A DNA stretch of 64,000 nucleotides from Bdellovibrio reynosensis (GTDB taxonomy: Bacteria; Bdellovibrionota; Bdellovibrionia; Bdellovibrionales; Bdellovibrionaceae): NCBI RefSeq assembly GCF_022814725.1, contig NZ_CP093442.1:1364001-1428000 (forward strand). The letters run 5' to 3'. Positions 1 through 64,000 of the stretch are shown piece by piece. The notes under the pieces are model-generated. The model saw only the letters and a program-made list of their open reading frames with translations, had not been told where the DNA came from and did not search any database. Position 1 is the stretch's first letter. Every line of letters starts with the position of its first letter. A program made the position numbers and the translations under genes.

Positions 1-1
1 A

Positions 2-859
2 GCCGGTTTTGATCTTTGGGCCTTCACCGAATTTGTTCAACGATATGGACTTGAAGATTTCGATGAATCCGTGGCAGCACTTAAAGAGTTAACCTCTAGG
101 TTCACTGGTGAGTTTGCAATCAGACCGTTCTTGATCAAAGAAGAAAAAAGAACACTTAAAGTACTACATCAATGGGCAAAAGACCCCAATCACCACGTGC
201 GAAGATTGGTTTCCGAGGGCTCAAGACCAAGGCTTCCCTGGGGTGAACAGTTAAAGCACTTTATTAAAGACCCCGCGCAAACCATAGAACTTTTAGAAAA
301 ATTAAAATACGACGAAGAACTGTATGTTAGAAAGTCAGTCGCCAATCATTTGAATGATATCTCAAAAGATCATCCAAAACTTGCAGTTCAGGTGGCAAGC
401 AAGTGGCTCAAAGAAGCGCCGGAAAAACATAAAGTAAAGATAAAGTGGATCGTAAAACACGCCTTAAGAACTCTTTTAAAGAAGGGCGATAAGGATGCAT
501 TGAAGCTTTTAGGTTTCGAAAACTTAGCCAAAGTCGAAATCCAAAACTTCAAACTGGCAAAAAAAGAAGTCAAAGTAGGCGACTCGTTAGAATTCGCCTT
601 CGATCTAAAATCCCCAAAAGACTGCCAAGTCATGATCGACTATTTGGTCCACCACCAAAAAAACAACGGCGAAACCGCCCCCAAAGTTTTCAAACTCGCG
701 ATCAAAAACCTAAAGGCCAAAGAAGCTTTGGCTTTAAAAAAGAAACATTCATTCAAACCGATAACCACAAGAACCTACTACCCCGGCACCCACTTCATTG
801 AAATCATGGTCAACGGAGTCCTACTAGCAAAAGCCAAGTTCGAACTAAAAACCAAGTAA
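2..859 (+). CDS. DNA alkylation repair protein, AlkC-like (5' end missing)
   Basis: The reading frame is open to the left edge of the window, so the gene is cut at its 5' end; the GTG at 71 is unlikely to be the true start. The visible part resembles the AlkC (COG4335) group of HEAT-like DNA glycosylases, which remove alkylated bases. Family-like segments are HHVRRLVSEGSRPRLPW, YVRKSVANHLNDISKDHP and KHALRTLLKKGDKDALKLLGF, typical of the helical-repeat DNA-binding face. The last 90 residues form a beta-rich domain (MIDYLVHHQKNNG, TTRTYYPGTHFIE) found in AlkC but not AlkD. The C-terminus is intact and Lys-rich. Family call is confident; substrate range is not readable from sequence. Confidence 0.8.
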   Translation, partial: AGFDLWAFTEFVQRYGLEDFDESVAALKELTSRFTGEFAIRPFLIKEEKRTLKVLHQWAKDPNHHVRRLVSEGSRPRLPWGEQLKHFIKDPAQTIELLEKLKYDEELYVRKSVANHLNDISKDHPKLAVQVASKWLKEAPEKHKVKIKWIVKHALRTLLKKGDKDALKLLGFENLAKVEIQNFKLAKKEVKVGDSLEFAFDLKSPKDCQVMIDYLVHHQKNNGETAPKVFKLAIKNLKAKEALALKKKHSFKPITTRTYYPGTHFIEIMVNGVLLAKAKFELKTK

Positions 860-915
860 CAAAAAGTTTTATGTTACATGCGAACTTGCCCCCAAACTCT
901 CCACCACCGATCCGG

Positions 916-1056
916 TAACGCAGCATGGACGTAAAAAAGAACCAGGCACCTCCAGCGCTCTCGGCAGAGGCACCAAAGTGCTGAGGTATTTCATTTGGAT
1001 ATTTCCGGAGTTTTGACTAACGCACCGTAGACCCAAAAAAGAAGCAGGCACCTTTT
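916..1056. repeat. two copies of the dispersed AAGAAGCAGGCACCTTTT repeat
   Basis: Copy one (916-953) reads TAACGCAGCATGGACG then AAAAAAGAACCAGGCACC. Copy two (1018-1056) reads TAACGCACCGTAGACCC then AAAAAAGAAGCAGGCACCTTTT. They share about 35 positions with each other and with the copy near 19512-19549. A single CCACCACCGATCCGG hairpin-family motif precedes them at 897. No convincing gene lies in 860-1264. Confidence 0.75.
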
Positions 1057-1072
1057 CCCCCTAACAGTTCCA

Positions 1073-1257
1073 GCTTTCGGGATGGATAAAGGGGGCTGCT
1101 CTGCTGGCAAAACCGAGTTCCACAGCGCCCGAAAAATCAGCAGTAGTAATCAGAAAACAAAAGACAAAAAAAAGGGAAGCCAAGATGGCTCCCCTTCGCG
1201 CGAGGACTGTCTGAGTGTTTTGCCAGCAGAGCAGCCCCCTTTAACCAACCCGAAAGC
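1073..1257. repeat. 41-bp inverted repeat just downstream of sahH
   Basis: The arms 1073-1113 and 1217-1257 are reverse complements over 41 bases with two mismatches; the inner 27 bases (1087-1113 and 1217-1243) are perfect. The element starts eight bases beyond the sahH stop codon and encloses about 100 bases that include the sahH terminator. A smaller CCCG-AAAG-CGGG hairpin (1250-1260) lies between the right arm and the stop. Confidence 0.85.
1166..1194 (-). terminator. rho-independent terminator of sahH
   Basis: On the minus strand GGGGAGCCATCTTGGCTTCCC folds into a stem and is followed directly by eight T residues. It lies inside the long inverted repeat, about 70 bases after the sahH stop. 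Confidence 0.8.
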
Positions 1258-1264
1258 GGGTCAA

Positions 1265-2674
1265 TTAGTAACGGTAATGTTCAGGTTTGAACGGACCTTG
1301 TGGAGACATGTGCAAGTACTTAGCTTGTTTTGAAGAAAGCTTAGTCAACTTAACGCCAAGTTTATCCAAGTGAAGTGCCGCCACTTTTTCATCAAGGTGT
1401 TTTGGTAAACGGTAAACCGCAAGCTCTTGGTACTTATCACGGTTCATGAAAAGTTCCATTTGCGCCAAAACTTGGTTTGTGAAGCTGTTCGACATAACGA
1501 AGCTTGGGTGGCCAGTAGCACAACCAAGATTTACCAAGCGGCCTTTTGCAAGGACGATGATTTGTTTGCCGTTTTTCAAAGTGTGGATGTCCACTTGAGG
1601 TTTAACTTCGCGGATTTTTGAATTCTTGTTCAACCAAGCCATGTCGATTTCGATATCGAAGTGACCGATGTTGCACACGATCGCGTTGTTTTTCATAGAG
1701 TTGAAGTGCTTATCAGTGATGATATCGCAGCAGCCAGTCGCTGTTACAAAGATATCAGCGATTTTTGCGGCTTCATCCATAGTAGTAACTTCGAAACCTT
1801 CCATAGCTGCTTGCAATGCGCAGATAGGATCGATTTCAGTGATAAGAACGCGAGCACCAAGACCACGAAGTGAATGCGCAGAACCTTTACCTACGTCGCC
1901 GTAACCAGCAACTACACAGATTTTACCAGCAACCATCACGTCAGTTGCACGTTTGATACCGTCAGCAAGTGATTCGCGGCAACCGTACAAGTTGTCGAAT
2001 TTAGATTTAGTTACAGAGTCATTGATGTTGATTGCAGGAACTTTTAGTTTTCCAGCTTTCAAAAGAACCTCTAGATTGTGAACACCAGTTGTTGTCTCTT
2101 CAGAGATACCGATGATCTTTTTCATTTCTTTTGCAAAACGTGGTTCATGCATCATGTTCGTCAAATCACCACCGTCATCAAGGATCATGTTGAAGCCTTC
2201 TTTGCCCCAGCCAGTGATAGTTTGTTCGATACACCAGTTGAACTCTTCTTCAGTTAGACCTTTCCAAGCAAATACTGGGATACCCGCAGCAGCGATAGCT
2301 ACAGCAGCGTGATCTTGAGTAGAGAAGATGTTGCAAGAAGACCAACGGATTTCAGCGCCCAGTTCTACAAGTGTTTCAATAAGAACTGCAGTTTGGATTG
2401 TCATGTGAAGGCAACCAGAAATGCGTGCACCTTTAAGAGGTTGTTGTTTTTTATATTCTTTACGAAGTGCCATCAAACCTGGCATCTCAGTTTCAGCGAT
2501 TTTGATTTCTTCACGGCCCCATTTAGCCAATTTATCGAAAACCTCTGGGTTTTCCATCGCCTCTTTGCAAACTCTGAAATCGCCAGTAACAGCTTTTGAT
2601 TTCGGTTGAGCTTTAGTAGCAGTCTTTGCGTTTTTTTTCATAGCGGATTTTCCGTTCGTCGTCGTTAATGACAT
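1265..2674 (-). CDS. sahH: adenosylhomocysteinase (S-adenosyl-L-homocysteine hydrolase)
   Basis: This cytosolic enzyme hydrolyses S-adenosylhomocysteine to adenosine and homocysteine, clearing the product of methyltransferases. The 469 residues match family length. The NAD-binding GYGDVGKG is at residues 257-264, preceded by the conserved [18 protein letters not shown] segment, and the protein ends in the characteristic KPEHYRY. The first 28 residues form a Lys/Ala/Thr-rich extension before the catalytic domain. AAGGAT precedes the ATG. The gene lies 48 bases after map in the same direction and could be co-transcribed with it; no SAH riboswitch is visible in that short gap. Its 3' end carries a strong terminator nested in a long inverted repeat. 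Confidence 0.97.
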
Positions 2675-2722
2675 TGATTTATCCTTACGTTGTTACTTAT
2701 CAAAATTAATTCAAAAAAAGTT

Positions 2723-3487
2723 CTAAGGTAAAGTCAGAACTTCGTAGCCGGTGTCAGTCACAAGCACCGTGTGCTCAAACTGCGCTGATAACAAGCCATC
2801 GGCCGTGTGATAATATTTAATACTCGATCCGTGGATGGAATATTCAATAATCTCATCAGTACCCTGATTTACCATAGGCTCTACAGTGATACAATGGAAG
2901 GGAACAAGGCGATCCCCTTTTCCTTTTTTCCCGAATGAAGGAACAAATGGCTCCTCATGGAAAATACGCCCCACACCGTGACCACCGATTTCTTTGACAG
3001 TGGTGTACCCCTTACGAGTCACAAGCTTATTGGTTTCAAAACCAATATCACCCGTGAATCCATTCGGAGTGATCATCTCAATCCCCTTGTCGCGGGCCAT
3101 CATCGCGGTTTCTACAAGATCTTTAGCTTCATCAGAAACATTGCCGATCATGTACATTTTTGAAGTATCACCAAAGAAACCATCAATCCAGGCAGTGACA
3201 TCGACGTTGATGATATCGCCATCTTTAAGAATGGTCTTATCATCAGGAACACCATGACAAACTACCTCATTCACTGAAGTGCAAGTGTACTTAGGATAAC
3301 CATGATAACCCAAACAAGCGGACTTCGCCCCTTTAGTCATCATGAAATCATTGGCCAACTTATCAATCTCGTTGGTTGTGATCCCGGCTTTTACGTATTT
3401 ATCAAGATAGGTCAATGTATCGGCTGCAATACGGCAAGCACGAGTCATCTTTTTGATTTCTTCTAACGAAAGAGGCTTAATTCCCAT
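2723..3487 (-). CDS. map: methionine aminopeptidase, type I
   Basis: Removes the initiator methionine from nascent proteins. The 254 residues are the compact type Ia form without an N-terminal zinc extension. The five metal ligands are all present by alignment to the known pattern: D96 (INVDVTAW), D107 (FFGDTSK), H170 (IGGHGVGRIFHEEP), E203 (ITVEPM) and E238 (SAQFEHTVLVT). No strong Shine-Dalgarno sequence precedes the ATG, whose bases can pair weakly with ACCCAT upstream. It lies directly upstream of sahH. The 170 bases before the gene contain no other coding sequence. Confidence 0.96.
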   Translation of the reverse strand: MGIKPLSLEEIKKMTRACRIAADTLTYLDKYVKAGITTNEIDKLANDFMMTKGAKSACLGYHGYPKYTCTSVNEVVCHGVPDDKTILKDGDIINVDVTAWIDGFFGDTSKMYMIGNVSDEAKDLVETAMMARDKGIEMITPNGFTGDIGFETNKLVTRKGYTTVKEIGGHGVGRIFHEEPFVPSFGKKGKGDRLVPFHCITVEPMVNQGTDEIIEYSIHGSSIKYYHTADGLLSAQFEHTVLVTDTGYEVLTLP

Positions 3488-3715
3488 AGACCGACTTTAT
3501 AACATGGGTCTAGCTACTTGGATAGGCCGTAAATTGCGGAAAATAAGAGAGAAATTTCACTCTAAGCATCAAATTCAATAAATAAGAATTGAATGGTCTT
3601 CCATAACAACCCTGCCCCAAAAACAGACCAAAGAAAGCTAGAAGCATTCCCATAAAGCCACAACTAAGTTAAAAAATGAATCCGCCCCTGCGAACACAAA
3701 GTGCAGCATCCCCGT

Positions 3716-3767
3716 AGCGACGACGAAGTCGAGCACCAAAGGCGACCACGAAGTGGAGCAAGGTACG
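3716..3767. repeat. two 26-bp units with covarying mini-hairpins
   Basis: Units starting at 3716 and 3742 share the frame GCGA-stem-GAA-stem-GAGCA. In the first the stem is CGAC/GTCG and in the second CCAC/GTGG, so both sides changed together while loop and flanks stayed fixed. Spacing is exactly 26 bases. Confidence 0.6.
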
Positions 3768-3780
3768 AAAACAGAGCCAA

Positions 3781-3932
3781 GGGTTGATCAAAAAGGGTCG
3801 TATACAAGGCGGACTGGTATTCCCGCAGCGCAGGCGTGGCAGCGCCACGTCGGAGCGAGGACAATACCAGTCCAACGCAGCCCGAAGGGTGAATGGCAAA
3901 GCCATTCATAGACGACCCTTTTTCATCAACCC
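3781..3932. repeat. structured intergenic element, copy A
   Basis: Outer arms 3781-3801 and 3912-3932 pair over 21 bases with one mismatch. Inside are GCAAGGCGGA-type (here ACAAGGCGGA) and CAACGCAG boxes, an 11-bp stem (GGACTGGTATT with AATACCAGTCC), a 6-bp hairpin CGTGGC-AGC-GCCACG, and a separate GAATGGC-AAA-GCCATTC hairpin near the right arm. The payload matches copies B, C and D. It lies downstream of the SWIB gene terminator. The rest of 3488-4000 holds no convincing gene. Confidence 0.8.
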
Positions 3933-3942
3933 GCCTCGAAGG

Positions 3943-3978
3943 CAAAAAAAAAAAGCCTGGGTAATCCCAGGCTTTTTT
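3943..3978 (-). terminator. terminator of the SWIB-domain gene
   Basis: A GCCTGGG-ATTA-CCCAGGC stem is flanked by A and T tracts on both sides. On the minus strand it ends in eleven T residues. It can work in both directions and sits about 25 bases after the stop codon at 4001. Confidence 0.85.
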
Positions 3979-4000
3979 CGACTTAGTTAAAATCTAAGGC

Positions 4001-4405
4001 CTATTTAAGGTGCTTAGAAACTAGTTTAGTCATATCGAACATAGAAACAGTAGTTTTTCCGCCGAAAACTTCTTTAAGTTTTGCATCAGCGTTGATGTTT
4101 CTTCTGTTTTTAGAATCTTGAAGATTGTTCTTTTTGATGTAAGCCCAAAGTTTTTTAACAACTTCAGTGCGTGGAAGTGGAGAAGCACCAACAACTGCTG
4201 CCAAAGCTGCAGATGGAGTCAACGCTTTCATGAATGCAGCGTTTGGTTTACGTGCAGATTTTGCTTTTGGAGCAGCTTTTTTAGCAGCAGCTTTTTTAGG
4301 AGCAGCAGCTTTTTTTGGAGCAGCTTTTTTCGCAGTAGCTTTTTTTGCAGGAGCAGCTTTTTTAGCTGCAGCTTTCTTAGTGGTAGCTTTCTTAGCTTTC
4401 GCCAT
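4001..4405 (-). CDS. Lys/Ala-rich histone-H1-like tail fused to a SWIB/MDM2 domain
   Basis: Residues 1-50 are almost only lysine, alanine and proline (repeats such as KKAAPKKAAA), like the C-terminal tail of histone H1, and should bind DNA non-specifically. Residues 53-134 match the SWIB domain pattern: LTPSAALAAVVGASPLPRTE, KLWAYIKKNNLQDSKNRR, then a KLKEVFGG segment and a C-terminal helix. SWIB domains occur in eukaryotic chromatin remodellers, chlamydiae and some other bacteria. The likely role is in nucleoid compaction or DNA topology; this is inferred. The gene has its own terminator, and AGGAGG lies just before the ATG. The tail codons (GCT, AAA) are highly repetitive, so tail length may vary between strains. 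Confidence 0.85.
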   Translation of the reverse strand: MAKAKKATTKKAAAKKAAPAKKATAKKAAPKKAAAPKKAAAKKAAPKAKSARKPNAAFMKALTPSAALAAVVGASPLPRTEVVKKLWAYIKKNNLQDSKNRRNINADAKLKEVFGGKTTVSMFDMTKLVSKHLK

Positions 4406-4538
4406 TCGTAATTCCTCCGTTAGGTTTTTAGTCTCGTTTTTTATACGAATGAGCTTAGTGTGTATCTAAGTCCAGTCGTTTGTCCAAAAAAAAATGCAGG
4501 TAAAATCATTTTTTTTTCAACACCTTCAAAGGGAAAAT

Positions 4539-4640
4539 CCCTGAAAACGGCCTTTTTCCCCTCGGAAAACCCGTTTTTTCCCTAGGAAAATGGCTGTTTT
4601 ACCTATGAAAAAGGCCTATTTCCCTAGGGAAAAATGCTTC
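4539..4640. repeat. five degenerate 21-22-bp tandem units upstream of two divergent genes
   Basis: Units beginning near 4539, 4558, 4580, 4601 and 4622 follow the pattern CCTNNGAAAANGGCNTNTTTCC. They fill most of the gap between the SWIB gene and the J-domain-like gene, where both upstream regions lie. The units are imperfect, which suggests an old array or repeated binding sites. Confidence 0.55.
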
Positions 4641-4665
4641 TGGACTAAGGCAAAACCCACCTGAA

Positions 4666-4673
4666 CCGATAAG
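4666..4673 (+). promoter_or_regulatory. CCGATAAG motif six bases before ATG
   Basis: The motif resembles the FliA (sigma-28) -10 box GCCGATAA and is preceded at the expected distance by TAAGGCAA (4646-4653), a weak match to TAAAGTTT. The same motif and spacing occur before the next two genes. Confidence 0.4.
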
Positions 4674-4679
4674 TTCAGC

Positions 4680-5084
4680 ATGAGTTTTCAAGCAAGTTTT
4701 AAGCAGATTCTTAGAGAGAAAATGGGTGAAAACACCTCTTCCTCCTCTGCTAAAATGACGGATCCCTCTTTGAACGACCCTGCTCACATGGCTTATTTGC
4801 TAGGGAAAATAGGTCGTTTGGAGTTACAAACTCCCCGTGGACAATATCCTGCGCCGAAGGTACGTCCACAACGAAAGCCCCACTCTTTCAATCACTCACA
4901 ACGCCAAGCTTATGAATTCATGAAGTCATGGATCCATGATCTTAACGAAGGCTTTACTGCCAACGAATTGAAGAAAGCTTTCCGTCAGGCTGCGATCATT
5001 TTGCATCCCGATCACGGGGGGAACACTGAACAATTCATCGATCTTAAAGCTCACTATGAGACGTTAAAAGGTCTAACTCCTTAA
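4680..5084 (+). CDS. small protein with a C-terminal J-domain-like region
   Basis: The C-terminal 65 residues contain ELKKAFRQAAIILHPDHGG followed by a FIDLKAHYETLKG helix. This is the second half of a DnaJ J domain with its HPD loop, the motif that stimulates Hsp70 ATPase. The N-terminal part is Ser/Pro-rich and looks disordered. No G/F or zinc-finger region follows, so it is not a full DnaJ. The start is uncertain: ATG 4680 has no Shine-Dalgarno sequence but sits six bases after CCGATAAG, whereas ATG 4722 (MGENTSSSS) follows AGAGAG. If the motif is a promoter, transcription would begin at about 4680 and 4722 would be the natural start. A dnaK partner is encoded in this window. Confidence 0.75.
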   Translation: MSFQASFKQILREKMGENTSSSSAKMTDPSLNDPAHMAYLLGKIGRLELQTPRGQYPAPKVRPQRKPHSFNHSQRQAYEFMKSWIHDLNEGFTANELKKAFRQAAIILHPDHGGNTEQFIDLKAHYETLKGLTP

Positions 5085-5130
5085 AAATCTTTTATAAACA
5101 CGAATACATTAATATTACCTACATGAAATT

Positions 5131-5138
5131 CCGATAGG
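5131..5138 (+). promoter_or_regulatory. CCGATAGG motif six bases before ATG
   Basis: Same motif and spacing as at 4666 and 6474. The preceding bases ATT are shared with the copy at 6474. No good -35 box was seen. Confidence 0.35.
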
Positions 5139-5144
5139 TCGGTT

Positions 5145-6428
5145 ATGCGCGACCTTGAGTTTACATCTAATGAAGCATTTAAAAAGAGACTTACCTACTT
5201 TAAGGTTATCTATGCATTGGGTGTTTCGGTCTGCTTAATCTACTTAGCTAAATACAATTTCGAATACAAAACCACAGAGTACAATCACGTCTTAATCCCC
5301 GGCTGGCTTGGTTTTGCCATCATTCCCCTTCTGATGATGAAGCTTACAAAGAACTTCCTTTGGTCAGCCTTAACCCTGTCGTTCTTTGCGATTGGGATGC
5401 TGACTTATCTTTTATATACAGCGGGCGGAGCTGAAGCTCCCGGAATTTTCTGGTTAGCTGCTGTGCCCTTGGTGCTTGGGGTTTTAATAGGATTGCCTGG
5501 TTCTTTAGCAGGATACATCATTGTTACCGTCATCATCACCGTCTTTTGGTGGCTGCATGTTTCTCGTATTGGGCCCAATGTGATTCACGATTACGGCAAT
5601 TATGAAAAGGAAAAGAGCTTTAATCTTATCACCTTCCTGCTGTTTTCATGCTTCACAACCCATCAATATATTAAGAGCGAAGAACGCCACCTGAAGCGCC
5701 TGCAAAAACAAAACAGCGATGTGGAAAACTTATTACGGGTCCTTATTCATGACGTGGCGAATACCTTGACTGGAATGACTTCAAATTTGTTACGCGCCAA
5801 AGAAGGGCCAAGGGCTTTTTCTAGTGTTGAGTTTGAGCGAATGGAAAAGGCTGTTGATGATATTCAAAATCTGCTTTCCCAAGTGCGACACCTTAAGTCA
5901 GTTAAAGATGGTAAGGCAGAGTTACCTTTAAAACCTCTATCTTTAGCTCTGGTCCTGAATGAAGTTTATGAGTCCACTCTTTCCCAGGCCCAGCGTAAGG
6001 GTATTAAGCTGTCTTTAGAACTCTCGCGGGATCGAATGATGATTAACGCCGAGCGAACGATACTAAGCAACGTAGTGCTGCTAAATCTGATGAGTAATGC
6101 CATTAAGTTTTCACATCCCGGCGAGCGCATTGACGTGCGGGCCTTTTCTAAGGACGAAGGGGTGATTGTTGAAATTCAAGATTATGGTATTGGCATTCCG
6201 ACTGAAATCTTAGAGCAAATCTTTAGTTTGCAAGCAAAGACCTCTCGCCCGGGAACCCAAGGGGAAAAAGGCACGGGTTACGGCATGCCGTTAGCCAAAG
6301 AGTATTTGCAGCTTATGGATGGCAGTCTTGAAATCCATTCGCAAATTGAGGCAACCCCAGACCGCCCGCGCGGGACTATTGTAAGGCTCAGACTTCCATT
6401 AGCGAAGGTGCATGCAGAGCCGTCTTAA
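5145..6428 (+). CDS. membrane-bound sensor histidine kinase
   Basis: Five or six hydrophobic helices fill residues 20-175, with no large periplasmic loop, so the signal may be sensed in or near the membrane. A linker helix leads to the dimerisation helix with phospho-acceptor H202 in LLRVLIHDVANTLTG. The ATPase domain shows the N box (LLNLMSNAIKFSHPGE), G1 (DYGIGIP) and G2 (GEKGTGYGMPLAKEY) motifs. No response regulator gene is adjacent, so it is an orphan kinase with an unknown partner. It lies 59 bases before the fibre gene, which shares the same upstream CCGATARG motif; a regulatory link between them is speculative. Confidence 0.9.
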   Translation: MRDLEFTSNEAFKKRLTYFKVIYALGVSVCLIYLAKYNFEYKTTEYNHVLIPGWLGFAIIPLLMMKLTKNFLWSALTLSFFAIGMLTYLLYTAGGAEAPGIFWLAAVPLVLGVLIGLPGSLAGYIIVTVIITVFWWLHVSRIGPNVIHDYGNYEKEKSFNLITFLLFSCFTTHQYIKSEERHLKRLQKQNSDVENLLRVLIHDVANTLTGMTSNLLRAKEGPRAFSSVEFERMEKAVDDIQNLLSQVRHLKSVKDGKAELPLKPLSLALVLNEVYESTLSQAQRKGIKLSLELSRDRMMINAERTILSNVVLLNLMSNAIKFSHPGERIDVRAFSKDEGVIVEIQDYGIGIPTEILEQIFSLQAKTSRPGTQGEKGTGYGMPLAKEYLQLMDGSLEIHSQIEATPDRPRGTIVRLRLPLAKVHAEPS

Positions 6429-6473
6429 AATGAGAATTGAGTCCCTTGGACTCTGCAGAATCCTGTTAAAATT

Positions 6474-6481
6474 CCGATAAG
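6474..6481 (+). promoter_or_regulatory. CCGATAAG motif six bases before ATG of the fibre gene
   Basis: Third instance of the motif with identical spacing (six bases to ATG 6488). It reads ATTCCGATAAG, close to a FliA -10 box. If used as a promoter, the transcript would be nearly leaderless. Confidence 0.4.
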
Positions 6482-6487
6482 ATAGCT

Positions 6488-9400
6488 ATGAAAAAACGGA
6501 ACGTATTTGCCGCGTTACTTCTTCTTTTTAGTCTGACTGCTTATGCCGTCCCAGGTTCTTTAACCTATCAAGGGCGCATTAAAGATTCTCAAGGGCAAGG
6601 CCTCGAAGTGAATGGTGTTGTTTTCGAATTCACCATCATGAATCCGACAGGCACTTGTGCACTTTATCGCGAAACTTCCAATGCGGTGGATATGCGCAAC
6701 TCTACGGGTGTGTTCGATGTTCCAATTGGCACAGGCACTAAGAACTTCCCTGCTGCGGCGGGCTTTAAACTTCTTGATAGTTTTGATAATAGCGCTGCCC
6801 TTTCTTGTGAAGGCGGCGGCACGTACACTCCCCTTGTTGATGACAAGCGAGTTTTACGTGTGCAATTTCATGATGGCACGGGTTGGAAATTAATTTCCCC
6901 TGACAGTGAGATTCGCTCTGTTCCTTTTGCGGGTCACGCCAAAGTAGCACAGACTGCTTTAAAACTTGGAAGCAATGTCGCAAGTGATTTTGTAGCGAAA
7001 TCTTCTTTGCCGGTTTGTGCGGCTGGCGAATATCTTCGTCATATTGCCCCTTCGGGAACTTTCGTTTGCTCGGCTCCTAGCGTACCCGGTGCAAATGTAA
7101 CTGGTAACATTGCTGGAAGCGCCGCAGGCTTTACTGGTTCGCTTGTTGGGGATGTCTCAGGAACTCAAGGCGCTACGAGTGTAGATAAGATCAAAGGTGT
7201 CACGGTCGATATGACTGGTATCGCCTCTGGTAAAGTTTTGAAATACGACGGGTCCAAGTGGGCTCCGGCGGATGATGCTGGCACTGCAGGAAGTTTGACG
7301 GGTTTGACTGGTGATGTGACTTCTTCAGGAAGTCCGGTGGCAACGGTCACTTTAGCTGATGGCACTGTTGCTACGGCGAAGATCGTTGATGGTGCTGTAA
7401 ATTCAGCAAAAATTTTAGATGCTACAATCGTCGACGCTGATATCGCTGCAGGTGCTGCAATTGTTGATACGAAACTTGCGACAATCTCTACGGCTGGGAA
7501 AGTTTCAGGCAGTGCGATTACTTCTGGAACTATCGCTGGCACTACTGCAATTAACACGAGTGGCTTAATTCAAACTTCAAACGGCTTCCGCGTTTATCAA
7601 GGTGCCAATTATGTAGAACTTAAAGCTCCTGCTGCTTTGGCTGGAGATTTAACTTTTAAACTTCCAGATACACTTGGCTCTAGTGGTCAGGTGCTGACTA
7701 ATAATGGTAGCGGAAATTTGACGTGGTCGACTCCGGCTGTGGGTTCGGTGACTTCTGTTTCAGCAAGTGCGCCGTTAGCTAGCAGTGGTGGCGCGACCCC
7801 GACGATTTCACTTTCAGATACGGTGACTGCAGGTACGGCGACTAAGATCACTTACAATGCGAAGGGTTTGGTTACTGGGGGAGCTTCTTTAGTTGCGGGT
7901 GATATTCCGAATCTAACTGGTGATGTGACTTCCACTGGTGGAGCTGCGTCTACGAAAGTCGTCAAAATTCAAAACGTCGGTGTTGTTTCTACGACGCCTT
8001 TAACGGGACAGGCTTTCCTTTTTGACGGTACTAATTGGGGTATCCAGTATTTTGGTTTTGGGCAAATGCGCTCGACAACTACGGGTAACTTGCAGATGCC
8101 GACTTCGTGTTCGACTGCTGACAAAACTTTGACTTGGTCAGCAATCACCGACACGTTTGCTTGTACGACGATTGCGATTGCCAATACTCAAGTTTCCGGT
8201 TTGGGAACGGCTTCAACTAAAAACTTTGGTACTTCTGCAGGTCAGCTAGTGGAACTTGATGGTGGCGCTAGAATCCCCGCTTCACTTCTTCCGGTTGCTG
8301 CCGGCGGAGTGCTTGTTGATGGCGGTAACACTACGGGTGCTGCGATTTCAGTTGGTGCTAACGATGACCATAGTCTTCTTTTAAAAACGAATAACGCCAC
8401 AAGGATCACGGTTGCGAATTCAGGAAATGTGGGCGTCGGTTATGGCAGTCCTGCTGTACAACTAGACGTTGCAAGCAAGGCGCGCGTAGTTGATGCTGCG
8501 ACAGCATATTTAATGATTAACGGTGATAGCGGAAACACCCAAGGCGATGCCGGTGAAGTGACTGGCGTTTTGGGGTTCGGCTCTGATGGCGCAAATACAG
8601 CCGGTGTTCCTGCCAATGGAATGACTTTAGAGCATTTGAATTTTGCCGGCACCCATGCTTTGGCTTTTAGACATTATAATGCAAGTACTATGGTTGAAAG
8701 AATGCGCATCAATAATGATGGTAAAGTAGGTATCGGTACTACTGCCCCTATTGGTACTTTAGATATCGTCGCAAACAACAGCAGCTATCTTCGTATTCAA
8801 CAATCTTCTGCCGATACCAATGCACCAGCTGTCGCATTTGCTAAATCTAGAGGAGATATAACGACTCCAGCAGCGGTTCTTTCTGGTGACCGCATCATGG
8901 GTCTTTATGGTCAGGCTTATCATTCCGGCAACGCCTTCACCGCTAATATCGCTGCTATTCAATTTCTTGCAGCGGAAAACATAACGGCTTCAGCACAAGG
9001 TAGCTCTATTGATTTTGGCACGACCCCAATTGGTTCAACTACTAGATCAACTCGCATGACCTTGGGACCAAATGGTTACTTGGGGATTGGACAAAGTTCG
9101 CCCGTAGTTCCATTGCATGTAAGATCAGCGCTAGCTACAACAGCTACTCATCCTTATCGCGCTGGTATTATCGCTGAAGGCGAAGGAACAGATGTGACAG
9201 GTCGAATCGGCTTAAAAACTTCAAGTGCGACTGAGTCCCCTGTTCTTTTGGGATATCGATCTCGAGGCACTATTGCTTCCCCTACCACACTCTCTTCGGG
9301 TGATGTGGTTTTATCTATCGTCGGAAGTGGTTACGATGGCACGGCTTGGTCGGCTGGTGCTAATAGTGGAGAAATGCATTTCGTTACGACGGAAGCGCAT

Positions 9401-10585
9401 TCAGCGACAAATCACGGTACTGCAATACTGTTTAAGACTATAGCTAATGGCACAAACACGAACGCAGAAACAATGCGAATAGATCATGATGGTGAAGTGG
9501 GTATTGGTACTTCATCACCGTCGGCGGCATTAGATGTCGCTAGAGATCAAGATAGCAACACCGCTGTTCGCGTAAGAAACTCTCACAACTCAGGTACTAC
9601 AGCTTATGCTAGTACAGCTGCTGAATCAGACGGATCAGCAATTGAAATGGTGGCTTACTCTACAACGCACACTGGGACATTTGGTACAGTTCCGATAGCA
9701 GACTCCGTAGCACTTCGCAGTTGGGCTGGTAAACCGACGAGCAATATGTTTGTGGGTACTGGATCCTCGGCACCACTGCATCTTGGAATTGCAAATACCC
9801 CAAGATTAACGTTTGCAACAAACGGCTACACGGGCCTTGGCACAACGACCCCGAATGGCCAACTTGATTTACAAGCAACCGGTGCCCACGAAATACGTTT
9901 CGGAAGCACAGGTATGAGTTCTACAAATAAAGATTTCAGAATCGTGCAAGATAATGCAGCTAACTTCACACGCCTTTCAACAGGTGGTGACACTTACACT
10001 TGGATGTCCTTCCAAATGGATACAGGCTTTGTAGGTATCGGAAATACAAGTCCGCAGTATACCTTAGATGTTACAGGAAACTTCCGTATCACAGGAACTC
10101 CGTACCGCAACGGTGGTGATATCGCATGGACTGTTCCTTCAGATAAACGCCTTAAAGATGTTACCGGCCAATATCAATATGGCTTAAAAGAAATCGCGAA
10201 TCTTGATGTCATCCGCTTCCGCTATAAAAACGGTAACGCGATTGGCGCAGAGACAGAAAAAGAATTCGTTGGAGTTTTGGCTCAAGAAGTACAAAAACAA
10301 ATCCCCGACGCCGTGAAATTGGAAAAGAACGGATACTTAAGCTTGAACAGCTCCCCTATTTTCTGGGCCCTAGTGAACTCAACAAAAGAGTTGAAGTTCC
10401 GCTGCGAATCCACTGAACAAAAAGTGGAAACTCATTCACGAATGATCGCAAGCCTGGTTGAAGAAAATAAAGAGCTAAAAGCGAAAGTGAAGAATACTGA
10501 ATCAGAAATGCAGAAGTTAAAAGCGGCGAATGATGATCTGAAAGCCCGCATGGATAAGATTGAAAGAATGCTTCTAAAGAAGTAA
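6488..10585 (+). CDS. modular fibre/adhesin with C-terminal S74 intramolecular chaperone (MAT-like)
   Basis: This 1365-residue exported protein starts with a signal peptide (residues 1-20, ending TAYA). Residues 21-160 form a domain shared with the gene at 59148-60665 (SNAVDMRNSTGVFDVPIGTG, SCEGGGTYTP, FHDGTGWK). The long middle is Gly/Ser/Thr-rich and phage-tail-fibre-like, with six copies of a GxVGIGxxSPxxxLDV motif at about residues 645, 748, 864, 1004, 1113 and 1181, each opening a module. From residue 1217, SDKRLKD begins a Peptidase_S74 domain; its Ser and the Lys five residues later match the self-cleaving dyad of endosialidase chaperones. A coiled coil ends the protein. The layout fits the mosaic adhesive trimer fibres of Bdellovibrio, which help recognise prey. 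The ligand is unknown. Confidence 0.85.
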   Translation: MKKRNVFAALLLLFSLTAYAVPGSLTYQGRIKDSQGQGLEVNGVVFEFTIMNPTGTCALYRETSNAVDMRNSTGVFDVPIGTGTKNFPAAAGFKLLDSFDNSAALSCEGGGTYTPLVDDKRVLRVQFHDGTGWKLISPDSEIRSVPFAGHAKVAQTALKLGSNVASDFVAKSSLPVCAAGEYLRHIAPSGTFVCSAPSVPGANVTGNIAGSAAGFTGSLVGDVSGTQGATSVDKIKGVTVDMTGIASGKVLKYDGSKWAPADDAGTAGSLTGLTGDVTSSGSPVATVTLADGTVATAKIVDGAVNSAKILDATIVDADIAAGAAIVDTKLATISTAGKVSGSAITSGTIAGTTAINTSGLIQTSNGFRVYQGANYVELKAPAALAGDLTFKLPDTLGSSGQVLTNNGSGNLTWSTPAVGSVTSVSASAPLASSGGATPTISLSDTVTAGTATKITYNAKGLVTGGASLVAGDIPNLTGDVTSTGGAASTKVVKIQNVGVVSTTPLTGQAFLFDGTNWGIQYFGFGQMRSTTTGNLQMPTSCSTADKTLTWSAITDTFACTTIAIANTQVSGLGTASTKNFGTSAGQLVELDGGARIPASLLPVAAGGVLVDGGNTTGAAISVGANDDHSLLLKTNNATRITVANSGNVGVGYGSPAVQLDVASKARVVDAATAYLMINGDSGNTQGDAGEVTGVLGFGSDGANTAGVPANGMTLEHLNFAGTHALAFRHYNASTMVERMRINNDGKVGIGTTAPIGTLDIVANNSSYLRIQQSSADTNAPAVAFAKSRGDITTPAAVLSGDRIMGLYGQAYHSGNAFTANIAAIQFLAAENITASAQGSSIDFGTTPIGSTTRSTRMTLGPNGYLGIGQSSPVVPLHVRSALATTATHPYRAGIIAEGEGTDVTGRIGLKTSSATESPVLLGYRSRGTIASPTTLSSGDVVLSIVGSGYDGTAWSAGANSGEMHFVTTEAHSATNHGTAILFKTIANGTNTNAETMRIDHDGEVGIGTSSPSAALDVARDQDSNTAVRVRNSHNSGTTAYASTAAESDGSAIEMVAYSTTHTGTFGTVPIADSVALRSWAGKPTSNMFVGTGSSAPLHLGIANTPRLTFATNGYTGLGTTTPNGQLDLQATGAHEIRFGSTGMSSTNKDFRIVQDNAANFTRLSTGGDTYTWMSFQMDTGFVGIGNTSPQYTLDVTGNFRITGTPYRNGGDIAWTVPSDKRLKDVTGQYQYGLKEIANLDVIRFRYKNGNAIGAETEKEFVGVLAQEVQKQIPDAVKLEKNGYLSLNSSPIFWALVNSTKELKFRCESTEQKVETHSRMIASLVEENKELKAKVKNTESEMQKLKAANDDLKARMDKIERMLLKK

Positions 10586-10619
10586 TTTCTTCTGGTCTGA
10601 CTGACGTGGTGAAACCACG

Positions 10620-10641
10620 CAAAAAGAAGCGGGCACCTTTT
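10620..10641 (+). repeat. copy of the dispersed GCAGGCACCTTTT repeat
   Basis: AAAAAGAAGCGGGCACCTTTT, one base different from the usual core, 35 bases after the fibre gene stop. Confidence 0.65.
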
Positions 10642-10663
10642 AGTCTTAGCGGAACTAATCGAA

Positions 10664-10697
10664 GAAAAAAAAGCAGTCTTCTCAGACTGCTTTTTAA
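10664..10697 (+). terminator. terminator of the fibre gene
   Basis: A GCAGTCT-TCTC-AGACTGC stem is flanked by A and T tracts and followed by TTTTTAATTTT. It is suitable for both strands. Confidence 0.85.
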
Positions 10698-10722
10698 TTT
10701 TATTCTCTTAAAAATTTATTTT

Positions 10723-10900
10723 TTTGATCGTTCGTCGTGGGATTTCCTTTGGCCTTAGTGCTTGGGTATCCCGGAGGTCGCCCCTCTGGCCCGCCACGAT
10801 GGCGTATCAAAGGCCAGTGAGGCAGGATGCCGTGGGCGACCGGAGCGGATACCCAAGCACTAAGGCCAAAGGAAATCCGCACCGAGGACTGCCGATCAAG
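10723..10900. repeat. long inverted repeat with perfect 32-bp arms beside ettA
   Basis: Arms 10740-10771 and 10847-10878 are perfect reverse complements over 32 bases. Weaker pairing continues outward to TTGATCG (10725-10731) and CGATCAA (10893-10899), which ends three bases from the ettA stop codon. The 75-base interior can form GGTCGCCC/GGGCGACC, CTGGCC/GGCCAG and CGCCA-CGA-TGGCG stems, a branched fold. Its payload differs from copies A-D. Confidence 0.85.
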
Positions 10901-10902
10901 AA

Positions 10903-12573
10903 CTAAACCATCTTAAAGCGAATACGTTTAGGCCCAGCATTCTCGCCAAGACGTTTTTTGCGGTCTTCTTCGTATTCAGAGAAGTTTCCTGGGAAGAACT
11001 CAATCTTAGAGTCCCCTTCAAACGCCATGATGTGCGTGCACACGCGGTCTAAGAACCAGCGATCATGCGAAATCACTACGGCAGATCCACCGAATTCAAG
11101 CAACGCTTCTTCAAGCGCACGCATCGTGTTTACGTCTAGATCATTTGTTGGCTCATCCAGAAGCAATAAGTTTGCACCTTGTTTAAGGATCTTCGCCATG
11201 TTTACGCGGTTTCTTTCTCCACCGGATAACTGACCGACTTTTTTCTGTTGGTCTGTTCCAGAGAAGTTAAACCAAGAAACGTACTGACGAGCATTGATTT
11301 CACGTGTTCCTAATTGGATCACGTCTGCTCCGCCAGAAAGTTCTTCATAAATAGTTTTGTTTGGATCCAAGGTCTCACGGGTTTGATCGACGTAAGCGAT
11401 CTTCACCGTCTCACCTACTTTGAATGAACCGCCATCTGGAGATTCCTTCCCCGTGATCATGCGGAATAAAGTCGATTTACCCACACCGTTCGGTCCGATA
11501 ACACCCACGATAGCCCCTTTTGGAATCGTGAAGCTCACGTTATCCAAAAGAACTTTGTGGTTGTAAGCCTTCGTGATGTCTTTAGCTTCGACAACGATGT
11601 CACCCAAACGAGGTCCTGGTGGGATGTAAATAGACATCTCTTGGATTTTTTCTGGCGATGCTTCTTTTAACAAGTTTTCGTAGTTAGAAATACGCGCCTT
11701 AGATTTTGCCTGACGAGCTTTAGCCCCTTGGCGAATCCAATCCAACTCTTTTTCAAGAGTCTTAGCTTTACGAGCTTGGTCCTTTTGTTCGTTCGCTGTG
11801 CGTTTGTCTTTTTGTTCAAGCCAAGACGTGTAGTTCCCTTTCCAAGGAATACCTTCACCGCGATCAAGTTCTAAGATCCAACCAGCAACGTTATCTAGGA
11901 AATAACGGTCATGCGTAACCGCAATAACTGTCCCTGGGAACTTAGAAAGATATTGTTCAAGCCAAGCCACTGATTCCGCATCCAAGTGATTCGTTGGCTC
12001 ATCCAGTAATAAAATATCTGGCTCAGACATAATCAAACGAGCCAAAGCCACACGGCGTTTTTCACCACCTGATAGATTTGTTACAGGCAAATCGCCATCT
12101 GGACAGCGAAGTGCATCCATCACGATTTCGATCTTCTGATCGACATCCCAAGCTCCCAAAGCTTCCAATTTTTCCTGGATGGCACCTTGTTTTTCGATCA
12201 GCTTGTTCATTTCATCCGGATCCAAGTCAGGATCGCTGAACTTATCATTGATGGCGTTATATTCTTTCATCAACTTTGGAAGTTCGCCCATGCCAGCAAA
12301 GATGTTTTCTTTTACCGTCAAAGTCTCATCCAACTGAGGTTCTTGTTCGAAGTAACCGACCTTCATCGTCTTAGATGGGAAGGCTTCACCCAAGAAATCC
12401 TTATCTACCCCTGCCATAATTCTAAGCAAAGTGGATTTACCAGAGCCGTTTAGACCCAAAACCCCGATTTTGGCGCCATAAAAGTAAGAAAGATAAATAT
12501 CCTTCAGCACATATCTTTGTGGAGGATATACTTTACTTACGCCCTTCATTGTGTAGATAATCTCTTGAGACAT
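10903..12573 (-). CDS. ettA: energy-dependent translational throttle protein, ABC-F ATPase
   Basis: ABC-F proteins have two ATPase domains and no membrane segment; EttA binds the ribosomal E site and gates the first peptide bond according to ATP/ADP level. The 556 residues match EttA length. Domain one has Walker A LGLNGSGKST and signature LSGGEKRRVALARL with DEPTNHLD; domain two has GPNGVGKST, QLSGGERNRVNMAKIL and DEPTNDLD. The linker carries the Lys/Arg-rich P-site-tRNA-interaction stretch (WIRQGAKARQAKSKARI). The start YTMKGVSKVYPPQ is diagnostic of EttA. AGGAG precedes the ATG. The stop codon nearly touches a long inverted repeat. Confidence 0.96.
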   Translation of the reverse strand: MSQEIIYTMKGVSKVYPPQRYVLKDIYLSYFYGAKIGVLGLNGSGKSTLLRIMAGVDKDFLGEAFPSKTMKVGYFEQEPQLDETLTVKENIFAGMGELPKLMKEYNAINDKFSDPDLDPDEMNKLIEKQGAIQEKLEALGAWDVDQKIEIVMDALRCPDGDLPVTNLSGGEKRRVALARLIMSEPDILLLDEPTNHLDAESVAWLEQYLSKFPGTVIAVTHDRYFLDNVAGWILELDRGEGIPWKGNYTSWLEQKDKRTANEQKDQARKAKTLEKELDWIRQGAKARQAKSKARISNYENLLKEASPEKIQEMSIYIPPGPRLGDIVVEAKDITKAYNHKVLLDNVSFTIPKGAIVGVIGPNGVGKSTLFRMITGKESPDGGSFKVGETVKIAYVDQTRETLDPNKTIYEELSGGADVIQLGTREINARQYVSWFNFSGTDQQKKVGQLSGGERNRVNMAKILKQGANLLLLDEPTNDLDVNTMRALEEALLEFGGSAVVISHDRWFLDRVCTHIMAFEGDSKIEFFPGNFSEYEEDRKKRLGENAGPKRIRFKMV

Positions 12574-12707
12574 GATGTCACACTCCTAAAAACGGTAGTT
12601 TTACCAGGGTAAAAATACTTGTCAAATGGAGTTCATTTTATCACACTATCGCCCTTGTGCATGAAGCACTACGATAGAAAATTACGGCAGATAGAATTAC
12701 ACAGCGA

Positions 12708-12947
12708 ATGAGTGACAGCATCTTAGAGCAACAACCCGATCAGCAGGAACAACTGCCGAAAAAGAAGGAGACTTCCAAAAAGCCTCTTTTTGGGAACCTC
12801 AATCAAGATCTTAGCCACGCATTAAATACCTGGGAAACGCTGACCGAACAAATGACGAATAAGATATCTCCAGAAGAAGAGCAGCTTTTGGAAGTAAAAC
12901 GTCTTCTTGGCGAATTAAAATCAAAATTAAGCGAATTTAGCGAGTAA
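12708..12947 (+). CDS. small acidic hypothetical protein
   Basis: Function not recognised. The 79 residues are Gln/Glu/Lys-rich at the N-terminus (EQQPDQQEQLPKKKE) and end in a predicted amphipathic helix (EEEQLLEVKRLLGELKSKLSEF) that could form a coiled coil. No signal peptide or membrane segment is present. The codon pattern looks coding, and the gene is divergent from ettA with its own 134-base upstream region containing a CTATCG...CGATAG inverted repeat (about 12645-12677). It converges on bolA, with structured element B between the two stops. Confidence 0.6.
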   Translation: MSDSILEQQPDQQEQLPKKKETSKKPLFGNLNQDLSHALNTWETLTEQMTNKISPEEEQLLEVKRLLGELKSKLSEFSE

Positions 12948-12991
12948 ACTATAGGTTTTGGGTTAGAATTTTTCGTATTACCGCGAACTAA

Positions 12992-13119
12992 GGGTTGGCG
13001 AGAAGGTCCCATATGCAAGGCGGAAGGGTTCTCGCGAAACGCAGGCGTACCTATCAGGTACGTCGGAGAGAAGCGAGGTTCCTAACAACGCAGTCAGATG
13101 GGGCCTTATCGGCGACCTG
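12992..13119. repeat. structured intergenic element, copy B, overlapping the bolA stop
   Basis: Imperfect arms (12997-13012 with 13098-13113, extending outward) enclose GCAAGGCGGA and ACAACGCAG boxes, a GGGTTCTCGC/GCGAGGTTCC stem, and the hairpin GTACCT-ATC-AGGTAC flanked by GCAGGC and GTCGGAG. The central stem differs from copies A and C on both sides, so base pairing is kept. The right arm contains the bolA stop codon. Confidence 0.75.
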
Positions 13120-13420
13120 ACTTCCCGAGACAGTCCGGCGATTCAAACCGAGAACTATCTTTTTCCCACTCTTGGGGTGTCAAAGTTTTCTGGGTCAGGG
13201 CATGTAAGCCGCTTTTTAGCTCATCTTTTAGCAAATCATTGATGAATCTTTGGCGGTCGATGCGGGAAAGACCTTCGAACTTATTTGAAACCGCCAAAAC
13301 TTTGAAGTGAGTTTCACTGTTTGGCGGGACCGAATGCATGTGGCTCTCGTTTTCGATCTCTAAATGAACGGGTTCAAGAGCCTGATTTAAAATTTCACTG
13401 ATTCTAGAAGCACGGGACAT
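13106..13420 (-). CDS. bolA: BolA family protein
   Basis: BolA proteins have a class-II KH-like fold and act with monothiol glutaredoxins in iron-sulfur metabolism or as transcription factors. The 104 residues show the family core: LEIENESHMHSVPPNSETHFKV, FEGLSRIDRQRFINDLL and GLHALTQKTLTPQEW, including the conserved His of the HALT motif. The last 15 residues (SRFESPDCLGKSGRR) go beyond the family core, and the final codons and TAA lie in the right arm of repeat element B, so the C-terminus may have been remodelled by that element. It starts three bases after the stop of the preceding gene and is the last gene of the parA operon. A glutaredoxin gene is at 27160. Confidence 0.92.
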   Translation of the reverse strand: MSRASRISEILNQALEPVHLEIENESHMHSVPPNSETHFKVLAVSNKFEGLSRIDRQRFINDLLKDELKSGLHALTQKTLTPQEWEKDSSRFESPDCLGKSGRR

Positions 13421-13423
13421 TAT

Positions 13424-14017
13424 TTAAGTGTTTCTCTTTTCGATTTTGGATTTGACGTAATCTAATCCCATTTTCGCCATAGTAATAACACCTTTTTCTT
13501 CCAATTTCTTTTCTACATCCTTAGCCGTGCGTAAAGCTTTCGCTGCCGCGATTTGCGCTAATGGATTTCCTACAGGAAGACCTTCGAAATTGCCGTCATG
13601 CATCCATTCATCAGCAACCGTGTCGGCAACTTCCATCACCTTCGGAGCTTTTTGGCGAAGCAGCTCGCTGCCATAGAAGTCCAAATGAACCTTAAGGCGC
13701 TCTTCACCGATATCAGAGCGGTCTGGATGACCGTGATTTGTGTCTTCTTCAGAAATCACTTCCGCGACGAAGATTTCTTCTTTCGTGATGCCTTCGTTAG
13801 CTGCTTCCGTGTTGATAGCTTCAGTGTCCTCTAAAACCGCTTCTGCTAGTTTTACAGTTTCATCTTCGTGATGTTTATCGGCCGCCATGTCGTGGTGGGG
13901 ACGACGTTTTTTAGCAGCATGGGGCTTCGAGTGGGACGCGTGATGACTCCCCTTTTTTGCAGCCTGGGTTTTAGTCGAATGCTTTTTCTTTCCATCATAA
14001 TGCTTAATTTCTGGCAT
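13424..14017 (-). CDS. charged, His/Lys-tailed protein of the parA operon, function unknown
   Basis: Not recognised as a known family. Residues 1-45 are strongly basic and His-rich (GKKKHSTK, KKGSHHASHSK, KKRRPHHD); residues 50-110 are acidic; residues 110-197 contain predicted helices (DFYGSELLRQKAPKVMEVADTV, KDVEKKLEEKG) and end in Lys/Arg. It is ten bases downstream of parA and three bases upstream of bolA, so the three genes are almost certainly one operon. AAGGGGA precedes the ATG. Partner proteins of ParA-type ATPases often have a short basic N-terminal peptide that stimulates the ATPase, so this is a reasonable candidate partner or cargo adaptor; that is inference from context. Confidence 0.75.
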   Translation of the reverse strand: MPEIKHYDGKKKHSTKTQAAKKGSHHASHSKPHAAKKRRPHHDMAADKHHEDETVKLAEAVLEDTEAINTEAANEGITKEEIFVAEVISEEDTNHGHPDRSDIGEERLKVHLDFYGSELLRQKAPKVMEVADTVADEWMHDGNFEGLPVGNPLAQIAAAKALRTAKDVEKKLEEKGVITMAKMGLDYVKSKIEKRNT

Positions 14018-14027
14018 GGTTTTCCCC

Positions 14028-14957
14028 TTAAACGAAGCCTAACATTTCTCGAGTCACAAAATCATAATCAGCTTTTACAGGCGATTTTCCAGCGAAAAGG
14101 CTTTTGCCGGAACGCACGGTGTTTTTAACCTCAGAAGAGGTTCGAATATAGCCCTTCATCAAACTATCCTCAAAAGATTCAATACACTTTTGTAGAAGCT
14201 CATGACTGGTGTTTTCGCGTCCATCAAATTTCGTGAAAAGAATTTTTCGACGGAACTGCAGGTTGAAGTCTTGCTTGATGTCTTCTAGCTCACTTAAGTT
14301 TTTTTCTAAACCCAGGAAGGCAAACTTATCTGGATTCACTGGCAACACGACTTCATCGGAAGCCACTGTGACTGCTGTATTCACCGCACTTAAGGCAGGT
14401 GCTGTATCAATTAGGATTAGATCATAGCGGTGACGGATTTTTGCTAATGGAGCTTTTACCACTTGCGCCCAATTGCGATTGGAGTTCATTAGAGCTCTAT
14501 CAAGGACTGAGTTATTTAATGAAGATGGTATTAGATCCACATGGGGTTCCACGAAACGAACGCACTCTTCAATGCTTTTGCGTTTCTCGACGATGTCTAC
14601 CCATACTGGCAAGGATTCATCTTCGACTCCCAAAGCGAAACTTAAGTTTGCTTGCTGATCTAAATCGATGAATAGAACTTTTGCCCCGTACATGGCAGCT
14701 CTTAAACCGACATTCAAAACAGAAGTGGTTTTTGCAACTCCACCCTTTAGCATTTGTACTGAGATAACTTTCTGCGGGTATTTATAGCCTGAAGCTAAAA
14801 GTAGCGTTCTCACCTCTTCGGGCATCAGCCATGGTGATTTTACTTTTTTATTTAGAACAGCTTCTGCTTTCTTTTTTACTTCAGTAGGAGAAATCTCCAT
14901 GAAAGAGGCCAGATCACTCAGGGTGATGCAAAACTCCTGCGTTGCCAGAACTGACAT
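14028..14957 (-). CDS. orphan ParA-family ATPase
   Basis: ParA/MinD ATPases dimerise with ATP, bind DNA or membrane without sequence specificity, and position cargo. The deviant Walker A motif KGGVAKTT is at residues 71-78, followed by VLFIDLDQQANLSFALG and the LILIDTAPAL switch, all typical. The first 60 residues look like a small helix-turn-helix (LSDLASFMEISPTEVKKKAEAVL), as in plasmid-type ParA proteins. No parB or parS-like site is adjacent, so it is probably not the chromosome-segregation ParA. A strong AAGGAGGA lies before the ATG, inside a duplicated 30-bp leader. It is first in an operon with a basic-tailed protein and bolA. Confidence 0.9.
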   Translation of the reverse strand: MSVLATQEFCITLSDLASFMEISPTEVKKKAEAVLNKKVKSPWLMPEEVRTLLLASGYKYPQKVISVQMLKGGVAKTTSVLNVGLRAAMYGAKVLFIDLDQQANLSFALGVEDESLPVWVDIVEKRKSIEECVRFVEPHVDLIPSSLNNSVLDRALMNSNRNWAQVVKAPLAKIRHRYDLILIDTAPALSAVNTAVTVASDEVVLPVNPDKFAFLGLEKNLSELEDIKQDFNLQFRRKILFTKFDGRENTSHELLQKCIESFEDSLMKGYIRTSSEVKNTVRSGKSLFAGKSPVKADYDFVTREMLGFV

Positions 14958-14964
14958 AGGACCT

Positions 14965-15024
14965 TCCTCCTTCGCTAAAGCTTCGGCGGATAAATCCTCC
15001 TTCGCAATTGCTAAGGCGGATAAC
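14965..15024 (-). repeat. tandem 30-bp duplication carrying the parA ribosome binding site
   Basis: Units 14965-14994 and 14995-15024 match at most positions. Read on the minus strand each is TTATCCGCC, a TTAGC-type centre and GCGAAGGAGGA. The downstream copy provides the Shine-Dalgarno sequence of parA; the upstream copy has an equally strong one with no start codon nearby. Confidence 0.75.
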
Positions 15025-15084
15025 CGGGTACGTTTAGGAAAGCGTACCTAGCAGGCGCGATGAGCGCAAGAACGGCGCACAGAG

Positions 15085-15336
15085 TTATGTATTTAAGTCT
15101 TCAAGGTGTGCGGCCTCATTCATTAAGAGGTCCCGCACCTCTTCGATGTTGTCTTTATAGGACCAGAGCAATTGTTCGCGCATTTTGCGTAACCGCCAGA
15201 CTTGCTCTTCACTTAATGGTTTTAATGAATCCACCATGTAGTGAAAGTGCAGATCGACTTCGCGTTTAAAGTCGCCATAATCTTCGTCATCTTCGCGATC
15301 TAAAAAATCGATAAATTCTTGCACAGCTGGATTCAT
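15085..15336 (-). CDS. small acidic helical protein, unknown
   Basis: Function not recognised. The ATG at 15336 (MNPAVQEFIDFLDREDDED) is preferred over the upstream frame extension because GAGGTG lies eight bases before it. The 83-residue product is acidic with long predicted helices (FKREVDLHFHYMVDSLK, EEQVWRLRKMREQLLWSYKDNIEEV) and has no signal peptide. It lies upstream of the parA operon in the same direction, about 130 bases away, with a GGTACG/CGTACC hairpin (15027-15048) between them. Confidence 0.65.
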   Translation of the reverse strand: MNPAVQEFIDFLDREDDEDYGDFKREVDLHFHYMVDSLKPLSEEQVWRLRKMREQLLWSYKDNIEEVRDLLMNEAAHLEDLNT

Positions 15337-15433
15337 AGTCACCTCATTCAACATTTTGCTATGCCTTGGCTGCATCTTAAAGTGGCGCCCCTGACATCTT
15401 GCTAACAATCACAGGCAAGATTATAGTCTGGGG

Positions 15434-15844
15434 ATGGCACCAGAAATGGCAGTGGGATATATCATAGGCTGGCTTCCTTCGGCGGCAGTCACGGCCGCAC
15501 ATATTTGGCTTCACCGTAAAAAAGTGAAGTCCGCCCGCTATCGCTTGTTACAAAGCAACCTGCAAAAGGTGCACTTGCAATGGCGAGAATCCCGTTCGGA
15601 TCTTGAACCTTTTGTTGAGGGAAAAGAAGAACAGGATTTGAAAGCCTATGAAAAAAATCTGCTTTTCATGGGAATGTTCTTTTTATTCTTAAGCTGGGTT
15701 GGATTTTTCTTTAACTTAATTGTGCTTCTTTCCGTTCATTCGCTAGCAATTTCGCGAAAAGAGCAGAAGGTTTTTGCCAGTAGCTTGACTGAACGAAATT
15801 TAAGTCCTGCCGAAGTTGATGCTGTTGTGAAGGAGCTTTCTTGA
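15434..15844 (+). CDS. small integral membrane protein
   Basis: Not a family I recognise. The 136 residues contain an N-terminal hydrophobic segment (about 6-26), a charged cytoplasmic-type stretch with many Lys/Arg (HRKKVKSARYRLL), and a strong pair of helices at about 75-105 (FMGMFFLFLSWVGFFFNLIVLL). The C-terminus is soluble. The stop codon overlaps the start of the pseudouridine synthase gene (TTGA), so the two are translationally coupled. No good Shine-Dalgarno sequence precedes the ATG. Confidence 0.65.
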   Translation: MAPEMAVGYIIGWLPSAAVTAAHIWLHRKKVKSARYRLLQSNLQKVHLQWRESRSDLEPFVEGKEEQDLKAYEKNLLFMGMFFLFLSWVGFFFNLIVLLSVHSLAISRKEQKVFASSLTERNLSPAEVDAVVKELS

Positions 15845-16524
15845 GTACGGAATTAATAATCATTGAGAAAAATAAGCACTGGCTGGTGGTGGATAAACCA
15901 GCTGGCATTAGTGTTCACAATGAAGTGGGCGACGTGAAGAGTCTTTTAAAAAAGCAGCTTCCAGCCGGATCTTATCAGGATATTTTTTTGGTTCACCGTT
16001 TGGATAAAGAAACTAGCGGGCTGATGCTTATAGCTTTGGATCAAAAGACGGCCGCGAACTTAGCTGATCTTTTTCAAACCCATCAGGCCGAGAAATTTTA
16101 TTACGCTGTTTTGCGCGGACCTATGCCCGTCACTGGACAGTGGCAAGAATGGAATCAATCCATTTCAGATAAAGCGGAGGGGCGCAAGAATCCGCAAGGT
16201 CTTAGCAAAGATCGTATTGAAGCGAAGACTCTTTTTAAAGTTGTTAAAGCCAATCGCTATTTTTCCTTAATTGAAGTTCGGCTGATGACGGGGCGCCAAC
16301 ACCAAATTCGCAAACACACGGCCATGGCTAAACATGCTATCGTCGGTGATTCTCGCTATGGCGATCCAAAGTACAACTCTAAGATGACGGGTATGTATGG
16401 TACGGATCGAATGTATTTGCATGCATTTAAATTACGCCTTCCACTAGAGGGTAAAACCCACGAATTTACGACTGGGATTCCTGCGGAGTTTGAAGAGTTA
16501 GTTAAATCCACTGAAGAACTGTAA
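15841..16524 (+). CDS. RluA-family RNA pseudouridine synthase
   Basis: Isomerises specific uridines in rRNA or tRNA to pseudouridine. The catalytic aspartate is D55 in VHRLDKETSG, the hallmark of the RluA family; the N-terminal WLVVDKPAGISVHNE and the later RTGRQHQIRKHTA-type motif (here MTGRQHQIRKHTAMAKHAIVGD) also match. At 227 residues it is a short member without an N-terminal S4 domain, like RluA or TruC. The target nucleotide cannot be assigned from sequence. The start is TTG at 15841, overlapping the stop of the upstream membrane protein gene. Confidence 0.9.
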   Translation: MSTELIIIEKNKHWLVVDKPAGISVHNEVGDVKSLLKKQLPAGSYQDIFLVHRLDKETSGLMLIALDQKTAANLADLFQTHQAEKFYYAVLRGPMPVTGQWQEWNQSISDKAEGRKNPQGLSKDRIEAKTLFKVVKANRYFSLIEVRLMTGRQHQIRKHTAMAKHAIVGDSRYGDPKYNSKMTGMYGTDRMYLHAFKLRLPLEGKTHEFTTGIPAEFEELVKSTEEL

Positions 16525-16562
16525 AAATCTCCCTCGGAAACCAACCGTTTGGTAAGAATTGC

Positions 16563-16581
16563 CTGTCAAATTTTCTGACAG
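16563..16581. promoter_or_regulatory. CTGTCA-N7-TGACAG inverted repeat upstream of the L,D-transpeptidase gene
   Basis: A perfect 6-bp inverted repeat with a 7-base spacer lies about 55 bases before the start codon, upstream of a TATAAG-like -10. It has the geometry of a repressor or activator operator. Confidence 0.4.
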
Positions 16582-16633
16582 TTTTCAAGGCGCCAAGAGC
16601 GGCATATAAGACAGCAAGTTTCCGGGGGTTTTT

Positions 16634-17404
16634 ATGATTTTAAAGTCTCTCTTAATAACTGCTTTAGTAAGCTCTTCTGCTGGCGTTGCGTTCGCGCAAA
16701 CAGCGGCCGTTCAAAAAAAGATTCTGGCTCAAGGTGTGCCTGCTGAGGCTTTTAATCGCCTTAAGAAATTTATAAATAACAATCAAGGCCGTACCTACAC
16801 CATTGATACCTACACTTGTGATGGTCGTGATGAAAACAGCGTTCGCCCTTGCGAGGAATCTAAACGCAATCGCAGCAGCAAACGTGTGACGGTTGTTAAC
16901 CCTCAGTATGTAGCCATCGTTGATTTTACGGCACCATCAACAAAACGACGATTTTATCTTATCAATTTAAAAACCGGTACCGTTCAAAAATTCTATACTG
17001 CCCATGGCATTGGAAGCGGTAAAAGTAATTACGCTGTAGCTTTCAGCAACACCAAAGATTCCCGTCAGACTTCTTTAGGTATCTACGTGGCTGGTGAAGT
17101 TTATACGGGCCACTATGGGGATACTCTTCGTATGTATGGTTTGCAGCGTTCAAATGATGAAGCCTACAATCGTGATATCGTATTGCATGGTGCTTGGTAT
17201 GTAGGTGAAGACTTTATTAATTCAATCGATCCAAAAACTGGCAATGCCCGTGGCCGCTTAGGTGTAAGCTGGGGATGCCCGGCAGTTTCAATGTCAGTCG
17301 CACAAAAAATCATTCCTCTGCTTAAAGGTGGCAGTTTGATTTATCACTACCACGCAGATCTTGATGATGCTTCTTTAAGCGGCGCTGAAGTGAGCCTTCG
17401 CTAA
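16634..17404 (+). CDS. secreted L,D-transpeptidase-like murein enzyme (YkuD_2 type)
   Basis: A signal peptide (residues 1-21, GVAFA) directs the protein to the periplasm. The catalytic pair expected for the YkuD fold is present: H185 in VLHGAWYV and C215 in SWGCPAVS, with the HGIGSG strand at 124-129. This matches the L,D-transpeptidase catalytic-domain family with the SWGCP motif. Such enzymes make 3-3 crosslinks or attach molecules to peptidoglycan. Bdellovibrio carries many L,D-transpeptidases and uses some to modify the prey wall; whether this one acts on prey or self is unknown. GGGGG lies before the ATG, and an operator-like inverted repeat is upstream. Confidence 0.85.
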   Translation: MILKSLLITALVSSSAGVAFAQTAAVQKKILAQGVPAEAFNRLKKFINNNQGRTYTIDTYTCDGRDENSVRPCEESKRNRSSKRVTVVNPQYVAIVDFTAPSTKRRFYLINLKTGTVQKFYTAHGIGSGKSNYAVAFSNTKDSRQTSLGIYVAGEVYTGHYGDTLRMYGLQRSNDEAYNRDIVLHGAWYVGEDFINSIDPKTGNARGRLGVSWGCPAVSMSVAQKIIPLLKGGSLIYHYHADLDDASLSGAEVSLR

Positions 17405-19432
17405 TTAAAAAGTTTTTTTCGGAGGTGGCAGTTTGCTATCAAGTTTAGATAGGAAACTTGCCACTAGATCTTCACGCTCTTGTCCTGTTACGGGACGTGC
17501 CCCTAGCGGGAACTCTTTGTAAAGTTCCGTCGGAATCTCTAGCAAAAATCTTGAAGGCGCCACCGGTCTTACCACGCCATTTTTTTTGCGTTGTTGGCAG
17601 CGGGACATCACTAATTTCTTTTTAGCTCTTGTAACACCTACGTAGAATAATCTGCGTTCTTCGTCGATATCTGAACCCAGATTCTTGTGTGGCAATAGGT
17701 CTTCTTCAAGACCTGCAAGAATCACTAGCGGGAACTCTAAACCTTTAGAAGCGTGCAAAGTCATGAGTTGAACTTTGTTTGGTTCTTCTTCTTCGTCAGA
17801 CATGTCGTCTCTAAGTAACATTGAATCGACGAACGATTTGATGTTTTCTACGTCATAAGAACGGCGACCCAAATATGAATCTAGAATGCGTCCTAGGATT
17901 TCGACGACCATCCATTTTTTTTCTGCACTGGTTGGATCAGCGGCGGTTCCGTAAACGTATTCGCGGTAGCCGATATTTTGGAAGATCTCAACCATCTTAG
18001 CTCCAGGGGATGAACCCACTTGGAAATCTAAAATGTTTGTTGGAAGGTCTTCGATAAACTTCATCAGTTGATCGATGGACTCCCCGGCTTTTTCTTGAAC
18101 TTCAGCTTCTTTCCAGAAGCGGCAGGCATCGACGAAGTTGATGCGTTTTTTCAGCGCGAACTCGCTTAGTTTTTCGATGGTCGTATCACCGATTCCACGA
18201 GTTGGAACGTTGATGATACGTCTTAAAGAAACTTCATTCGGAGCTAAGGCTTGTTTTAGGTAAGCCATAAGGTCCTTGATCTCGCGACGGTCAAAGATCG
18301 AAGTACCACCAGAGATATTGTACGGAATGTTGGCTCTTCTTAGCGAGGCTTCGATCAAGCCACCTTGAGTGTTCGAGCGATAAAGAACCGCGAAGTCTTT
18401 GTATTTATAACCCTGTCGCTGCCAGTGCAGAATTTCGCTCATCACGAATTCGCACTCGTCTTCTTCGCGCTCTAGCAAGAATAACTCTGGCAGCTCGCCT
18501 GTGGATTGTGCGATTTCCGCTCTTAGGATTTTACCGTGACGATTTTTGTTTTTTGAAATCGCAGCATTCGCCACCGCCAAAATTTCGGCACTGGAACGAT
18601 AGTTGCGTTCAAGCTTGATGACTTCACAGCCTTTGTATTCTTGTGGGAAGTTCAGGATGTTTTTTACTTCCGCCCCACGCCAGCCGTAAATCGACTGATC
18701 GTCATCGCCGACCACGGTGATATTTCTATGGCTTGCAATCAGTTGCGCGATCAGGTCCATCTGCATGCGATTGGTGTCTTGGAACTCATCCACCATCACT
18801 TGGCTGAAAGAGGCTTGAACCTTTTCTAAGATATCTGGGTTTTCTTTAAATAACTGCAAAGGCTTAATCAGAAGACCTTCAAAATCAACCACACCAAGAT
18901 GCTCTAAGCGTTTTGCGAATTTTGGCGTCAATACTTCGACCATCTCGTGATATTCGTCAAAGCCTTCCGTCTGCACTGCTAAACCGGTGCGACGGTCATT
19001 GATCATCGTCAAAATCTTGTCGACGTCGAATTTATCTTTGCCGGAATTTTTAATATCCTTGATGAGGTCTTTTAAAATCGAATTGCAATCCGACTGGTCA
19101 ACGATTCCAAAATAAGGAGAAAGATTTGCGTGCTTGTGAAAGCGACGAAGAATCTGCAAACCAAAAGAATGGAATGTTCCCGCCCACAAGCCCTTACCGG
19201 TGTTGCCAAGCTTTGCTCCCACGCGATGTTTAAGTTCGCGCGCGGCTTTGTTTGTAAAAGTCAGAACGCAGATTTCATTGGCTTTTGCCACACGCTCAGA
19301 AATCAATCGTCCTGTGCGGGAAACAAGAACGGTGGTCTTACCCGAACCCGCTCCGGCTAAAATCAGCAGAGGACCAAAATTATGCTTAACAGCCTTCTGC
19401 TGCTCAGGGTTTAACCCCTTTAACCAATCCAT
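17405..19432 (-). CDS. UvrD/PcrA/Rep-type superfamily 1 DNA helicase
   Basis: A 3'-5' DNA translocase of repair and replication restart. Motifs appear in order: Q motif LNPEQQKAV, Walker A GAGSGKTT (27-34), Ia TFTNKAARELK, II VDEFQDTN, III GDDDQSIYGWRGA, IV LERNYRSS, V LMTLHASKGLEFP and VI YVGVTRAKKKL. The start ATG 19432 (MDWLKGLNPEQQ) is chosen because AAAGG lies before it and family homology begins there; the frame runs on to 19576 only through a non-coding dispersed repeat. The 675 residues fit PcrA/Rep, but the C-terminal tudor-like region of long UvrD is not obvious. A separate gene at 20615 encodes a domain resembling it. Confidence 0.93.
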   Translation of the reverse strand: MDWLKGLNPEQQKAVKHNFGPLLILAGAGSGKTTVLVSRTGRLISERVAKANEICVLTFTNKAARELKHRVGAKLGNTGKGLWAGTFHSFGLQILRRFHKHANLSPYFGIVDQSDCNSILKDLIKDIKNSGKDKFDVDKILTMINDRRTGLAVQTEGFDEYHEMVEVLTPKFAKRLEHLGVVDFEGLLIKPLQLFKENPDILEKVQASFSQVMVDEFQDTNRMQMDLIAQLIASHRNITVVGDDDQSIYGWRGAEVKNILNFPQEYKGCEVIKLERNYRSSAEILAVANAAISKNKNRHGKILRAEIAQSTGELPELFLLEREEDECEFVMSEILHWQRQGYKYKDFAVLYRSNTQGGLIEASLRRANIPYNISGGTSIFDRREIKDLMAYLKQALAPNEVSLRRIINVPTRGIGDTTIEKLSEFALKKRINFVDACRFWKEAEVQEKAGESIDQLMKFIEDLPTNILDFQVGSSPGAKMVEIFQNIGYREYVYGTAADPTSAEKKWMVVEILGRILDSYLGRRSYDVENIKSFVDSMLLRDDMSDEEEEPNKVQLMTLHASKGLEFPLVILAGLEEDLLPHKNLGSDIDEERRLFYVGVTRAKKKLVMSRCQQRKKNGVVRPVAPSRFLLEIPTELYKEFPLGARPVTGQEREDLVASFLSKLDSKLPPPKKTF

Positions 19433-19493
19433 CACGAACCTTTTACGTCTAGAAAATGGAAGGATAGACAAAGCAAAATAGAGTTGCAAGCAC

Positions 19494-19819
19494 GCAACCA
19501 AATACACCCATAACGCACCATGGACCGAAAATAGAAGCAGGCACCTTTTCCATTCTTTTGCCCGTGGAATGGGCATTTCAGCGTGAAACTAAAACTTTTT
19601 TCGTATTAATTTCATCTTTCGGAAATTTCGTCCGGGGAAGTTATGAATTGACAAAAAAAGGTGCCAGGGACTTTTTCGGAGTTACCAACGATGCGGTGGT
19701 GATTATTGCAGATTCATAACTACCGCGGCGCAACCGTAAAAAGAAGCAGGCACCTTTTGAATTAAAGAAACAGGCACTTTTCGGAGTTACCACCGAAGCG
19801 GTGGTGAATATTGCAGATT
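19494..19819. repeat. cluster of dispersed repeats in a gene-free stretch
   Basis: The 490-base gap between the helicase and the secreted-protein gene is mostly repeat. GCAGGCACCTTTT copies lie at 19528-19549 and 19738-19758, with variants at 19653-19676 (GGTGCCAGGGACTTTTT) and 19766-19780. Two direct copies of a 60-70-base unit ending CGGAGTTACCAxCGAxGCGGTGGTGAxTATTGCAGATT lie at 19645-19713 and 19759-19819, each holding an ACCACCG-type hairpin. No gene is supported here. Confidence 0.75.
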
Positions 19820-19925
19820 GGGCATTTTTGCAAAACCAGTGGTCAACGATATGTCTTACTTACAAGCCTTAGTATTTTCGCTGCTATGTTTTTGAATTCT
19901 GTTAGCCTGCGGGTGGGAGAATTCT

Positions 19926-20468
19926 ATGAAAACTCTATTGCTAGTCATTTCGTTCTTATTTGCTTCAATTGCTTTTGCTCGCACACCAGATACGGTGAAA
20001 CCCGGTGAGCCTTTGTGCTATGGGCGGGAGTACTCTGAAAAGCACATGAATTCTCGTCCTAAGCAGACTGTTAAGTTAATGAAGCTTAAGTTTTATATTA
20101 CTGGGGAAGCGCCTTACACGAGTCTTGCGTTGGCGGTTGATGCGAAAATAAAAAGACCGGTCAAGCCTGACCCTTCTGGAAATTCAGAAGAAACGACAGA
20201 GTTCGTTTACAAAGATTATACGACGTTGATGTTTTGTGAAAAAACGGCCTCAGGAAAACTCCGTTGTGGTGTTGAGTGTGATGGTGGGAGCGCTGATATC
20301 CGCTGGAGCACAAGCAATCCATCTAAAGGAGCTACCCTTAAAAACAACGGCTTCGTCATGCACGGAGGCTGCGGAGAGGAAGACGATCCCATCTTTCTAA
20401 CTCCAACACCTAAAGGTGATGATGTGTTTAACCTTGTGCCGCTACCGAAAGAATTCTGCCAAGAATAA
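19926..20468 (+). CDS. secreted Cys-containing hypothetical protein
   Basis: Family not recognised. A signal peptide (residues 1-18, IAFA) is followed by about 160 residues with six or more cysteines (PLCYGRE, LMFCEKT, LRCGVECDGG, MHGGCGEE, EFCQE), suggesting disulfides in the periplasm or outside. The segment SGKLRCGVECDGGSADIRW resembles a recurring motif in small secreted proteins of proteobacteria, but I cannot name a domain. GGGAG lies a few bases before the ATG. It converges with the zinc-ribbon gene at 20615, with structured element C between the stops. Confidence 0.7.
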   Translation: MKTLLLVISFLFASIAFARTPDTVKPGEPLCYGREYSEKHMNSRPKQTVKLMKLKFYITGEAPYTSLALAVDAKIKRPVKPDPSGNSEETTEFVYKDYTTLMFCEKTASGKLRCGVECDGGSADIRWSTSNPSKGATLKNNGFVMHGGCGEEDDPIFLTPTPKGDDVFNLVPLPKEFCQE

Positions 20469-20487
20469 CTTAAAAAACCGAGGAAGA

Positions 20488-20613
20488 GCGATCGCTCAAA
20501 ATGGGTCAGGCGCAAGGCGGAGGTCCTTCCCGCAGCGTAGGCGTAGCAGCGCTACGCTGGAGCGAGGACAAGGGCCGACAACGCAGTCGAATGGCCCATT
20601 TTCAGCGATTGCG
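20488..20613. repeat. structured intergenic element, copy C
   Basis: Arms 20491-20507 and 20593-20609 pair over 17 bases with two mismatches. The payload has GCAAGGCGGA and ACAACGCAG boxes, a GGTCCTT/AAGGGCC stem, and hairpin GCGTAGC-AGC-GCTACGC. It lies between two convergent genes, with its right end a few bases past the TAG of the minus-strand gene. It is the closest copy to A in the payload. Confidence 0.8.
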
Positions 20614-20614
20614 G

Positions 20615-21055
20615 CTACGGTCTGTTGTGGATTAGCGTTCTCACTTCATCTTCGAATACGACTTCGATTTTATCCGTAAGAGCATCTTTCACAAAACCCA
20701 TACCAAATTTTGGATGTTGAAGTTTTGTGTTCTTTTCGAATTTACCCTTCATATTGTAGCTAGCTGTTGGAGCTTTTTCGTCAGACATCAACATTTCATA
20801 TTCGTTGCGGTGGCTTGATTTTCTTGAGCTTAGTGTTTGTTCGCGTTTTTTCGCTGCAGCACCCGTCAATGGTTTGCCCGTTTTAGTTTGAGCTTTAGGA
20901 AGAGAAAAAGTTTTTTGCGACCCGCAAATTTCGCATTTGATTTTTGCTGACGTTGCAGAAGTGTGAGCTAAAACTACGTGGTATCTATCAGCGTCGCACT
21001 TTTTACAGAACGCAAAAAACGATTTTGCTACTGGTGGCAGGGTATTCATTGTCAT
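20615..21055 (-). CDS. zinc-ribbon protein with a UvrD-C/tudor-like C-terminal domain
   Basis: Residues 17-44 hold a CxxC pair (FCKKCD) and a second pair (CEICGS) about 24 residues later, a likely zinc ribbon. The middle is Lys/Ser/Thr-rich and probably disordered. The last 50 residues (FEKNTKLQHPKFGMGFVKDAL, DKIEVVFEDEVRTLIH) resemble the tudor-like fold at the C-terminus of UvrD/PcrA helicases and CarD-like proteins, which binds RNA polymerase. An RNA polymerase or helicase partner is possible but inferred. It is last in an apparent operon after fumC and the 21065 gene, nine bases downstream of the latter. Confidence 0.7.
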   Translation of the reverse strand: MTMNTLPPVAKSFFAFCKKCDADRYHVVLAHTSATSAKIKCEICGSQKTFSLPKAQTKTGKPLTGAAAKKREQTLSSRKSSHRNEYEMLMSDEKAPTASYNMKGKFEKNTKLQHPKFGMGFVKDALTDKIEVVFEDEVRTLIHNRP

Positions 21056-21064
21056 CTTTTCTTC

Positions 21065-22003
21065 CTATCTACTATATTGTTGTTTTAAACTATAAATCAT
21101 TAGTTTTTCATCAAGCTTCTTGTGCGCGATTTCACTCGCACTCAAGTAGTAAGGGCCTTTGCCCGCTTCGATCTTCTGCTGAAACTCAAGCATGCTGTTT
21201 TCATCTTTTGGATCGATGTATGTATCAGTCGGACCGTAATTTTCTAAGAACGCCAGGTCTTCTTCTTTGTTAAAGAACTTTTCCCAGCAGTGGGTATTTA
21301 CTGAAACACGATAAGTGATGGTTTTTGCGTGAGAGTGCACTGGCGCATAAGCCCCGATCACTTCAAGGTGACCAAAGTGCGAATGCAGTTTTAAAGCAGG
21401 GCTTCCCCACTGAGTCATGCCAGAGCATTGCTCGACGTTCGCATACCAAAGACCGAAGGCTTTAGAAAGGAATCCCAAACCGTAAAGGCCTTGTCCTTGG
21501 GGCAACAAAGAATTCACTGAACAAAGATTGTGGGCAATCCACTCCCCGCGATGCATGGATGGAATGATGATAAACAAAGAAAGCGGAACCCAATCCATAT
21601 CATCAAGCGAAGTGACTTCTTTCATCACAGAAGAAGTTTTAATCGGCGAACCCGTCGCAGGGAAAACTTTCGGATCTAAAGCTGCGCGCATTTCCTTTGA
21701 AAGTGCCGATGGACGAGCGGCAAAACCGGCAACGAACCCTGGCATCACCGCGCAATCGTAAAACACCCAACGAGGCATCGCCATGTTTGATGGACCGAAA
21801 GCTCTTTCTTCAAGTGAATAAATACGATCAGCAAAAGCGATGTTGTGAATATCTAAAGGGTCTTTAAAAATGGGCTGCTGTTTAAACCAATCTAAGCGAT
21901 GAACTGAACCCGGCAGTGCGATTTGATTTTCTGGACGAACAAAAACATAAGGCCGAATATCATCGCTTTCCATCCAGTTCGCTTTAGTCAGCAGCGGGTT
22001 CAT
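21065..22003 (-). CDS. conserved-looking hypothetical protein of the fumC operon
   Basis: I do not recognise the family. The 312 residues have no signal peptide or membrane segment and look like a globular cytosolic enzyme: many Trp, Tyr and His residues, and motifs such as RPENQIALPGSVHRLDWF, MHRGEWIAHNLCS, HSHFGHLEVIGAYAPVHSH and TITYRVSVNTHCWE. The His-rich stretch HSHFGHLE...HSHAK could bind a metal. AGGAG of its ribosome binding site overlaps the fumC stop codon, so translation is coupled to fumC. No function is assigned. Confidence 0.7.
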   Translation of the reverse strand: MNPLLTKANWMESDDIRPYVFVRPENQIALPGSVHRLDWFKQQPIFKDPLDIHNIAFADRIYSLEERAFGPSNMAMPRWVFYDCAVMPGFVAGFAARPSALSKEMRAALDPKVFPATGSPIKTSSVMKEVTSLDDMDWVPLSLFIIIPSMHRGEWIAHNLCSVNSLLPQGQGLYGLGFLSKAFGLWYANVEQCSGMTQWGSPALKLHSHFGHLEVIGAYAPVHSHAKTITYRVSVNTHCWEKFFNKEEDLAFLENYGPTDTYIDPKDENSMLEFQQKIEAGKGPYYLSASEIAHKKLDEKLMIYSLKQQYSR

Positions 22004-22010
22004 GAGTCTC

Positions 22011-23402
22011 CTAGGGGTTCACCATCAGTTCAGGTTTTACTATCTTATCAAACTCTTCGCCAGTGAGGAGTCCAAGATTGATAGCTTCTTCGCGCAGTGT
22101 TGTGCCATTTTTATGGGCAGTTTTGGCAATTTTAGCTGCGTTATCATACCCGATGCGGGGATTTAAAGCAGTCACTAACATGAGTGAATGCTCCAGATGC
22201 TTTCGAATTTGGTCCCTATTGGCCTCTATTCCCATTACGCAATGATCAGTGAAGGACTCACAGGCATCGGCAAGCAATCTGATCGAGTTCAGCACGTTAA
22301 AGATAATCACCGGCTTAAAGACGTTCAACTCCATATGCCCGTTGGATCCCCCGACGCTGACCGCCACGTGATTTCCCATCACCTGGGCACAGACCATGGT
22401 CATGGCCTCACTTTGAGTTGGATTTACTTTGCCCGGCATAATCGAACTTCCCGGTTCATTTTCTGGGAGCCTTAGCTCTCCCAAACCGCAGCGCGGTCCT
22501 GAGCCAAGCAAGCGAATGTCGTTAGCGATTTTCATCAAAGAAACAGCAACGCCGTTTAAAGCACCGCTAACTTCAACCAGCGCATCGTGGCTAGCTAAGG
22601 CTTCAAATTTATTTTCTGCTGAAACGAATGGGATCTTGGTTTCTTGCGCAATTGCCTTCGCCGCTTCAACTGGAAATTTCACATGAGTGTTAAGCCCCGT
22701 ACCCACTGCCGTTCCACCAAGAGCCAATTCATGCAAGTGAGGAAGAGTGTTATTCACGCGGGTGATGGATTTTTTAATCTGATTCACGTAACCCGAAAAT
22801 TCCTGACCCAATGTCAGCGGGGTCGCATCCATCAAGTGAGTGCGCCCGATTTTCACGATGTCTTTAAATTCGTTTTGTTTTTGTTCAAGCGCTTTGTGAA
22901 GTTTATCAAGCATCGGCAACAAACGGTGATGGATCTGTTCGGCAGCTGCGATATGCATCACCGTTGGGAAGGTATCATTCGAGGATTGCCCCTTATTCAC
23001 GTCATCATTGGGATGAATTTCTTTATTTGGCAGAGTCAGTCTCATCATGTCCATCGCACGATTGGCGATCACTTCATTGGCGTTCATATTGGTCTGCGTG
23101 CCTGAGCCTGTTTGCCACACAACTAAGGGAAAATGAGCATCCAGTTTCCCTGCAATCACTTCATCAGCCGCTTTCAAAATATAATCAGTTTTTTTAGCGT
23201 CCAACAATCCCAGCTGCTGATTGGTTTTCGCAGCACACTTTTTCAAAATCCCAAGAGCACGAATCATCTCGCGCGGAAAACGATCGCCGCCGATTTTAAA
23301 GTTTTGCAAAGACCTTTGGGTCTGGGCTCCCCAGTATTTTTCTGAAGGAACTTGAACCTCTCCCATGGTGTCTTTTTCAATGCGCACTTTATTTTCAGCC
23401 AT
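22011..23402 (-). CDS. fumC: class II fumarate hydratase
   Basis: Converts fumarate and L-malate in the TCA cycle; iron-independent, homotetrameric. The 463 residues match the family. The signature [16 protein letters not shown] is present, as are [14 protein letters not shown] near residue 100, the [16 protein letters not shown] loop and [16 protein letters not shown] precedes the ATG. It heads a tight group with two unknown genes (21065 and 20615). Upstream lies element D and the 3' end of an SDR gene. Confidence 0.97.
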
Positions 23403-23490
23403 AAGCTCCTCCAGAAGAAAACGGAAATCATATCAAGCAAAAACCACAAATCACAAAATGTTCCCTTACAAACTTCCCCTCGCACAAATC

Positions 23491-23543
23491 GGATGACCGA
23501 GAAGGCACCATGCAAGGCGGAAGATGTCCCTTATCGGCCATCC
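23491..23543. repeat. structured intergenic element, copy D (core deleted)
   Basis: Arms 23491-23505 and 23529-23543 pair over 15 bases with two mismatches. Between them only the left part of the payload remains (CACCATGCAAGGCGGAAG, matching copy B), and the central hairpin and ACAACGCAG box are missing. The right arm contains the last codons and TAA of the SDR gene. Confidence 0.7.
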
Positions 23544-24301
23544 CCACGTCTGAAAACCTGTCCTACGTGAGCTTGATCTGTTGGGTAAATGACAAGTTCT
23601 TGAATGTTGACGTGCGGTGGACGCGCCACGCACCACGCGATCGTCTCTGCGATGTCCTTGGCTTCAAGTGGAGTCATGCCTTCGTAAACCTTATCGGCCT
23701 TGCTTTTATCACCCAGGCGCACATAGGAAAAATCAGTGTTGACCATGCCGGGCTCAATGTTGGTGATGCGAATTCTTGTGCCTAACAAATCCATGCGGAG
23801 CCCCTCGGAAAGGGCTCTGACAGCGAACTTAGTAGCGCAGTAAACTCCACCACCTGGGTAAGTCCATCTGCCTGCGACAGAACCCAAATTCACGATGTGG
23901 CCCGTGTTTTTCTTAATCATGTTTTGGATCACCCCGCGGGTCATGAACAGCAAACCTTTCACGTTGGTGTCAATCATGACTTCCCAATCATCCAAATTTG
24001 CTTCCTGCATTTTTTCAATACCCTTAGCAAGACCCGCGTTGTTCACTAAGATTTCAACTTGATCTAAATCAGCGGCGTGGGCTTTTAAAAACTCACTCAC
24101 TTCGAAACGATCAGAAACATCGAAGGCCGCAAGCTTCACTTCTAATTGCGGGTGAGCTTTCTTTAGTGCTTGTTCAAGTTCGACAAGTTTTTCATAGCGA
24201 CGTCCTGTGGCCAGGATGGCATAGCCTTGGGCTGCCAAAGCAAAAGAAGTTTCCCATCCAATTCCGGAAGTGGCACCGGTGATTAAAGCCCATTTCGTCA
24301 T
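23531..24301 (-). CDS. short-chain dehydrogenase/reductase, YdfG-like
   Basis: NAD(P)-dependent oxidoreductase with Rossmann motif TGATSGIG (residues 8-15), NNAG, the catalytic Ser region (NLGSVAGRWTYPGGG) and YCATK active-site Tyr and Lys. The sequence resembles E. coli YdfG (3-hydroxy acid dehydrogenase), including the ETIAWCVARPPHVNIQEL C-terminal pattern, but the substrate is not proven. The start ATG 24301 (MTKWALITG) is chosen over a longer frame because AGGAG is well placed before it. The stop codon lies inside repeat element D. Confidence 0.92.
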   Translation of the reverse strand: MTKWALITGATSGIGWETSFALAAQGYAILATGRRYEKLVELEQALKKAHPQLEVKLAAFDVSDRFEVSEFLKAHAADLDQVEILVNNAGLAKGIEKMQEANLDDWEVMIDTNVKGLLFMTRGVIQNMIKKNTGHIVNLGSVAGRWTYPGGGVYCATKFAVRALSEGLRMDLLGTRIRITNIEPGMVNTDFSYVRLGDKSKADKVYEGMTPLEAKDIAETIAWCVARPPHVNIQELVIYPTDQAHVGQVFRRGDGR

Positions 24302-24418
24302 AAATTCTCCTAGAGGGAAAAGAATAACAGCCTCGGGGCTTCCTACCAAGCCTGCCGCCTCGCGCAATGCGTTCATTTACTTACTTAGCCACCCGTTTTT
24401 TGGTAGTTCTTGGGCCCT

Positions 24419-24811
24419 ATGAAATGTCCTTGTGGTTCAGAAAAAAATTATTCTCAATGTTGCGGTCTTTATCATTCCGGTGTCGAAACAGCGCCCACGG
24501 CTGAGGCCTTAATGCGTTCACGCTACAGTGCCTTTGCAAAAAATCAAATGCAGTACTTGCGCGACACAACCGATCCACAAACTTTGGACTCCATTGATGA
24601 TGAAGCCAATAAAGAATGGGCTGAAAGAGCAAAGTTCTTAAAACTAGAAATCATCAAGGCTGAAGAAAAAGGCACCAAGGGCACGGTGGAGTTTAAAGCT
24701 TTCTACAATGTCGACGACGAAGATTTTGTTCACCACGAAGTTAGTACGTTTAGAAAACAAGCAGGCGAGTGGTTTTTTAAATCCGGCAAAATCAAGGCGG
24801 AGAAAAAATAA
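24419..24811 (+). CDS. YchJ/UPF0225 family SEC-C motif protein
   Basis: The N-terminus MKCPCGSEKNYSQCCGLYH is a SEC-C zinc-binding motif (CPCGS, QCCG). The following TAEALMRSRYSAFAKNQMQYLRDT matches the YchJ family, which has a NTF2-like fold. Function in E. coli is not settled. ATG 24419 is chosen because the motif begins there; an in-frame TTG lies nine bases upstream. The stop codon overlaps the start of the EVE-domain gene by one base (TAATG). The gene begins a three-gene run with the EVE gene and dusC. Confidence 0.88.
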   Translation: MKCPCGSEKNYSQCCGLYHSGVETAPTAEALMRSRYSAFAKNQMQYLRDTTDPQTLDSIDDEANKEWAERAKFLKLEIIKAEEKGTKGTVEFKAFYNVDDEDFVHHEVSTFRKQAGEWFFKSGKIKAEKK

Positions 24812-25266
24812 TGAACCACTGGTTGATGAAATCAGAGCCTGATGTTTTTTCCATTGATCAATTAGCGAAAGATAAAACCACTTGGTGGGAAGGCGTTCGC
24901 AATTATCAAGCGCGCAACTATATGATGAACGACATGAAGGTCGGCGATTTGGTTTTGTTTTATCATTCCAATGCTGAACCCTCTGGTGTTGCTGGAATTG
25001 CGAAGGTTTCTAAGGTTGCTGAGCCCGATAAGCTTCAATTTGATAAAAAGTCCGAATACTTTGACGAAAAAGCGACTAAAGACAAACCACGTTGGTTCTG
25101 CGTCGAGGTTCAGTTCGTCTCAAAGTTTAAACATATCGTGAGTCTGCAAGACCTAAGAGAAAATCCAAAATTAGCCGATATGATGGTGTTGGCAAAGGGC
25201 TCGCGCCTTTCTGTTCAACCTGTTGAGAAAAAGCACTTTGATATTGTTAGTAAACTAGGCGGCTAA
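24811..25266 (+). CDS. EVE domain protein (Thy28/YTH-related fold)
   Basis: The 151 residues are a single EVE domain: start HWLMKSEPDVFSIDQL, then TTWWEGVRNYQARNYM, GDLVLFYHSN and RWFCVEVQF, all hallmark segments. EVE domains bind modified bases in DNA or RNA and are common in bacteria both as housekeeping proteins and fused to restriction enzymes. This is the stand-alone housekeeping type. It overlaps ychJ by one base and lies five bases before dusC, so it is co-transcribed with an RNA-modifying enzyme; a role in sensing modified RNA is plausible but unproven. Confidence 0.93.
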   Translation: MNHWLMKSEPDVFSIDQLAKDKTTWWEGVRNYQARNYMMNDMKVGDLVLFYHSNAEPSGVAGIAKVSKVAEPDKLQFDKKSEYFDEKATKDKPRWFCVEVQFVSKFKHIVSLQDLRENPKLADMMVLAKGSRLSVQPVEKKHFDIVSKLGG

Positions 25267-25271
25267 TCTAA

Positions 25272-26222
25272 ATGAAACTGTTCCTAGCCCCCATGGAGGG
25301 CGTTGTAGACTGGGTGATGCGAGACACGTTAACGCGTATTGGAGGAATCGACCAATGCGTGACGGAGTTTTTACGCGTCACTGATAAGCTGCATCCGGAA
25401 AGTGTATTTTATAAAAACTGTCCTGAGTTAAAAACGGGATCGCGCACGCGCTGGGGTACACCGGTGTTTGTGCAGTTGTTGGGTGGCCATGCGGAGCCTT
25501 TAGCTTTAAACGCGCAACGTGCGGTGAAGCTAGGTGCTTTAGGGGTAGATCTTAACTTCGGCTGCCCGGCTAAAACCGTGAACCGTCATGATGGTGGCGC
25601 TTCGCTTTTAAAGTCATGTGATCGCGTTTTTAAAATCGTTGATACTGTTCGAAAGGCAGTACCTGCGGAAGTGCCAGTGACTGCGAAGATCCGTCTGGGT
25701 TTTGATGATCCAACGAAATGTATTGAAATCGCTCAGGCGGTTGAAGAAGCTAATGCCACATGGCTTACGATTCACTGTCGCACGAAGACTGATGGCTATA
25801 AACCACCCGCTTACTGGGAATGGATTCCTAAAATCAAAGAAAAAACCAAAGTGAAGATTATCGCTAATGGCGAAATCTGGAATGTTGGGGATTTCAATCG
25901 TTGCGTTGAAGTCACTGACTGCCAAGATTATATGATCGGCCGCGGAGTGATGAGTAATCCGTTTATCTTCCGTCAAATCAAGCAAAGCTTAAATCAAGAG
26001 CCCGTTGAGGAAATGACTTGGGAAAGAGCGAAGCCTTTGCTGCCGCAGTTCTTTGAAGCGAGTACGCTTTATATTAATGACTACTTCGCTGTTTCTAGAT
26101 CAAAACAATGGTTGCGTGCGCTTTCATTGAAATGTGTTGAAGCGAAACCGGTTTTTGATGAATTGAAGATTATTAAAAAGCCGATCGAGTTCCGCGCTAC
26201 ACTAGAGAAACTTTGCTTGTAG
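25272..26222 (+). CDS. dusC: tRNA-dihydrouridine synthase, DusC-like
   Basis: FMN-dependent enzyme that reduces uridine to dihydrouridine in tRNA. The start LFLAPMEGVVDWVMRD, the active-site VDLNFGCPAKTVNRHDGGASLLK (catalytic Cys in GCPAK), ANGEIWNV and MIGRGVMSNP match DusC, which modifies U16. The C-terminal helical domain ending in a KPIEFRATLEKL segment is present. The 316 residues fit. It is the last gene of a run with ychJ and the EVE-domain gene. A second dihydrouridine synthase of a different subgroup is at 27443. A 41-bp hairpin array follows the stop. Confidence 0.9.
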   Translation: MKLFLAPMEGVVDWVMRDTLTRIGGIDQCVTEFLRVTDKLHPESVFYKNCPELKTGSRTRWGTPVFVQLLGGHAEPLALNAQRAVKLGALGVDLNFGCPAKTVNRHDGGASLLKSCDRVFKIVDTVRKAVPAEVPVTAKIRLGFDDPTKCIEIAQAVEEANATWLTIHCRTKTDGYKPPAYWEWIPKIKEKTKVKIIANGEIWNVGDFNRCVEVTDCQDYMIGRGVMSNPFIFRQIKQSLNQEPVEEMTWERAKPLLPQFFEASTLYINDYFAVSRSKQWLRALSLKCVEAKPVFDELKIIKKPIEFRATLEKLCL

Positions 26223-26239
26223 TTTTCTCAAGACCGTGT

Positions 26240-26440
26240 CCGTAATTTCCACCACCGCTTCGGCTGTAAGTATGCAAACTCTGTAATATCCACCACCGCT
26301 TCGGTAGTAAGAATGCAAACTCTGTAATCTCCACCACCGCTTCGGCGGTAAGTATTCAAGCTCTGTAATTCCCACCACCGCTCCGGTGGTAACAATAAAA
26401 CAGAGTAATCTCCACTACCGATTCAGAAGTAAAAATCACG
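26240..26440. repeat. five-copy 41-bp tandem hairpin array between convergent genes
   Basis: The core CCACCACCG begins at 26249, 26290, 26331 and 26372, exactly 41 bases apart; a degenerate fifth copy (CCACTACCG) begins at 26412. Each unit reads CTGTAATNTCCACCACCGCTT then CGGNNGTAAGNATNCAAACT and can fold a short ACCACCG/CGGTGGT-type hairpin. The whole unit is conserved, so it is not a CRISPR array. It occupies the space between the stops of dusC and the methyltransferase gene. Confidence 0.85.
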
Positions 26441-26458
26441 ATTTAACTTTTAACGATT

Positions 26459-27112
26459 TTAAATTTTCTGCAGAACCCAATAAGGACTCTGCGCCTTAAG
26501 CACTTTCAATTTATAAGTGCTCGCGATCCAGTTCATGCTCTTTTCTGAATAAAAAACCACATGACTTGGATCACGGCGATAATGCCAATCATGGAAGGTC
26601 GCTTCCCCACGATGCGCGGAAGTCATTACACCGACTAAGCCGCCGGGCTTTACTAAACGAAGAATTTTTTCGATTTCTTGTTTGGGATTAAAAAGATGTT
26701 CCCACACTTCCGTACTTGTCACGAAATTGTACGTACTTCTTAAAGCGCTTTGATCCGGGAAATAATAAAGATCATAGTGACTAGTGCGATATCCACGATA
26801 GCTCAATAGCTGAGATAAAAATGCCGTAGGCCCACACCCAAAATCCAGAGTCGTCAGTGAATTTGCAACATGGCCCGATGTCTTAAAATGATCATCGATG
26901 TATTTAACTAACGGCTCTAGAAACGCCTGATAACCAGAGCTGCCTTCATTTTGATGTTGATCGTAACGACGCTTTTCATCTTGGGGGCCTAAGCGCTCTG
27001 CCGGATTCATGAAGATCAAATCGCAAACAGCGCAGTGAAAATAACTGCGCTGGGGATTCTTATCCACTTTAAACGGAGCTGGGTTAGAAGCTTGGCAGAG
27101 CAAACAATTCAT
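26459..27112 (-). CDS. class I SAM-dependent methyltransferase with N-terminal zinc ribbon
   Basis: Residues 1-35 contain CLLC and CAVC pairs, a likely zinc ribbon often seen in methyltransferases acting on sugars or small molecules. The SAM-binding motif I is LDFGCGPTAFLSQLL; motif IV-like VTSTEVWEHLFNP and LRLVKPGGLVGVMTS follow, as in the Methyltransf_23 group. ATG 27112 (MNCLLCQ) is preferred because AAGGA lies upstream; a longer frame begins at 27151 without a ribosome binding site. It is divergent from grxC. The substrate is unknown. Confidence 0.85.
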   Translation of the reverse strand: MNCLLCQASNPAPFKVDKNPQRSYFHCAVCDLIFMNPAERLGPQDEKRRYDQHQNEGSSGYQAFLEPLVKYIDDHFKTSGHVANSLTTLDFGCGPTAFLSQLLSYRGYRTSHYDLYYFPDQSALRSTYNFVTSTEVWEHLFNPKQEIEKILRLVKPGGLVGVMTSAHRGEATFHDWHYRRDPSHVVFYSEKSMNWIASTYKLKVLKAQSPYWVLQKI

Positions 27113-27159
27113 ATTACTCAGATCCTTGTCTCTGAGCGGTTCCCATGTCAAAATGAATT

Positions 27160-27414
27160 ATGGCTAAAGTTGTAATGTACAAAAAAAATCCCTGCCCTTT
27201 TTGTGACCGCGCTGAAAACTTCTTTCAAGCAAAAGAAATTCAGTACGAGGTCATCGATTTAACCAATCAACCTGAAGAAATTGACCGCATTAAGCACGAA
27301 ACTGGCTGGAGAACCGTCCCCATCATTTTGATTGATGGCAAGCTTATTGGCGGCTACAGCGACATGAAAGAACTTGATGAACAAGGCAAGCTAATGCCTT
27401 TACTTGGTCGATAA
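27160..27414 (+). CDS. grxC: glutaredoxin, GrxC-like
   Basis: Dithiol glutaredoxin of 84 residues with active site CPFC at residues 12-15, cis-Pro in RTVPIILIDG, and the glutathione-binding GGYSDMKELDEQGKL. It reduces protein disulfides and glutathione mixed disulfides in the cytosol. It is divergent from the methyltransferase gene with only a short shared upstream region. The 3' end lies 28 bases from the convergent dihydrouridine synthase gene. Confidence 0.93.
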   Translation: MAKVVMYKKNPCPFCDRAENFFQAKEIQYEVIDLTNQPEEIDRIKHETGWRTVPIILIDGKLIGGYSDMKELDEQGKLMPLLGR

Positions 27415-27442
27415 CAGTTATACGCTTCGCTTTTTAGAAGTG

Positions 27443-28498
27443 TTACTGTCTAAGCTCCGTGCGCAGACTCATCTCCACGGAGCCTTCAAAAAATTTCTGA
27501 ACTCCCACGACCATTTCGTCCAACGTGCGAGCCTTCGCACAAACTCCCACCAACGTATTTCCAAATGGCAGCCACACCGATGTCGTGCGCACATAGAAGC
27601 GTACTTTGCGCATCGCTAAGTCTTCGCCAAAATAATGACGACAGCGATCGATCAGTTTCAATAAAACTTTTCCGTACTCAGCACCCTCTTCTTCCGAAGT
27701 GCGAGGCGCACGTAAGCCCTCTTTACCAGTTGGAGGAGCAAAACCTAGGTCCTCTCCCACTTGCCACATCATCCACGGACGCGCAGCCAGCCCACGACCA
27801 GCCATCGCCATGTCACAGCCTGTTTCTTTAAGCATCAACAAAGCATCTTCCGCTGTTTGCACGTCACCGTTACCGATCACAGGAAAATCCACAGCTTGAT
27901 GAAGTTGTTTGATTTGCTCCCAGTCAGCAAAACCACGACGTTTTTGTGCGGCTGTTCTTGGATGTAAACACACCCACGCAGCACCAGAATTTCTTAAGCC
28001 ACTGACGAAAGTTAAAAGATCATCGAATTCTTTGGTACTTCCCACCGCACGAAGTTTCACACTCACAGGAATCGAAGAATTTTTGACGGTCATGCGCACG
28101 ACTTCAGCGGCATAATTTGGATCACCCATTAAGGCGACTCCGTAATTATGCTTTAAAGCCTTTTGCACCGGACAACCCATGTTGATGTCGATGGCTTCCG
28201 CTCCCCATTCGATCAGGCGCTTCACACTTTCAGCAATAGGGATTTCTTCGTTACCAAGAATCTGCGGAACTAAACCAGGCTCGTGCACAGCACGCATAGT
28301 TTCAGGAGTCTTTTCAAGATTTTCCCCAGGAATACGCCGCGAGTTTAACATCTCAGTTGGCCAGATAGTGTAAGCACCGTCAGGCAAATACTCGCGCATC
28401 ACCTCACGCAAAGCTACGTGGGTTAAGCCCACCATCGGAGCTAAACACAGTGGGAAGTTGACCTTCCCGTCTAGAATAGGACGATGCAAACCAAACAT
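27443..28498 (-). CDS. tRNA-dihydrouridine synthase family protein
   Basis: FMN-dependent Dus-family enzyme: LCLAPMVGLTHVALREVM start, AIDINMGCPVQKALKHNYG with the catalytic Cys, VSVKLRAVG, PVIGNGDVQTAEDAL and MAGRGLAARPWM. Unlike the DusC-type gene at 25272 it fits the DusA/DusB-like branch, but the exact subgroup and tRNA position are not clear. Its ATG overlaps the stop codon of the upstream membrane protein gene by one base (TAATG), so the two are coupled. Confidence 0.9.
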   Translation of the reverse strand: MFGLHRPILDGKVNFPLCLAPMVGLTHVALREVMREYLPDGAYTIWPTEMLNSRRIPGENLEKTPETMRAVHEPGLVPQILGNEEIPIAESVKRLIEWGAEAIDINMGCPVQKALKHNYGVALMGDPNYAAEVVRMTVKNSSIPVSVKLRAVGSTKEFDDLLTFVSGLRNSGAAWVCLHPRTAAQKRRGFADWEQIKQLHQAVDFPVIGNGDVQTAEDALLMLKETGCDMAMAGRGLAARPWMMWQVGEDLGFAPPTGKEGLRAPRTSEEEGAEYGKVLLKLIDRCRHYFGEDLAMRKVRFYVRTTSVWLPFGNTLVGVCAKARTLDEMVVGVQKFFEGSVEMSLRTELRQ

Positions 28499-29007
28499 TA
28501 ATTAGAAACAGTAACTTGCGGTGCGAATTTTCGAACGACTTCATAGCCGCCGAAAAGAACGCCAGAGAAGAAAAGGTCGCCGTAGATTTGATTATCAAAA
28601 AACGGGATCGCAGCAACGTAGCAGTTTACTAGGCCAGCGAAATCTGGAGTGTACATGCCACCCATGATCCAAACACCGAAATTTGAAATTAGGAAAAAGA
28701 TTGAACTAGAAACAAGGGCGAAAGTTCCAACGCGCACAACACTTCTGTTGTCACGAAGAGCCCAACCCAAAAGTACGATCGCTAAAAATGCGAAATAAAC
28801 GAAAACCATTGTTGAATGTAAACCAAGAACTAGATCGCTAATGAACAAAGCTGCGATTGGAAGAACCAAAGATTGTTTTTTTGAAGGGAACATCGCGCCA
28901 CCGAAAAGAGCCATAGCACCGATCGCTGTGAAATTCCAAGGGTGGGGAATAAGGCGGCTAAAAGCAGCTACTAAAACCATCATCACTAAAGTCAAAACTT
29001 GGTTCAT
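28498..29007 (-). CDS. small multi-pass membrane protein (DUF6580/ECF S-component-like)
   Basis: The 169 residues contain five or six hydrophobic helices. The arrangement HPWNFTAIGAMALFGGAMF, LVLPIAALFISDLVLG and the late FGVWIMGGMY segment resemble the DUF6580 family, whose members look like substrate-binding S components of ECF transporters. The substrate is unknown, and no ECF ATPase genes are adjacent. GAGGG lies just before the ATG. It lies directly between acs and the dihydrouridine synthase gene, all on the same strand. Confidence 0.75.
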   Translation of the reverse strand: MNQVLTLVMMVLVAAFSRLIPHPWNFTAIGAMALFGGAMFPSKKQSLVLPIAALFISDLVLGLHSTMVFVYFAFLAIVLLGWALRDNRSVVRVGTFALVSSSIFFLISNFGVWIMGGMYTPDFAGLVNCYVAAIPFFDNQIYGDLFFSGVLFGGYEVVRKFAPQVTVSN

Positions 29008-29036
29008 ATTCCCTCCCGAACAGAGCTACAAAATTA

Positions 29037-30974
29037 TCATTTGTTCATGCGATTGTCCACCAGTTCTTGGACAACGCCTGGCTCAGAAAGAGTCGTGGTA
29101 TCACCCAATTGATCAGGTTGATTTTCAGCGATCTTTCTTAAAATTCTTCGCATAATTTTTCCCGACCGAGTCTTCGGCAGGCGCGGCGCCCATTGTATTA
29201 GATCTGGCGTAGCAATAGGCCCGATTTCTTTACGTACGGTCTGCACCAATTCCTTACGAACCTCATCACTTGGTAATTCGCCAGCTTTTAAGGTCACAAA
29301 AGCGTAAATGCCTTGCCCTTTAATATCATGGGGATAGCCCACCACCGCGGCCTCGGCCACCTTGTGATTGGCCACCAGAGCGGATTCGATCTCGGCTGTA
29401 CCAATTCTATGTCCCGAAACATTGATGACGTCGTCGACCCGACCGGTGATCCAGTAGTAGCCATCTTCATCACGTCTGCAACCATCTCCAGTAAAATAAT
29501 AACCAGGATAATTTGAGAAATAGGTGTCTTCAAAACGCGAATGATTTCTATATACCGTGCGCATCTGTCCTGGCCAAGAGTCAGCAAGAACAAGCACGCC
29601 GTCACCAGCACCCTGAACTTCTTTTCCTTCTAATGTGAGAAGTTTTGGCTGAACACCAAAGAAAGGTTTTGTCGCTGAGCCCGGTTTTTGTCCAATCGCT
29701 CCTGGCAAAGGAGAAATTAAAATTCCACCCGTTTCAGTTTGCCACCAAGTATCGACGATAGGACAACGTCCATCGCCAACAACATCGTGATACCACGCCC
29801 ACGCTTCAGGATTAATCGGCTCGCCGACACTTCCTAAAACGCGCAGTGATTTGCGCGAAGTGTTTTTAACAAACTGATCCCCTTCACGCATTAGGGAACG
29901 AAGCGCTGTCGGCGAAGAATAGAAAATAGAAACTTGGTGCTTATCAATCACTTCCCAAAATCTTGAAGGAGTTGGATAAGTCGGCACACCTTCAAAAATC
30001 AAAGAGGTCGCGCCATTAGCAAGCGGTCCGTAGACGATATAACTATGCCCCGTCACCCAGCCAACGTCAGCCGTGCACCAATAAATATCATTGTCGTGAT
30101 AATCAAAAACATACTGATGGGTCATGCTAACAAAAACTAAATATCCACCCGTCGTATGCATCACACCTTTTGGTTTTCCGGTAGAGCCTGAAGTGTAAAG
30201 AATAAATAACGGATCTTCTGCATCCATTTTTTCAGGCTCACATTGATCAGAAACTTTTTGCACTTCTTCGTGATACCAAAGATCACGGCCTGCTTTCATT
30301 TCAACTTTGGTGTTTGCGTATTTTACGACAAGCACTTTTTTAACGTTGTCAGATTTAACAATGGCCTTATCGATATTTTCTTTAAGCTGAATCACTTTGC
30401 TGCCACGGTAGCCAGCATCGGCTGTGATCACGAATTTAGATTCACAATCAGCGATACGATCTGCAATGGAGTCTGGAGCAAAACCGCCAAAGATCACCGA
30501 GTGGACCGCGCCGATGCGAGCACAAGCTAGCATCGCAAAGGTCGCCTCTGGAATCATCGGCATGTAGATGGTGACGAAATCACCTTTTTTGACTCCCATG
30601 TCTTTTAGGATGTTCGCAAGCTTACAAACTTCTTTATGTAATTCTTTATAAGTGATTTTACGAACCGCGGCCTCTGGATTGTCGGGCTCCCAGATGAAGG
30701 CAACTTTGTCACCGCGCTCTTTCAAATGACGATCAATACAGTTGTAAGACACATTGAGCTTTCCACCTAGGTACCATTTAATTGAGACAGGTTTGGTGAA
30801 TTGCGTTTCTTTGACTTTATTCCACTTGCTGTACCACTCAAGGCGCTCTGCTTGCTTTGCCCAGAATTCTTCAGGATTTTTGATGGACTGTTCATACATC
30901 TCTTTGTATTTGGACTCATCGATCCAGGCGTTTTTAGCAATCTCAGGTTTCACTGGGTACAGGTCTTTGTGCAT
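29037..30974 (-). CDS. acs: acetyl-coenzyme A synthetase
   Basis: Activates acetate to acetyl-CoA through an acetyl-AMP intermediate. The 645 residues match the family. The adenylation P-loop [28 protein letters not shown], the [24 protein letters not shown] hinge and the C-terminal [15 protein letters not shown] are present; the lysine in SGKIMRR is the one controlled by reversible acetylation in other bacteria. ATG 30974 ([12 protein letters not shown]) follows GAGGTGACT and is preferred over a 33-base longer frame. A divergent promoter pair separates it from the MBL-fold gene. Confidence 0.96.
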
Positions 30975-30995
30975 AGTCACCTCAAATAAAACGTT

Positions 30996-31023
30996 ATCGT
31001 AATTCAACTTAAATTGACGTCAA
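30996..31023 (-). promoter_or_regulatory. acs promoter
   Basis: On the minus strand TTGACG and TACGAT are separated by 16 bases, ending about 20 bases before the acs start codon. TGACGTCA inside the -35 region is palindromic. Confidence 0.55.
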
Positions 31024-31038
31024 ATAATTAACCGCTTC

Positions 31039-31067
31039 TTGAATGTTTCAATGTGTTAATTTATCTT
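31039..31067 (+). promoter_or_regulatory. promoter of the MBL-fold gene
   Basis: TTGAAT and TATCTT are separated by 17 bases. The -10 lies just before GAGGG and the preferred ATG at 31085. Confidence 0.5.
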
Positions 31068-31084
31068 CGAGGGCAGAGGTAAAC

Positions 31085-31942
31085 ATGGCCATCCAAGTAC
31101 AACATTTTTTTGATAAAGCAACATCGACACTCTCTTATGTGGTGCACGACGAAAAAACCTTGGATGCTGTGATTATTGATCCCGTGTGGGACTTTGACCC
31201 GGCGTCGGGCGCATTGAGTGAAAAAAGCATTGAGCCGATTGTGACCTACATTAAAACCGTGAACCTAAAACCGCACTTGGTTTTAGAAACCCACGCCCAT
31301 GCCGATCACCTTTCTGCCTCACAAATTTTAAAAAGGATTTATCCCGACATTAAGGTCGCTATCGGCGAACGTATCAGTGTCGTACAAAAAACTTTTAAAA
31401 ATATCTTTAACATGGAAGATGGCGAGGTCAGCACCAGCGAGTTTGATATCCTATTAAAAGAAAATGAAACCTTCCATGCAGGATCATTGAAATTTAAAAC
31501 CCTTTTCACCCCTGGCCACACGCCTGCCTGCGCAAGTTACCTTATTGAAGATTGCCTGTTCGTCGGTGACGCTTTATTTATGCCTGATTCAGGCACGGGC
31601 CGTTGTGATTTCCCCAATGGAAGTGCTGAAACTTTGTATGAGTCCGTGCATGAAAAAATCTATTCCCTGCCGCCAGAAACAAGAATCTTTGTTTGCCATG
31701 ATTATCAACCACTAGGGCGCGAACTGAAATTCCAAACCACCGTTGGTGAAGAGATGGAAAAAAACATCCAGCTTCGCAGAGTCACCACGAAAGAAGAATT
31801 TGTAAACTTTAGAAAAACCCGCGATGCCACATTAACAGCACCGAAACTGCTTTTACCAAGCATTCAAGTCAATATCCGTGCGGGCCACTTACCGAAGCCC
31901 GAAAAGGACGGAAAACGCTTTTTAAAAATTCCTTTAAGCTAG
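31085..31942 (+). CDS. MBL-fold hydrolase, persulfide dioxygenase/Blh-like
   Basis: The 285-residue metallo-beta-lactamase-fold protein has the metal motif ETHAHADHLSAS, then the TPGHTPACASYL histidine, DALFMPDSGTGRCDFPNGSA, and CHDYQP. This pattern matches the ETHE1/Blh group (persulfide dioxygenases and relatives), which handle glutathione persulfide or sulfide. ATG 31085 (MAIQVQHFF) follows GAGG and is preferred over the longer frame from 31043. The stop codon shares CTAG with the stop of the convergent gene. The exact substrate is not certain. Confidence 0.85.
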   Translation: MAIQVQHFFDKATSTLSYVVHDEKTLDAVIIDPVWDFDPASGALSEKSIEPIVTYIKTVNLKPHLVLETHAHADHLSASQILKRIYPDIKVAIGERISVVQKTFKNIFNMEDGEVSTSEFDILLKENETFHAGSLKFKTLFTPGHTPACASYLIEDCLFVGDALFMPDSGTGRCDFPNGSAETLYESVHEKIYSLPPETRIFVCHDYQPLGRELKFQTTVGEEMEKNIQLRRVTTKEEFVNFRKTRDATLTAPKLLLPSIQVNIRAGHLPKPEKDGKRFLKIPLS

Positions 31943-33291
31943 CACTGAGGATTCAGTGCTGGCGCATTAGGAACATAGCCCTCTAAATCTAAATCAAAGC
32001 GCAATTCTTTTCGTTCGCACTTCCCTTTAAGAATTTGACGTGCTTCTTTGGCATTTTTCAATAACGACTGAAAGCTTTTATCACCAAAAAGTAGTTCGGT
32101 TTTGAAATACTCTTTGGCCTCTGGTGATTGCAGACTTTGTTCGAAAGCTAAGAACTTACGATAGGTGCGGTAACTGAAGTGATTCAGCTTTTGCAAGACT
32201 TGCAGTTTTCGCATCATGTTTGTTTTCGTCACTCCGCAATCGTTATCTTTTAAAACCATTTGTTTAACCAGGGCTGCTTGTTTGCCTGCCATTTCTGTTT
32301 TTTCAGCCTCAGGAACAATTAAGACATTGTCCTTCCACTTGGCGTCGGATTTTTGACGATTTAAAGAATTATTACTTGGATCAACAAACATCCAATAAAA
32401 CTTATAATGAATGTTGCCGATGCGATCTTGTTGATTTAACAAAGTATCTAACAAGATCATGTCAGCGATATCTTTCATCTGCACGACGGTTTGCGCGACC
32501 TTCGCAAATTCGCTAAAGCCTACGATTTCAGTGACACTTCTTGTTTCCGTCAGCCTTAAGAATGGAGCAAGCGACAAGAAGCGTGTGTAGCGAGTACTAT
32601 AACTCCCCCGGCCGCTGACTTCGGTGTATTTTTCTTCGTTCTTAACGTTATCTGAGAGGGCGCCGTAAATTTGTCTGTGGGTGTCGTCAATCAGTGCGGG
32701 ATAGTCGCGCGGATTAAGATGGACTTTTTCCATCATTTTCCAAGTGATCTCTGTATAACGGCCCGATCCTTTTAAGTACTTGTTGGCTTTATCCACAAGC
32801 CCTCTGTGGATACCGGCATCCATGGTGCGAATAACAGAGACTGGAATTTGATTGATATCCCCCAGAAGTCTTGAAACTTGGTAGTAAGCTAAGATCGAAG
32901 GTGTTGATGAACATGTGAAAGTCTGCTTAAACTTCGCTTCCGTCTTATAACCTAAGACGTCGACATCACAGTGAGAAGCATCAATAGTCGTTTTAGAATT
33001 TTTGGAAGTGGGTTTGATCAGTAAAACGCCGGGATTCGTGGATGAATACTTCGGACAAATTCCCATGTTCGTATAAAAATCGAAGGTACAAAGCTCGACT
33101 TCTTTTTTGATGTCGCCATTTTTATAATCGCCGCCTTGCCATTTTTTAGGAACCACACAAAGCTCATACAAGCTGTTTGGCGAAGTGAATTGCTGACGAA
33201 TACCTCCGCGCAGATCCCCTAAATTAAATGCATTCGCGGAACTGCAGGCGACTGATACAGCGAAAACCCCTAGAACCCATAGACTTTTCAT
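31939..33291 (-). CDS. secreted protein with FAM20/HipA-like kinase hallmarks
   Basis: A signal peptide (about residues 1-22, SSANAF) sends it out of the cytoplasm. Residues 132-158 (SILAYYQVSRLLG, QIPVSVIRTMD) look like the helix-C segment of atypical kinases. LLDTLLNQQDRIGNIHYK (residues 281-298) resembles the catalytic D-x-N loop of HipA and FAM20 kinases (DRHxGN). MVLKDNDCGVTKTN at 346-358 resembles the metal-binding DNG strand. Several cysteines (45, 68, 79, 108, 127, 352) suggest disulfides. A secreted protein kinase acting on exported or prey proteins would fit, but no family match could be searched. It converges with the MBL gene, sharing CTAG. Confidence 0.65.
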   Translation of the reverse strand: MKSLWVLGVFAVSVACSSANAFNLGDLRGGIRQQFTSPNSLYELCVVPKKWQGGDYKNGDIKKEVELCTFDFYTNMGICPKYSSTNPGVLLIKPTSKNSKTTIDASHCDVDVLGYKTEAKFKQTFTCSSTPSILAYYQVSRLLGDINQIPVSVIRTMDAGIHRGLVDKANKYLKGSGRYTEITWKMMEKVHLNPRDYPALIDDTHRQIYGALSDNVKNEEKYTEVSGRGSYSTRYTRFLSLAPFLRLTETRSVTEIVGFSEFAKVAQTVVQMKDIADMILLDTLLNQQDRIGNIHYKFYWMFVDPSNNSLNRQKSDAKWKDNVLIVPEAEKTEMAGKQAALVKQMVLKDNDCGVTKTNMMRKLQVLQKLNHFSYRTYRKFLAFEQSLQSPEAKEYFKTELLFGDKSFQSLLKNAKEARQILKGKCERKELRFDLDLEGYVPNAPALNPQC

Positions 33292-33370
33292 AGAACCCCC
33301 ATTGCCCTACCTACGCTTAAGTATGAACAAAGGGACCTGAAACACTACTAGACGTGCCCACAATCAAAAT

Positions 33371-33404
33371 AAAAAAGCCGGACTGACATTCATCAGCCCG
33401 GCTT
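33371..33404 (-). terminator. dnaK terminator
   Basis: On the minus strand AAGCCGG and CTGA pair with TCAG and CCGGCTT, followed by TTTTATTTTG. It lies about 30 bases after the dnaK stop. Confidence 0.85.
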
Positions 33405-33434
33405 CAGATTTTTATATCTTAACAACAAAACAGA

Positions 33435-35339
<1,905 letters not shown>

Positions 35340-35407
35340 ACTTCTTCTCCTAATAACGTGATCATAAGCTGATCTAAAAAACATGATGTGATTGGATTTA
35401 ACAAGGT

Positions 35408-35437
35408 AAATGTGGTCACGAACCGGACTTCGTCAAG
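35408..35437 (-). promoter_or_regulatory. sigma-32-like promoter of dnaK
   Basis: On the minus strand CTTGACG and CCACATTT are separated by 15 bases. These match the heat-shock consensus CTTGAAA and CCCCATNT at most positions. The site lies about 70 bases before the dnaK start. Confidence 0.5.
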
Positions 35438-35574
35438 GTGTCCAAACTGAATTTTTTATGACAGATTTTTAACAAATGAATTCAATAGGTTACGGAACTT
35501 TAACTCGTGTTATCACGCAAAACTATGCATGATGAGTCTTCGCTCCTCTCTTAAAGAATAATGTTTACCCCTCT

Positions 35575-35636
35575 AGGCCTCGGCGCAAACCCTTCAACGC
35601 CGGGGCCTCAATTTTTTTGCTCTGCAAAAAAATTGA
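35575..35636. terminator. two adjacent hairpins in the dnaJ-dnaK gap
   Basis: AGGCCTCGGCG (35575-35585) pairs with CGCCGGGGCCT (35598-35608), one pair being G-U, and on the plus strand is followed by CAATTTTTTT, a standard terminator. It overlaps a second hairpin, 13 bp perfect (35608-35620 with 35624-35636, TCAATTTTTTTGC and its complement). For dnaJ on the minus strand the hairpins come in the reverse order. The remainder of 35340-35683 holds only the dnaK promoter; no gene is visible. Confidence 0.7.
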
Positions 35637-35683
35637 GGAAATCAATCTGGAAAATGGAAAAATAGAGGCGGAAAAGCTTGAAG

Positions 35684-36799
35684 CTATTTCTTTTTTCCGA
35701 AGAATCCGCTGCCGCCTTCTGGCGAAACTTTGAGCCCCCTTGCTTTCGCAATATCTCTTAAAAGTTTTTCTTCGTCTTTATGTAATTTTTCAGGGAACTG
35801 AACGTTCACGCGGAAGTAAATATCGCCTCGGCGGTTGCCTCTTAAGGATGGCAAACCTTCGTTAGCTAACTTCACAGTGTCACCAGGTTGAGTGCCCTTT
35901 GGAATGTCCATTTCAACTTCGTCTGTCACTGTAGGCACATCGATTTCTGCACCTAGCAACATCTGAATGTATGGCACTGAAAGTTCGCCGAATAAATCAT
36001 CGCCTCTTCTTTCAAAGTGCGGATGCGGCTTCACACGGATTTCTACGAACAGATCTCCTGGAGGGCCGCCCATGTATCCACCTTCACCTTCTGTTGCAAC
36101 ACGAAGACGCGTGCCCGTGTCGACTCCAGCAGGAATGTTTAAGCGGATCTTTCTGTGTTCAGCCACGCGGCCTTTGCCTTTGCATGACTTACATGGATTT
36201 TTAATTTGGGTGCCCTGGCCATGACAAGTTGGGCACGTTGAAGCCATCGCAAAGAAACCTTGCGAACGTACGACTTGGCCCGAGCCACCGCACATCGTAC
36301 AAGTCACAACTTGCGAACCTTTTTCTGCGCCCGAACCTTTGCAGTCGTCGCAGTTTTTATCAGTTTCAAATTCGATTTCTTTTTCTAAGCCTGTGATGAC
36401 ATCTTTTAAAGTCACTTCCGTGACATATCTTAAATCAGAACCACGGCGTGGTTCATTGCGATTACGACGTCGTTGCTGTTGTTGGCCACCACCAAAGAAA
36501 TCGCCAAAAATATCGCCGAAGTGAGAAAAGATATCTTCCACATCTTGGAAGCCTTGACCGCCACCACGACCACCGCTGAAAGCCGCGTGACCAAAACGAT
36601 CGTACTGTGCACGTTTTTGAGGATCACTTAAAACTTCATAGGCACCGGCAGCTTCTTTAAACTGCTCTTCTGCTTCTTTATTCCCTGGATTTTTATCAGG
36701 ATGAAATTGCATAGCAAGCTTGCGATAAGCTTTCTTAATCACATCTTGTTCTGCATCCTTGGGAACGCCTAAAATTTCGTAGTAATCTCTTTGTGCCAT
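35684..36799 (-). CDS. dnaJ: Hsp40 co-chaperone DnaJ
   Basis: Stimulates DnaK ATPase and delivers clients. The J domain (residues 1-70) has the HPD motif in [10 protein letters not shown]; a Gly/Phe-rich linker ([16 protein letters not shown]) follows, then four zinc repeats ([32 protein letters not shown]) and the C-terminal peptide-binding domains. The 371 residues are typical. A sigma-70-like promoter lies upstream. The gene precedes dnaK in the direction of transcription but is separated from it by terminator hairpins, so the two are probably also transcribed separately. Confidence 0.97.
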
Positions 36800-36835
36800 A
36801 GTTTTCCGTCAATCATAGCCTGATAGTAGAGGCCA

Positions 36836-36864
36836 AAATATGGTGCCAATAGATGGTCCGTCAA
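36836..36864 (-). promoter_or_regulatory. dnaJ promoter
   Basis: On the minus strand TTGACG and ATATTT are separated by 17 bases, about 36 bases before the dnaJ start codon. Confidence 0.5.
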
Positions 36865-36909
36865 TGCTTCCTTGTAAATTTAGTAACTCTAAAGTTGGAT
36901 GCGACGCTT

Positions 36910-37590
36910 CTATTTAGATGCAGCGGGCTTTTTCATTGAATTGATTTTGTCTTGAAGGCGCTTAATAAGCACTGGATCTTGATTGTTTTGAATCATCTCT
37001 TGAAGTACGGACTCGGCCAGCTCAAAATTTCCTTCATCAGAATAAAGGCGCCCAGCCAAAGTAAACACCCATGCAGGAGCACCATTATTCCCCGCCTGCA
37101 AAAGTAATTCAGCCGCTCTTTTTCGATCCTTCACTTCATACAAGTAGTGATATGCGGCGTGATATTGAATCGTCCAATCATTTGGAAATTCCTTAACACC
37201 CTTATCGAAAATTTTTGTAGCCCCTTCAATATCGGAAATAATCACGGAAAGCGCCAACGAACCGTTTGAATAAGCCACGCGAAACTTTGGCGATAGTTCC
37301 GTTATCGCGTCCACCATGTGATAAAGCCAAGAGTTATCAACACAAACGTTTTCGGCCTTCTTTTGTTCGCAATAATCAAAATCTTGAATGGCTCTGATCC
37401 AAATTGTATCAGCCATAACTTCTTGATAACCAAAACTGAATTTGCTGAGGTAGGCAGGAGGCGCGATGAGAGATCGCGCTTCCTGTTTATTCGAAAAGGA
37501 CCACCAATTTGTGACTAAAATTAAGCCGATTGGTGCAAGAAAAAAAATCTTACTAAGGAAACTAGCAAGCTTCCAATTAACGGATACCAT
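36910..37590 (-). CDS. membrane-anchored TPR-like protein
   Basis: Residues 10-30 are a membrane anchor (IFFLAPIGLILVTNWW). The rest should lie outside the cytoplasm and contains helical repeats resembling TPR motifs: IEGATKIFDKGVKEFPNDWTIQYHAAYHYLY, RKRAAELLLQAGN and NFELAESVLQEMIQNNQDP. Such proteins scaffold envelope assemblies. The start codon lies within the 3' end of the pilin gene (14-base overlap), so the two are translationally coupled and the protein may act in pilus function. The exact role is not known. Confidence 0.75.
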   Translation of the reverse strand: MVSVNWKLASFLSKIFFLAPIGLILVTNWWSFSNKQEARSLIAPPAYLSKFSFGYQEVMADTIWIRAIQDFDYCEQKKAENVCVDNSWLYHMVDAITELSPKFRVAYSNGSLALSVIISDIEGATKIFDKGVKEFPNDWTIQYHAAYHYLYEVKDRKRAAELLLQAGNNGAPAWVFTLAGRLYSDEGNFELAESVLQEMIQNNQDPVLIKRLQDKINSMKKPAASK

Positions 37591-38146
37591 CTGTCGCGTT
37601 CAACAAGATTTTATTCTGGTCAATCGTCCACACATCGTCAGCACCTGAAGAAGAACTGATACGTCCAGTAGCTGCCGCAGTAAATGTAGTTACAGTGATT
37701 GTTCCGATCGCTGGAACTGCTGGCGGATTGGCATTGGTAGCACCACGGACCATTCTGCACCCTGTTGCGCCCATCGCAACACCTGGAGCCACGCAATAAG
37801 CTGATGCAGTACGAACGTTTCCTGGAGCTACAGGAGTTGTGTTGTATCCGTTTGCAGCGCCCGCTTCAGAAGTCACAGTTGTGAAACCAACGTTATATCT
37901 TAATTCCCCTGCTGGAGAATATCCGATCGCGCCGAACATACCATGGTATGCAGTGTATTCTGCGTAGAAAGCTTTTTCTGAAGTATACAAAGATGACAGC
38001 TGAGTCTTAGCTTCTGACTGACGAGCCTTTGCAAGATATTTGTTGATCGATGGCACTGCTATCGAAGCCAACACACCGATGATCGCAACAACGACCATCA
38101 ACTCAACGAGAGAGAAACCGCGTTGAGAATTCCTAGATGAAAACAT
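37577..38146 (-). CDS. pilA: type IV pilin-like major subunit
   Basis: The class III signal peptide has the prepilin peptidase site G-FSLVELMVVVAIIGVLASIAVP, with Glu at +5 and the standard hydrophobic helix. The 189-residue length fits a type IVa pilin. Two cysteines (CVAPGV, GCRMV) likely form a loop in the globular head. ATG 38146 (MFSSRNSQRGF) follows GGAGG; a frame four codons longer is less likely. In Bdellovibrio, type IV pili are needed for prey entry. A sigma-54-like promoter lies upstream, as for pilA in several other bacteria. Symbol is by family and context; a minor pilin cannot be excluded. Confidence 0.8.
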   Translation of the reverse strand: MFSSRNSQRGFSLVELMVVVAIIGVLASIAVPSINKYLAKARQSEAKTQLSSLYTSEKAFYAEYTAYHGMFGAIGYSPAGELRYNVGFTTVTSEAGAANGYNTTPVAPGNVRTASAYCVAPGVAMGATGCRMVRGATNANPPAVPAIGTITVTTFTAAATGRISSSSGADDVWTIDQNKILLNATDGIR

Positions 38147-38212
38147 TAAAACCTCCATGGTTCTTATCTTTTTTTGTTTACAGGCATAAGTGTGTCAAAA
38201 ATTAATTAGCTT

Positions 38213-38228
38213 TGCAAGACAGAGTCCA
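38213..38228 (-). promoter_or_regulatory. sigma-54-like promoter of the pilin gene
   Basis: On the minus strand TGGACTCTGTCTTGCA has GG and GC separated by ten bases and a perfect TTGCA -12 box; the -24 box differs from TGGCAC in three positions. It ends about 65 bases before the pilin ATG. Confidence 0.45.
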
Positions 38229-38376
38229 GAGGGAAAATTCACTTACGTTCCCTAGCATATTCCAACCGCACACAGCCGAACGAAAACGTATCGACTAAAA
38301 ACCAGCTTTTCTTTAGACCCTAGACTTGTCATATCTGAATGGATGATCAAATTGAGGCATAAGGTAGAATAAAGCC

Positions 38377-38721
38377 ATGGGTGAGAACAACAATAATAAT
38401 AACAGCAACTATCCCTTTTCATCTCCAGAAGGAGAAGCCGGGGTCCAACTAGTCCCAAAACTAGACACTCCGAAGATGTATAAGGTTATCCTTCTGAATG
38501 ATGACTATACCCCGATGGATTTCGTGGTCCTTGTATTGCGTCGTTTTTTTGCGAAAACAGAAGAGCAAGCGACCCAAATCATGTTAGATGTACATAAGAA
38601 GGGGGCTGGTATCGCCGGAGTCTTCAGTCTAGAGATAGCAGAGATGAAAGTGATGCAAGTGAATCAATTCGCACAACTCAATCAGTATCCGCTAAAAAGC
38701 ACACTGGAGGAGGAAGCATGA
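38377..38721 (+). CDS. clpS: ClpS adaptor of the ClpAP protease
   Basis: Delivers N-degron substrates to ClpA. The core ([25 protein letters not shown]) includes the conserved NDDYTPM motif that contacts the N-end residue, followed by [21 protein letters not shown]. The N-terminal extension, which in ClpS enters the ClpA pore, contains a run of six asparagines encoded by an AAC/AAT triplet run that could vary in length. The stop overlaps the clpA start by four bases. The gene is divergent from pilA. Confidence 0.96.
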
Positions 38722-41057
38722 TGAGCCGAGAACTTGAGCGCAAGCTCGCAGAAGCAACCGAACTCGCGAAACGCCACCATCACGAATTTGTGACCTTAGA
38801 GCACATACTCTTGGTACTCACAGAATCGCCAGTGATGGTTGAAATTCTTGAAGCGTGTGCCGTCAATGTTCAAAAACTCCGACAAGATTTAAGAGATCAT
38901 CTAAAAGTTGGGATACCAATGATTACGGATGATCAGCTGTCCTCTTACGGCGGCTTTGAATCTTGGACGCCAGAGTTCACATTGGCTTGTCATCGTCTTA
39001 TTCAGCGCGCTGCCATTCAAATGAAAAGTGCCGGACGCAATCAGATTAGTGAAGGCAGTTTGTTAGTAAGTCTATTCTATGAACAAGACTCCCACGCGAC
39101 TTTCGCCTTGGCCCGCCAGGGTCTTACACAATTTGATATTATCAATTATATTTCACACGGAATTACTAAAGACGGAAAAGAGCATGATATTCCTCCGGCT
39201 TCATCGTCTTCATCCCAAGCTCCTCGAAATGAGTATCAAGGTGAAGCTTATGAAGAAGGTCGGGGCTCCCCGCTTGAAAGTTTCTGTGTAAACTTAAATG
39301 ATCGTGCTCGACAGGGAAAATTGGATCCATTAATTGGTCGCGAAGACGTGATCGAAAGAACGGTCCAAGTCCTTTGCCGTCGAACGAAAAATAATCCGCT
39401 TTTAATCGGTGAACCCGGTGTTGGTAAAACAGCCATCGCTGAAGGTTTGGCGCAAAAAATCGTTAAAGCCGAAGTTCCTGAAAAGCTAAAAAATGCTGTG
39501 ATCTATTCGTTAGATCTTGGTGGCTTGTTAGCGGGAACTAAGTTCCGTGGTGATTTCGAAGGACGCTTAAAAGCCGTCGTAAAAGAAATCGGCAAACGAC
39601 CGGGATCGATTCTATTTATTGACGAAATTCACACGATTGTAGGTGCTGGTGCCACAAGTGGTGGCTCGATGGATGCTTCTAACCTTTTGAAACCAGCATT
39701 GGCTTCAGGGGACATTAGCTGCATTGGTTCGACGACCCATACAGAATATCGTCAGTACTTTGAAAAAGATCGCGCTTTAAATCGTCGTTTCCAAAAAATT
39801 GATGTGAACGAACCGTCTAAAGAAGATTGCATTAAGATCCTCAACGGTCTGCGCAAGTCCTATGAAGAATTCCACTCTGTGACCTTCACTGAGGACGCTT
39901 TAAAATCCGCAGTCGAACTTTCTCAAAAACACATCCATGGAAAACTTCTTCCAGATAAAGCCATCGACGTTCTGGATGAAGCTGGTGCTCACTTCCGTTT
40001 AAAACACCAAGGCGAAGACACCGTTCAAATTGATTCTAATGAAATAGAAGAAACCATTGCTAAGATGACGGGACTTCCTGTTGCTAGTATTTCTTCAAGT
40101 GAAAAAACTCAGCTCAAAGATTTGGATAAGAAACTAAAAGCCCATATCTTTGGACAAGACGAAGCCATTGATCGCTTGGTGGCTAGCATCAAGTTTGCGC
40201 GCAGTGGTTTGGGTCGACCTAATAAACCTATCGGCAGCTTCCTGTTCACTGGACCTACGGGCGTTGGTAAAACGGAAGTTTGTAAACAGCTTGCTCAAAT
40301 CATGGGTGTTCACTTTGAACGCTTTGATATGAGTGAGTATATGGAAAAACATGCGGTGGCTCGCCTAGTCGGCGCGCCTCCGGGATACGTGGGTTATGAA
40401 GAAGGCGGTCTTTTAACTGAGGCCGTGAACAAACACCCTTACGGAGTCATGCTTTTAGATGAAATCGAAAAAGCCCATGTTGATGTCACTAACGTACTTT
40501 TACAGGTGATGGACGCCGGTCGCTTGACTGATAGTAATGGTCGCGTCGCCGATTTCAAAAACGTCGTGTTAGTGATGACTTCAAACGCAGGTGCTTTAGA
40601 AACTTCTAAAGGCACTATCGGTATGGTTGATGAAGGTCGCAGTTCGCTTTCAATGGATGCCATTAAAAAAGCGTTCTCTCCTGAATTTATCAATCGTTTG
40701 GATGCCGTTGTTTCCTTCCGCGATCTTTCTGAGGACATGGTTCTAAAAATTACTCAGAAATTTGTGGATGAGTTGAAAATGACTCTGCTTGAAAAACACG
40801 TTGAATTAAACGTGTCTCAGGATGCGATAAAATGGTTGATGAAAAAGGGCTATGATAAGGTTTATGGCGCTCGCCCACTGGCGCGTGTCGTAGATGAACA
40901 TCTGAAAAAAGCTCTGGTTGACGAACTTCTTTTTGGACGCCTAGTCGATGGCGGACGTGTAAGTGTTGAACTTGAAAAAGAAGCACTTAAGTTCCATTTT
41001 AGCACCACCCCAAGCGGAACCGGCCAAAAGAATCAAAAACAACCCGTCACGACGTGA
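38718..41057 (+). CDS. clpA: ATP-dependent Clp protease ATPase subunit ClpA
   Basis: Hexameric AAA+ unfoldase partner of ClpP and ClpS. The 779 residues contain the N domain (residues 1-145, with [15 protein letters not shown]), AAA1 with Walker A GEPGVGKT and Walker [13 protein letters not shown], and AAA2 with [18 protein letters not shown] and the sensor-2 GARPLARVV. The short region between the modules lacks the long coiled coil of ClpB. A Ser/Gln-rich linker follows the N domain. It forms an operon with clpS (ATGA overlap). The gene starts with two consecutive Met codons; either could be used. Confidence 0.96.
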
Positions 41058-41067
41058 TGTGCTGGCA

Positions 41068-41096
41068 TTGACATTCTCAATTGAGATATCATTATT
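41068..41096 (+). promoter_or_regulatory. htpX promoter with a palindromic spacer
   Basis: TTGACA and ATTATT are separated by 17 bases, and the spacer contains the perfect 12-bp palindrome TCTCAATTGAGA (41075-41086), a likely operator. Confidence 0.55.
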
Positions 41097-41101
41097 AAGA
41101 G

Positions 41102-41124
41102 GCGGCTGTTAACTCATCAGCCGC
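41102..41124 (+). terminator. GCGGCTG hairpin in the htpX leader
   Basis: GCGGCTG pairs with CAGCCGC across a 9-base loop. It lies between the htpX promoter and start codon. The T tract after it is poor, so it may be a weak clpA terminator or a leader structure of htpX. Confidence 0.45.
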
Positions 41125-41155
41125 TTGATATTGATTTCTAAAGGAGTGTCATTGT

Positions 41156-42052
41156 ATGGCATGGTTTAAACGTATCGGATTATTTGTATTAACAAACGTT
41201 CTGGTGATGGTGACGATCGGGATCGTATGGTCACTAGTCAGCAGCTTCCTTGGACTTGCCGGTCTTAATTCTTACATCCCATTCTTGATCGCATTCTGTG
41301 CGGTTTGGGGTATGGGTGGAGCTTTCGTTTCATTGCTTATGTCTAAGTGGATGGCGAAGATGTTCCATGGTGTAAAAATCATCGAACCGAACAATCCAAA
41401 TCCAGAATTGCGCAATCTAGTAAATAAAGTTCATGAGTTTGCTCGTCGCGCGCAACTTCCAAAGATGCCTGAAGTAGGTATCTATGAATCAGTAGATATC
41501 AACGCATTCGCTACGGGCCCTTCTAAGAGCAGATCTCTAGTGGCAGTTTCTACCGGTCTTCTGCAAAGAATGAACGAAAAAGAGATGGATGGCGTCCTTG
41601 CCCACGAAGTCGCGCATATTGCGAACGGCGACATGGTGACGATGACTTTGATCCAAGGTATTGTGAATGCCTTTGCGATGTTCTTCTCGCGCATTCTAGC
41701 GAACCTTGTAGCTTCTAATGTGGATGAAAAATTCCGTGAGATCGTGCGTTTCGGCGTCACAATCCTTGGCGATATCGCATTCACATTATTGGGTTCCATC
41801 GTTGTGAACTACTTCTCTCGTCGTCGTGAATTCCGCGCTGATGCCGGTGGTGCGAAGTATTCTTCGCGTGAAAACATGGTCGCGGCGCTACAAAAGTTGC
41901 GCTCTGTTTATGAATTACCAATTCCGCCAGAAGAAGGCATGACGTCTACTTTGATGATTTCTAACCGAGACAAAGGTGGAATCGCGAAATTATTCATGAC
42001 TCACCCGCCGTTAGAAGTTCGTATCGAAGCTTTACAACGCGGACGCTTTTAG
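41156..42052 (+). CDS. htpX: membrane metalloprotease HtpX
   Basis: M48 zinc protease of the inner membrane that degrades misfolded membrane proteins. Two N-terminal helices (residues 7-25 and 38-60) precede the protease domain; HEXXH is HEVAH in GVLAHEVAHIANGDM. Two further helices (FAMFFSRILANLV and ILGDIAFTLLGSIVV) and the SRRREFRADAGGAKYS segment with the third ligand Glu follow. The 298 residues fit HtpX. AAGGAG precedes the ATG. It follows clpSA but has its own promoter, extending the proteostasis block. Confidence 0.96.
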   Translation: MAWFKRIGLFVLTNVLVMVTIGIVWSLVSSFLGLAGLNSYIPFLIAFCAVWGMGGAFVSLLMSKWMAKMFHGVKIIEPNNPNPELRNLVNKVHEFARRAQLPKMPEVGIYESVDINAFATGPSKSRSLVAVSTGLLQRMNEKEMDGVLAHEVAHIANGDMVTMTLIQGIVNAFAMFFSRILANLVASNVDEKFREIVRFGVTILGDIAFTLLGSIVVNYFSRRREFRADAGGAKYSSRENMVAALQKLRSVYELPIPPEEGMTSTLMISNRDKGGIAKLFMTHPPLEVRIEALQRGRF

Positions 42053-42074
42053 TCTCAAATTACTCTGACCTACT

Positions 42075-42178
42075 CCGGCGGAGCCGGAGTGCAGACAAGC
42101 CCGGCGGAGCCGGAGTGCAGACAAGCCCGGCGAAGCCGGAGTGCAGACAAGCCCGGCGGAGCCGCAGAGCAGACAAGC
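42075..42178. repeat. four exact-length 26-bp tandem units
   Basis: Units start at 42075, 42101, 42127 and 42153, each 26 bases, with consensus CCGGCGGAGCCGGAGTGCAG then ACAAGC. Each can fold GGC-GGA/GAA-GCC. The third differs in the loop base (GAA) and the fourth in GCAGAG. They lie between htpX and the lytic transglycosylase gene. Confidence 0.9.
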
Positions 42179-42196
42179 CTTGTTCTTTCCTCTAAA

Positions 42197-42224
42197 GAGG
42201 CATAACCTAAATGGGTTATGCCTC
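42197..42224 (+). promoter_or_regulatory. 11-bp hairpin spanning the start codon of the lytic transglycosylase gene
   Basis: GAGGCATAACC pairs perfectly with GGTTATGCCTC around a TAAATG loop, and the ATG at 42218 lies in the right arm. In RNA it would bury the start codon; in DNA it is a near-palindrome suited to a regulator. Confidence 0.65.
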
Positions 42225-44377
42225 GTTTAATAATTACACTCTCATTTTTATCTGTGCTTATGGGTTGTGCGACGATTTCGCGCTTAGACACCCGTATTGA
42301 TAAACGATTAACTCCGCCAATTCCTAATTTTTTAAATAAATGGAAAAATGCTTCGGTTGAAGAACTTGAAAAACTTCAGGTGGGCGATAGCGAAGATAAC
42401 ATTCGCTGGTGGAAGACTTACACTTTGGCTTTGGCTAAAAAGGAATCTGCACCGGCGCAATCTTGTACTGGTTTTAAACAGCTTTCGCAAACTGTAGAAT
42501 TTCCGCTTTTTGATTTAGCGTTGCTTCATGCTTATGAAGTTTGCCCTAAGAATGAAAAGCTAGGGCCGCTGCCTAAGACCGTTGCGAGCTGGTATCACGA
42601 TCTTTATGTCGACATTAAACTTAAAGAGGCTTTGGAATCTTCAGATTTAAAAGATGACGTTGAAGCTTTAGTTGATAAAGCGAAGGCTGATAACAATAAA
42701 AAGAAAAAAGAAGATTATTATCTGCGCGCTTTAGATGTGGCGAAGAAAATTCCTGGGGGTGAAGAAGATCTTAAAGGGATTCAAGCTTCACTTTACAAGA
42801 ACTCTCCCCGTTTGATGCCAGAGCCAACTTTAAAAGATCTTAGCTCGGTGGCTGGTGATTATCGATTTCACCGTGATTTTGATTCGGCGTTGAAGGTCTA
42901 TAATAAAATCCTGACTGATAACAACAGTTCTACGGATGATAAGTTTTCTGCTTTAAAAAATATCCGTCAAACTTACAAGGTTGCGCAGAAACGCAATGAT
43001 TATATTCAAGCTACTGCGGAACTTGTGAATTGGACTAAGAAGCAACTTCAGCACAATAAAAAAGATCGTCGGGTTATTTCTCGCTATCATGATGCTCAAG
43101 TTCTATTTGCTAAAACTTTGTGGACTGAAGATCAAACGTCGCGCGCGGTGAAGGTTTTAAATGAAACGCATAAGCTTTTGCGCAACCTTCACCCGATGGA
43201 TGAAGTTTTATTTATCCTGGGTCGAATTGAAGAAGAAAAAGGCAACTACGAGAAGGCCATCGAATACTTTGAAGCTAGTTACAGCCAACCTGTGAGCCTT
43301 GCTGGCTTACGTGACAAGATCGCGTGGTTGAAGTCGTGGAACTATTATAAATTGCAAAAATGGGAACAAGCTCGCACAAGCCTTGAGGAAATGAAAGATC
43401 TTGTTAAAGATCCTTCTGATAAAGCCCGGGCTCGCTTTTGGCTGTCTCGTTCACTAGTTAAACTGAACAAACAAGAAGAAGCTCAAGCTGAGCTTCAGGA
43501 TCTAATTAAAGAAGATCCGCTTGGTTATTACGGTGTTTTAGCGGTGCGTGAGCTTGGACAAAAGTTTTCCCCGCTTAAAACTGACAATAAGGAACTGGAA
43601 AGTTTAAGCCTGCTGGGGGTTAATGAGCTTGCTCCTGCTACCCGTTTAACAACCGAGTGGTTGATTGCCGTGAACGAAAAGCCTTATGCCGAGAAGTTAC
43701 TTAATTCTGCGGCTGAGGATCTTAAAAAACGCAACGTCACTTCAGAACAAACGTGGCTGACGATGTCTTCAGCGTTTGCGCGCACGGGTTTGTATCTTCC
43801 TTTATTTGCAACCATTGGAACTTTGCCTGCAAGTGTGAAGGATCAACTTTTAAAAGATCATCCTGATTTATTATTCCCACAAGCATATGGCGATATCATC
43901 GCTGCGGCTTCGGCGAAAAGCGGAACCCCGCAAGAGTTTATCTTTTCAATCATTCGTCAGGAATCAGCATTCAATCCTGAAGCCCGCAGCCCGGTTGATG
44001 CTTTTGGTTTGATGCAACTATTACCAAGTGTAGCCAAGGTATTGGCTAAGGAAAATGGACTTCCTTACGAAGAACCCCTTGATTTGATGAAGCCTGAAAT
44101 CAACGTTCCGCTGGGTGCTTTTGAATTAAAGAACTTAATGAAAAAGTACAAAGGCAAATTCATCCTAGCGGTATCCGGATACAACGCCAATGATAGCGCT
44201 ATTCGCGGCTGGCTAAAAACCCGCCTTCGTCCGGATAGTGTTGAATTCATCGAAGAAGTTCCCTACGAAGAAACCCGCGCCTACATCAAGTTGACGATGA
44301 GAAACTACGTTTTCTATCAAAGACTTTTAAATACCGATACTCCAACACCATTCCCCGAAAACCTACTAGCCCTCTAA
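42218..44377 (+). CDS. lipoprotein soluble lytic transglycosylase (Slt-like)
   Basis: Cuts peptidoglycan glycan strands to 1,6-anhydro products. The lipobox ends at C17 (LSVLMGCA), so it is membrane-anchored. Residues 60-540 form a long helical superhelix like the Slt70 U domain, with TPR-like pairs. The C-terminal SLT domain has FSIIRQESAFNPEARSP (catalytic Glu near residue 581), DAFGLMQLLPSVAK and GYNANDSAIRGWL; the usual AYNAG appears here as GYNAN. The 719 residues fit. A hairpin covers the start codon. The stop codon overlaps a dispersed GCAGGCACC repeat. Confidence 0.9.
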   Translation: MPRLIITLSFLSVLMGCATISRLDTRIDKRLTPPIPNFLNKWKNASVEELEKLQVGDSEDNIRWWKTYTLALAKKESAPAQSCTGFKQLSQTVEFPLFDLALLHAYEVCPKNEKLGPLPKTVASWYHDLYVDIKLKEALESSDLKDDVEALVDKAKADNNKKKKEDYYLRALDVAKKIPGGEEDLKGIQASLYKNSPRLMPEPTLKDLSSVAGDYRFHRDFDSALKVYNKILTDNNSSTDDKFSALKNIRQTYKVAQKRNDYIQATAELVNWTKKQLQHNKKDRRVISRYHDAQVLFAKTLWTEDQTSRAVKVLNETHKLLRNLHPMDEVLFILGRIEEEKGNYEKAIEYFEASYSQPVSLAGLRDKIAWLKSWNYYKLQKWEQARTSLEEMKDLVKDPSDKARARFWLSRSLVKLNKQEEAQAELQDLIKEDPLGYYGVLAVRELGQKFSPLKTDNKELESLSLLGVNELAPATRLTTEWLIAVNEKPYAEKLLNSAAEDLKKRNVTSEQTWLTMSSAFARTGLYLPLFATIGTLPASVKDQLLKDHPDLLFPQAYGDIIAAASAKSGTPQEFIFSIIRQESAFNPEARSPVDAFGLMQLLPSVAKVLAKENGLPYEEPLDLMKPEINVPLGAFELKNLMKKYKGKFILAVSGYNANDSAIRGWLKTRLRPDSVEFIEEVPYEETRAYIKLTMRNYVFYQRLLNTDTPTPFPENLLAL

Positions 44378-44395
44378 AAGAAGCAGGCACCTTTC
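44377..44395 (+). repeat. copy of the dispersed GCAGGCACCTTT repeat at the slt stop
   Basis: AAAAGAAGCAGGCACCTTT begins on the last base of the slt-like gene's TAA stop codon and ends just before the convergent lipoprotein gene. Confidence 0.7.
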
Positions 44396-44401
44396 GGTTT
44401 A

Positions 44402-44914
44402 TCATCTGTTACAGAATGTGTTGTCTGTGAGGGCGGTCGTGTCGACTTCTGAGTATTCCGTGTAGGTGACGTGATCTACGTTGGTTAGATCAACCTCTTC
44501 TGATTCTTCAGTGTATTTTACTTTTAATGTGTCTGTAGAAAGTTCGCTTAGTTCGTAGCGTTTTTCTACTGGCGTGCCTAGGGCGACGCCGTTGACATGG
44601 GTGATTGTTGCTACAAGTTCGTTACCAACTTCTGAAGTTACATCTGGAGTTGGTATTGCCCATGTTCCCGTTAGGGTGCATTTGGTTCCTGAAGTGGGGC
44701 CAGTGAATATTGCTTCGCTTTGTTCGAAGTCGTTATTGGCTTTTAATTCGATTTTTGCGTACGAGTATTCTCCGTCGACTTCCGGGTTTTCATTTTGCGT
44801 GTGATAGCTGACGTCGTTAGTGATACTGCCTAGATCTGTCGAGCCGGAAGTTCCGGTGGTGTTGCAACTTGCACTTAAAAGAACCATCGCTGAAAGAATA
44901 ATATATTGTTTCAT
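44402..44914 (-). CDS. small putative lipoprotein
   Basis: Family not recognised. ATG 44914 (MKQYIILSAMVLLSASCNTTG) follows AGGAG and gives a lipobox LSASC with the lipidated Cys at 17; the longer frame upstream is discarded. The mature 150 residues are rich in Thr, Ser, Glu and Asp and look beta-structured (YSYAKIELKANNDFEQSEAIFTG, KCTLTGTWAIPTP, LKVKYTEESEEVDL), with one further Cys pair (KCTL and FCNR). The pattern with GTKCTLTGTW resembles lipocalin-like extracytoplasmic domains, but this is not certain. Confidence 0.7.
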   Translation of the reverse strand: MKQYIILSAMVLLSASCNTTGTSGSTDLGSITNDVSYHTQNENPEVDGEYSYAKIELKANNDFEQSEAIFTGPTSGTKCTLTGTWAIPTPDVTSEVGNELVATITHVNGVALGTPVEKRYELSELSTDTLKVKYTEESEEVDLTNVDHVTYTEYSEVDTTALTDNTFCNR

Positions 44915-45097
44915 ATTTTCTCCTATCGGCTTGCCTTTATTATATTTAAGCAGCCGTGGACTCTCTAGGCTGGCTCGGCGTTGTAATCTCATTTTGATAC
45001 AAGACCTAGGCCCACAAACTCTGACTTCCCTTGCGAAAAGTCTTATGAAGACCTTTTTAAAAACCGATAAGTCGTGGTGGAGAAAGGGGAAATGTTC

Positions 45098-46483
45098 ATG
45101 TTTTCTCGCAAGATTTGGATTACAGCTGGCTGCTTAGGTTTAGTCTTCTTTGGTGGACTTGGTGTTTACTTATTCTCAACCGAAGCTTCATCCCCTTTAC
45201 GCACGCAAAGTTCCAGTAAAAAAGATGGCACTCGTGCTTTAGAAAATTCCTTCATCACTTCACAAACTGACAAGGTCGTTGATGAGCCCAGCGCATTATT
45301 CAATGACCCGGCAATCAGCCAAGCTTGGGGCTTGAAAAAATCAGATGCGGCTCGCGCTTGGTCAGTGACCCAAGGAAGTCAGGATATCGTCATCGCAGTT
45401 ATTGATACTGGGATTGATGCTTTCCATGAAGACTTAGCTGAAAATCTTTGGAAGAACCCAGGAGAGACTGGCAAAGATGCTCTTGGTCGCAACAAAGCTT
45501 CTAACGGTATCGATGATGATGGCAATGGTTTTGTCGATGATACCCATGGTTGGAACTTTGTTTCTAACAACAACAAACTTGATGATAATCATGGTCACGG
45601 TACGCACATCGCAGGGATCATTGGTGCTAGAGCTGGTAACAGCAAAGGAATCACGGGGATTGCTCCGCAAGTGAGCCTGATGATTTTAAAATACTATGAT
45701 CCGAAAGTAGCAGGCACTGACAACTTAAAAAACACCGTAGCTTCGATTCGTTACGCGGTAAAAATGGGCGCGAACGTGATTAACTATTCCGGTGGGGGCA
45801 CCGAGTTTTCGCAAGAAGAACACGATGCTATTGCTGAAGCTTCCAAAAAGGGAATCCTATTCGTAGCGGCTGCGGGGAATGAGCGTTCAAACTCGGACCA
45901 ACATCACTACTACCCTGCAGATTATAAACTTCGCAACATCATTTCTGTGACGGCAATTGATCCAGCAACGCAAGTTTTAGCATCTTCAAATTATGGTGTT
46001 GAGACTGTGGATATCGCGGCTCCGGGTCAAAACATCCTTTCTTGTCTGCCGAATAATTCCTATGGCTATATGACTGGAACTTCGCAAGCCACAGCGTTTG
46101 TTACTGGGGCTGCTGCTTTGGTGATGGCACACAAACATTCTTTTAATGCGGAAGATGTTAAGAAATACATTCTTGCTACAGGGGATGCACAAAGCCAGCT
46201 TGCTTCTAAGACCCGCACTTCCCGTCAGTTGAATTTATATAAAGCTTTGACGATCTTAGACCAAGGGGTTTCTGCTACGGGAGTTATCGCTGTGAATACC
46301 CAGTCGATGAGAAATTTCACTTCGGATCCGAATGATAAGAATTCTCGCGCAACGGCTGCTGAAGATGGCGTTGATCCCACAGCAAAAGAGATGAGCCACT
46401 TTGGTCGCTCGTTGATTGATGCGATGGGTGCGAAGCCGCGTCCTTCTAAGTTGGGAACGAAGCAGGATAATGAAAGTTTCTAA
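45098..46483 (+). CDS. membrane-anchored or secreted subtilisin-like serine protease (S8)
   Basis: An N-terminal hydrophobic segment (residues 6-26) anchors or exports the protein. The subtilase triad is present: D103 in IAVIDTGIDAF, H167 in GHGTHIAG and S329 in TGTSQATAFVTG, with the oxyanion Asn in AAAGNE. A calcium-type loop GIDDDGNGFVDD is in the insertion between D and H. The start is taken as ATG 45098 because AAGGGG is well placed before it. A CCGATAA motif lies upstream at 45064-45070, possibly a FliA-like -10. The last 60 residues are a Ser/Asp-rich tail without a known domain. The target is unknown; secreted proteases are common in predators. Confidence 0.92.
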   Translation: MFSRKIWITAGCLGLVFFGGLGVYLFSTEASSPLRTQSSSKKDGTRALENSFITSQTDKVVDEPSALFNDPAISQAWGLKKSDAARAWSVTQGSQDIVIAVIDTGIDAFHEDLAENLWKNPGETGKDALGRNKASNGIDDDGNGFVDDTHGWNFVSNNNKLDDNHGHGTHIAGIIGARAGNSKGITGIAPQVSLMILKYYDPKVAGTDNLKNTVASIRYAVKMGANVINYSGGGTEFSQEEHDAIAEASKKGILFVAAAGNERSNSDQHHYYPADYKLRNIISVTAIDPATQVLASSNYGVETVDIAAPGQNILSCLPNNSYGYMTGTSQATAFVTGAAALVMAHKHSFNAEDVKKYILATGDAQSQLASKTRTSRQLNLYKALTILDQGVSATGVIAVNTQSMRNFTSDPNDKNSRATAAEDGVDPTAKEMSHFGRSLIDAMGAKPRPSKLGTKQDNESF

Positions 46484-46512
46484 TTAGCTAAGTTTTTAAT
46501 CTAATGTCGAAG

Positions 46513-46542
46513 TGCAAGCGGATATACGCTTGCATTTTTTTT
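46513..46542 (+). terminator. subtilase gene terminator
   Basis: TGCAAGCG-GATATA-CGCTTGCA followed by eight T residues, about 30 bases after the stop. Confidence 0.85.
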
Positions 46543-46564
46543 CGTCTCATCAAAAAATCTACTC

Positions 46565-47011
46565 ATGGAATATCCACTGATTACTATCAATTATTTGGCG
46601 GTTGTTTTAGCTATCGTAGTCTCGTTTATTTGGGGAGGTCTTTATTATGGGCCGCTGATGGGTAAACGTTGGGCGAAAGAAATGAACATGGACTTCACTA
46701 AGAAGCCCGACAAAAAAGTGATGCAAAAGTCGTTAGCGGTAAATCTTATCGGAACTTTTTTGATTTGTTATGTTCTGGCTCACACGAATCAAGTTTGGCG
46801 CCCTTCTGTTTGGGGGCATATCGGAGCCGACGGACCAGCCTGGTCTTACGGATTTTGGGGTGCATTTTTTGTCTGGATTGGCTTTTTTGTGCCACTACAA
46901 CTGAACAAAGTTTCTTGGGAAATGCGCAGCTGGCGACTAGTGGCGATTAACGTTGCTCATGATTTCGTGCAACTGCAGCTTATAAGTCAGGTATTGGCGC
47001 ACTTAAGATAG
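46565..47011 (+). CDS. DUF1761 family membrane protein
   Basis: The 148 residues carry four hydrophobic helices (about 7-30, 60-73, 95-113 and 128-143). The pattern NYLAVVLAIVVSFIWGGLYYGPLMGKRWAKEM, with a Trp-Gly-x-x-Tyr-Gly-Pro-Leu signature, is typical of DUF1761, whose function is unknown. No strong Shine-Dalgarno sequence is visible before the ATG at 46565. It converges on the 47094 gene with a shared bidirectional terminator between the stops. Confidence 0.8.
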   Translation: MEYPLITINYLAVVLAIVVSFIWGGLYYGPLMGKRWAKEMNMDFTKKPDKKVMQKSLAVNLIGTFLICYVLAHTNQVWRPSVWGHIGADGPAWSYGFWGAFFVWIGFFVPLQLNKVSWEMRSWRLVAINVAHDFVQLQLISQVLAHLR

Positions 47012-47058
47012 TCGGACCATTTAAGACGGAATTTAAATTAACTCAAAAAAAATTATTA

Positions 47059-47092
47059 ATAAAAGCGGCTCTTTTGAAGCCGCTTTTTTATT
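47059..47092. terminator. bidirectional terminator between convergent genes
   Basis: AAAAGCGGCT and AGCCGCTTTT pair around CTTTTGA, with T and A tracts outside. It serves both the DUF1761 gene and the 47094 gene. Confidence 0.85.
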
Positions 47093-47093
47093 T

Positions 47094-48419
47094 TTAGCGA
47101 ATCATTTTATTTAAATTGAAACGATAGCTGAAGGTCAGATTGAACTGTGACGCTGTGGTTGGATATGACTCCACATCTTTTGCACCCTTGTTGCGAGTTA
47201 ATTGATTTCTTCCGTACTCTACGCCAACCGCCAGATCTTTGACGCCAAAAGCGTTTCTGCAAGCTGAACCGACGGTCCATCCTTTAACGGCCCGAACTTT
47301 TTCAGGTGTGAACTCACCGTCTTGTCCGTCAGAATCAAAGACGTGTTGGTTATAATAGAAATCCCACGTGCAGTATTTGGATTCGATATTTCTTAATGCT
47401 ACTTCAATCCCCTTGGCGCTTGAGTCGATCTGGGGGCCGTGGCGGCCGTTGCCGTCGCCCATTTTGTTACGGGTGAAATCGGATTTGAACACGCGCACTT
47501 CGGCGTCTCCCCATTTTGATGTGAAGACGTATCCCAGGTACGCAGTCATATCATCTTGGGTTCTTTTTTCTCCGGGGTAGCTGCCGACGTCGCCGTGGGC
47601 TCCGGTGACACCTACGTATAGATCGTGATTTTTAAAATGCGGATTTGAACTGTCAAAAATTTTACGAACGGCATTCAGAACTCTTAATTCAAGGGTTCCT
47701 GCATAAGCCGGGTAAGAATTCGCGCGGGAGTCGAAGGGATCTATGCTTGATTCGCCTTTTAAAGTATCCCCGTCAACCACGCTGAAAGATGCTAGGATCA
47801 CGCGATCTAGTTCTTCTTTCAATTGATAATTCAATTGAATGCCTTTGTCGTAACGAACAAAAATGCCGTAGGGTGCGGTCATGTAATAGCGGCTTGGTTT
47901 TCCTTGCAGCGGATCTAATCCACTGGCCGGGAAACTGCCCGCCAAAATCGTGACATCTTGGCTGTCAGTGATTTCAATGTTGGCGCCAATGTTTGCGATC
48001 ATCCACGGTCGATCTACGTAACCATCAGCGCGGATGCGATCTTTGTTGTGATAGTTCTGCTCGCTTTCTTCGTTATAGTTAAGCACTTGATCTTTCGGGA
48101 TCATGCTAACTGAAATAAAGATGTTTTTAATGCGCGAGTTATCGTTGGTTCTGATGATTTTTATTGAACCTTCCGTTACGTGATCACCCATGGAGGTTTC
48201 ATTGCCGCCGGACTTTCTAAAGTCATTGTGCAAAAGGGCTGCAACTTGTCCTGATGCGGAGGCCTCAATGCAGACACCGTTAATATATACGCCGTGGATG
48301 TCCATGCACTCGGATTGCTCGCGCTGCTTGTTCAACCATTGGTTTGAAGTGTCCCAAGAAAAATCGGCAAAGACGGATTGGGACAAGCCCATTAATAATA
48401 AAAACAGTCTTAACGACAT
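47094..48419 (-). CDS. exported protein, probable outer-membrane beta-barrel
   Basis: A signal peptide (residues 1-18, SQSVFA) leads to a 420-residue mature protein with alternating hydrophobic beta strands ending NLTFSYRFNLNKMIR; a strand at the C-terminus is typical of outer membrane barrels. An N-terminal Cys pair (ECMDIHGVYINGVCIE) may form a disulfide. The region SIKIIRTNDNSRIKNIFISVSMIPKD and the barrel-like repeats WDFYYNQHVF, LAVGVEYGRNQLTRN support a porin-like fold. No named family recognised. TAGGAGACA precedes the ATG. Upstream are a clear TATAAT box and an operator-like inverted repeat. Confidence 0.7.
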   Translation of the reverse strand: MSLRLFLLLMGLSQSVFADFSWDTSNQWLNKQREQSECMDIHGVYINGVCIEASASGQVAALLHNDFRKSGGNETSMGDHVTEGSIKIIRTNDNSRIKNIFISVSMIPKDQVLNYNEESEQNYHNKDRIRADGYVDRPWMIANIGANIEITDSQDVTILAGSFPASGLDPLQGKPSRYYMTAPYGIFVRYDKGIQLNYQLKEELDRVILASFSVVDGDTLKGESSIDPFDSRANSYPAYAGTLELRVLNAVRKIFDSSNPHFKNHDLYVGVTGAHGDVGSYPGEKRTQDDMTAYLGYVFTSKWGDAEVRVFKSDFTRNKMGDGNGRHGPQIDSSAKGIEVALRNIESKYCTWDFYYNQHVFDSDGQDGEFTPEKVRAVKGWTVGSACRNAFGVKDLAVGVEYGRNQLTRNKGAKDVESYPTTASQFNLTFSYRFNLNKMIR

Positions 48420-48481
48420 GATTGTCTCCTATAAGTTATTTTTCAATGCAGGCGCGAGTTCTAAACCGATTAGGTGTGGGA

Positions 48482-48556
48482 ATTATAGTTAAAAACCGGA
48501 AACAAAAACATTTTTCTGCCTGTTTCATTAGTTCGGAAAGTGAACGAACATGAAAC
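48482..48556 (-). promoter_or_regulatory. promoter and operator-like inverted repeat of the 47094 gene
   Basis: TATAAT on the minus strand lies at 48482-48487, about 65 bases before the start codon. Upstream, GTTTCAT (48522-48528) and GTTCG (48531-48535) pair with CGAAC (48545-48549) and ATGAAAC (48550-48556), placing a 35-base inverted repeat upstream of the -35 position. Confidence 0.5.
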
Positions 48557-49023
48557 GAATTGTTTCCGCAATTTTCCGTAGGAAAAACTAATGGTACTTG
48601 GGGAACAGGGTTGGTTTCACCACTGAAGTGGTTTCTTCTTTTTCTCGAATCACCTCAATCTACTCCTGCTTTGTACCTTTCTTTCCTTTACCTCCTCCCA
48701 TTTGTACTTCACTCCACCACTCTCAAACTCTATTTTCAGGTTTTCGCAATTCCCATTTCAGAAATAATATTTACCACCGCATCGGTCATTCGCGATGTCA
48801 TATCAAAATTGTCATGCGTGATTTATTTGACGTGTTTTTTGCGTCGTTAATCTTCGCTCTGTTGAACGATCTATAAGTAGAATTTCGAAAAAATGTTTTT
48901 AAATAGATCTCTCTATAAAGACGGCGTTAAGCGATTTACATCGATTTTAAATTCAGTCAGTACATCCTCTAAAAAGTGGTTTTCAAAAGCCATGATATAC
49001 ATTGTTCAATCGAGGAGATTGAT
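48557..49023. other. gene-poor stretch before the HNH gene
   Basis: Two short overlapping open frames (48560-48850 and 48598-48876) have no start signals or protein-like composition. A TTTCACCACTGAAGTGGTTT hairpin (about 48613-48632) and an ACCACCGCATCGGT motif (48771) belong loosely to the ACCACCG hairpin family. I see no gene here. Confidence 0.5.
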
Positions 49024-50034
49024 ATGAATCCACTTGCCCGCTTGTCTAATCAGGAACTTGAAATTCGTTTGAAGGATCTTGTTCAGAAGGAACGTAAACT
49101 TCTGCATGTGATTTTAGAACATATTCGTGAAGTTGATGCTCGCAAACTTTACCTTGGGAAAGCTTATTCTTCTATTTACGAATATCTTGTAAAAGAACTT
49201 GGTTATTCTGGGTCGGCAGCCATGCGCAGACTTGAAGCTGCCCGTCTTCTTCGCGATGTTCCTCAGGTTGCAGAACGGATTCAAGAAGGGTCTTTGAATC
49301 TTTCGCAGATTGGCGAGCTTACTCGCGCAATTAAGGAAAAAGAAAAGCTCAGCGGCGACTGCGTAACACCTAATCAAAAAAACGAACTTGTTGAATTTGT
49401 AGTTGGTAAAACCACCGAACAAACTCAGCATGAGCTTGCGCGCGTCTTGGATTTACCTATTAAAGCATTTGATACCAAGAAGGTTCAACAAGACGAATCA
49501 GTTCGTTTGGGAATTACCCTAACAAAAGAACAATACAAGAAACTTATTCAATGCAAAGATCTTGCTGCGCATATTCTTTTGCAGGATTCGGGAACCGTTG
49601 CCTTGACTGATGTCATTGAGTTTTTAGCTGATCAATATTTGGATGATAAATTTAAAAAGAGGAAAACCGTTCAACGGCATGTACCTAATAATAATAATAA
49701 TAATAGTCCAAAATTTGCAATTATCACCACCGAAGCGGTAGTAGAAAAAAAGAAATCCCAAAATACTGCGAAAAGCATATCTGTCCTAAATCTAGAACGA
49801 AAATCAGTAACACCTAAGCTCCGCAGACTCGTCTTAGCCCGAGATAAATGCTGCCAATATATAGACGCGAAAACAGGAAAGAAGTGTAATAGCTCGTTTG
49901 CTCTTCAAGTCGATCATAAAACATCACAGTGGGCTGGCGGGAAGACTTCTTTGTTGAACCTTCAACTTTTGTGCGCGCAACACAATCGCAGCAAATATTT
50001 GAATGAAGCAAACATCAGAAGTGGGACAAGATGA
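49024..50034 (+). CDS. HNH endonuclease domain protein
   Basis: The N-terminal 190 residues are helical (LSNQELEIRLKDLVQKERKLLHVILEH, YSGSAAMRRLEAARLLRDVPQVA) as in the DUF222-like HNH proteins frequent in Bdellovibrio. The C-terminal HNH domain shows RRLVLARDKCCQYIDAKTGKKC, LQVDHKTSQWAGG and LLCAQHNRSKY. Between them is a low-complexity linker with six asparagines (residues about 222-227) encoded by an (AAT)n run, followed directly by a CACCACCGAAGCGGTAGTAG element resembling the intergenic hairpins. ATG 49024 follows GAGGAG. Its role, whether in DNA uptake, recombination or prey DNA digestion, is unknown. Confidence 0.88.
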   Translation: MNPLARLSNQELEIRLKDLVQKERKLLHVILEHIREVDARKLYLGKAYSSIYEYLVKELGYSGSAAMRRLEAARLLRDVPQVAERIQEGSLNLSQIGELTRAIKEKEKLSGDCVTPNQKNELVEFVVGKTTEQTQHELARVLDLPIKAFDTKKVQQDESVRLGITLTKEQYKKLIQCKDLAAHILLQDSGTVALTDVIEFLADQYLDDKFKKRKTVQRHVPNNNNNNSPKFAIITTEAVVEKKKSQNTAKSISVLNLERKSVTPKLRRLVLARDKCCQYIDAKTGKKCNSSFALQVDHKTSQWAGGKTSLLNLQLLCAQHNRSKYLNEANIRSGTR

Positions 50035-50060
50035 CCTCCTCCAATCCGGTGGTAAAAAGT

Positions 50061-50096
50061 AAAAAACCAAGTCTTGAGCGATCCCCCAGGTTTTTC
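50061..50096 (+). terminator. possible terminator of the HNH gene
   Basis: AAAAACC and GGTTTTT flank a 20-base interior with further weak pairing. The stem is AT-rich and the loop long, so this is tentative. Confidence 0.3.
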
Positions 50097-50257
50097 GACT
50101 GTTTAGCCAAATGATAACAATCGAAAGCAATTTAAATAGCTGACTGGCGCTTTTAAAGTTTCTTTAAGAAGTCTTAATAGGCAGGTGGACTGCCGCGTGC
50201 AAACCAATGACGGAAAATGGGCTGGTAGAAAAGAAAACCGATTAGGGCATCCCCACC

Positions 50258-51049
50258 CTAATCAATAAAATCCGACAGGGAAATTCGCCCCTTAATCATA
50301 ACAATCAAACCCGCTGCCATGAATGCAAGCGCGACACCCGTTCCAATCAGATTACGATGACCAAGATTTACCATACCCAACAGGATCAACAAAGCGCTTA
50401 AGCCGAAAGGACCCCAGTATAAATACTTCTGCCACTTCGGTTTAACTGCTTCTTCTTTTTTCGCGCCCAATCCAACAACAGGCTTCTGGGAAAGGCCCAC
50501 CATCATCAAGCTGTTAACCCTTGCAATCATCTGATCACAATGCGGATCGCCGCCTTGGGCTGCTTTCAACTCTTCATACTTGTAAATGGCAAAACGTAAA
50601 GCATCCAACTCACGGCAAGCCATGATGAATTCTTCGTGCAGATCTTCATTATCAAAATTTTCTACTAAGTTTTTCCATTTGCGCACCAAGCTAGGTTGCG
50701 CTTTCAAACTTGGATCCTTAGGAAGGCCCTCTAACTTTTCAAAAAGAACGTGGCAAGAGTAACATTCCTTCGCACGACGACCGTTCAAAGCCGCGCACTT
50801 CGGGCATGCCTTCATCTCTTGGGACACAGTTTGCGCAACGGGCTCCTCTTGATGCTGGGCATCACTGGTTTCCGCAGCATTCAACGTCACCATGAACGTC
50901 GGAACATTCGCAAAGTCCACCGGAGGATATTCAAAACTGAATCGACTCTCACATGAGATGCACTGAAACAATGGAGTTTCAGAGTGAATATCATCACTCG
51001 CAACTTCGTATAATTTAGCACATGAAGGACATCGTATCTTCAATTTCAC
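50258..51049 (-). CDS. double zinc-ribbon membrane protein
   Basis: Residues 1-45 are a MJ0042-type zinc finger (CPSCAKLYEV, CISCESRFSF), common at the N-terminus of delta-proteobacterial and related proteins. A second ribbon (CPKCAALN, CYSCHVLFEK) is at about residues 82-105. A helical region follows and two C-terminal membrane helices (about 210-248: YLYWGPFGLSALLILLGMV, LIGTGVALAFMAAGLIVMI) end the protein. The function is unknown; it may link a cytosolic zinc sensor to the membrane. The gene is divergent from lnt with almost no gap. Confidence 0.75.
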   Translation of the reverse strand: MKLKIRCPSCAKLYEVASDDIHSETPLFQCISCESRFSFEYPPVDFANVPTFMVTLNAAETSDAQHQEEPVAQTVSQEMKACPKCAALNGRRAKECYSCHVLFEKLEGLPKDPSLKAQPSLVRKWKNLVENFDNEDLHEEFIMACRELDALRFAIYKYEELKAAQGGDPHCDQMIARVNSLMMVGLSQKPVVGLGAKKEEAVKPKWQKYLYWGPFGLSALLILLGMVNLGHRNLIGTGVALAFMAAGLIVMIKGRISLSDFID

Positions 51050-51083
51050 TGTGGACTCACTCGCTCTTTATGTTACTAATACC

Positions 51084-52694
51084 ATGATGAAGAGATGGAT
51101 TCAATTTTTCAAGCAGAAAGCCTACGAATTTCGCTGGGCGATTTTGTCAGGTGTTCTAGTCGGAACAAGTTATATCCCCTTCCCTCCTTGGGCATTGATC
51201 TTTTGCTACACTCCACTTTGGCTTTACGCGGTCGAAGACAGTCGCTCAGTGAAGCAATCTTTTTGGGCAGGATGGGTCACGCAATTCATACTGAGCTTGA
51301 TCGGTTTTCATTGGATCGCTCACACGGCCCACGAGTTCGGGCAAATTCCTTGGGCGCTTTCAATCATTGCACTGCTGCTTTTTTGTGCGGCAATGCACTT
51401 GTATATTCCTGTGACCTTGGCTGCAGGAACTTGGTTGCGTTACAAGTTTTCACTTTCTCAAGGACAAAGCCTCTTCACTCTGGCAATTCTGCACGCCTTA
51501 CTTGAAAGAGTTTGGCCCGTCATTTTTGACTGGCACCTGGGTTACACTTTGCTTTGGGCGAAAATTCCCATTTATCACCTCGCAGATGTCATTGGCTTTT
51601 TTGGTTTGTCGGCGATCGTTCTTTTACTGAATGCTTGGGTTGGATTCATCTGGCTGAAACAGTCGTACCTAAAAACCGCACTGACTCATCTAAGTCTGTT
51701 AACGCTTACTTTTGCTGCATTAGTAGGCATCGGTCACTTTCATGGCAAAGAATGGAATAAGTTTGACCGCGAAGTTAAGGCCACCGTCATTCAGGCCAAC
51801 ATCGGAAATCTAGAAAAGATCTACGCTGAACAAGGGCGCGGTTATCAAGAAGTGATTACCAAAAAATTCCTTGAACTCAGTCGCGAGGCCTTAAACAAGC
51901 ATCCCGGCACCGACGTCTTAGTTTGGCCAGAAACCGCGTTCCCCGATTATTTAGATCAACATCTTTTAGGAAGAAAAAATACGCTGCTGCTGACGCAAGA
52001 ACTTTCAGCGATGAACGTGCCGCTGATCACGGGCGCTTATTCTAAAGATCCTAAGACCGACGAAACTAAGGACAGCTCTACTTACAATGCTCTTTTCCTT
52101 GTCGATCCTCAAGGCAACAATCTTGATAAGCCTTACCGCAAGACCGAACTGCTAGCATTTGGCGAGTATTTGCCATTCAGCGAAACCTTTCCGGTGCTAC
52201 TAAAACTTTTACCCTTCGTTTCAAACTTTGGCCGGGGTCACGGGCCGCAAAGTATGGCTTGGAATAACAAGAACGAAAAAGTCAATTGGGGCGGTCAAAT
52301 CTGTTATGAGGGTCTTTACCCCCAGTTCACTCGTGGTTTAGCAAAAGCAGGTGCTGATATTTTGGTGAATGTCACAAACGACTCTTGGTTTGGCCGTACG
52401 TTCGAACCACAACAACACTTATACATGACCTTAGCCCGCGCCATCGAAGCACGCCGACCTTTGCTTCGCTCAACGAACACTGGGATCAGCACCGCGATTT
52501 TGGCAAACGGTGAAGTTTTACAGAAATCCCCGCTTCATCAAGAGTGGTATGGTCAGTTTGTGATAAAGTATTTAAAAGACGCCCCACAAACTGTTTATGT
52601 TCAATACGGTTATCGCGATTGGATGGTGCTTTTAGCAGCGCTGGTTGCAATCATTCTTACAGGAGCTCTTCATGCAAGATCTCGTCGTCCTTGA
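51084..52694 (+). CDS. lnt: apolipoprotein N-acyltransferase
   Basis: Transfers the third acyl chain to lipoproteins at the inner membrane. About six N-terminal helices are followed by a nitrilase-type domain. The Glu-Lys-Cys triad is visible: WPETAFPDY, KPYRKTELLAFGEYLPFSE and GGQICYEGLYP. The motif FGYVN-like VNVTNDSWFG and the RRPLLRSTNTG segment match Lnt, with a C-terminal membrane helix. The start is uncertain: ATG 51084 or 51087 (MMKRW) is favoured over an upstream in-frame GTG, but no good Shine-Dalgarno sequence is visible. The 3' end overlaps mutS2 by 23 bases. The many lipoproteins in this window are likely substrates. Confidence 0.93.
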   Translation: MMKRWIQFFKQKAYEFRWAILSGVLVGTSYIPFPPWALIFCYTPLWLYAVEDSRSVKQSFWAGWVTQFILSLIGFHWIAHTAHEFGQIPWALSIIALLLFCAAMHLYIPVTLAAGTWLRYKFSLSQGQSLFTLAILHALLERVWPVIFDWHLGYTLLWAKIPIYHLADVIGFFGLSAIVLLLNAWVGFIWLKQSYLKTALTHLSLLTLTFAALVGIGHFHGKEWNKFDREVKATVIQANIGNLEKIYAEQGRGYQEVITKKFLELSREALNKHPGTDVLVWPETAFPDYLDQHLLGRKNTLLLTQELSAMNVPLITGAYSKDPKTDETKDSSTYNALFLVDPQGNNLDKPYRKTELLAFGEYLPFSETFPVLLKLLPFVSNFGRGHGPQSMAWNNKNEKVNWGGQICYEGLYPQFTRGLAKAGADILVNVTNDSWFGRTFEPQQHLYMTLARAIEARRPLLRSTNTGISTAILANGEVLQKSPLHQEWYGQFVIKYLKDAPQTVYVQYGYRDWMVLLAALVAIILTGALHARSRRP

Positions 52695-54999
52695 TTGGAC
52701 GGAAATCCTAGAAAAAATCCGTTCCCATGCAACCAGTGAAGCCGGTCGTGAAACGATCATGAAAACCGGTCCACTAAAAAACCGCGAAGAAGCCTACAAA
52801 AGCTTTCAAGAAATTTTTAGTGCCGGTGCCGTCGTCAACCAAGGCATTCGCCCCTACATGCAAAGTCTTGATCTTTATTCGACTTGGATTGCGCGGCTAA
52901 AAAAGAACGCCGTTTTAAAAACCTTAGAGATCAAAGACGTAAGAAGTTTCTGTCTTGAAGCCTTGGCTTTAAAAGAAGCTTTAAATTCAGTAGACAACGA
53001 ATGGGCCCACTCTATTTCTTCAAGCTTGTTTCAAGCTGAAGAGCCGTTGTCGGCAATTGATTCCATCATCACCCCTGGCGGAGAAATCCGCAGTGACGCG
53101 AGCGAAACTTTATACCGCCTTTATCGCGAAAAAGAACGCTTAGCCCGCGAAGTGCAAACGACCCTAGATCGTTTGGTGAAAGATCACCAAATGGAAAACG
53201 TATTGCAAGATAAGTACGTTACTACCCGCGATGGTCGTTGGGTGTTACCCGTACGCAGTGGGATGCAACATCACCTTCCAGGTGTCATCCACGGATCTTC
53301 ACAAACCAAGCAAACTGTTTTCATGGAGCCTGAAAAGGTCATTCCGACAAACAACCGTTTGCGCCAAATCGAAGTTGAAATTGAAGATGAGATCGAAAGA
53401 TTGCTGACCGAGCTTTCCCGATATCTTTCATCAAAGGCTTCAGAAATCGAAACCGCAAGACAGCTTATGGAAGAATGCGACGTGCGTTTTGCACAAGCGC
53501 AGTTTGCGGCGTTGATTGAAGCTCATGCCATTGAGTTTTCAGAAGACACGTTAGAGCTTGTCGACGTACGCCATCCGCTTTTGCAACTTTCCGGTAAAAA
53601 AGTAGTTTCAAACTCTGTGGTGCTTGAAGGGCAAAAAAGTATTTTGCTTTTAAGTGGCCCCAATGCCGGTGGTAAAACAGTTCTACTAAAATCCATCGGT
53701 CTTGCCGCACAGATGGCAAGATGCGGACTTCCGATTTGTGCAAGCGAAAATTCAAAGCTGCCGTTCTTTACTGATGTGCTAATTGGTATCGGTGACGCGC
53801 AAAGCGTGGATGAAGAGCTTAGTACCTTTGCTGCCCACTTAAAAATTCTAAGTCGAGCTGCCACATTGAAAGGTCGCCAGAACTTAATTCTTATCGATGA
53901 AATCTGCGGATCTACAGATCCAGAAGAAGGCAGTGCCTTAGCGCGCAGTTTTATTGAAAGCTTTTCTAGCCACGATGTGTTCGGAATTATCACTTCCCAC
54001 TTAGGACCTTTGAAAGCAGGCTGGGAAGAAAGCCGCGTTCTTAACGGAAGCTTAGAATACGATCCCAAAACAGGAAGACCTACATATCAATTCATTGCCG
54101 GTATTCCTGGTGATTCCTTGGCAATTCAAACGGCAAAACGCGTGGGAGTTACCCAAGCCATTGTACAAAGAGCCATGGATGTATTAGCACCTGCGACCCG
54201 CGCGCGCTTAGAAGGCCTAGAGCAAATCGAGCAGCTAAAAAGTGACATCGCCATTTTGCAAGATCATCTTAAAAAGGAAACTCACAAGGCCAATGAAACC
54301 CGTAAAAAATACGAAGGCCTGTTAGAGCAATTCAATAAAGATAAAGAAGAGTGGCTGCAAAGGACTTTGAAAAAGGCGGAACGCAAGGTTGAAGAAGCCA
54401 TTGCCCAGGCTAAAGTCACTGAAACCTTTAAACGTCATACAGCTTTGCAAGAAGTGAAACACAAACTTCCTGAGATCGTAAAAGCAAAACCAATTACCCA
54501 ACCTGGAGCTCCGGAAAATGCGGAAGAATTCGCAAAGAAATTCCCACCAGGCTCTAAAGTGTGGGTGCCAAACTTAAGTGCCGATGGCGTCGTGCAAAGC
54601 ACACCTAATAATAAAGGTGAAGTTTTGGTTCTTTCAGGTTCCGTGCGCTTGCAATTAAATTGGCAGGATTTAAAACCTCCAGGCAAACCGCAAAATCCAA
54701 CGGCCCAATTGGTTCGCCAAAGCTCCCCGTTTGCGGCGGCTATTGCCGATGAAGATCGCACCTTGGATCTGCGCGGAAAAACTGTGGAAGATGCCTTATC
54801 AGATTTAGAACTGGCTTTAGATAAAGCAGCCACTTCTAAAGAAGATCGAATTAAAATTATTCACGGGCACGGCACAGAGGCATTGAAAAAAGCTGTGCGC
54901 ACATATTTAAGTCGCTCTATTTATGTCAAAAAATGGAAAGCGGGATCCCCGGAAGGTGGTGGCGATGGCATCACATGGGTTGAACTAGGAGAATCATAA
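52672..54999 (+). CDS. mutS2: MutS2 family ATPase with C-terminal Smr nuclease domain
   Basis: MutS2 proteins suppress recombination and, in some bacteria, rescue stalled ribosomes. ATG 52672 (MQDLVVLDWTEIL) follows AGGAG inside the end of lnt. The ATPase has Walker A LLLSGPNAGGKTVLLKSI and Walker B LILIDEICGSTDPEEGSAL. A long coiled coil (about residues 510-610) precedes a KOW-like segment (VWVPNLSADGVVQST) and the Smr domain, LDLRGKTVEDALSDLE and IKIIHGHGTEALKKAVR. The typical HGxG is intact. There is no DNA mismatch-recognition domain, as expected for MutS2. The 775 residues fit. Confidence 0.96.
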   Translation: MQDLVVLDWTEILEKIRSHATSEAGRETIMKTGPLKNREEAYKSFQEIFSAGAVVNQGIRPYMQSLDLYSTWIARLKKNAVLKTLEIKDVRSFCLEALALKEALNSVDNEWAHSISSSLFQAEEPLSAIDSIITPGGEIRSDASETLYRLYREKERLAREVQTTLDRLVKDHQMENVLQDKYVTTRDGRWVLPVRSGMQHHLPGVIHGSSQTKQTVFMEPEKVIPTNNRLRQIEVEIEDEIERLLTELSRYLSSKASEIETARQLMEECDVRFAQAQFAALIEAHAIEFSEDTLELVDVRHPLLQLSGKKVVSNSVVLEGQKSILLLSGPNAGGKTVLLKSIGLAAQMARCGLPICASENSKLPFFTDVLIGIGDAQSVDEELSTFAAHLKILSRAATLKGRQNLILIDEICGSTDPEEGSALARSFIESFSSHDVFGIITSHLGPLKAGWEESRVLNGSLEYDPKTGRPTYQFIAGIPGDSLAIQTAKRVGVTQAIVQRAMDVLAPATRARLEGLEQIEQLKSDIAILQDHLKKETHKANETRKKYEGLLEQFNKDKEEWLQRTLKKAERKVEEAIAQAKVTETFKRHTALQEVKHKLPEIVKAKPITQPGAPENAEEFAKKFPPGSKVWVPNLSADGVVQSTPNNKGEVLVLSGSVRLQLNWQDLKPPGKPQNPTAQLVRQSSPFAAAIADEDRTLDLRGKTVEDALSDLELALDKAATSKEDRIKIIHGHGTEALKKAVRTYLSRSIYVKKWKAGSPEGGGDGITWVELGES

Positions 55000-55032
55000 A
55001 AAAAATCCCATCGCGAAGATGGGATTTTTTTT
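55000..55032. terminator. terminator between mutS2 and the Cys-rich gene
   Basis: AAAAATCCCATC-GCGAA-GATGGGATTTTT with T and A tracts on either side serves both convergent genes. Confidence 0.88.
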
Positions 55033-55040
55033 GCCAAAAC

Positions 55041-55289
55041 TTAGTTTGGAGTTGGATCTTCTGGAAGGGGTCTTTCAGGCATACACACAAAACCACACTT
55101 CACATGACAGCCACGGAACGCATCCCAACAGTATTTCGCAATCATGCGATATCCTGTTGAACAGCGATGAGCCGTTGGCTCTACCACGAATGCCTCTTGC
55201 ATATCTTCAAAACTTTGTACTTCATTGGCCTGTGCTATTGCACCTGACATTGAAACCACAGCAAAAATTGCTACAATAAATGTTTTCAT
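55041..55289 (-). CDS. small secreted Cys-rich protein
   Basis: Family not recognised. A signal peptide (residues 1-20, SGAIAQA) leads to about 62 mature residues with five cysteines (RCSTGY, YCWDAF, GCHVKCGFVC), implying disulfide bonds outside the cytoplasm, and a Pro-rich C-terminus. AGGAGG lies five bases before the ATG region. Small secreted disulfide-rich proteins in predators could act on prey or protect the predator; this is not shown. Confidence 0.75.
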   Translation of the reverse strand: MKTFIVAIFAVVSMSGAIAQANEVQSFEDMQEAFVVEPTAHRCSTGYRMIAKYCWDAFRGCHVKCGFVCMPERPLPEDPTPN

Positions 55290-55371
55290 AGGTTAATTCC
55301 TCCTGCAAAGGAGCGTATTTAGGCACATGAAGAGTTACCAATAACTTTTAGGAAATGTGTGGGAAGTCAGT

Positions 55372-56811
55372 ATGTTTACGGATCTTAATATTTCAAGCTG
55401 GATACTGTCTAAATCCTTAAGTCTTTCTTACTTCATTGCATTCCTATCTTTGCTGCCGCAAGTGCTAGGGCTTTACGGGCACAATGGTATTTTGTCCATC
55501 GATCACCTTTTAAATCTGTTAGATAAAGAAATGCGGGCAGAGCGATTCTATCATGTCCCAAGTCTTTTCTGGCTTTACTCTTCGGATCTAGCACTGAAAG
55601 GCATGTGCTTTATCGGAATGATGGCAGCCTCGCTTTCGTTTTTAGGATTTAGTCAAACATGGATGTTATTGATCTGCTTTCTTGCTTACTTAAGTTTTGT
55701 AAGTTGCGGGCAGGTGTTCTTAGGTTATCAGTGGGACAGTCTGCTTTTAGAATTTGGATTTATCGGACTTTTCTTTGGGCCGTTAAAATGGGAATGGATT
55801 CCGCTAGGCGCCTATGCGATTCATCCGTTGATTTATGTTTTATGTTTGTTCTTGTTGTTTAAGCTGATGTTTTTATCTGGCGTCGTAAAACTGACCAGCA
55901 AAGATCCGGTGTGGAAAAATCTGACGGCATTAACCTATCACTATTGGACTCAACCCCTGCCAAATCCCATCGCTTTTTTTGCTGATAAGTTGCCTTTACA
56001 CTTTCAGCGCTTTTCCACTTTGATCATGTTTTTTACAGAGATTGTAGCGCCGTTTTTTATTTTTATTCCAGGTCCTACACAAGTATTAGCCGTGATCTTT
56101 TTAGCGGGCCTGCAGGTTTTAATTCTGCTAACGGGGAATTATGCATTTTTTAATCTTATCACCTTGGGACTTATTTTCGGGGTTCTGCCCGATTCGGTGT
56201 GGGGTTTTAAGATTAATTGGGTTGAAACAACCACGATACCAACGTGGGCTGCAGTTTTTGCGGCGGTTTTACTTATTCCCTCTTCAGTCTTTTGGATTTA
56301 CAAAAGTATTTTTGAAAACGACAAGAAGTTGGATTTCATGCTGCCGCTTTTAAGACTGCTTTACCCATTTCGCATCTCAAATCCCTATGGGCTTTTTGCG
56401 GTGATGACGAAAACTCGCCCCGAGTTGGTTTTAGAAGGCAGTAACGACGGCATACATTGGGAAGAATACGAATTTAAGCATAAACCAACTTCACTAAAAC
56501 GAATGCCACCCATTGTGGCCCCTCACCAACCGCGACTGGATTGGCAGATGTGGTTTGCGGCTTTAGAAAGTTTCAACGACAACCTGTGGTTGCAAAACTT
56601 GATGACACGCATTTTTCAGCAAGCTCCGGATGTTTTAGCTCTGTTTGAAAAAGATCCTTTTAAAGGAAAATCGCCGAAGGCTTTACGTTTAATCAAGTAT
56701 CACTATAAGTTTGCGACGTGGGAACAATGGCGCAAGCAAGGCATTTGGTGGCAACGAGAGATGGTTGGCTTTTACGGGCCCACTTTTCAGATCGAAGAAT
56801 TTGTTGAATAG
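55372..56811 (+). CDS. lipase maturation factor (LMF) family membrane protein
   Basis: Eight or more hydrophobic helices form the N-terminal 300 residues. The family-specific segments include LGYQWDSLLLEFGFIGLFFG, LTYHYWTQPLPNPIAFFADKLP and NYAFFNLITLGLIFG, as in the LMF1 family of lipase maturation factors. The C-terminal soluble part (WLQNLMTRIFQQAPDVLALFEKDPF) is the conserved domain of that family. In animals LMF1 aids folding of secreted lipases. The bacterial role is unknown. The start is uncertain between ATG 55372 (MFTDLN) and an in-frame GTG at 55357 that follows AGGA. Confidence 0.85.
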   Translation: MFTDLNISSWILSKSLSLSYFIAFLSLLPQVLGLYGHNGILSIDHLLNLLDKEMRAERFYHVPSLFWLYSSDLALKGMCFIGMMAASLSFLGFSQTWMLLICFLAYLSFVSCGQVFLGYQWDSLLLEFGFIGLFFGPLKWEWIPLGAYAIHPLIYVLCLFLLFKLMFLSGVVKLTSKDPVWKNLTALTYHYWTQPLPNPIAFFADKLPLHFQRFSTLIMFFTEIVAPFFIFIPGPTQVLAVIFLAGLQVLILLTGNYAFFNLITLGLIFGVLPDSVWGFKINWVETTTIPTWAAVFAAVLLIPSSVFWIYKSIFENDKKLDFMLPLLRLLYPFRISNPYGLFAVMTKTRPELVLEGSNDGIHWEEYEFKHKPTSLKRMPPIVAPHQPRLDWQMWFAALESFNDNLWLQNLMTRIFQQAPDVLALFEKDPFKGKSPKALRLIKYHYKFATWEQWRKQGIWWQREMVGFYGPTFQIEEFVE

Positions 56812-56850
56812 ATAAATTCGTTTCTGTCCGCAGGAAAAAGTCCATTTTCC

Positions 56851-56873
56851 CAAACAAGTTTTATAATTGTTTG
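56851..56873 (+). promoter_or_regulatory. palindromic -10 region of the RCC1-repeat gene
   Basis: CAAACAA (56851-56857) and TTGTTTG (56867-56873) form a perfect 7-bp inverted repeat around GTTTTATAA, which contains a TATAAT -10 at 56862-56867. The overlap suggests a regulator binding over the promoter. Confidence 0.5.
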
Positions 56874-56928
56874 TCTGCAAATAAATTTCCTCCTACCATT
56901 TTTAGGTAACCGTTGGAGGAAATGTCCC

Positions 56929-59151
56929 ATGTCTGATGAATTTTTAGATCTTGAACGTCGGAATTTCCTTGAGTCAGTCGCAAAAGGCGTGATCGGTTTA
57001 TCCACCACCGCATTCTGGGCGAAGGCTTCTTCACTGGGTTTGTTGTCGCTGGTTCCGAATGAAGCAGATGCGCAGATGATTCCGCATGGCGCTTGGAAAA
57101 GACGAACCATCAAAGGTGCGTTTGCCTGGGGCTCAAATTCTAATTTTTCATTTGGTAACGGCAGCGGACCATCTACATCATCGCCAGTTCATATTGGTGC
57201 CAACTGGTCACATATTTCAGCGAATACAAATTCAGCATTGGGAATAAAATCAGATGGCAGTCTTTGGGGCTGGGGAGTTAATCCTAATTTTCAGCTGGGT
57301 GATGGAACGAACACAGCTAGGTCTTCTGCTATTCAAATTGGAAATGAGACAAATTGGTTATCAGTGGATGCAGGAAGCTATCATACCGTAGGCATAAGAA
57401 ATGACGGGACTCTTTGGGGTTGGGGTACCAACATCTATGGCGCAATAGGAATTTCCACTGCTGTTCCCAATCAGGTCAACGCTCAATTAGACTGGGCGGA
57501 CATTGCTTGCGGCACGAATCATACACTTGCAATTAAGGCTGATGGCACATTGTGGGGATGGGGATGGAATGCTTTTGGAATAATTGGTGACGGAACTTCA
57601 ACAAATAAACTTTCTCCGACTCAGATAGGGACGTTGACTAACTGGCAAAAAATTTCCGCTGGATATGCGCATTCGCTTGCAATAAAGACGGATGGCAGTC
57701 TTTGGGCTTGGGGAAATAATAATAACGGCGCACTTGGCGACAACACGACTACAAGCAAGTCTTCGCCAATTCAAATTGGAACTCCTCATATATGGACAAA
57801 AATATCTACTGGCCAATCTTTTTCAATGGCTATTAAAAATGATGGCTCGTTGTGGACCTGGGGCTATAATTCCGTGGGGCAATTAGGCGATTTTACAACT
57901 ATAGATAAATCAATACCCACTCAAGTAGGAACAGCTACAAACTGGTCAAAGATTGCTTCAGGCTATTCCCATAGTTTAGCAATTAAATCTAACGGAAGTC
58001 TCTGGAGTTGGGGATCTAATGTGAATGGACGGCTCGGTCTGGGTGATACACTTGATAGATCTTCTCCTATTCAAATTGGCGTTTTGACAAACTGGAGTCA
58101 TATTAGCGGCGGACTTCATTTCTCATTAGCTCTACGAAATGACAATATGTTGTATGCTATGGGTGAGATCAACAACAGCATATCTCCAGTCGCTGTCGGC
58201 GCTTTACCTGTATGGAGTACGATGTCAGCGGGACATCAGCACGCTCTGGCGATAAAAACTGACGGAAGTTTGTGGGCTTGGGGATATAATAATAGTGGAT
58301 GTATAGGTAACGGAATGACCGGTGGCAGTTATTCTTCTCCTATTCAAATTGGCGCATCGTTAACGTGGTCAAAAGTAGCTGCAGGCTTTAGGCATTCAGC
58401 AGCAACAAAATCTGACGGCAGCTTGTGGGTGTGGGGAGAAAATGATTATGGCCAAGTGGGGGTTCTCTATAAAAGTCCAACTCAGGTCGGCGCGCAAAAC
58501 GATTGGGCCTTCATTTCCTCAGGAAGCTCACACACATTGGCGTTAAAACAAAATGGAAGTCTATGGGGTTGGGGATCTAACGGTTTGGGGCAAATTGGTA
58601 ATGGGTCAGCCGACACCGTTCCTACACCCTGGATGATAAATGCAGGTCCATGGCTTGACTGCAGTGCTAGCGCTAGCCATTCCTTAGCCGTCAAAGCCGA
58701 CGGTACATTGTGGACGTGGGGTTACAATGCAAGCGGACAACTAGGAAATAACGGAACTGCCACTTCTCTAAGTCCCATGCAAATCGGAACTTTAACAAAC
58801 TGGAGAAAAGTATCAGCAGGCGCAAGTCATTCCCTCGCTGTCAAATCAGATGGAACCATCTGGGCATGGGGCGCAAATTCTAACGGCCAACTTGGCGATG
58901 GAAGTACAACAAATAGGTTGTCCCCCGTATTCTTAGGACCAAATACTCAATGGAAAATTGTAAGTGCTGGCGCAGACTTTTCACTCGGTTTAAGGGAAGA
59001 TGGCTCTTTATGGGGATGGGGCACAAACACGAGCGGTCAATTGGGCCATGCGCCGATCACCAACCGGAGTTCGCCAGTACAAATAGGAACTTTGACCCAT
59101 TGGGATAAAATTTTTTCTGGAACTTCGACTGGTTTTGCAATTACGACCTAA
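56929..59151 (+). CDS. Tat-exported RCC1-repeat protein
   Basis: The N-terminus LERRNFLESVAKG with Arg-Arg at residues 10-11 is a twin-arginine signal, with likely cleavage after A48 (ADA-Q). The remainder has fourteen RCC1-type repeats of about 50 residues, each with a SLWxWGxN core and a SSPIQIG or SHSLAIKSDG segment. Fourteen repeats would make two seven-bladed propellers; the eighth (MLYAMGEI) is degenerate. The protein is probably folded before export and surface exposed or secreted. It converges with the fibre gene, overlapping by a few bases. GGAGG precedes the ATG, and its promoter lies in a palindrome. Ligand unknown. Confidence 0.88.
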   Translation: MSDEFLDLERRNFLESVAKGVIGLSTTAFWAKASSLGLLSLVPNEADAQMIPHGAWKRRTIKGAFAWGSNSNFSFGNGSGPSTSSPVHIGANWSHISANTNSALGIKSDGSLWGWGVNPNFQLGDGTNTARSSAIQIGNETNWLSVDAGSYHTVGIRNDGTLWGWGTNIYGAIGISTAVPNQVNAQLDWADIACGTNHTLAIKADGTLWGWGWNAFGIIGDGTSTNKLSPTQIGTLTNWQKISAGYAHSLAIKTDGSLWAWGNNNNGALGDNTTTSKSSPIQIGTPHIWTKISTGQSFSMAIKNDGSLWTWGYNSVGQLGDFTTIDKSIPTQVGTATNWSKIASGYSHSLAIKSNGSLWSWGSNVNGRLGLGDTLDRSSPIQIGVLTNWSHISGGLHFSLALRNDNMLYAMGEINNSISPVAVGALPVWSTMSAGHQHALAIKTDGSLWAWGYNNSGCIGNGMTGGSYSSPIQIGASLTWSKVAAGFRHSAATKSDGSLWVWGENDYGQVGVLYKSPTQVGAQNDWAFISSGSSHTLALKQNGSLWGWGSNGLGQIGNGSADTVPTPWMINAGPWLDCSASASHSLAVKADGTLWTWGYNASGQLGNNGTATSLSPMQIGTLTNWRKVSAGASHSLAVKSDGTIWAWGANSNGQLGDGSTTNRLSPVFLGPNTQWKIVSAGADFSLGLREDGSLWGWGTNTSGQLGHAPITNRSSPVQIGTLTHWDKIFSGTSTGFAITT

Positions 59152-60665
59152 TATCCCGGAATCCAAGTTACATAGACGTGAGTGCCAGACACAAGAAGTG
59201 AATAGAGCGTATGTTTGGAAGGGATCGTAGGACCATGATCAGGCGGCATATGCATAGTGAGTGCAGTCGACCCTGCATCAGAAAATGCTAAGAACGAGCA
59301 AGTCGTTGATGAAGCTCCCTGTACGATGAACGAATAGGATCCACCATCTTTTATATTGTGAAAAGTAAAAGCACCGCAGCTTGATGTGGTTGAAAAAAGA
59401 TTTCCATTAGCAAAATCAATGGTAGAACCTGCAACTGAAGTTGTGGATTTCATAAGAAGTGCATTAGAAATCTTTACGGTTCCAGATTTATCTATATTTA
59501 CCCGTGTTGTCCCATCGGTAACCAGATTCAACGTTTGAAAACTCGAAGTGCCCACAGTCATTGTTGCAGCGGAAGAATTACCTCCATCTATCACTGCAGT
59601 GCTTGGCAATACACTTTGACTCAAAGTCCCCGAAGTAATCAGCCCCGCAGAAATATTAGATATACCCAAATTCCCCGCCGTCACATTCAGTGGCGCAGAA
59701 ACACCCAAAGCAGTGTAAGCCCCAGCACCCGTGCGCTGAACAATCCCCGTTAACGCAATCCCGGCAATGCCGTTCAACTCTGCATTTGAATTTTGCTTCC
59801 CATTAAAAGTCGACCAATCTGCTTGGGTTAAGTAACCATCAGTAACAGCGGACGATGCAGTCATATTCACCACCGGATCGGTGGCGCTGCCCGTTATTGA
59901 TAACGGCGGATTTGCACTGACTGAATTCACTGAACCACCACCACCTGCCGCCGCAGCGGCGCAGACCCAACCTGTGCCAGTGGTGTACTTCAATGTTTCG
60001 TTGTTATTACAAGCAACCCCATTTGGCTTATAATCAAAATATTTTCCAGCCGCACTGATCAATTTATCAACCGATAATCCTGCCAAAAAACCGTCAGCAA
60101 CAGAATTGGAACAACTTACCGTCGTGCCATCAAAATTAAGAATTGAACCAGCACCGCAACCAACGCCAGGTTTTGTTAATAGATCAGAAGCGGCAAGTTC
60201 CCCGACTTTACCAGCACGATGGGCATACATCGACTGCCCGATGGGACGTAAAGGAACGGTCGAAGTAAAAGTTTTCCACCCTGTCCCATCATGAAATTTA
60301 ATTTTTAATAAATAAGGATTCGTTCCTGCAGGAGTATAAGTTCCCCCTCCATCGCACGAAATGCTTGAAGCAGAGCTATTGAACACATCCAAAAGACTTC
60401 CACCAAACCCCACCGTTCCCGTTCCTAAAGGATGTTCAAATAATCCATCGGATGAAGATAGATCATAGACTGCACTTTGCTCGCGATAAAGAACACATGT
60501 TTCGGCTGGATCATAAACACTGAATTCAAATGCAACGGTTGCAGAATTTAACACACTTCCATCCGGCTTGAACAAACGACCACTGATGGTCATCGAATTC
60601 GCCACAGCCAAAGCCGACGAAGCAAACAAGCTTAATATTAAAGTGGTTAAAAATGCCTTCATCAC
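59148..60665 (-). CDS. secreted fibre-like protein sharing the N-terminal domain of the large fibre
   Basis: A signal peptide (about residues 1-20, ASSALAVA) is followed by a domain that aligns with residues 21-160 of the 6488 fibre: CVLYREQSAVYDLSSSDGLF, HPLGTGTVG, SCDGGGTYTP, FHDGTGWKTF. The middle is tail-fibre-like (YLTQADWSTFNGKQ, VIDGGNSSAATMTVG, also shared with the large fibre). It lacks the S74 chaperone: the C-terminus (TTSSCGAFTFHNIKDGGSYSF, HVYVTWIPGY) is a different beta-rich domain, probably binding or capping. It is 42 bases downstream of a lipoprotein gene on the same strand. Confidence 0.8.
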   Translation of the reverse strand: MMKAFLTTLILSLFASSALAVANSMTISGRLFKPDGSVLNSATVAFEFSVYDPAETCVLYREQSAVYDLSSSDGLFEHPLGTGTVGFGGSLLDVFNSSASSISCDGGGTYTPAGTNPYLLKIKFHDGTGWKTFTSTVPLRPIGQSMYAHRAGKVGELAASDLLTKPGVGCGAGSILNFDGTTVSCSNSVADGFLAGLSVDKLISAAGKYFDYKPNGVACNNNETLKYTTGTGWVCAAAAAGGGGSVNSVSANPPLSITGSATDPVVNMTASSAVTDGYLTQADWSTFNGKQNSNAELNGIAGIALTGIVQRTGAGAYTALGVSAPLNVTAGNLGISNISAGLITSGTLSQSVLPSTAVIDGGNSSAATMTVGTSSFQTLNLVTDGTTRVNIDKSGTVKISNALLMKSTTSVAGSTIDFANGNLFSTTSSCGAFTFHNIKDGGSYSFIVQGASSTTCSFLAFSDAGSTALTMHMPPDHGPTIPSKHTLYSLLVSGTHVYVTWIPGY

Positions 60666-60707
60666 ATTAGATATTTCGGCATCTAAAATGCTTTGCTTAA
60701 CGGCTAA

Positions 60708-60974
60708 TTAAAAGGAAAGACTGCGGATTTCTAAAGAATAATTGTCTGAAGTTTTCAGCTTCTTCAACTCAGCCCCAGAATGAATCAAGACCTGACTGCG
60801 ATATCCATCACTTGTAGTAATAGACTGGTTAGCACTAATCCCTGACTGAACAAACGACTTATCTGCGACTTTAGGCTTTGATGGCAAAATCAAATAATCA
60901 ACCTGCGGCACAGTATCACTGCACGCACTAAGACTTATCATGATGAGACAAATAGTTATTACTTTGCCAGCCAT
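60708..60974 (-). CDS. small lipoprotein upstream of the fibre gene
   Basis: The lipobox is LSACSD with the lipidated Cys at residue 18. The mature 70 residues have no recognised domain but carry a basic Lys pattern (KPKVADKS, ELKKLKTS). It is expressed just before the fibre-like gene in an apparent two-gene operon, so it may tether or help secrete that protein. This is inferred from position only. Confidence 0.65.
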   Translation of the reverse strand: MAGKVITICLIMISLSACSDTVPQVDYLILPSKPKVADKSFVQSGISANQSITTSDGYRSQVLIHSGAELKKLKTSDNYSLEIRSLSF

Positions 60975-61138
60975 GATTTCTTTTCGGTGAATCTTAATTA
61001 AACCTCAACAGGGCACCTTTATTTCGCCACCTAGACATTTCGTTGACGTACCAGAGTGATATCGTTTCAAGAAGAGATTTTTCTAAATTGTAAGTACGCG
61101 ATTTTAAAAGTCATTTTATTCCGTCCCAGACTGAAATA

Positions 61139-61154
61139 TGGCACCGCACTTGCT
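61139..61154 (+). promoter_or_regulatory. consensus sigma-54 promoter
   Basis: TGGCACCGCACTTGCT matches TGGCAC-N5-TTGCW without mismatch, with GG and GC ten bases apart. It ends 60 bases before the lipoprotein gene at 61215. Confidence 0.75.
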
Positions 61155-61214
61155 TTAGAAATCAGCATAAAGAAATTAATTCCGGCAAAGCTGGACAAAA
61201 AATAGAGGCTTTAT

Positions 61215-61967
61215 ATGAAAACAACAAAACAACAAATCATCACTGTCTTACTTACTTTGACTGCAGCAACTCTATTAGTTGGTTGTTCTAAAGGTGCTCA
61301 AGTTGGCAGCGAAGACTATTCAAGTCGCGTGACTGAAACTGACATTACTGCTTCTTCGACAAAGCCTTTAGCTTACTGCAATCAGGCGACAGGTTCTGAA
61401 ATCACATCCAAAATGAAAGTTTACCAAGAAAATAATGCTGTTCGCATGGACCTAGTTTATGTTCGCCTAACAGCACTACCTGCTAGCTTTAAAAACGATC
61501 AGTCTTATATCTCTATGTGGAAGTGGTTATCTAACTCTGCAGGCAGCACTTATCTAGATTCTTCAGCTTTAGAATTTGTTTTAATTGATTCAACGAACAA
61601 CCAAGCACTTACTAACTGGAAAACAACCCTTAAGTGGAGTGATGTTGCCTCTGCAGCTTCGGGCCTTGGTATCACGGATCCACAAACATTCTTTAATCGC
61701 GTGAACATCTTGGTCAATCTTAAAGATGCCCAAGGTGAATACGACGCTTTAAAAATCACGCACTACAATTTAACAACACACAAAGCGATCAGCCAAACTG
61801 ACGGTTTGTTACCGATGTTTTACGCAAATCCAAACGACTATGCGACAGAAGCTTCAGGTCATGCTCGTGCCGAAGTTCTAAAAAACCTGCACCCTTTTGC
61901 TAGCCAAGTTGGTCAGGGGTTTTCTTCGACTCAATATCAATCGATGGCGAATGCATTTTGCTTTTAA
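61215..61967 (+). CDS. lipoprotein, function unknown
   Basis: The lipobox is LLVGCS with Cys at residue 24. The 225 mature residues show no domain I recognise; TFFNRVNILVNLKDAQGEYDALKITHYN and YANPNDYATEASGHARAEVLKNL suggest a compact alpha/beta fold, with a C-terminal Cys and another Cys in LAYCNQ. It has its own near-perfect sigma-54 promoter 60 bases upstream, implying strong, activator-dependent control. It begins a run of three lipoprotein genes at the end of the window. Confidence 0.75.
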   Translation: MKTTKQQIITVLLTLTAATLLVGCSKGAQVGSEDYSSRVTETDITASSTKPLAYCNQATGSEITSKMKVYQENNAVRMDLVYVRLTALPASFKNDQSYISMWKWLSNSAGSTYLDSSALEFVLIDSTNNQALTNWKTTLKWSDVASAASGLGITDPQTFFNRVNILVNLKDAQGEYDALKITHYNLTTHKAISQTDGLLPMFYANPNDYATEASGHARAEVLKNLHPFASQVGQGFSSTQYQSMANAFCF

Positions 61968-62035
61968 TCCGAATTTCAAGACCGTAATCCGAAAATAAAG
62001 AACTAGAATGCTTTAAATTCTTTATAGCGCCTCTC

Positions 62036-62064
62036 AGACCCGGCATTGCCCTTGCAGTGCGGGT
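62036..62064 (+). promoter_or_regulatory. hairpin abutting the start codon of the collagen-like gene
   Basis: GACCCG and CGGGTC form a 6-bp stem that ends four bases before ATG 62069, where a Shine-Dalgarno sequence should be; none is visible. The interior CGGCATTGCCCTTGCA has sigma-54-like GG-N10-GC spacing, probably by chance. Confidence 0.35.
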
Positions 62065-62068
62065 CAGT

Positions 62069-63289
62069 ATGAAAAAACTTACTTTATTTTTATTCTTAAT
62101 TTTTTTCCTTCAAGCCTGCAGTCAAGATAGCTCTTCAAATAAAAAGCAAACCCCACTAACCCTGCGTCAATTAAGCAAAGATGGAGTTGAGTTTTCGTAC
62201 GCAAGAAAGACGGATCTTGCTGAGGATCTTAGCAATCTCACCTCGTTCAAAGAAGACTTAAATAAATTCGTCGTTGAATTCTACATAAAAGGAAAACCCC
62301 TTGCACAAATTCGCGTACTTAAAGTTGACAAATACACCCATGAAAACAGCGAGCTTTCACATCTAGTTCAAAGTGTCTCAACGAATTCTTGGAACCTTAT
62401 TGATGAAGTCGACCTTAGCGAAGGTGCGGGTGCTATCAAACGATTCAAATCTAAAGAACTTACTTACGAAATTTTCGACGGAGAAAAAAAGTTGACACAA
62501 TTCGAAGTCAACTTCATTCCCGATCTTTTTATCGCCGCTGGTGAAGTAAAAACTTTGTCAGATTTAAATTTAGATTCTGGAACTTTTGATTTTGGCTATT
62601 TAGTTCTAGGTTACGGCTCCTCACTTGTAACAGAGGGAAAATCTATAACTTTCAATGTACAAAAATTAATTACGTTCGGTGCTATCGAAACTTTCACCAA
62701 ACAAATGGCAATGATGGAAGGACCTGAGGCTAGCCGGGGTCAAAATGGCGGTGCTGTTGCGATAAATGCATTGGAGGCAAACGGCAATCTGGAAGTTTTT
62801 CTTAGAGGCACCGTTGGTGGAAGGGGAAGAACAGGAGACAGTAATAAGAATGCAGGCGCAGCCGGTGCAGACGGAAAAATGGGAGTTTCTGGGCATAATC
62901 ACCCGGATCCAAGCCCAAGATGTAAAGTCCAAAGCACTCCTGGAGAACAAGGCAAACAAGGCCCTGAAGGGGGCCCTGGTGGAAATGGCGGCAATGGTGG
63001 CGACTCCGGAACCTTTAAGTACTCCGGACAAAAAAATAATTCACTCTATTTGAAAATCCATACACTTCCAGGTCCCGGTGGAATTCGTGGTGAAGGCGGC
63101 ACCGGTGGCCCCGGCGGCCCGGGCGGAAAAGGTGTCAGAGATTACTATCCGTGTCCAGCAACCCCGGCAGGCGCACAAGGAAAAGCCGGCGATCCGGGCA
63201 AACCAGGACAACCAGGTAGCAGCGGCACAGCACAAGACTCATGCGTAAGTCTTCACAAGCACGAAGAAACAATCTGCAAAGTATTTTAA
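62069..63289 (+). CDS. lipoprotein with collagen-like Gly-X-Y tail
   Basis: The lipobox is LQACSQ, with the lipidated Cys at residue 17. Residues 25-240 form a probable beta-structured domain. Residues about 250-390 are Gly-rich with stretches of Gly-X-Y, such as GEQGKQGPEGGPGGNGGNGG, GEGGTGGPGGPGGKG and GKAGDPGKPGQPGSSG, as in bacterial collagen-like proteins; the triplets are interrupted by a KNNSLYLKIHTLPGPGG insert. Two Cys pairs (RCKVQ and YPCPA; SCVSL and ICKVF) lie in and after this region. It is probably a surface-exposed stalk. ATG 62069 has no Shine-Dalgarno; the longer frame from 62057 is less likely. Confidence 0.8.
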   Translation: MKKLTLFLFLIFFLQACSQDSSSNKKQTPLTLRQLSKDGVEFSYARKTDLAEDLSNLTSFKEDLNKFVVEFYIKGKPLAQIRVLKVDKYTHENSELSHLVQSVSTNSWNLIDEVDLSEGAGAIKRFKSKELTYEIFDGEKKLTQFEVNFIPDLFIAAGEVKTLSDLNLDSGTFDFGYLVLGYGSSLVTEGKSITFNVQKLITFGAIETFTKQMAMMEGPEASRGQNGGAVAINALEANGNLEVFLRGTVGGRGRTGDSNKNAGAAGADGKMGVSGHNHPDPSPRCKVQSTPGEQGKQGPEGGPGGNGGNGGDSGTFKYSGQKNNSLYLKIHTLPGPGGIRGEGGTGGPGGPGGKGVRDYYPCPATPAGAQGKAGDPGKPGQPGSSGTAQDSCVSLHKHEETICKVF

Positions 63290-63304
63290 TCAAAAGGATC
63301 GTAT

Positions 63305-64000
63305 ATGAAAAATTCCATTTCTTTACTCTTAGTGACTTCTTTGGCTCTTTCAGGATGTTCTAATTCCACCACCTCACCGAAAGTGAAAACAGAAATAAAA
63401 GTACAGGGCGAGACGGAACTTAAAAAATTAATTTCTGGTCCTCAACCCAACCTTGCTCTTGCAGAAATCGCGGCACAAGAAGTTAAGTTATTAAATCCTG
63501 AAGTAGCGACCCAACTGGCAAAACAGATGGAAGGGAGCGTAAATTGGGCAGAACTGCAAAAGTCGACGACCCATAAGATCTTAAAAACTGCGCAAGGATT
63601 CGTGATGGGCGCTTCACCGGCAGTATATGATCCCGAATACATGTCTCGATCTTTAATTCGACAAATTGAAGAAGCCCGCGCTGCCGGTTCGTTCGCAGGA
63701 AGAATTGAAATCCAAGTAGCCAATATGGCGAAAAGCGAGGCTCTTAAAGGCTTGATGGCTACCTATAACGAAACTCTTAATTCTCAAGGCAAAGAAATTT
63801 CAGCAGAACTTGTAGAACGATGGTCAAAAGAACAACCGGAAATCATTCAGCAAATTGATAGTTTAATTTCTGTTGATGTTAAAAATCGAGCTGCTGAAAT
63901 TACCAAGGTCTTAAAACAGGCAGACCGCCTGTTAGTAACATATGGAATTCCTGATGAAGATCAGGCAAAGATACTTCTGTATGGTCTAATAGCGAATCAT
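63305..64000 (+). CDS. lipoprotein, 3' end cut by the window
   Basis: The reading frame from ATG 63305 is open to the end of the window (232 codons). AAAGGATCG lies before it. The lipobox LALSGCS has Cys at residue 19. The visible mature part is Glu/Lys/Ala-rich and largely helical (ELKKLISGP, EIAAQEVKLLNPEVATQLAKQM, SLIRQIEEARAAGSF, EIIQQIDSL), possibly coiled coil. No domain recognised. It starts 15 bases after the collagen-like gene, so the two are probably co-transcribed. Confidence 0.75.
   Translation, partial: MKNSISLLLVTSLALSGCSNSTTSPKVKTEIKVQGETELKKLISGPQPNLALAEIAAQEVKLLNPEVATQLAKQMEGSVNWAELQKSTTHKILKTAQGFVMGASPAVYDPEYMSRSLIRQIEEARAAGSFAGRIEIQVANMAKSEALKGLMATYNETLNSQGKEISAELVERWSKEQPEIIQQIDSLISVDVKNRAAEITKVLKQADRLLVTYGIPDEDQAKILLYGLIANH

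Follow-up and report, generated by a model that had tools for sequence, protein, structure and literature searches.

A Bdellovibrio reynosensis ortholog of the Bd1334 fiber with a probably exchanged C-terminal tip

Predatory Bdellovibrio bacteria touch their prey with surface fibers of the mosaic adhesive trimer (MAT) family. The closest described relatives of the protein examined herein are the MAT fibers of B. bacteriovorus HD100, where 21 MATs are present, 13 with an S74 domain and 8 without, and where a conserved beta-rich domain follows the signal peptide in every member (PMC10769870). Tagged MATs were shown to be displayed on the surface, and self-cleavage of the S74 domain at S782 was demonstrated for Bd3182 (PMC10769870). 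Two other members, Bd1334 and Bd2133, have a common shaft and different tips (PMC10769870). Several roles have been proposed for MATs, with Bd1334 being placed at the flagellar pole, and deletion of single MATs causes no or only small defects in predation, that of bd1334 being without significant effect (PMC10769870). Because single deletions barely affect predation, a prey-recognition role of the present fiber may be hard to show.

The window analyzed here is a stretch of 64,000 nucleotides from B. reynosensis. Within it, an open reading frame with an ATG start occupies exactly positions 6488-10585 (+) and codes for 1365 amino acids. With a probability of roughly 0.85, the best explanation of the locus as a whole is that this gene is the chromosomal ortholog of Bd1334 with an exchanged C-terminal tip, and that its product would form a trimeric fiber whose S74 end cuts itself off. 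The parts of the gene and its two flanking genes are as follows.

5145-6428, + strand: histidine kinase gene, left flank; HATPase_c 74 bits; matches in 19 of 24 genomes
6488-6547, + strand: signal peptide, aa 1-20, MKKRNVFAALLLLFSLTAYA, assigned by eye
6548-7027, + strand: MAT N-terminal beta-rich domain, about aa 21-180
7028-8422, + strand: repetitive shaft, about aa 181-645; 60-85% identity with most slot orthologs up to about aa 600
8423-8719, + strand: module 1, aa 646-744, first motif GNVGVGYGSP; nearest relatives at most 41% identical, none close
8720-9073, + strand: module 2, aa 745-862, first motif GKVGIGTTAP; best match another MAT of genome G004 (61%)
9074-9490, + strand: module 3, aa 863-1001, first motif GYLGIGQSSP; 42-45% to Bd1334-slot orthologs and one own-genome paralog; within the match to 8OML
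9491-9823, + strand: module 4, aa 1002-1112, first motif GEVGIGTSSP; best match an S74 MAT of G003/G006 (57-58%)
9824-10024, + strand: module 5, aa 1113-1179, first motif GYTGLGTTTP; predicted part of the mature tip; 46% to a G003 MAT
10025-10138, + strand: neck, aa 1180-1217, first motif GFVGIGNTSP; contains a TPYRNGGD insertion; 60-82% to tips from outside the genus
10139-10318, + strand: S74 chaperone-protease, aa 1218-1277, with Ser1218 (10139-10141) and Lys1223 (10154-10156); predicted cut between Ser1218 and Asp1219
10355-10582, + strand: C-terminal coiled coil, about aa 1290-1365; a single unbroken helix in the structure model, pLDDT about 98
10903-12573, - strand: ABC-F ATPase gene, right flank; orthologs 94-97% identical in 22 other genomes of the genus

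A sequence-only reading of this DNA had proposed a MAT fiber with a signal peptide, six GxVGIGxxSP modules, and an S74 domain with a Ser-x4-Lys dyad, and these proposals hold up well. The signal peptide was recognized by eye, and its Ala20 is kept in all 15 MAT N-termini that were aligned. Six cap motifs are indeed present (aa 646, 745, 863, 1002, 1113, and 1180), of which three are near the consensus and three are degenerate. The Pfam Peptidase_S74 model matches aa 1218-1277 with 39-45 bits (cut-off 22), and the sequence SDKRLK from aa 1218 leaves the SDxxxK signature intact and gives Ser1218 and Lys1223 the expected Ser-x4-Lys spacing. The N-terminal domain, the cap motifs, the S74 domain with its SDxxxK, and matches to solved MAT fibers together bear out the assignment to the family. 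In the first 200 residues, Bd1334 is 77% identical and 13 other MATs are 31-63% identical. The best solved relative in a PDB search is the Bd1334 fiber 8OML (E 4e-34, aa 829-1099), a match far beyond chance, and 8OND is matched as well. This protein, which fits the MAT family on every feature testable from sequence, is a further member of an already described family; given the description of that family in 2024 (PMC10769870), it is to be regarded as a new member of a known family. In the genome as a whole, the MAT N-terminal domain is found 20 times and S74 is matched 13 times.

Elsewhere in the window, positions 59148-60665 (-) encode a second, short MAT of 505 aa that lacks S74, in which the N-terminal MAT domain is found with E 2e-48 and Pfam gives no match. 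Its end overlaps by 4 bases with a gene on the opposite strand (56929-59151, +) whose product, of 740 aa, is matched 12 times by the RCC1 repeat. A homolog of lipase maturation factor (LMF1) is encoded at 55357-56811 (+).

The chromosomal position of the gene ties it to Bd1334. A MAT gene lies between the histidine kinase and ABC-F genes in the genome studied (G000) and in G001, G004, G007, G019, and G021. The slot protein of G001 is Bd1334, identical to 8OML over 334 of 334 aligned residues, and for this reason we take G001 to be HD100. In G018, the two genes further upstream, a DnaJ-like gene, and the ABC-F gene are all present (72-96% identity) and the kinase is absent; G017 has the same upstream neighbors, and its contig ends before ABC-F. 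Since the flanking kinase is absent from both of these loci (L044 in G018 and L046 in G017) with the genes on either side in place, the gain of the MAT may have been accompanied by loss or replacement of the kinase. In G008, the MAT is seen beside the ABC-F flank only. The two marker genes adjoin each other with no MAT between them in 12 other genomes, as judged from coordinates (six were read directly).

Both the flanking genes and the shaft are those expected of a Bd1334 ortholog, and the Bd1334-type tip without S74 is absent. The gene is an ortholog of the Bd1334 shaft that carries another tip. A tree of the shafts places this one within the slot family, with the G019 slot gene as its nearest row (92/86). 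Two constrained trees escape formal rejection: one that forces the shaft together with the S74 MATs of its own genome (p-AU 0.07), and one that gives the two shaft relatives with S74 tips a single origin (p-AU 0.12). The slot of G021 holds two tandem MATs (L043, 1879-5958 and 6026-8722, -), one of them with S74; the latter shares 70% identity over 932 aa with a MAT of G003/G006, which likewise adjoins a slot-type MAT.

One might instead regard the gene as a prophage or phage tail fiber unrelated to predation, given that phage tail fibers often contain S74 domains and GIG repeats and that 76 phage records match the tip. We consider this very improbable. The protein has a signal peptide and a MAT N-terminal domain, and the gene sits between two chromosomal genes and has the same neighbors in other species. 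Moreover, the phage matches to the tip are weak, at 25-43% identity among the matches listed, compared to 55-64% in other Bdellovibrionales. A recent phage origin of the tip was also considered and rejected, as identity is at most 43% among the phage matches listed and extends over short stretches.

The Bd1334 ortholog differs from its slot relatives chiefly in what lies at its C-terminal end. None of eight such relatives (G001, G004, G007, G008, G017, G018, G019, and G021) has an S74 domain at this position; among them, four or more other kinds of tip occur. A Bd1334-like tip is present in G001 and G019 (40% identical), a Cys-rich RMTVCSY type in G004, G007, and G021 (41-89%), and a Fibrinogen_C tip in G018 and G017, while G008 has another type. 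By parsimony, the change at the slot would have run from a tip without S74 to one with S74. Identity to most slot orthologs falls from the level of the shaft to about 20-50% in modules 646-1001. This bears out only in part the expectation of the sequence-only reading that the middle modules differ strongly between strains and define binding, as the most variable part proved to be the C-terminal tip. Clear homology to Bd1334 ends near aa 1017, shortly after the cap motif that starts at aa 1002, and no clear counterpart follows; this break is one of the protein alignment only, the DNA of the gene being too diverged from its orthologs to reveal a cassette boundary of its own.

The nearest relative also changes along the protein, from the G019 slot gene for aa 1-645 to tips from outside the genus for aa 1197-1300 (62-70%). 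Because the module limits were set at the motifs beforehand, this comparison speaks to the different kinship of the parts rather than to exact junction positions. Across loci, tips are mostly conserved, and S74 status agrees in 67 of 67 reciprocal MAT pairs, which are not independent and come from the close genomes G003/G006, G013/G015, and G001/G004/G007. Among S74 MAT pairs at loci other than the slot, the stretch of 150 aa that precedes the cleavage site has a median identity of 0.90 versus 0.89 for the middle; this stretch is not systematically more variable, although a module within it is replaced in some pairs. In G004, two MAT N-termini occur in short frames (L159, 8867-10024, -, 385 aa; L161, 451-1614, +, 387 aa) whose relatives are about 1370-1570 aa long, and these frames represent either broken genes or sequencing errors.

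The S74 tip more probably came from outside the genus. By alignment, the tip belongs to the subclass of Bd3182, and the nearest tips are those of Ca. B. qaytius, Pseudobdellovibrio MAGs, and other Bdellovibrionales, with 55-64% identity over aa 1177-1325. Tips of the same subclass from the genus Bdellovibrio reach at most about 50%. A TPYRxGGD-type insertion is common to this tip and most of the nearest outside tips, and is lacking from the genus tips of the subclass. In a tree of the tips, this one and those of other genera and MAGs form one side of a branch with support of 100/100. It is also conceivable that the S74 tip descended vertically in the genus and disappeared from its other members, and a tree that groups it with the tips of the genus passes the AU test (p-AU 0.146). 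We regard such inheritance as less likely, because the best tree sets the tip apart with other genera and MAGs on the fully supported branch, and because the insertion is absent from the genus tips of the subclass.

Two particular donors were considered and set aside. The tandem S74 MAT of G021, considered as donor of the tip, is only 28% identical. An S74 MAT of G003 suits module 4 (57-58%), but as a single donor of the C-terminal half it fails, since the neck and S74 domain are nearer to others.

How tips might be exchanged is seen in two pairs of genes that are still similar at the DNA level. The MAT genes of G003 and G006 (L102 and L119) are about 90% identical up to codon 606, and identity resumes 9 bases past one stop codon and 15 bases before the other. 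Likewise, the genes for Bd1334 and its G004 counterpart are 84% identical to codon 992 and then 86% identical from about 100 bases past the stop. Both swaps have clean edges, with a GIG cap motif at the start and the vicinity of the stop codon at the end. The idea that change-points fall at GIG motifs as a general rule was rejected, as the association is not significant over all 109 change-points of orthologous MATs (9 near a motif versus 5.8 expected, p 0.12). When restricted to divergent blocks of at least 60 aa, a GIG motif is near in 9 of 43 cases versus 3.4 expected (p 0.005), and shaft repeats are near in 10 of 43 versus 2.1 expected; this restricted test is exploratory, since its size filter, its wider tolerance, and its repeat pattern were all picked with the first result already in view. 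A role of the GIG motif as an exchange junction is a lead. A broader proposal, which we put forward tentatively and hold to be somewhat less than an even bet, is that one slot with one MAT shaft carries at least five interchangeable tip types, including a switch between S74 and non-S74 tips, that the S74 tip came from another genus, and that tips are traded as DNA cassettes beginning at a GIG motif that serves both as structural cap and as exchange junction.

The C-terminal 276 aa were modeled as a monomer using 57 related sequences (mean pLDDT 83.5). The S74 part of the model matches a solved S74 domain with the intramolecular chaperone fold, namely the MyRF ICA 7DC3 (Foldseek E 5e-06; VIA Z 8.3, rmsd 2.9, 116 residues), and resembles the endosialidase chaperone 3GW6 (VIA Z 5.3). 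The beta part, corresponding to the module 5 region, resembles Bd3182 tips (VIA Z 6.1-6.3 over about 60 residues). Z values below 8 are weak alone, and those from this predicted model agree with the sequence.

Given that the S74 domain has the lowest Pfam score of the 13 in this genome (45 bits), it could be degenerate, in which case no cleavage would occur and the coiled coil would stay on the tip. This seems improbable to us, because SDxxxK is intact, because all eight residues that are invariant across 58 S74 sequences are present, and because Bd3182, a member of the same subclass, does cleave (PMC10769870). The end of the tip is probably self-cutting, and we infer cleavage, trimer formation, and binding from what is known of Bd3182 and the MAT family.

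Under the reading favored here, the chain would be exported and, as a trimeric fiber, be held on the predator surface by its conserved N-terminal domain, with the shaft presenting the variable tip. The S74 intramolecular chaperone would template folding of the trimer and then presumably cut itself off between Ser1218 and Asp1219, which would leave the beta-helix (about aa 1113-1217) exposed as the binding end of the mature fiber. This tip may bind a prey glycan or another surface epitope. Over longer times, tips at the slot would change as cassettes, such that the shaft stays and a new portion takes over from roughly the GIG cap motif up to the neighborhood of the stop codon.

The same fiber might have a job other than prey recognition, such as a later role at the flagellar pole or in a vesicle, or stabilization of the predator inside its prey. 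The several roles proposed for MATs, the polar location of Bd1334, and the lack of a significant predation defect upon bd1334 deletion speak for this option (PMC10769870), which we consider a serious one, albeit not the more probable. Recognition would predict a conserved shaft whose tips change, but handling of varied prey would predict the same.

The locus bears on how a limited set of fibers lets a predator cope with many prey surfaces. Of interest here is an S74-tipped counterpart of a non-S74 fiber at the same chromosomal site, a natural example of tip exchange in a known family. S74 and non-S74 MATs have been treated as two subgroups, and they can replace each other at one locus. The slot orthologs constitute natural matched pairs, and because they share position and shaft and differ in the tip, differences in binding between purified tips would be assignable to the tip.

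Among known systems, Bd1334 of HD100 (8OML, 8ON4) occupies the same slot and has the same shaft (54% identity over aa 1-1017), but ends in a flat beta-sandwich tip without S74, whereas the protein described here has further modules and an S74 tip. Bd3182 (HD100; 8OJN, 8ONB, 8ONC) shares the S74 subclass (35% over about the last 280 aa), the SDxxxK signature, and a beta-helix tip between two cap motifs; it differs in its shaft and locus and in the absence of the TPYRNGGD insertion, and its two caps are separated by a longer stretch. Bd2133 (HD100; 8OND) is related in its shaft and its beta-helix modules, with about 48% identity over aa 1-934, yet lies at another locus and carries a beta-sandwich tip without S74. 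The S74 tips of Ca. Bdellovibrio qaytius, Pseudobdellovibrio MAGs, and other Bdellovibrionales are the closest found, but are borne by other proteins. Finally, the MyRF ICA (7DC3), the endosialidase chaperone of phage K1F (3GW6), and the L-shaped tail fiber of T5 (4UW8) share an S74 or intramolecular-chaperone fold, although they are not MAT fibers.
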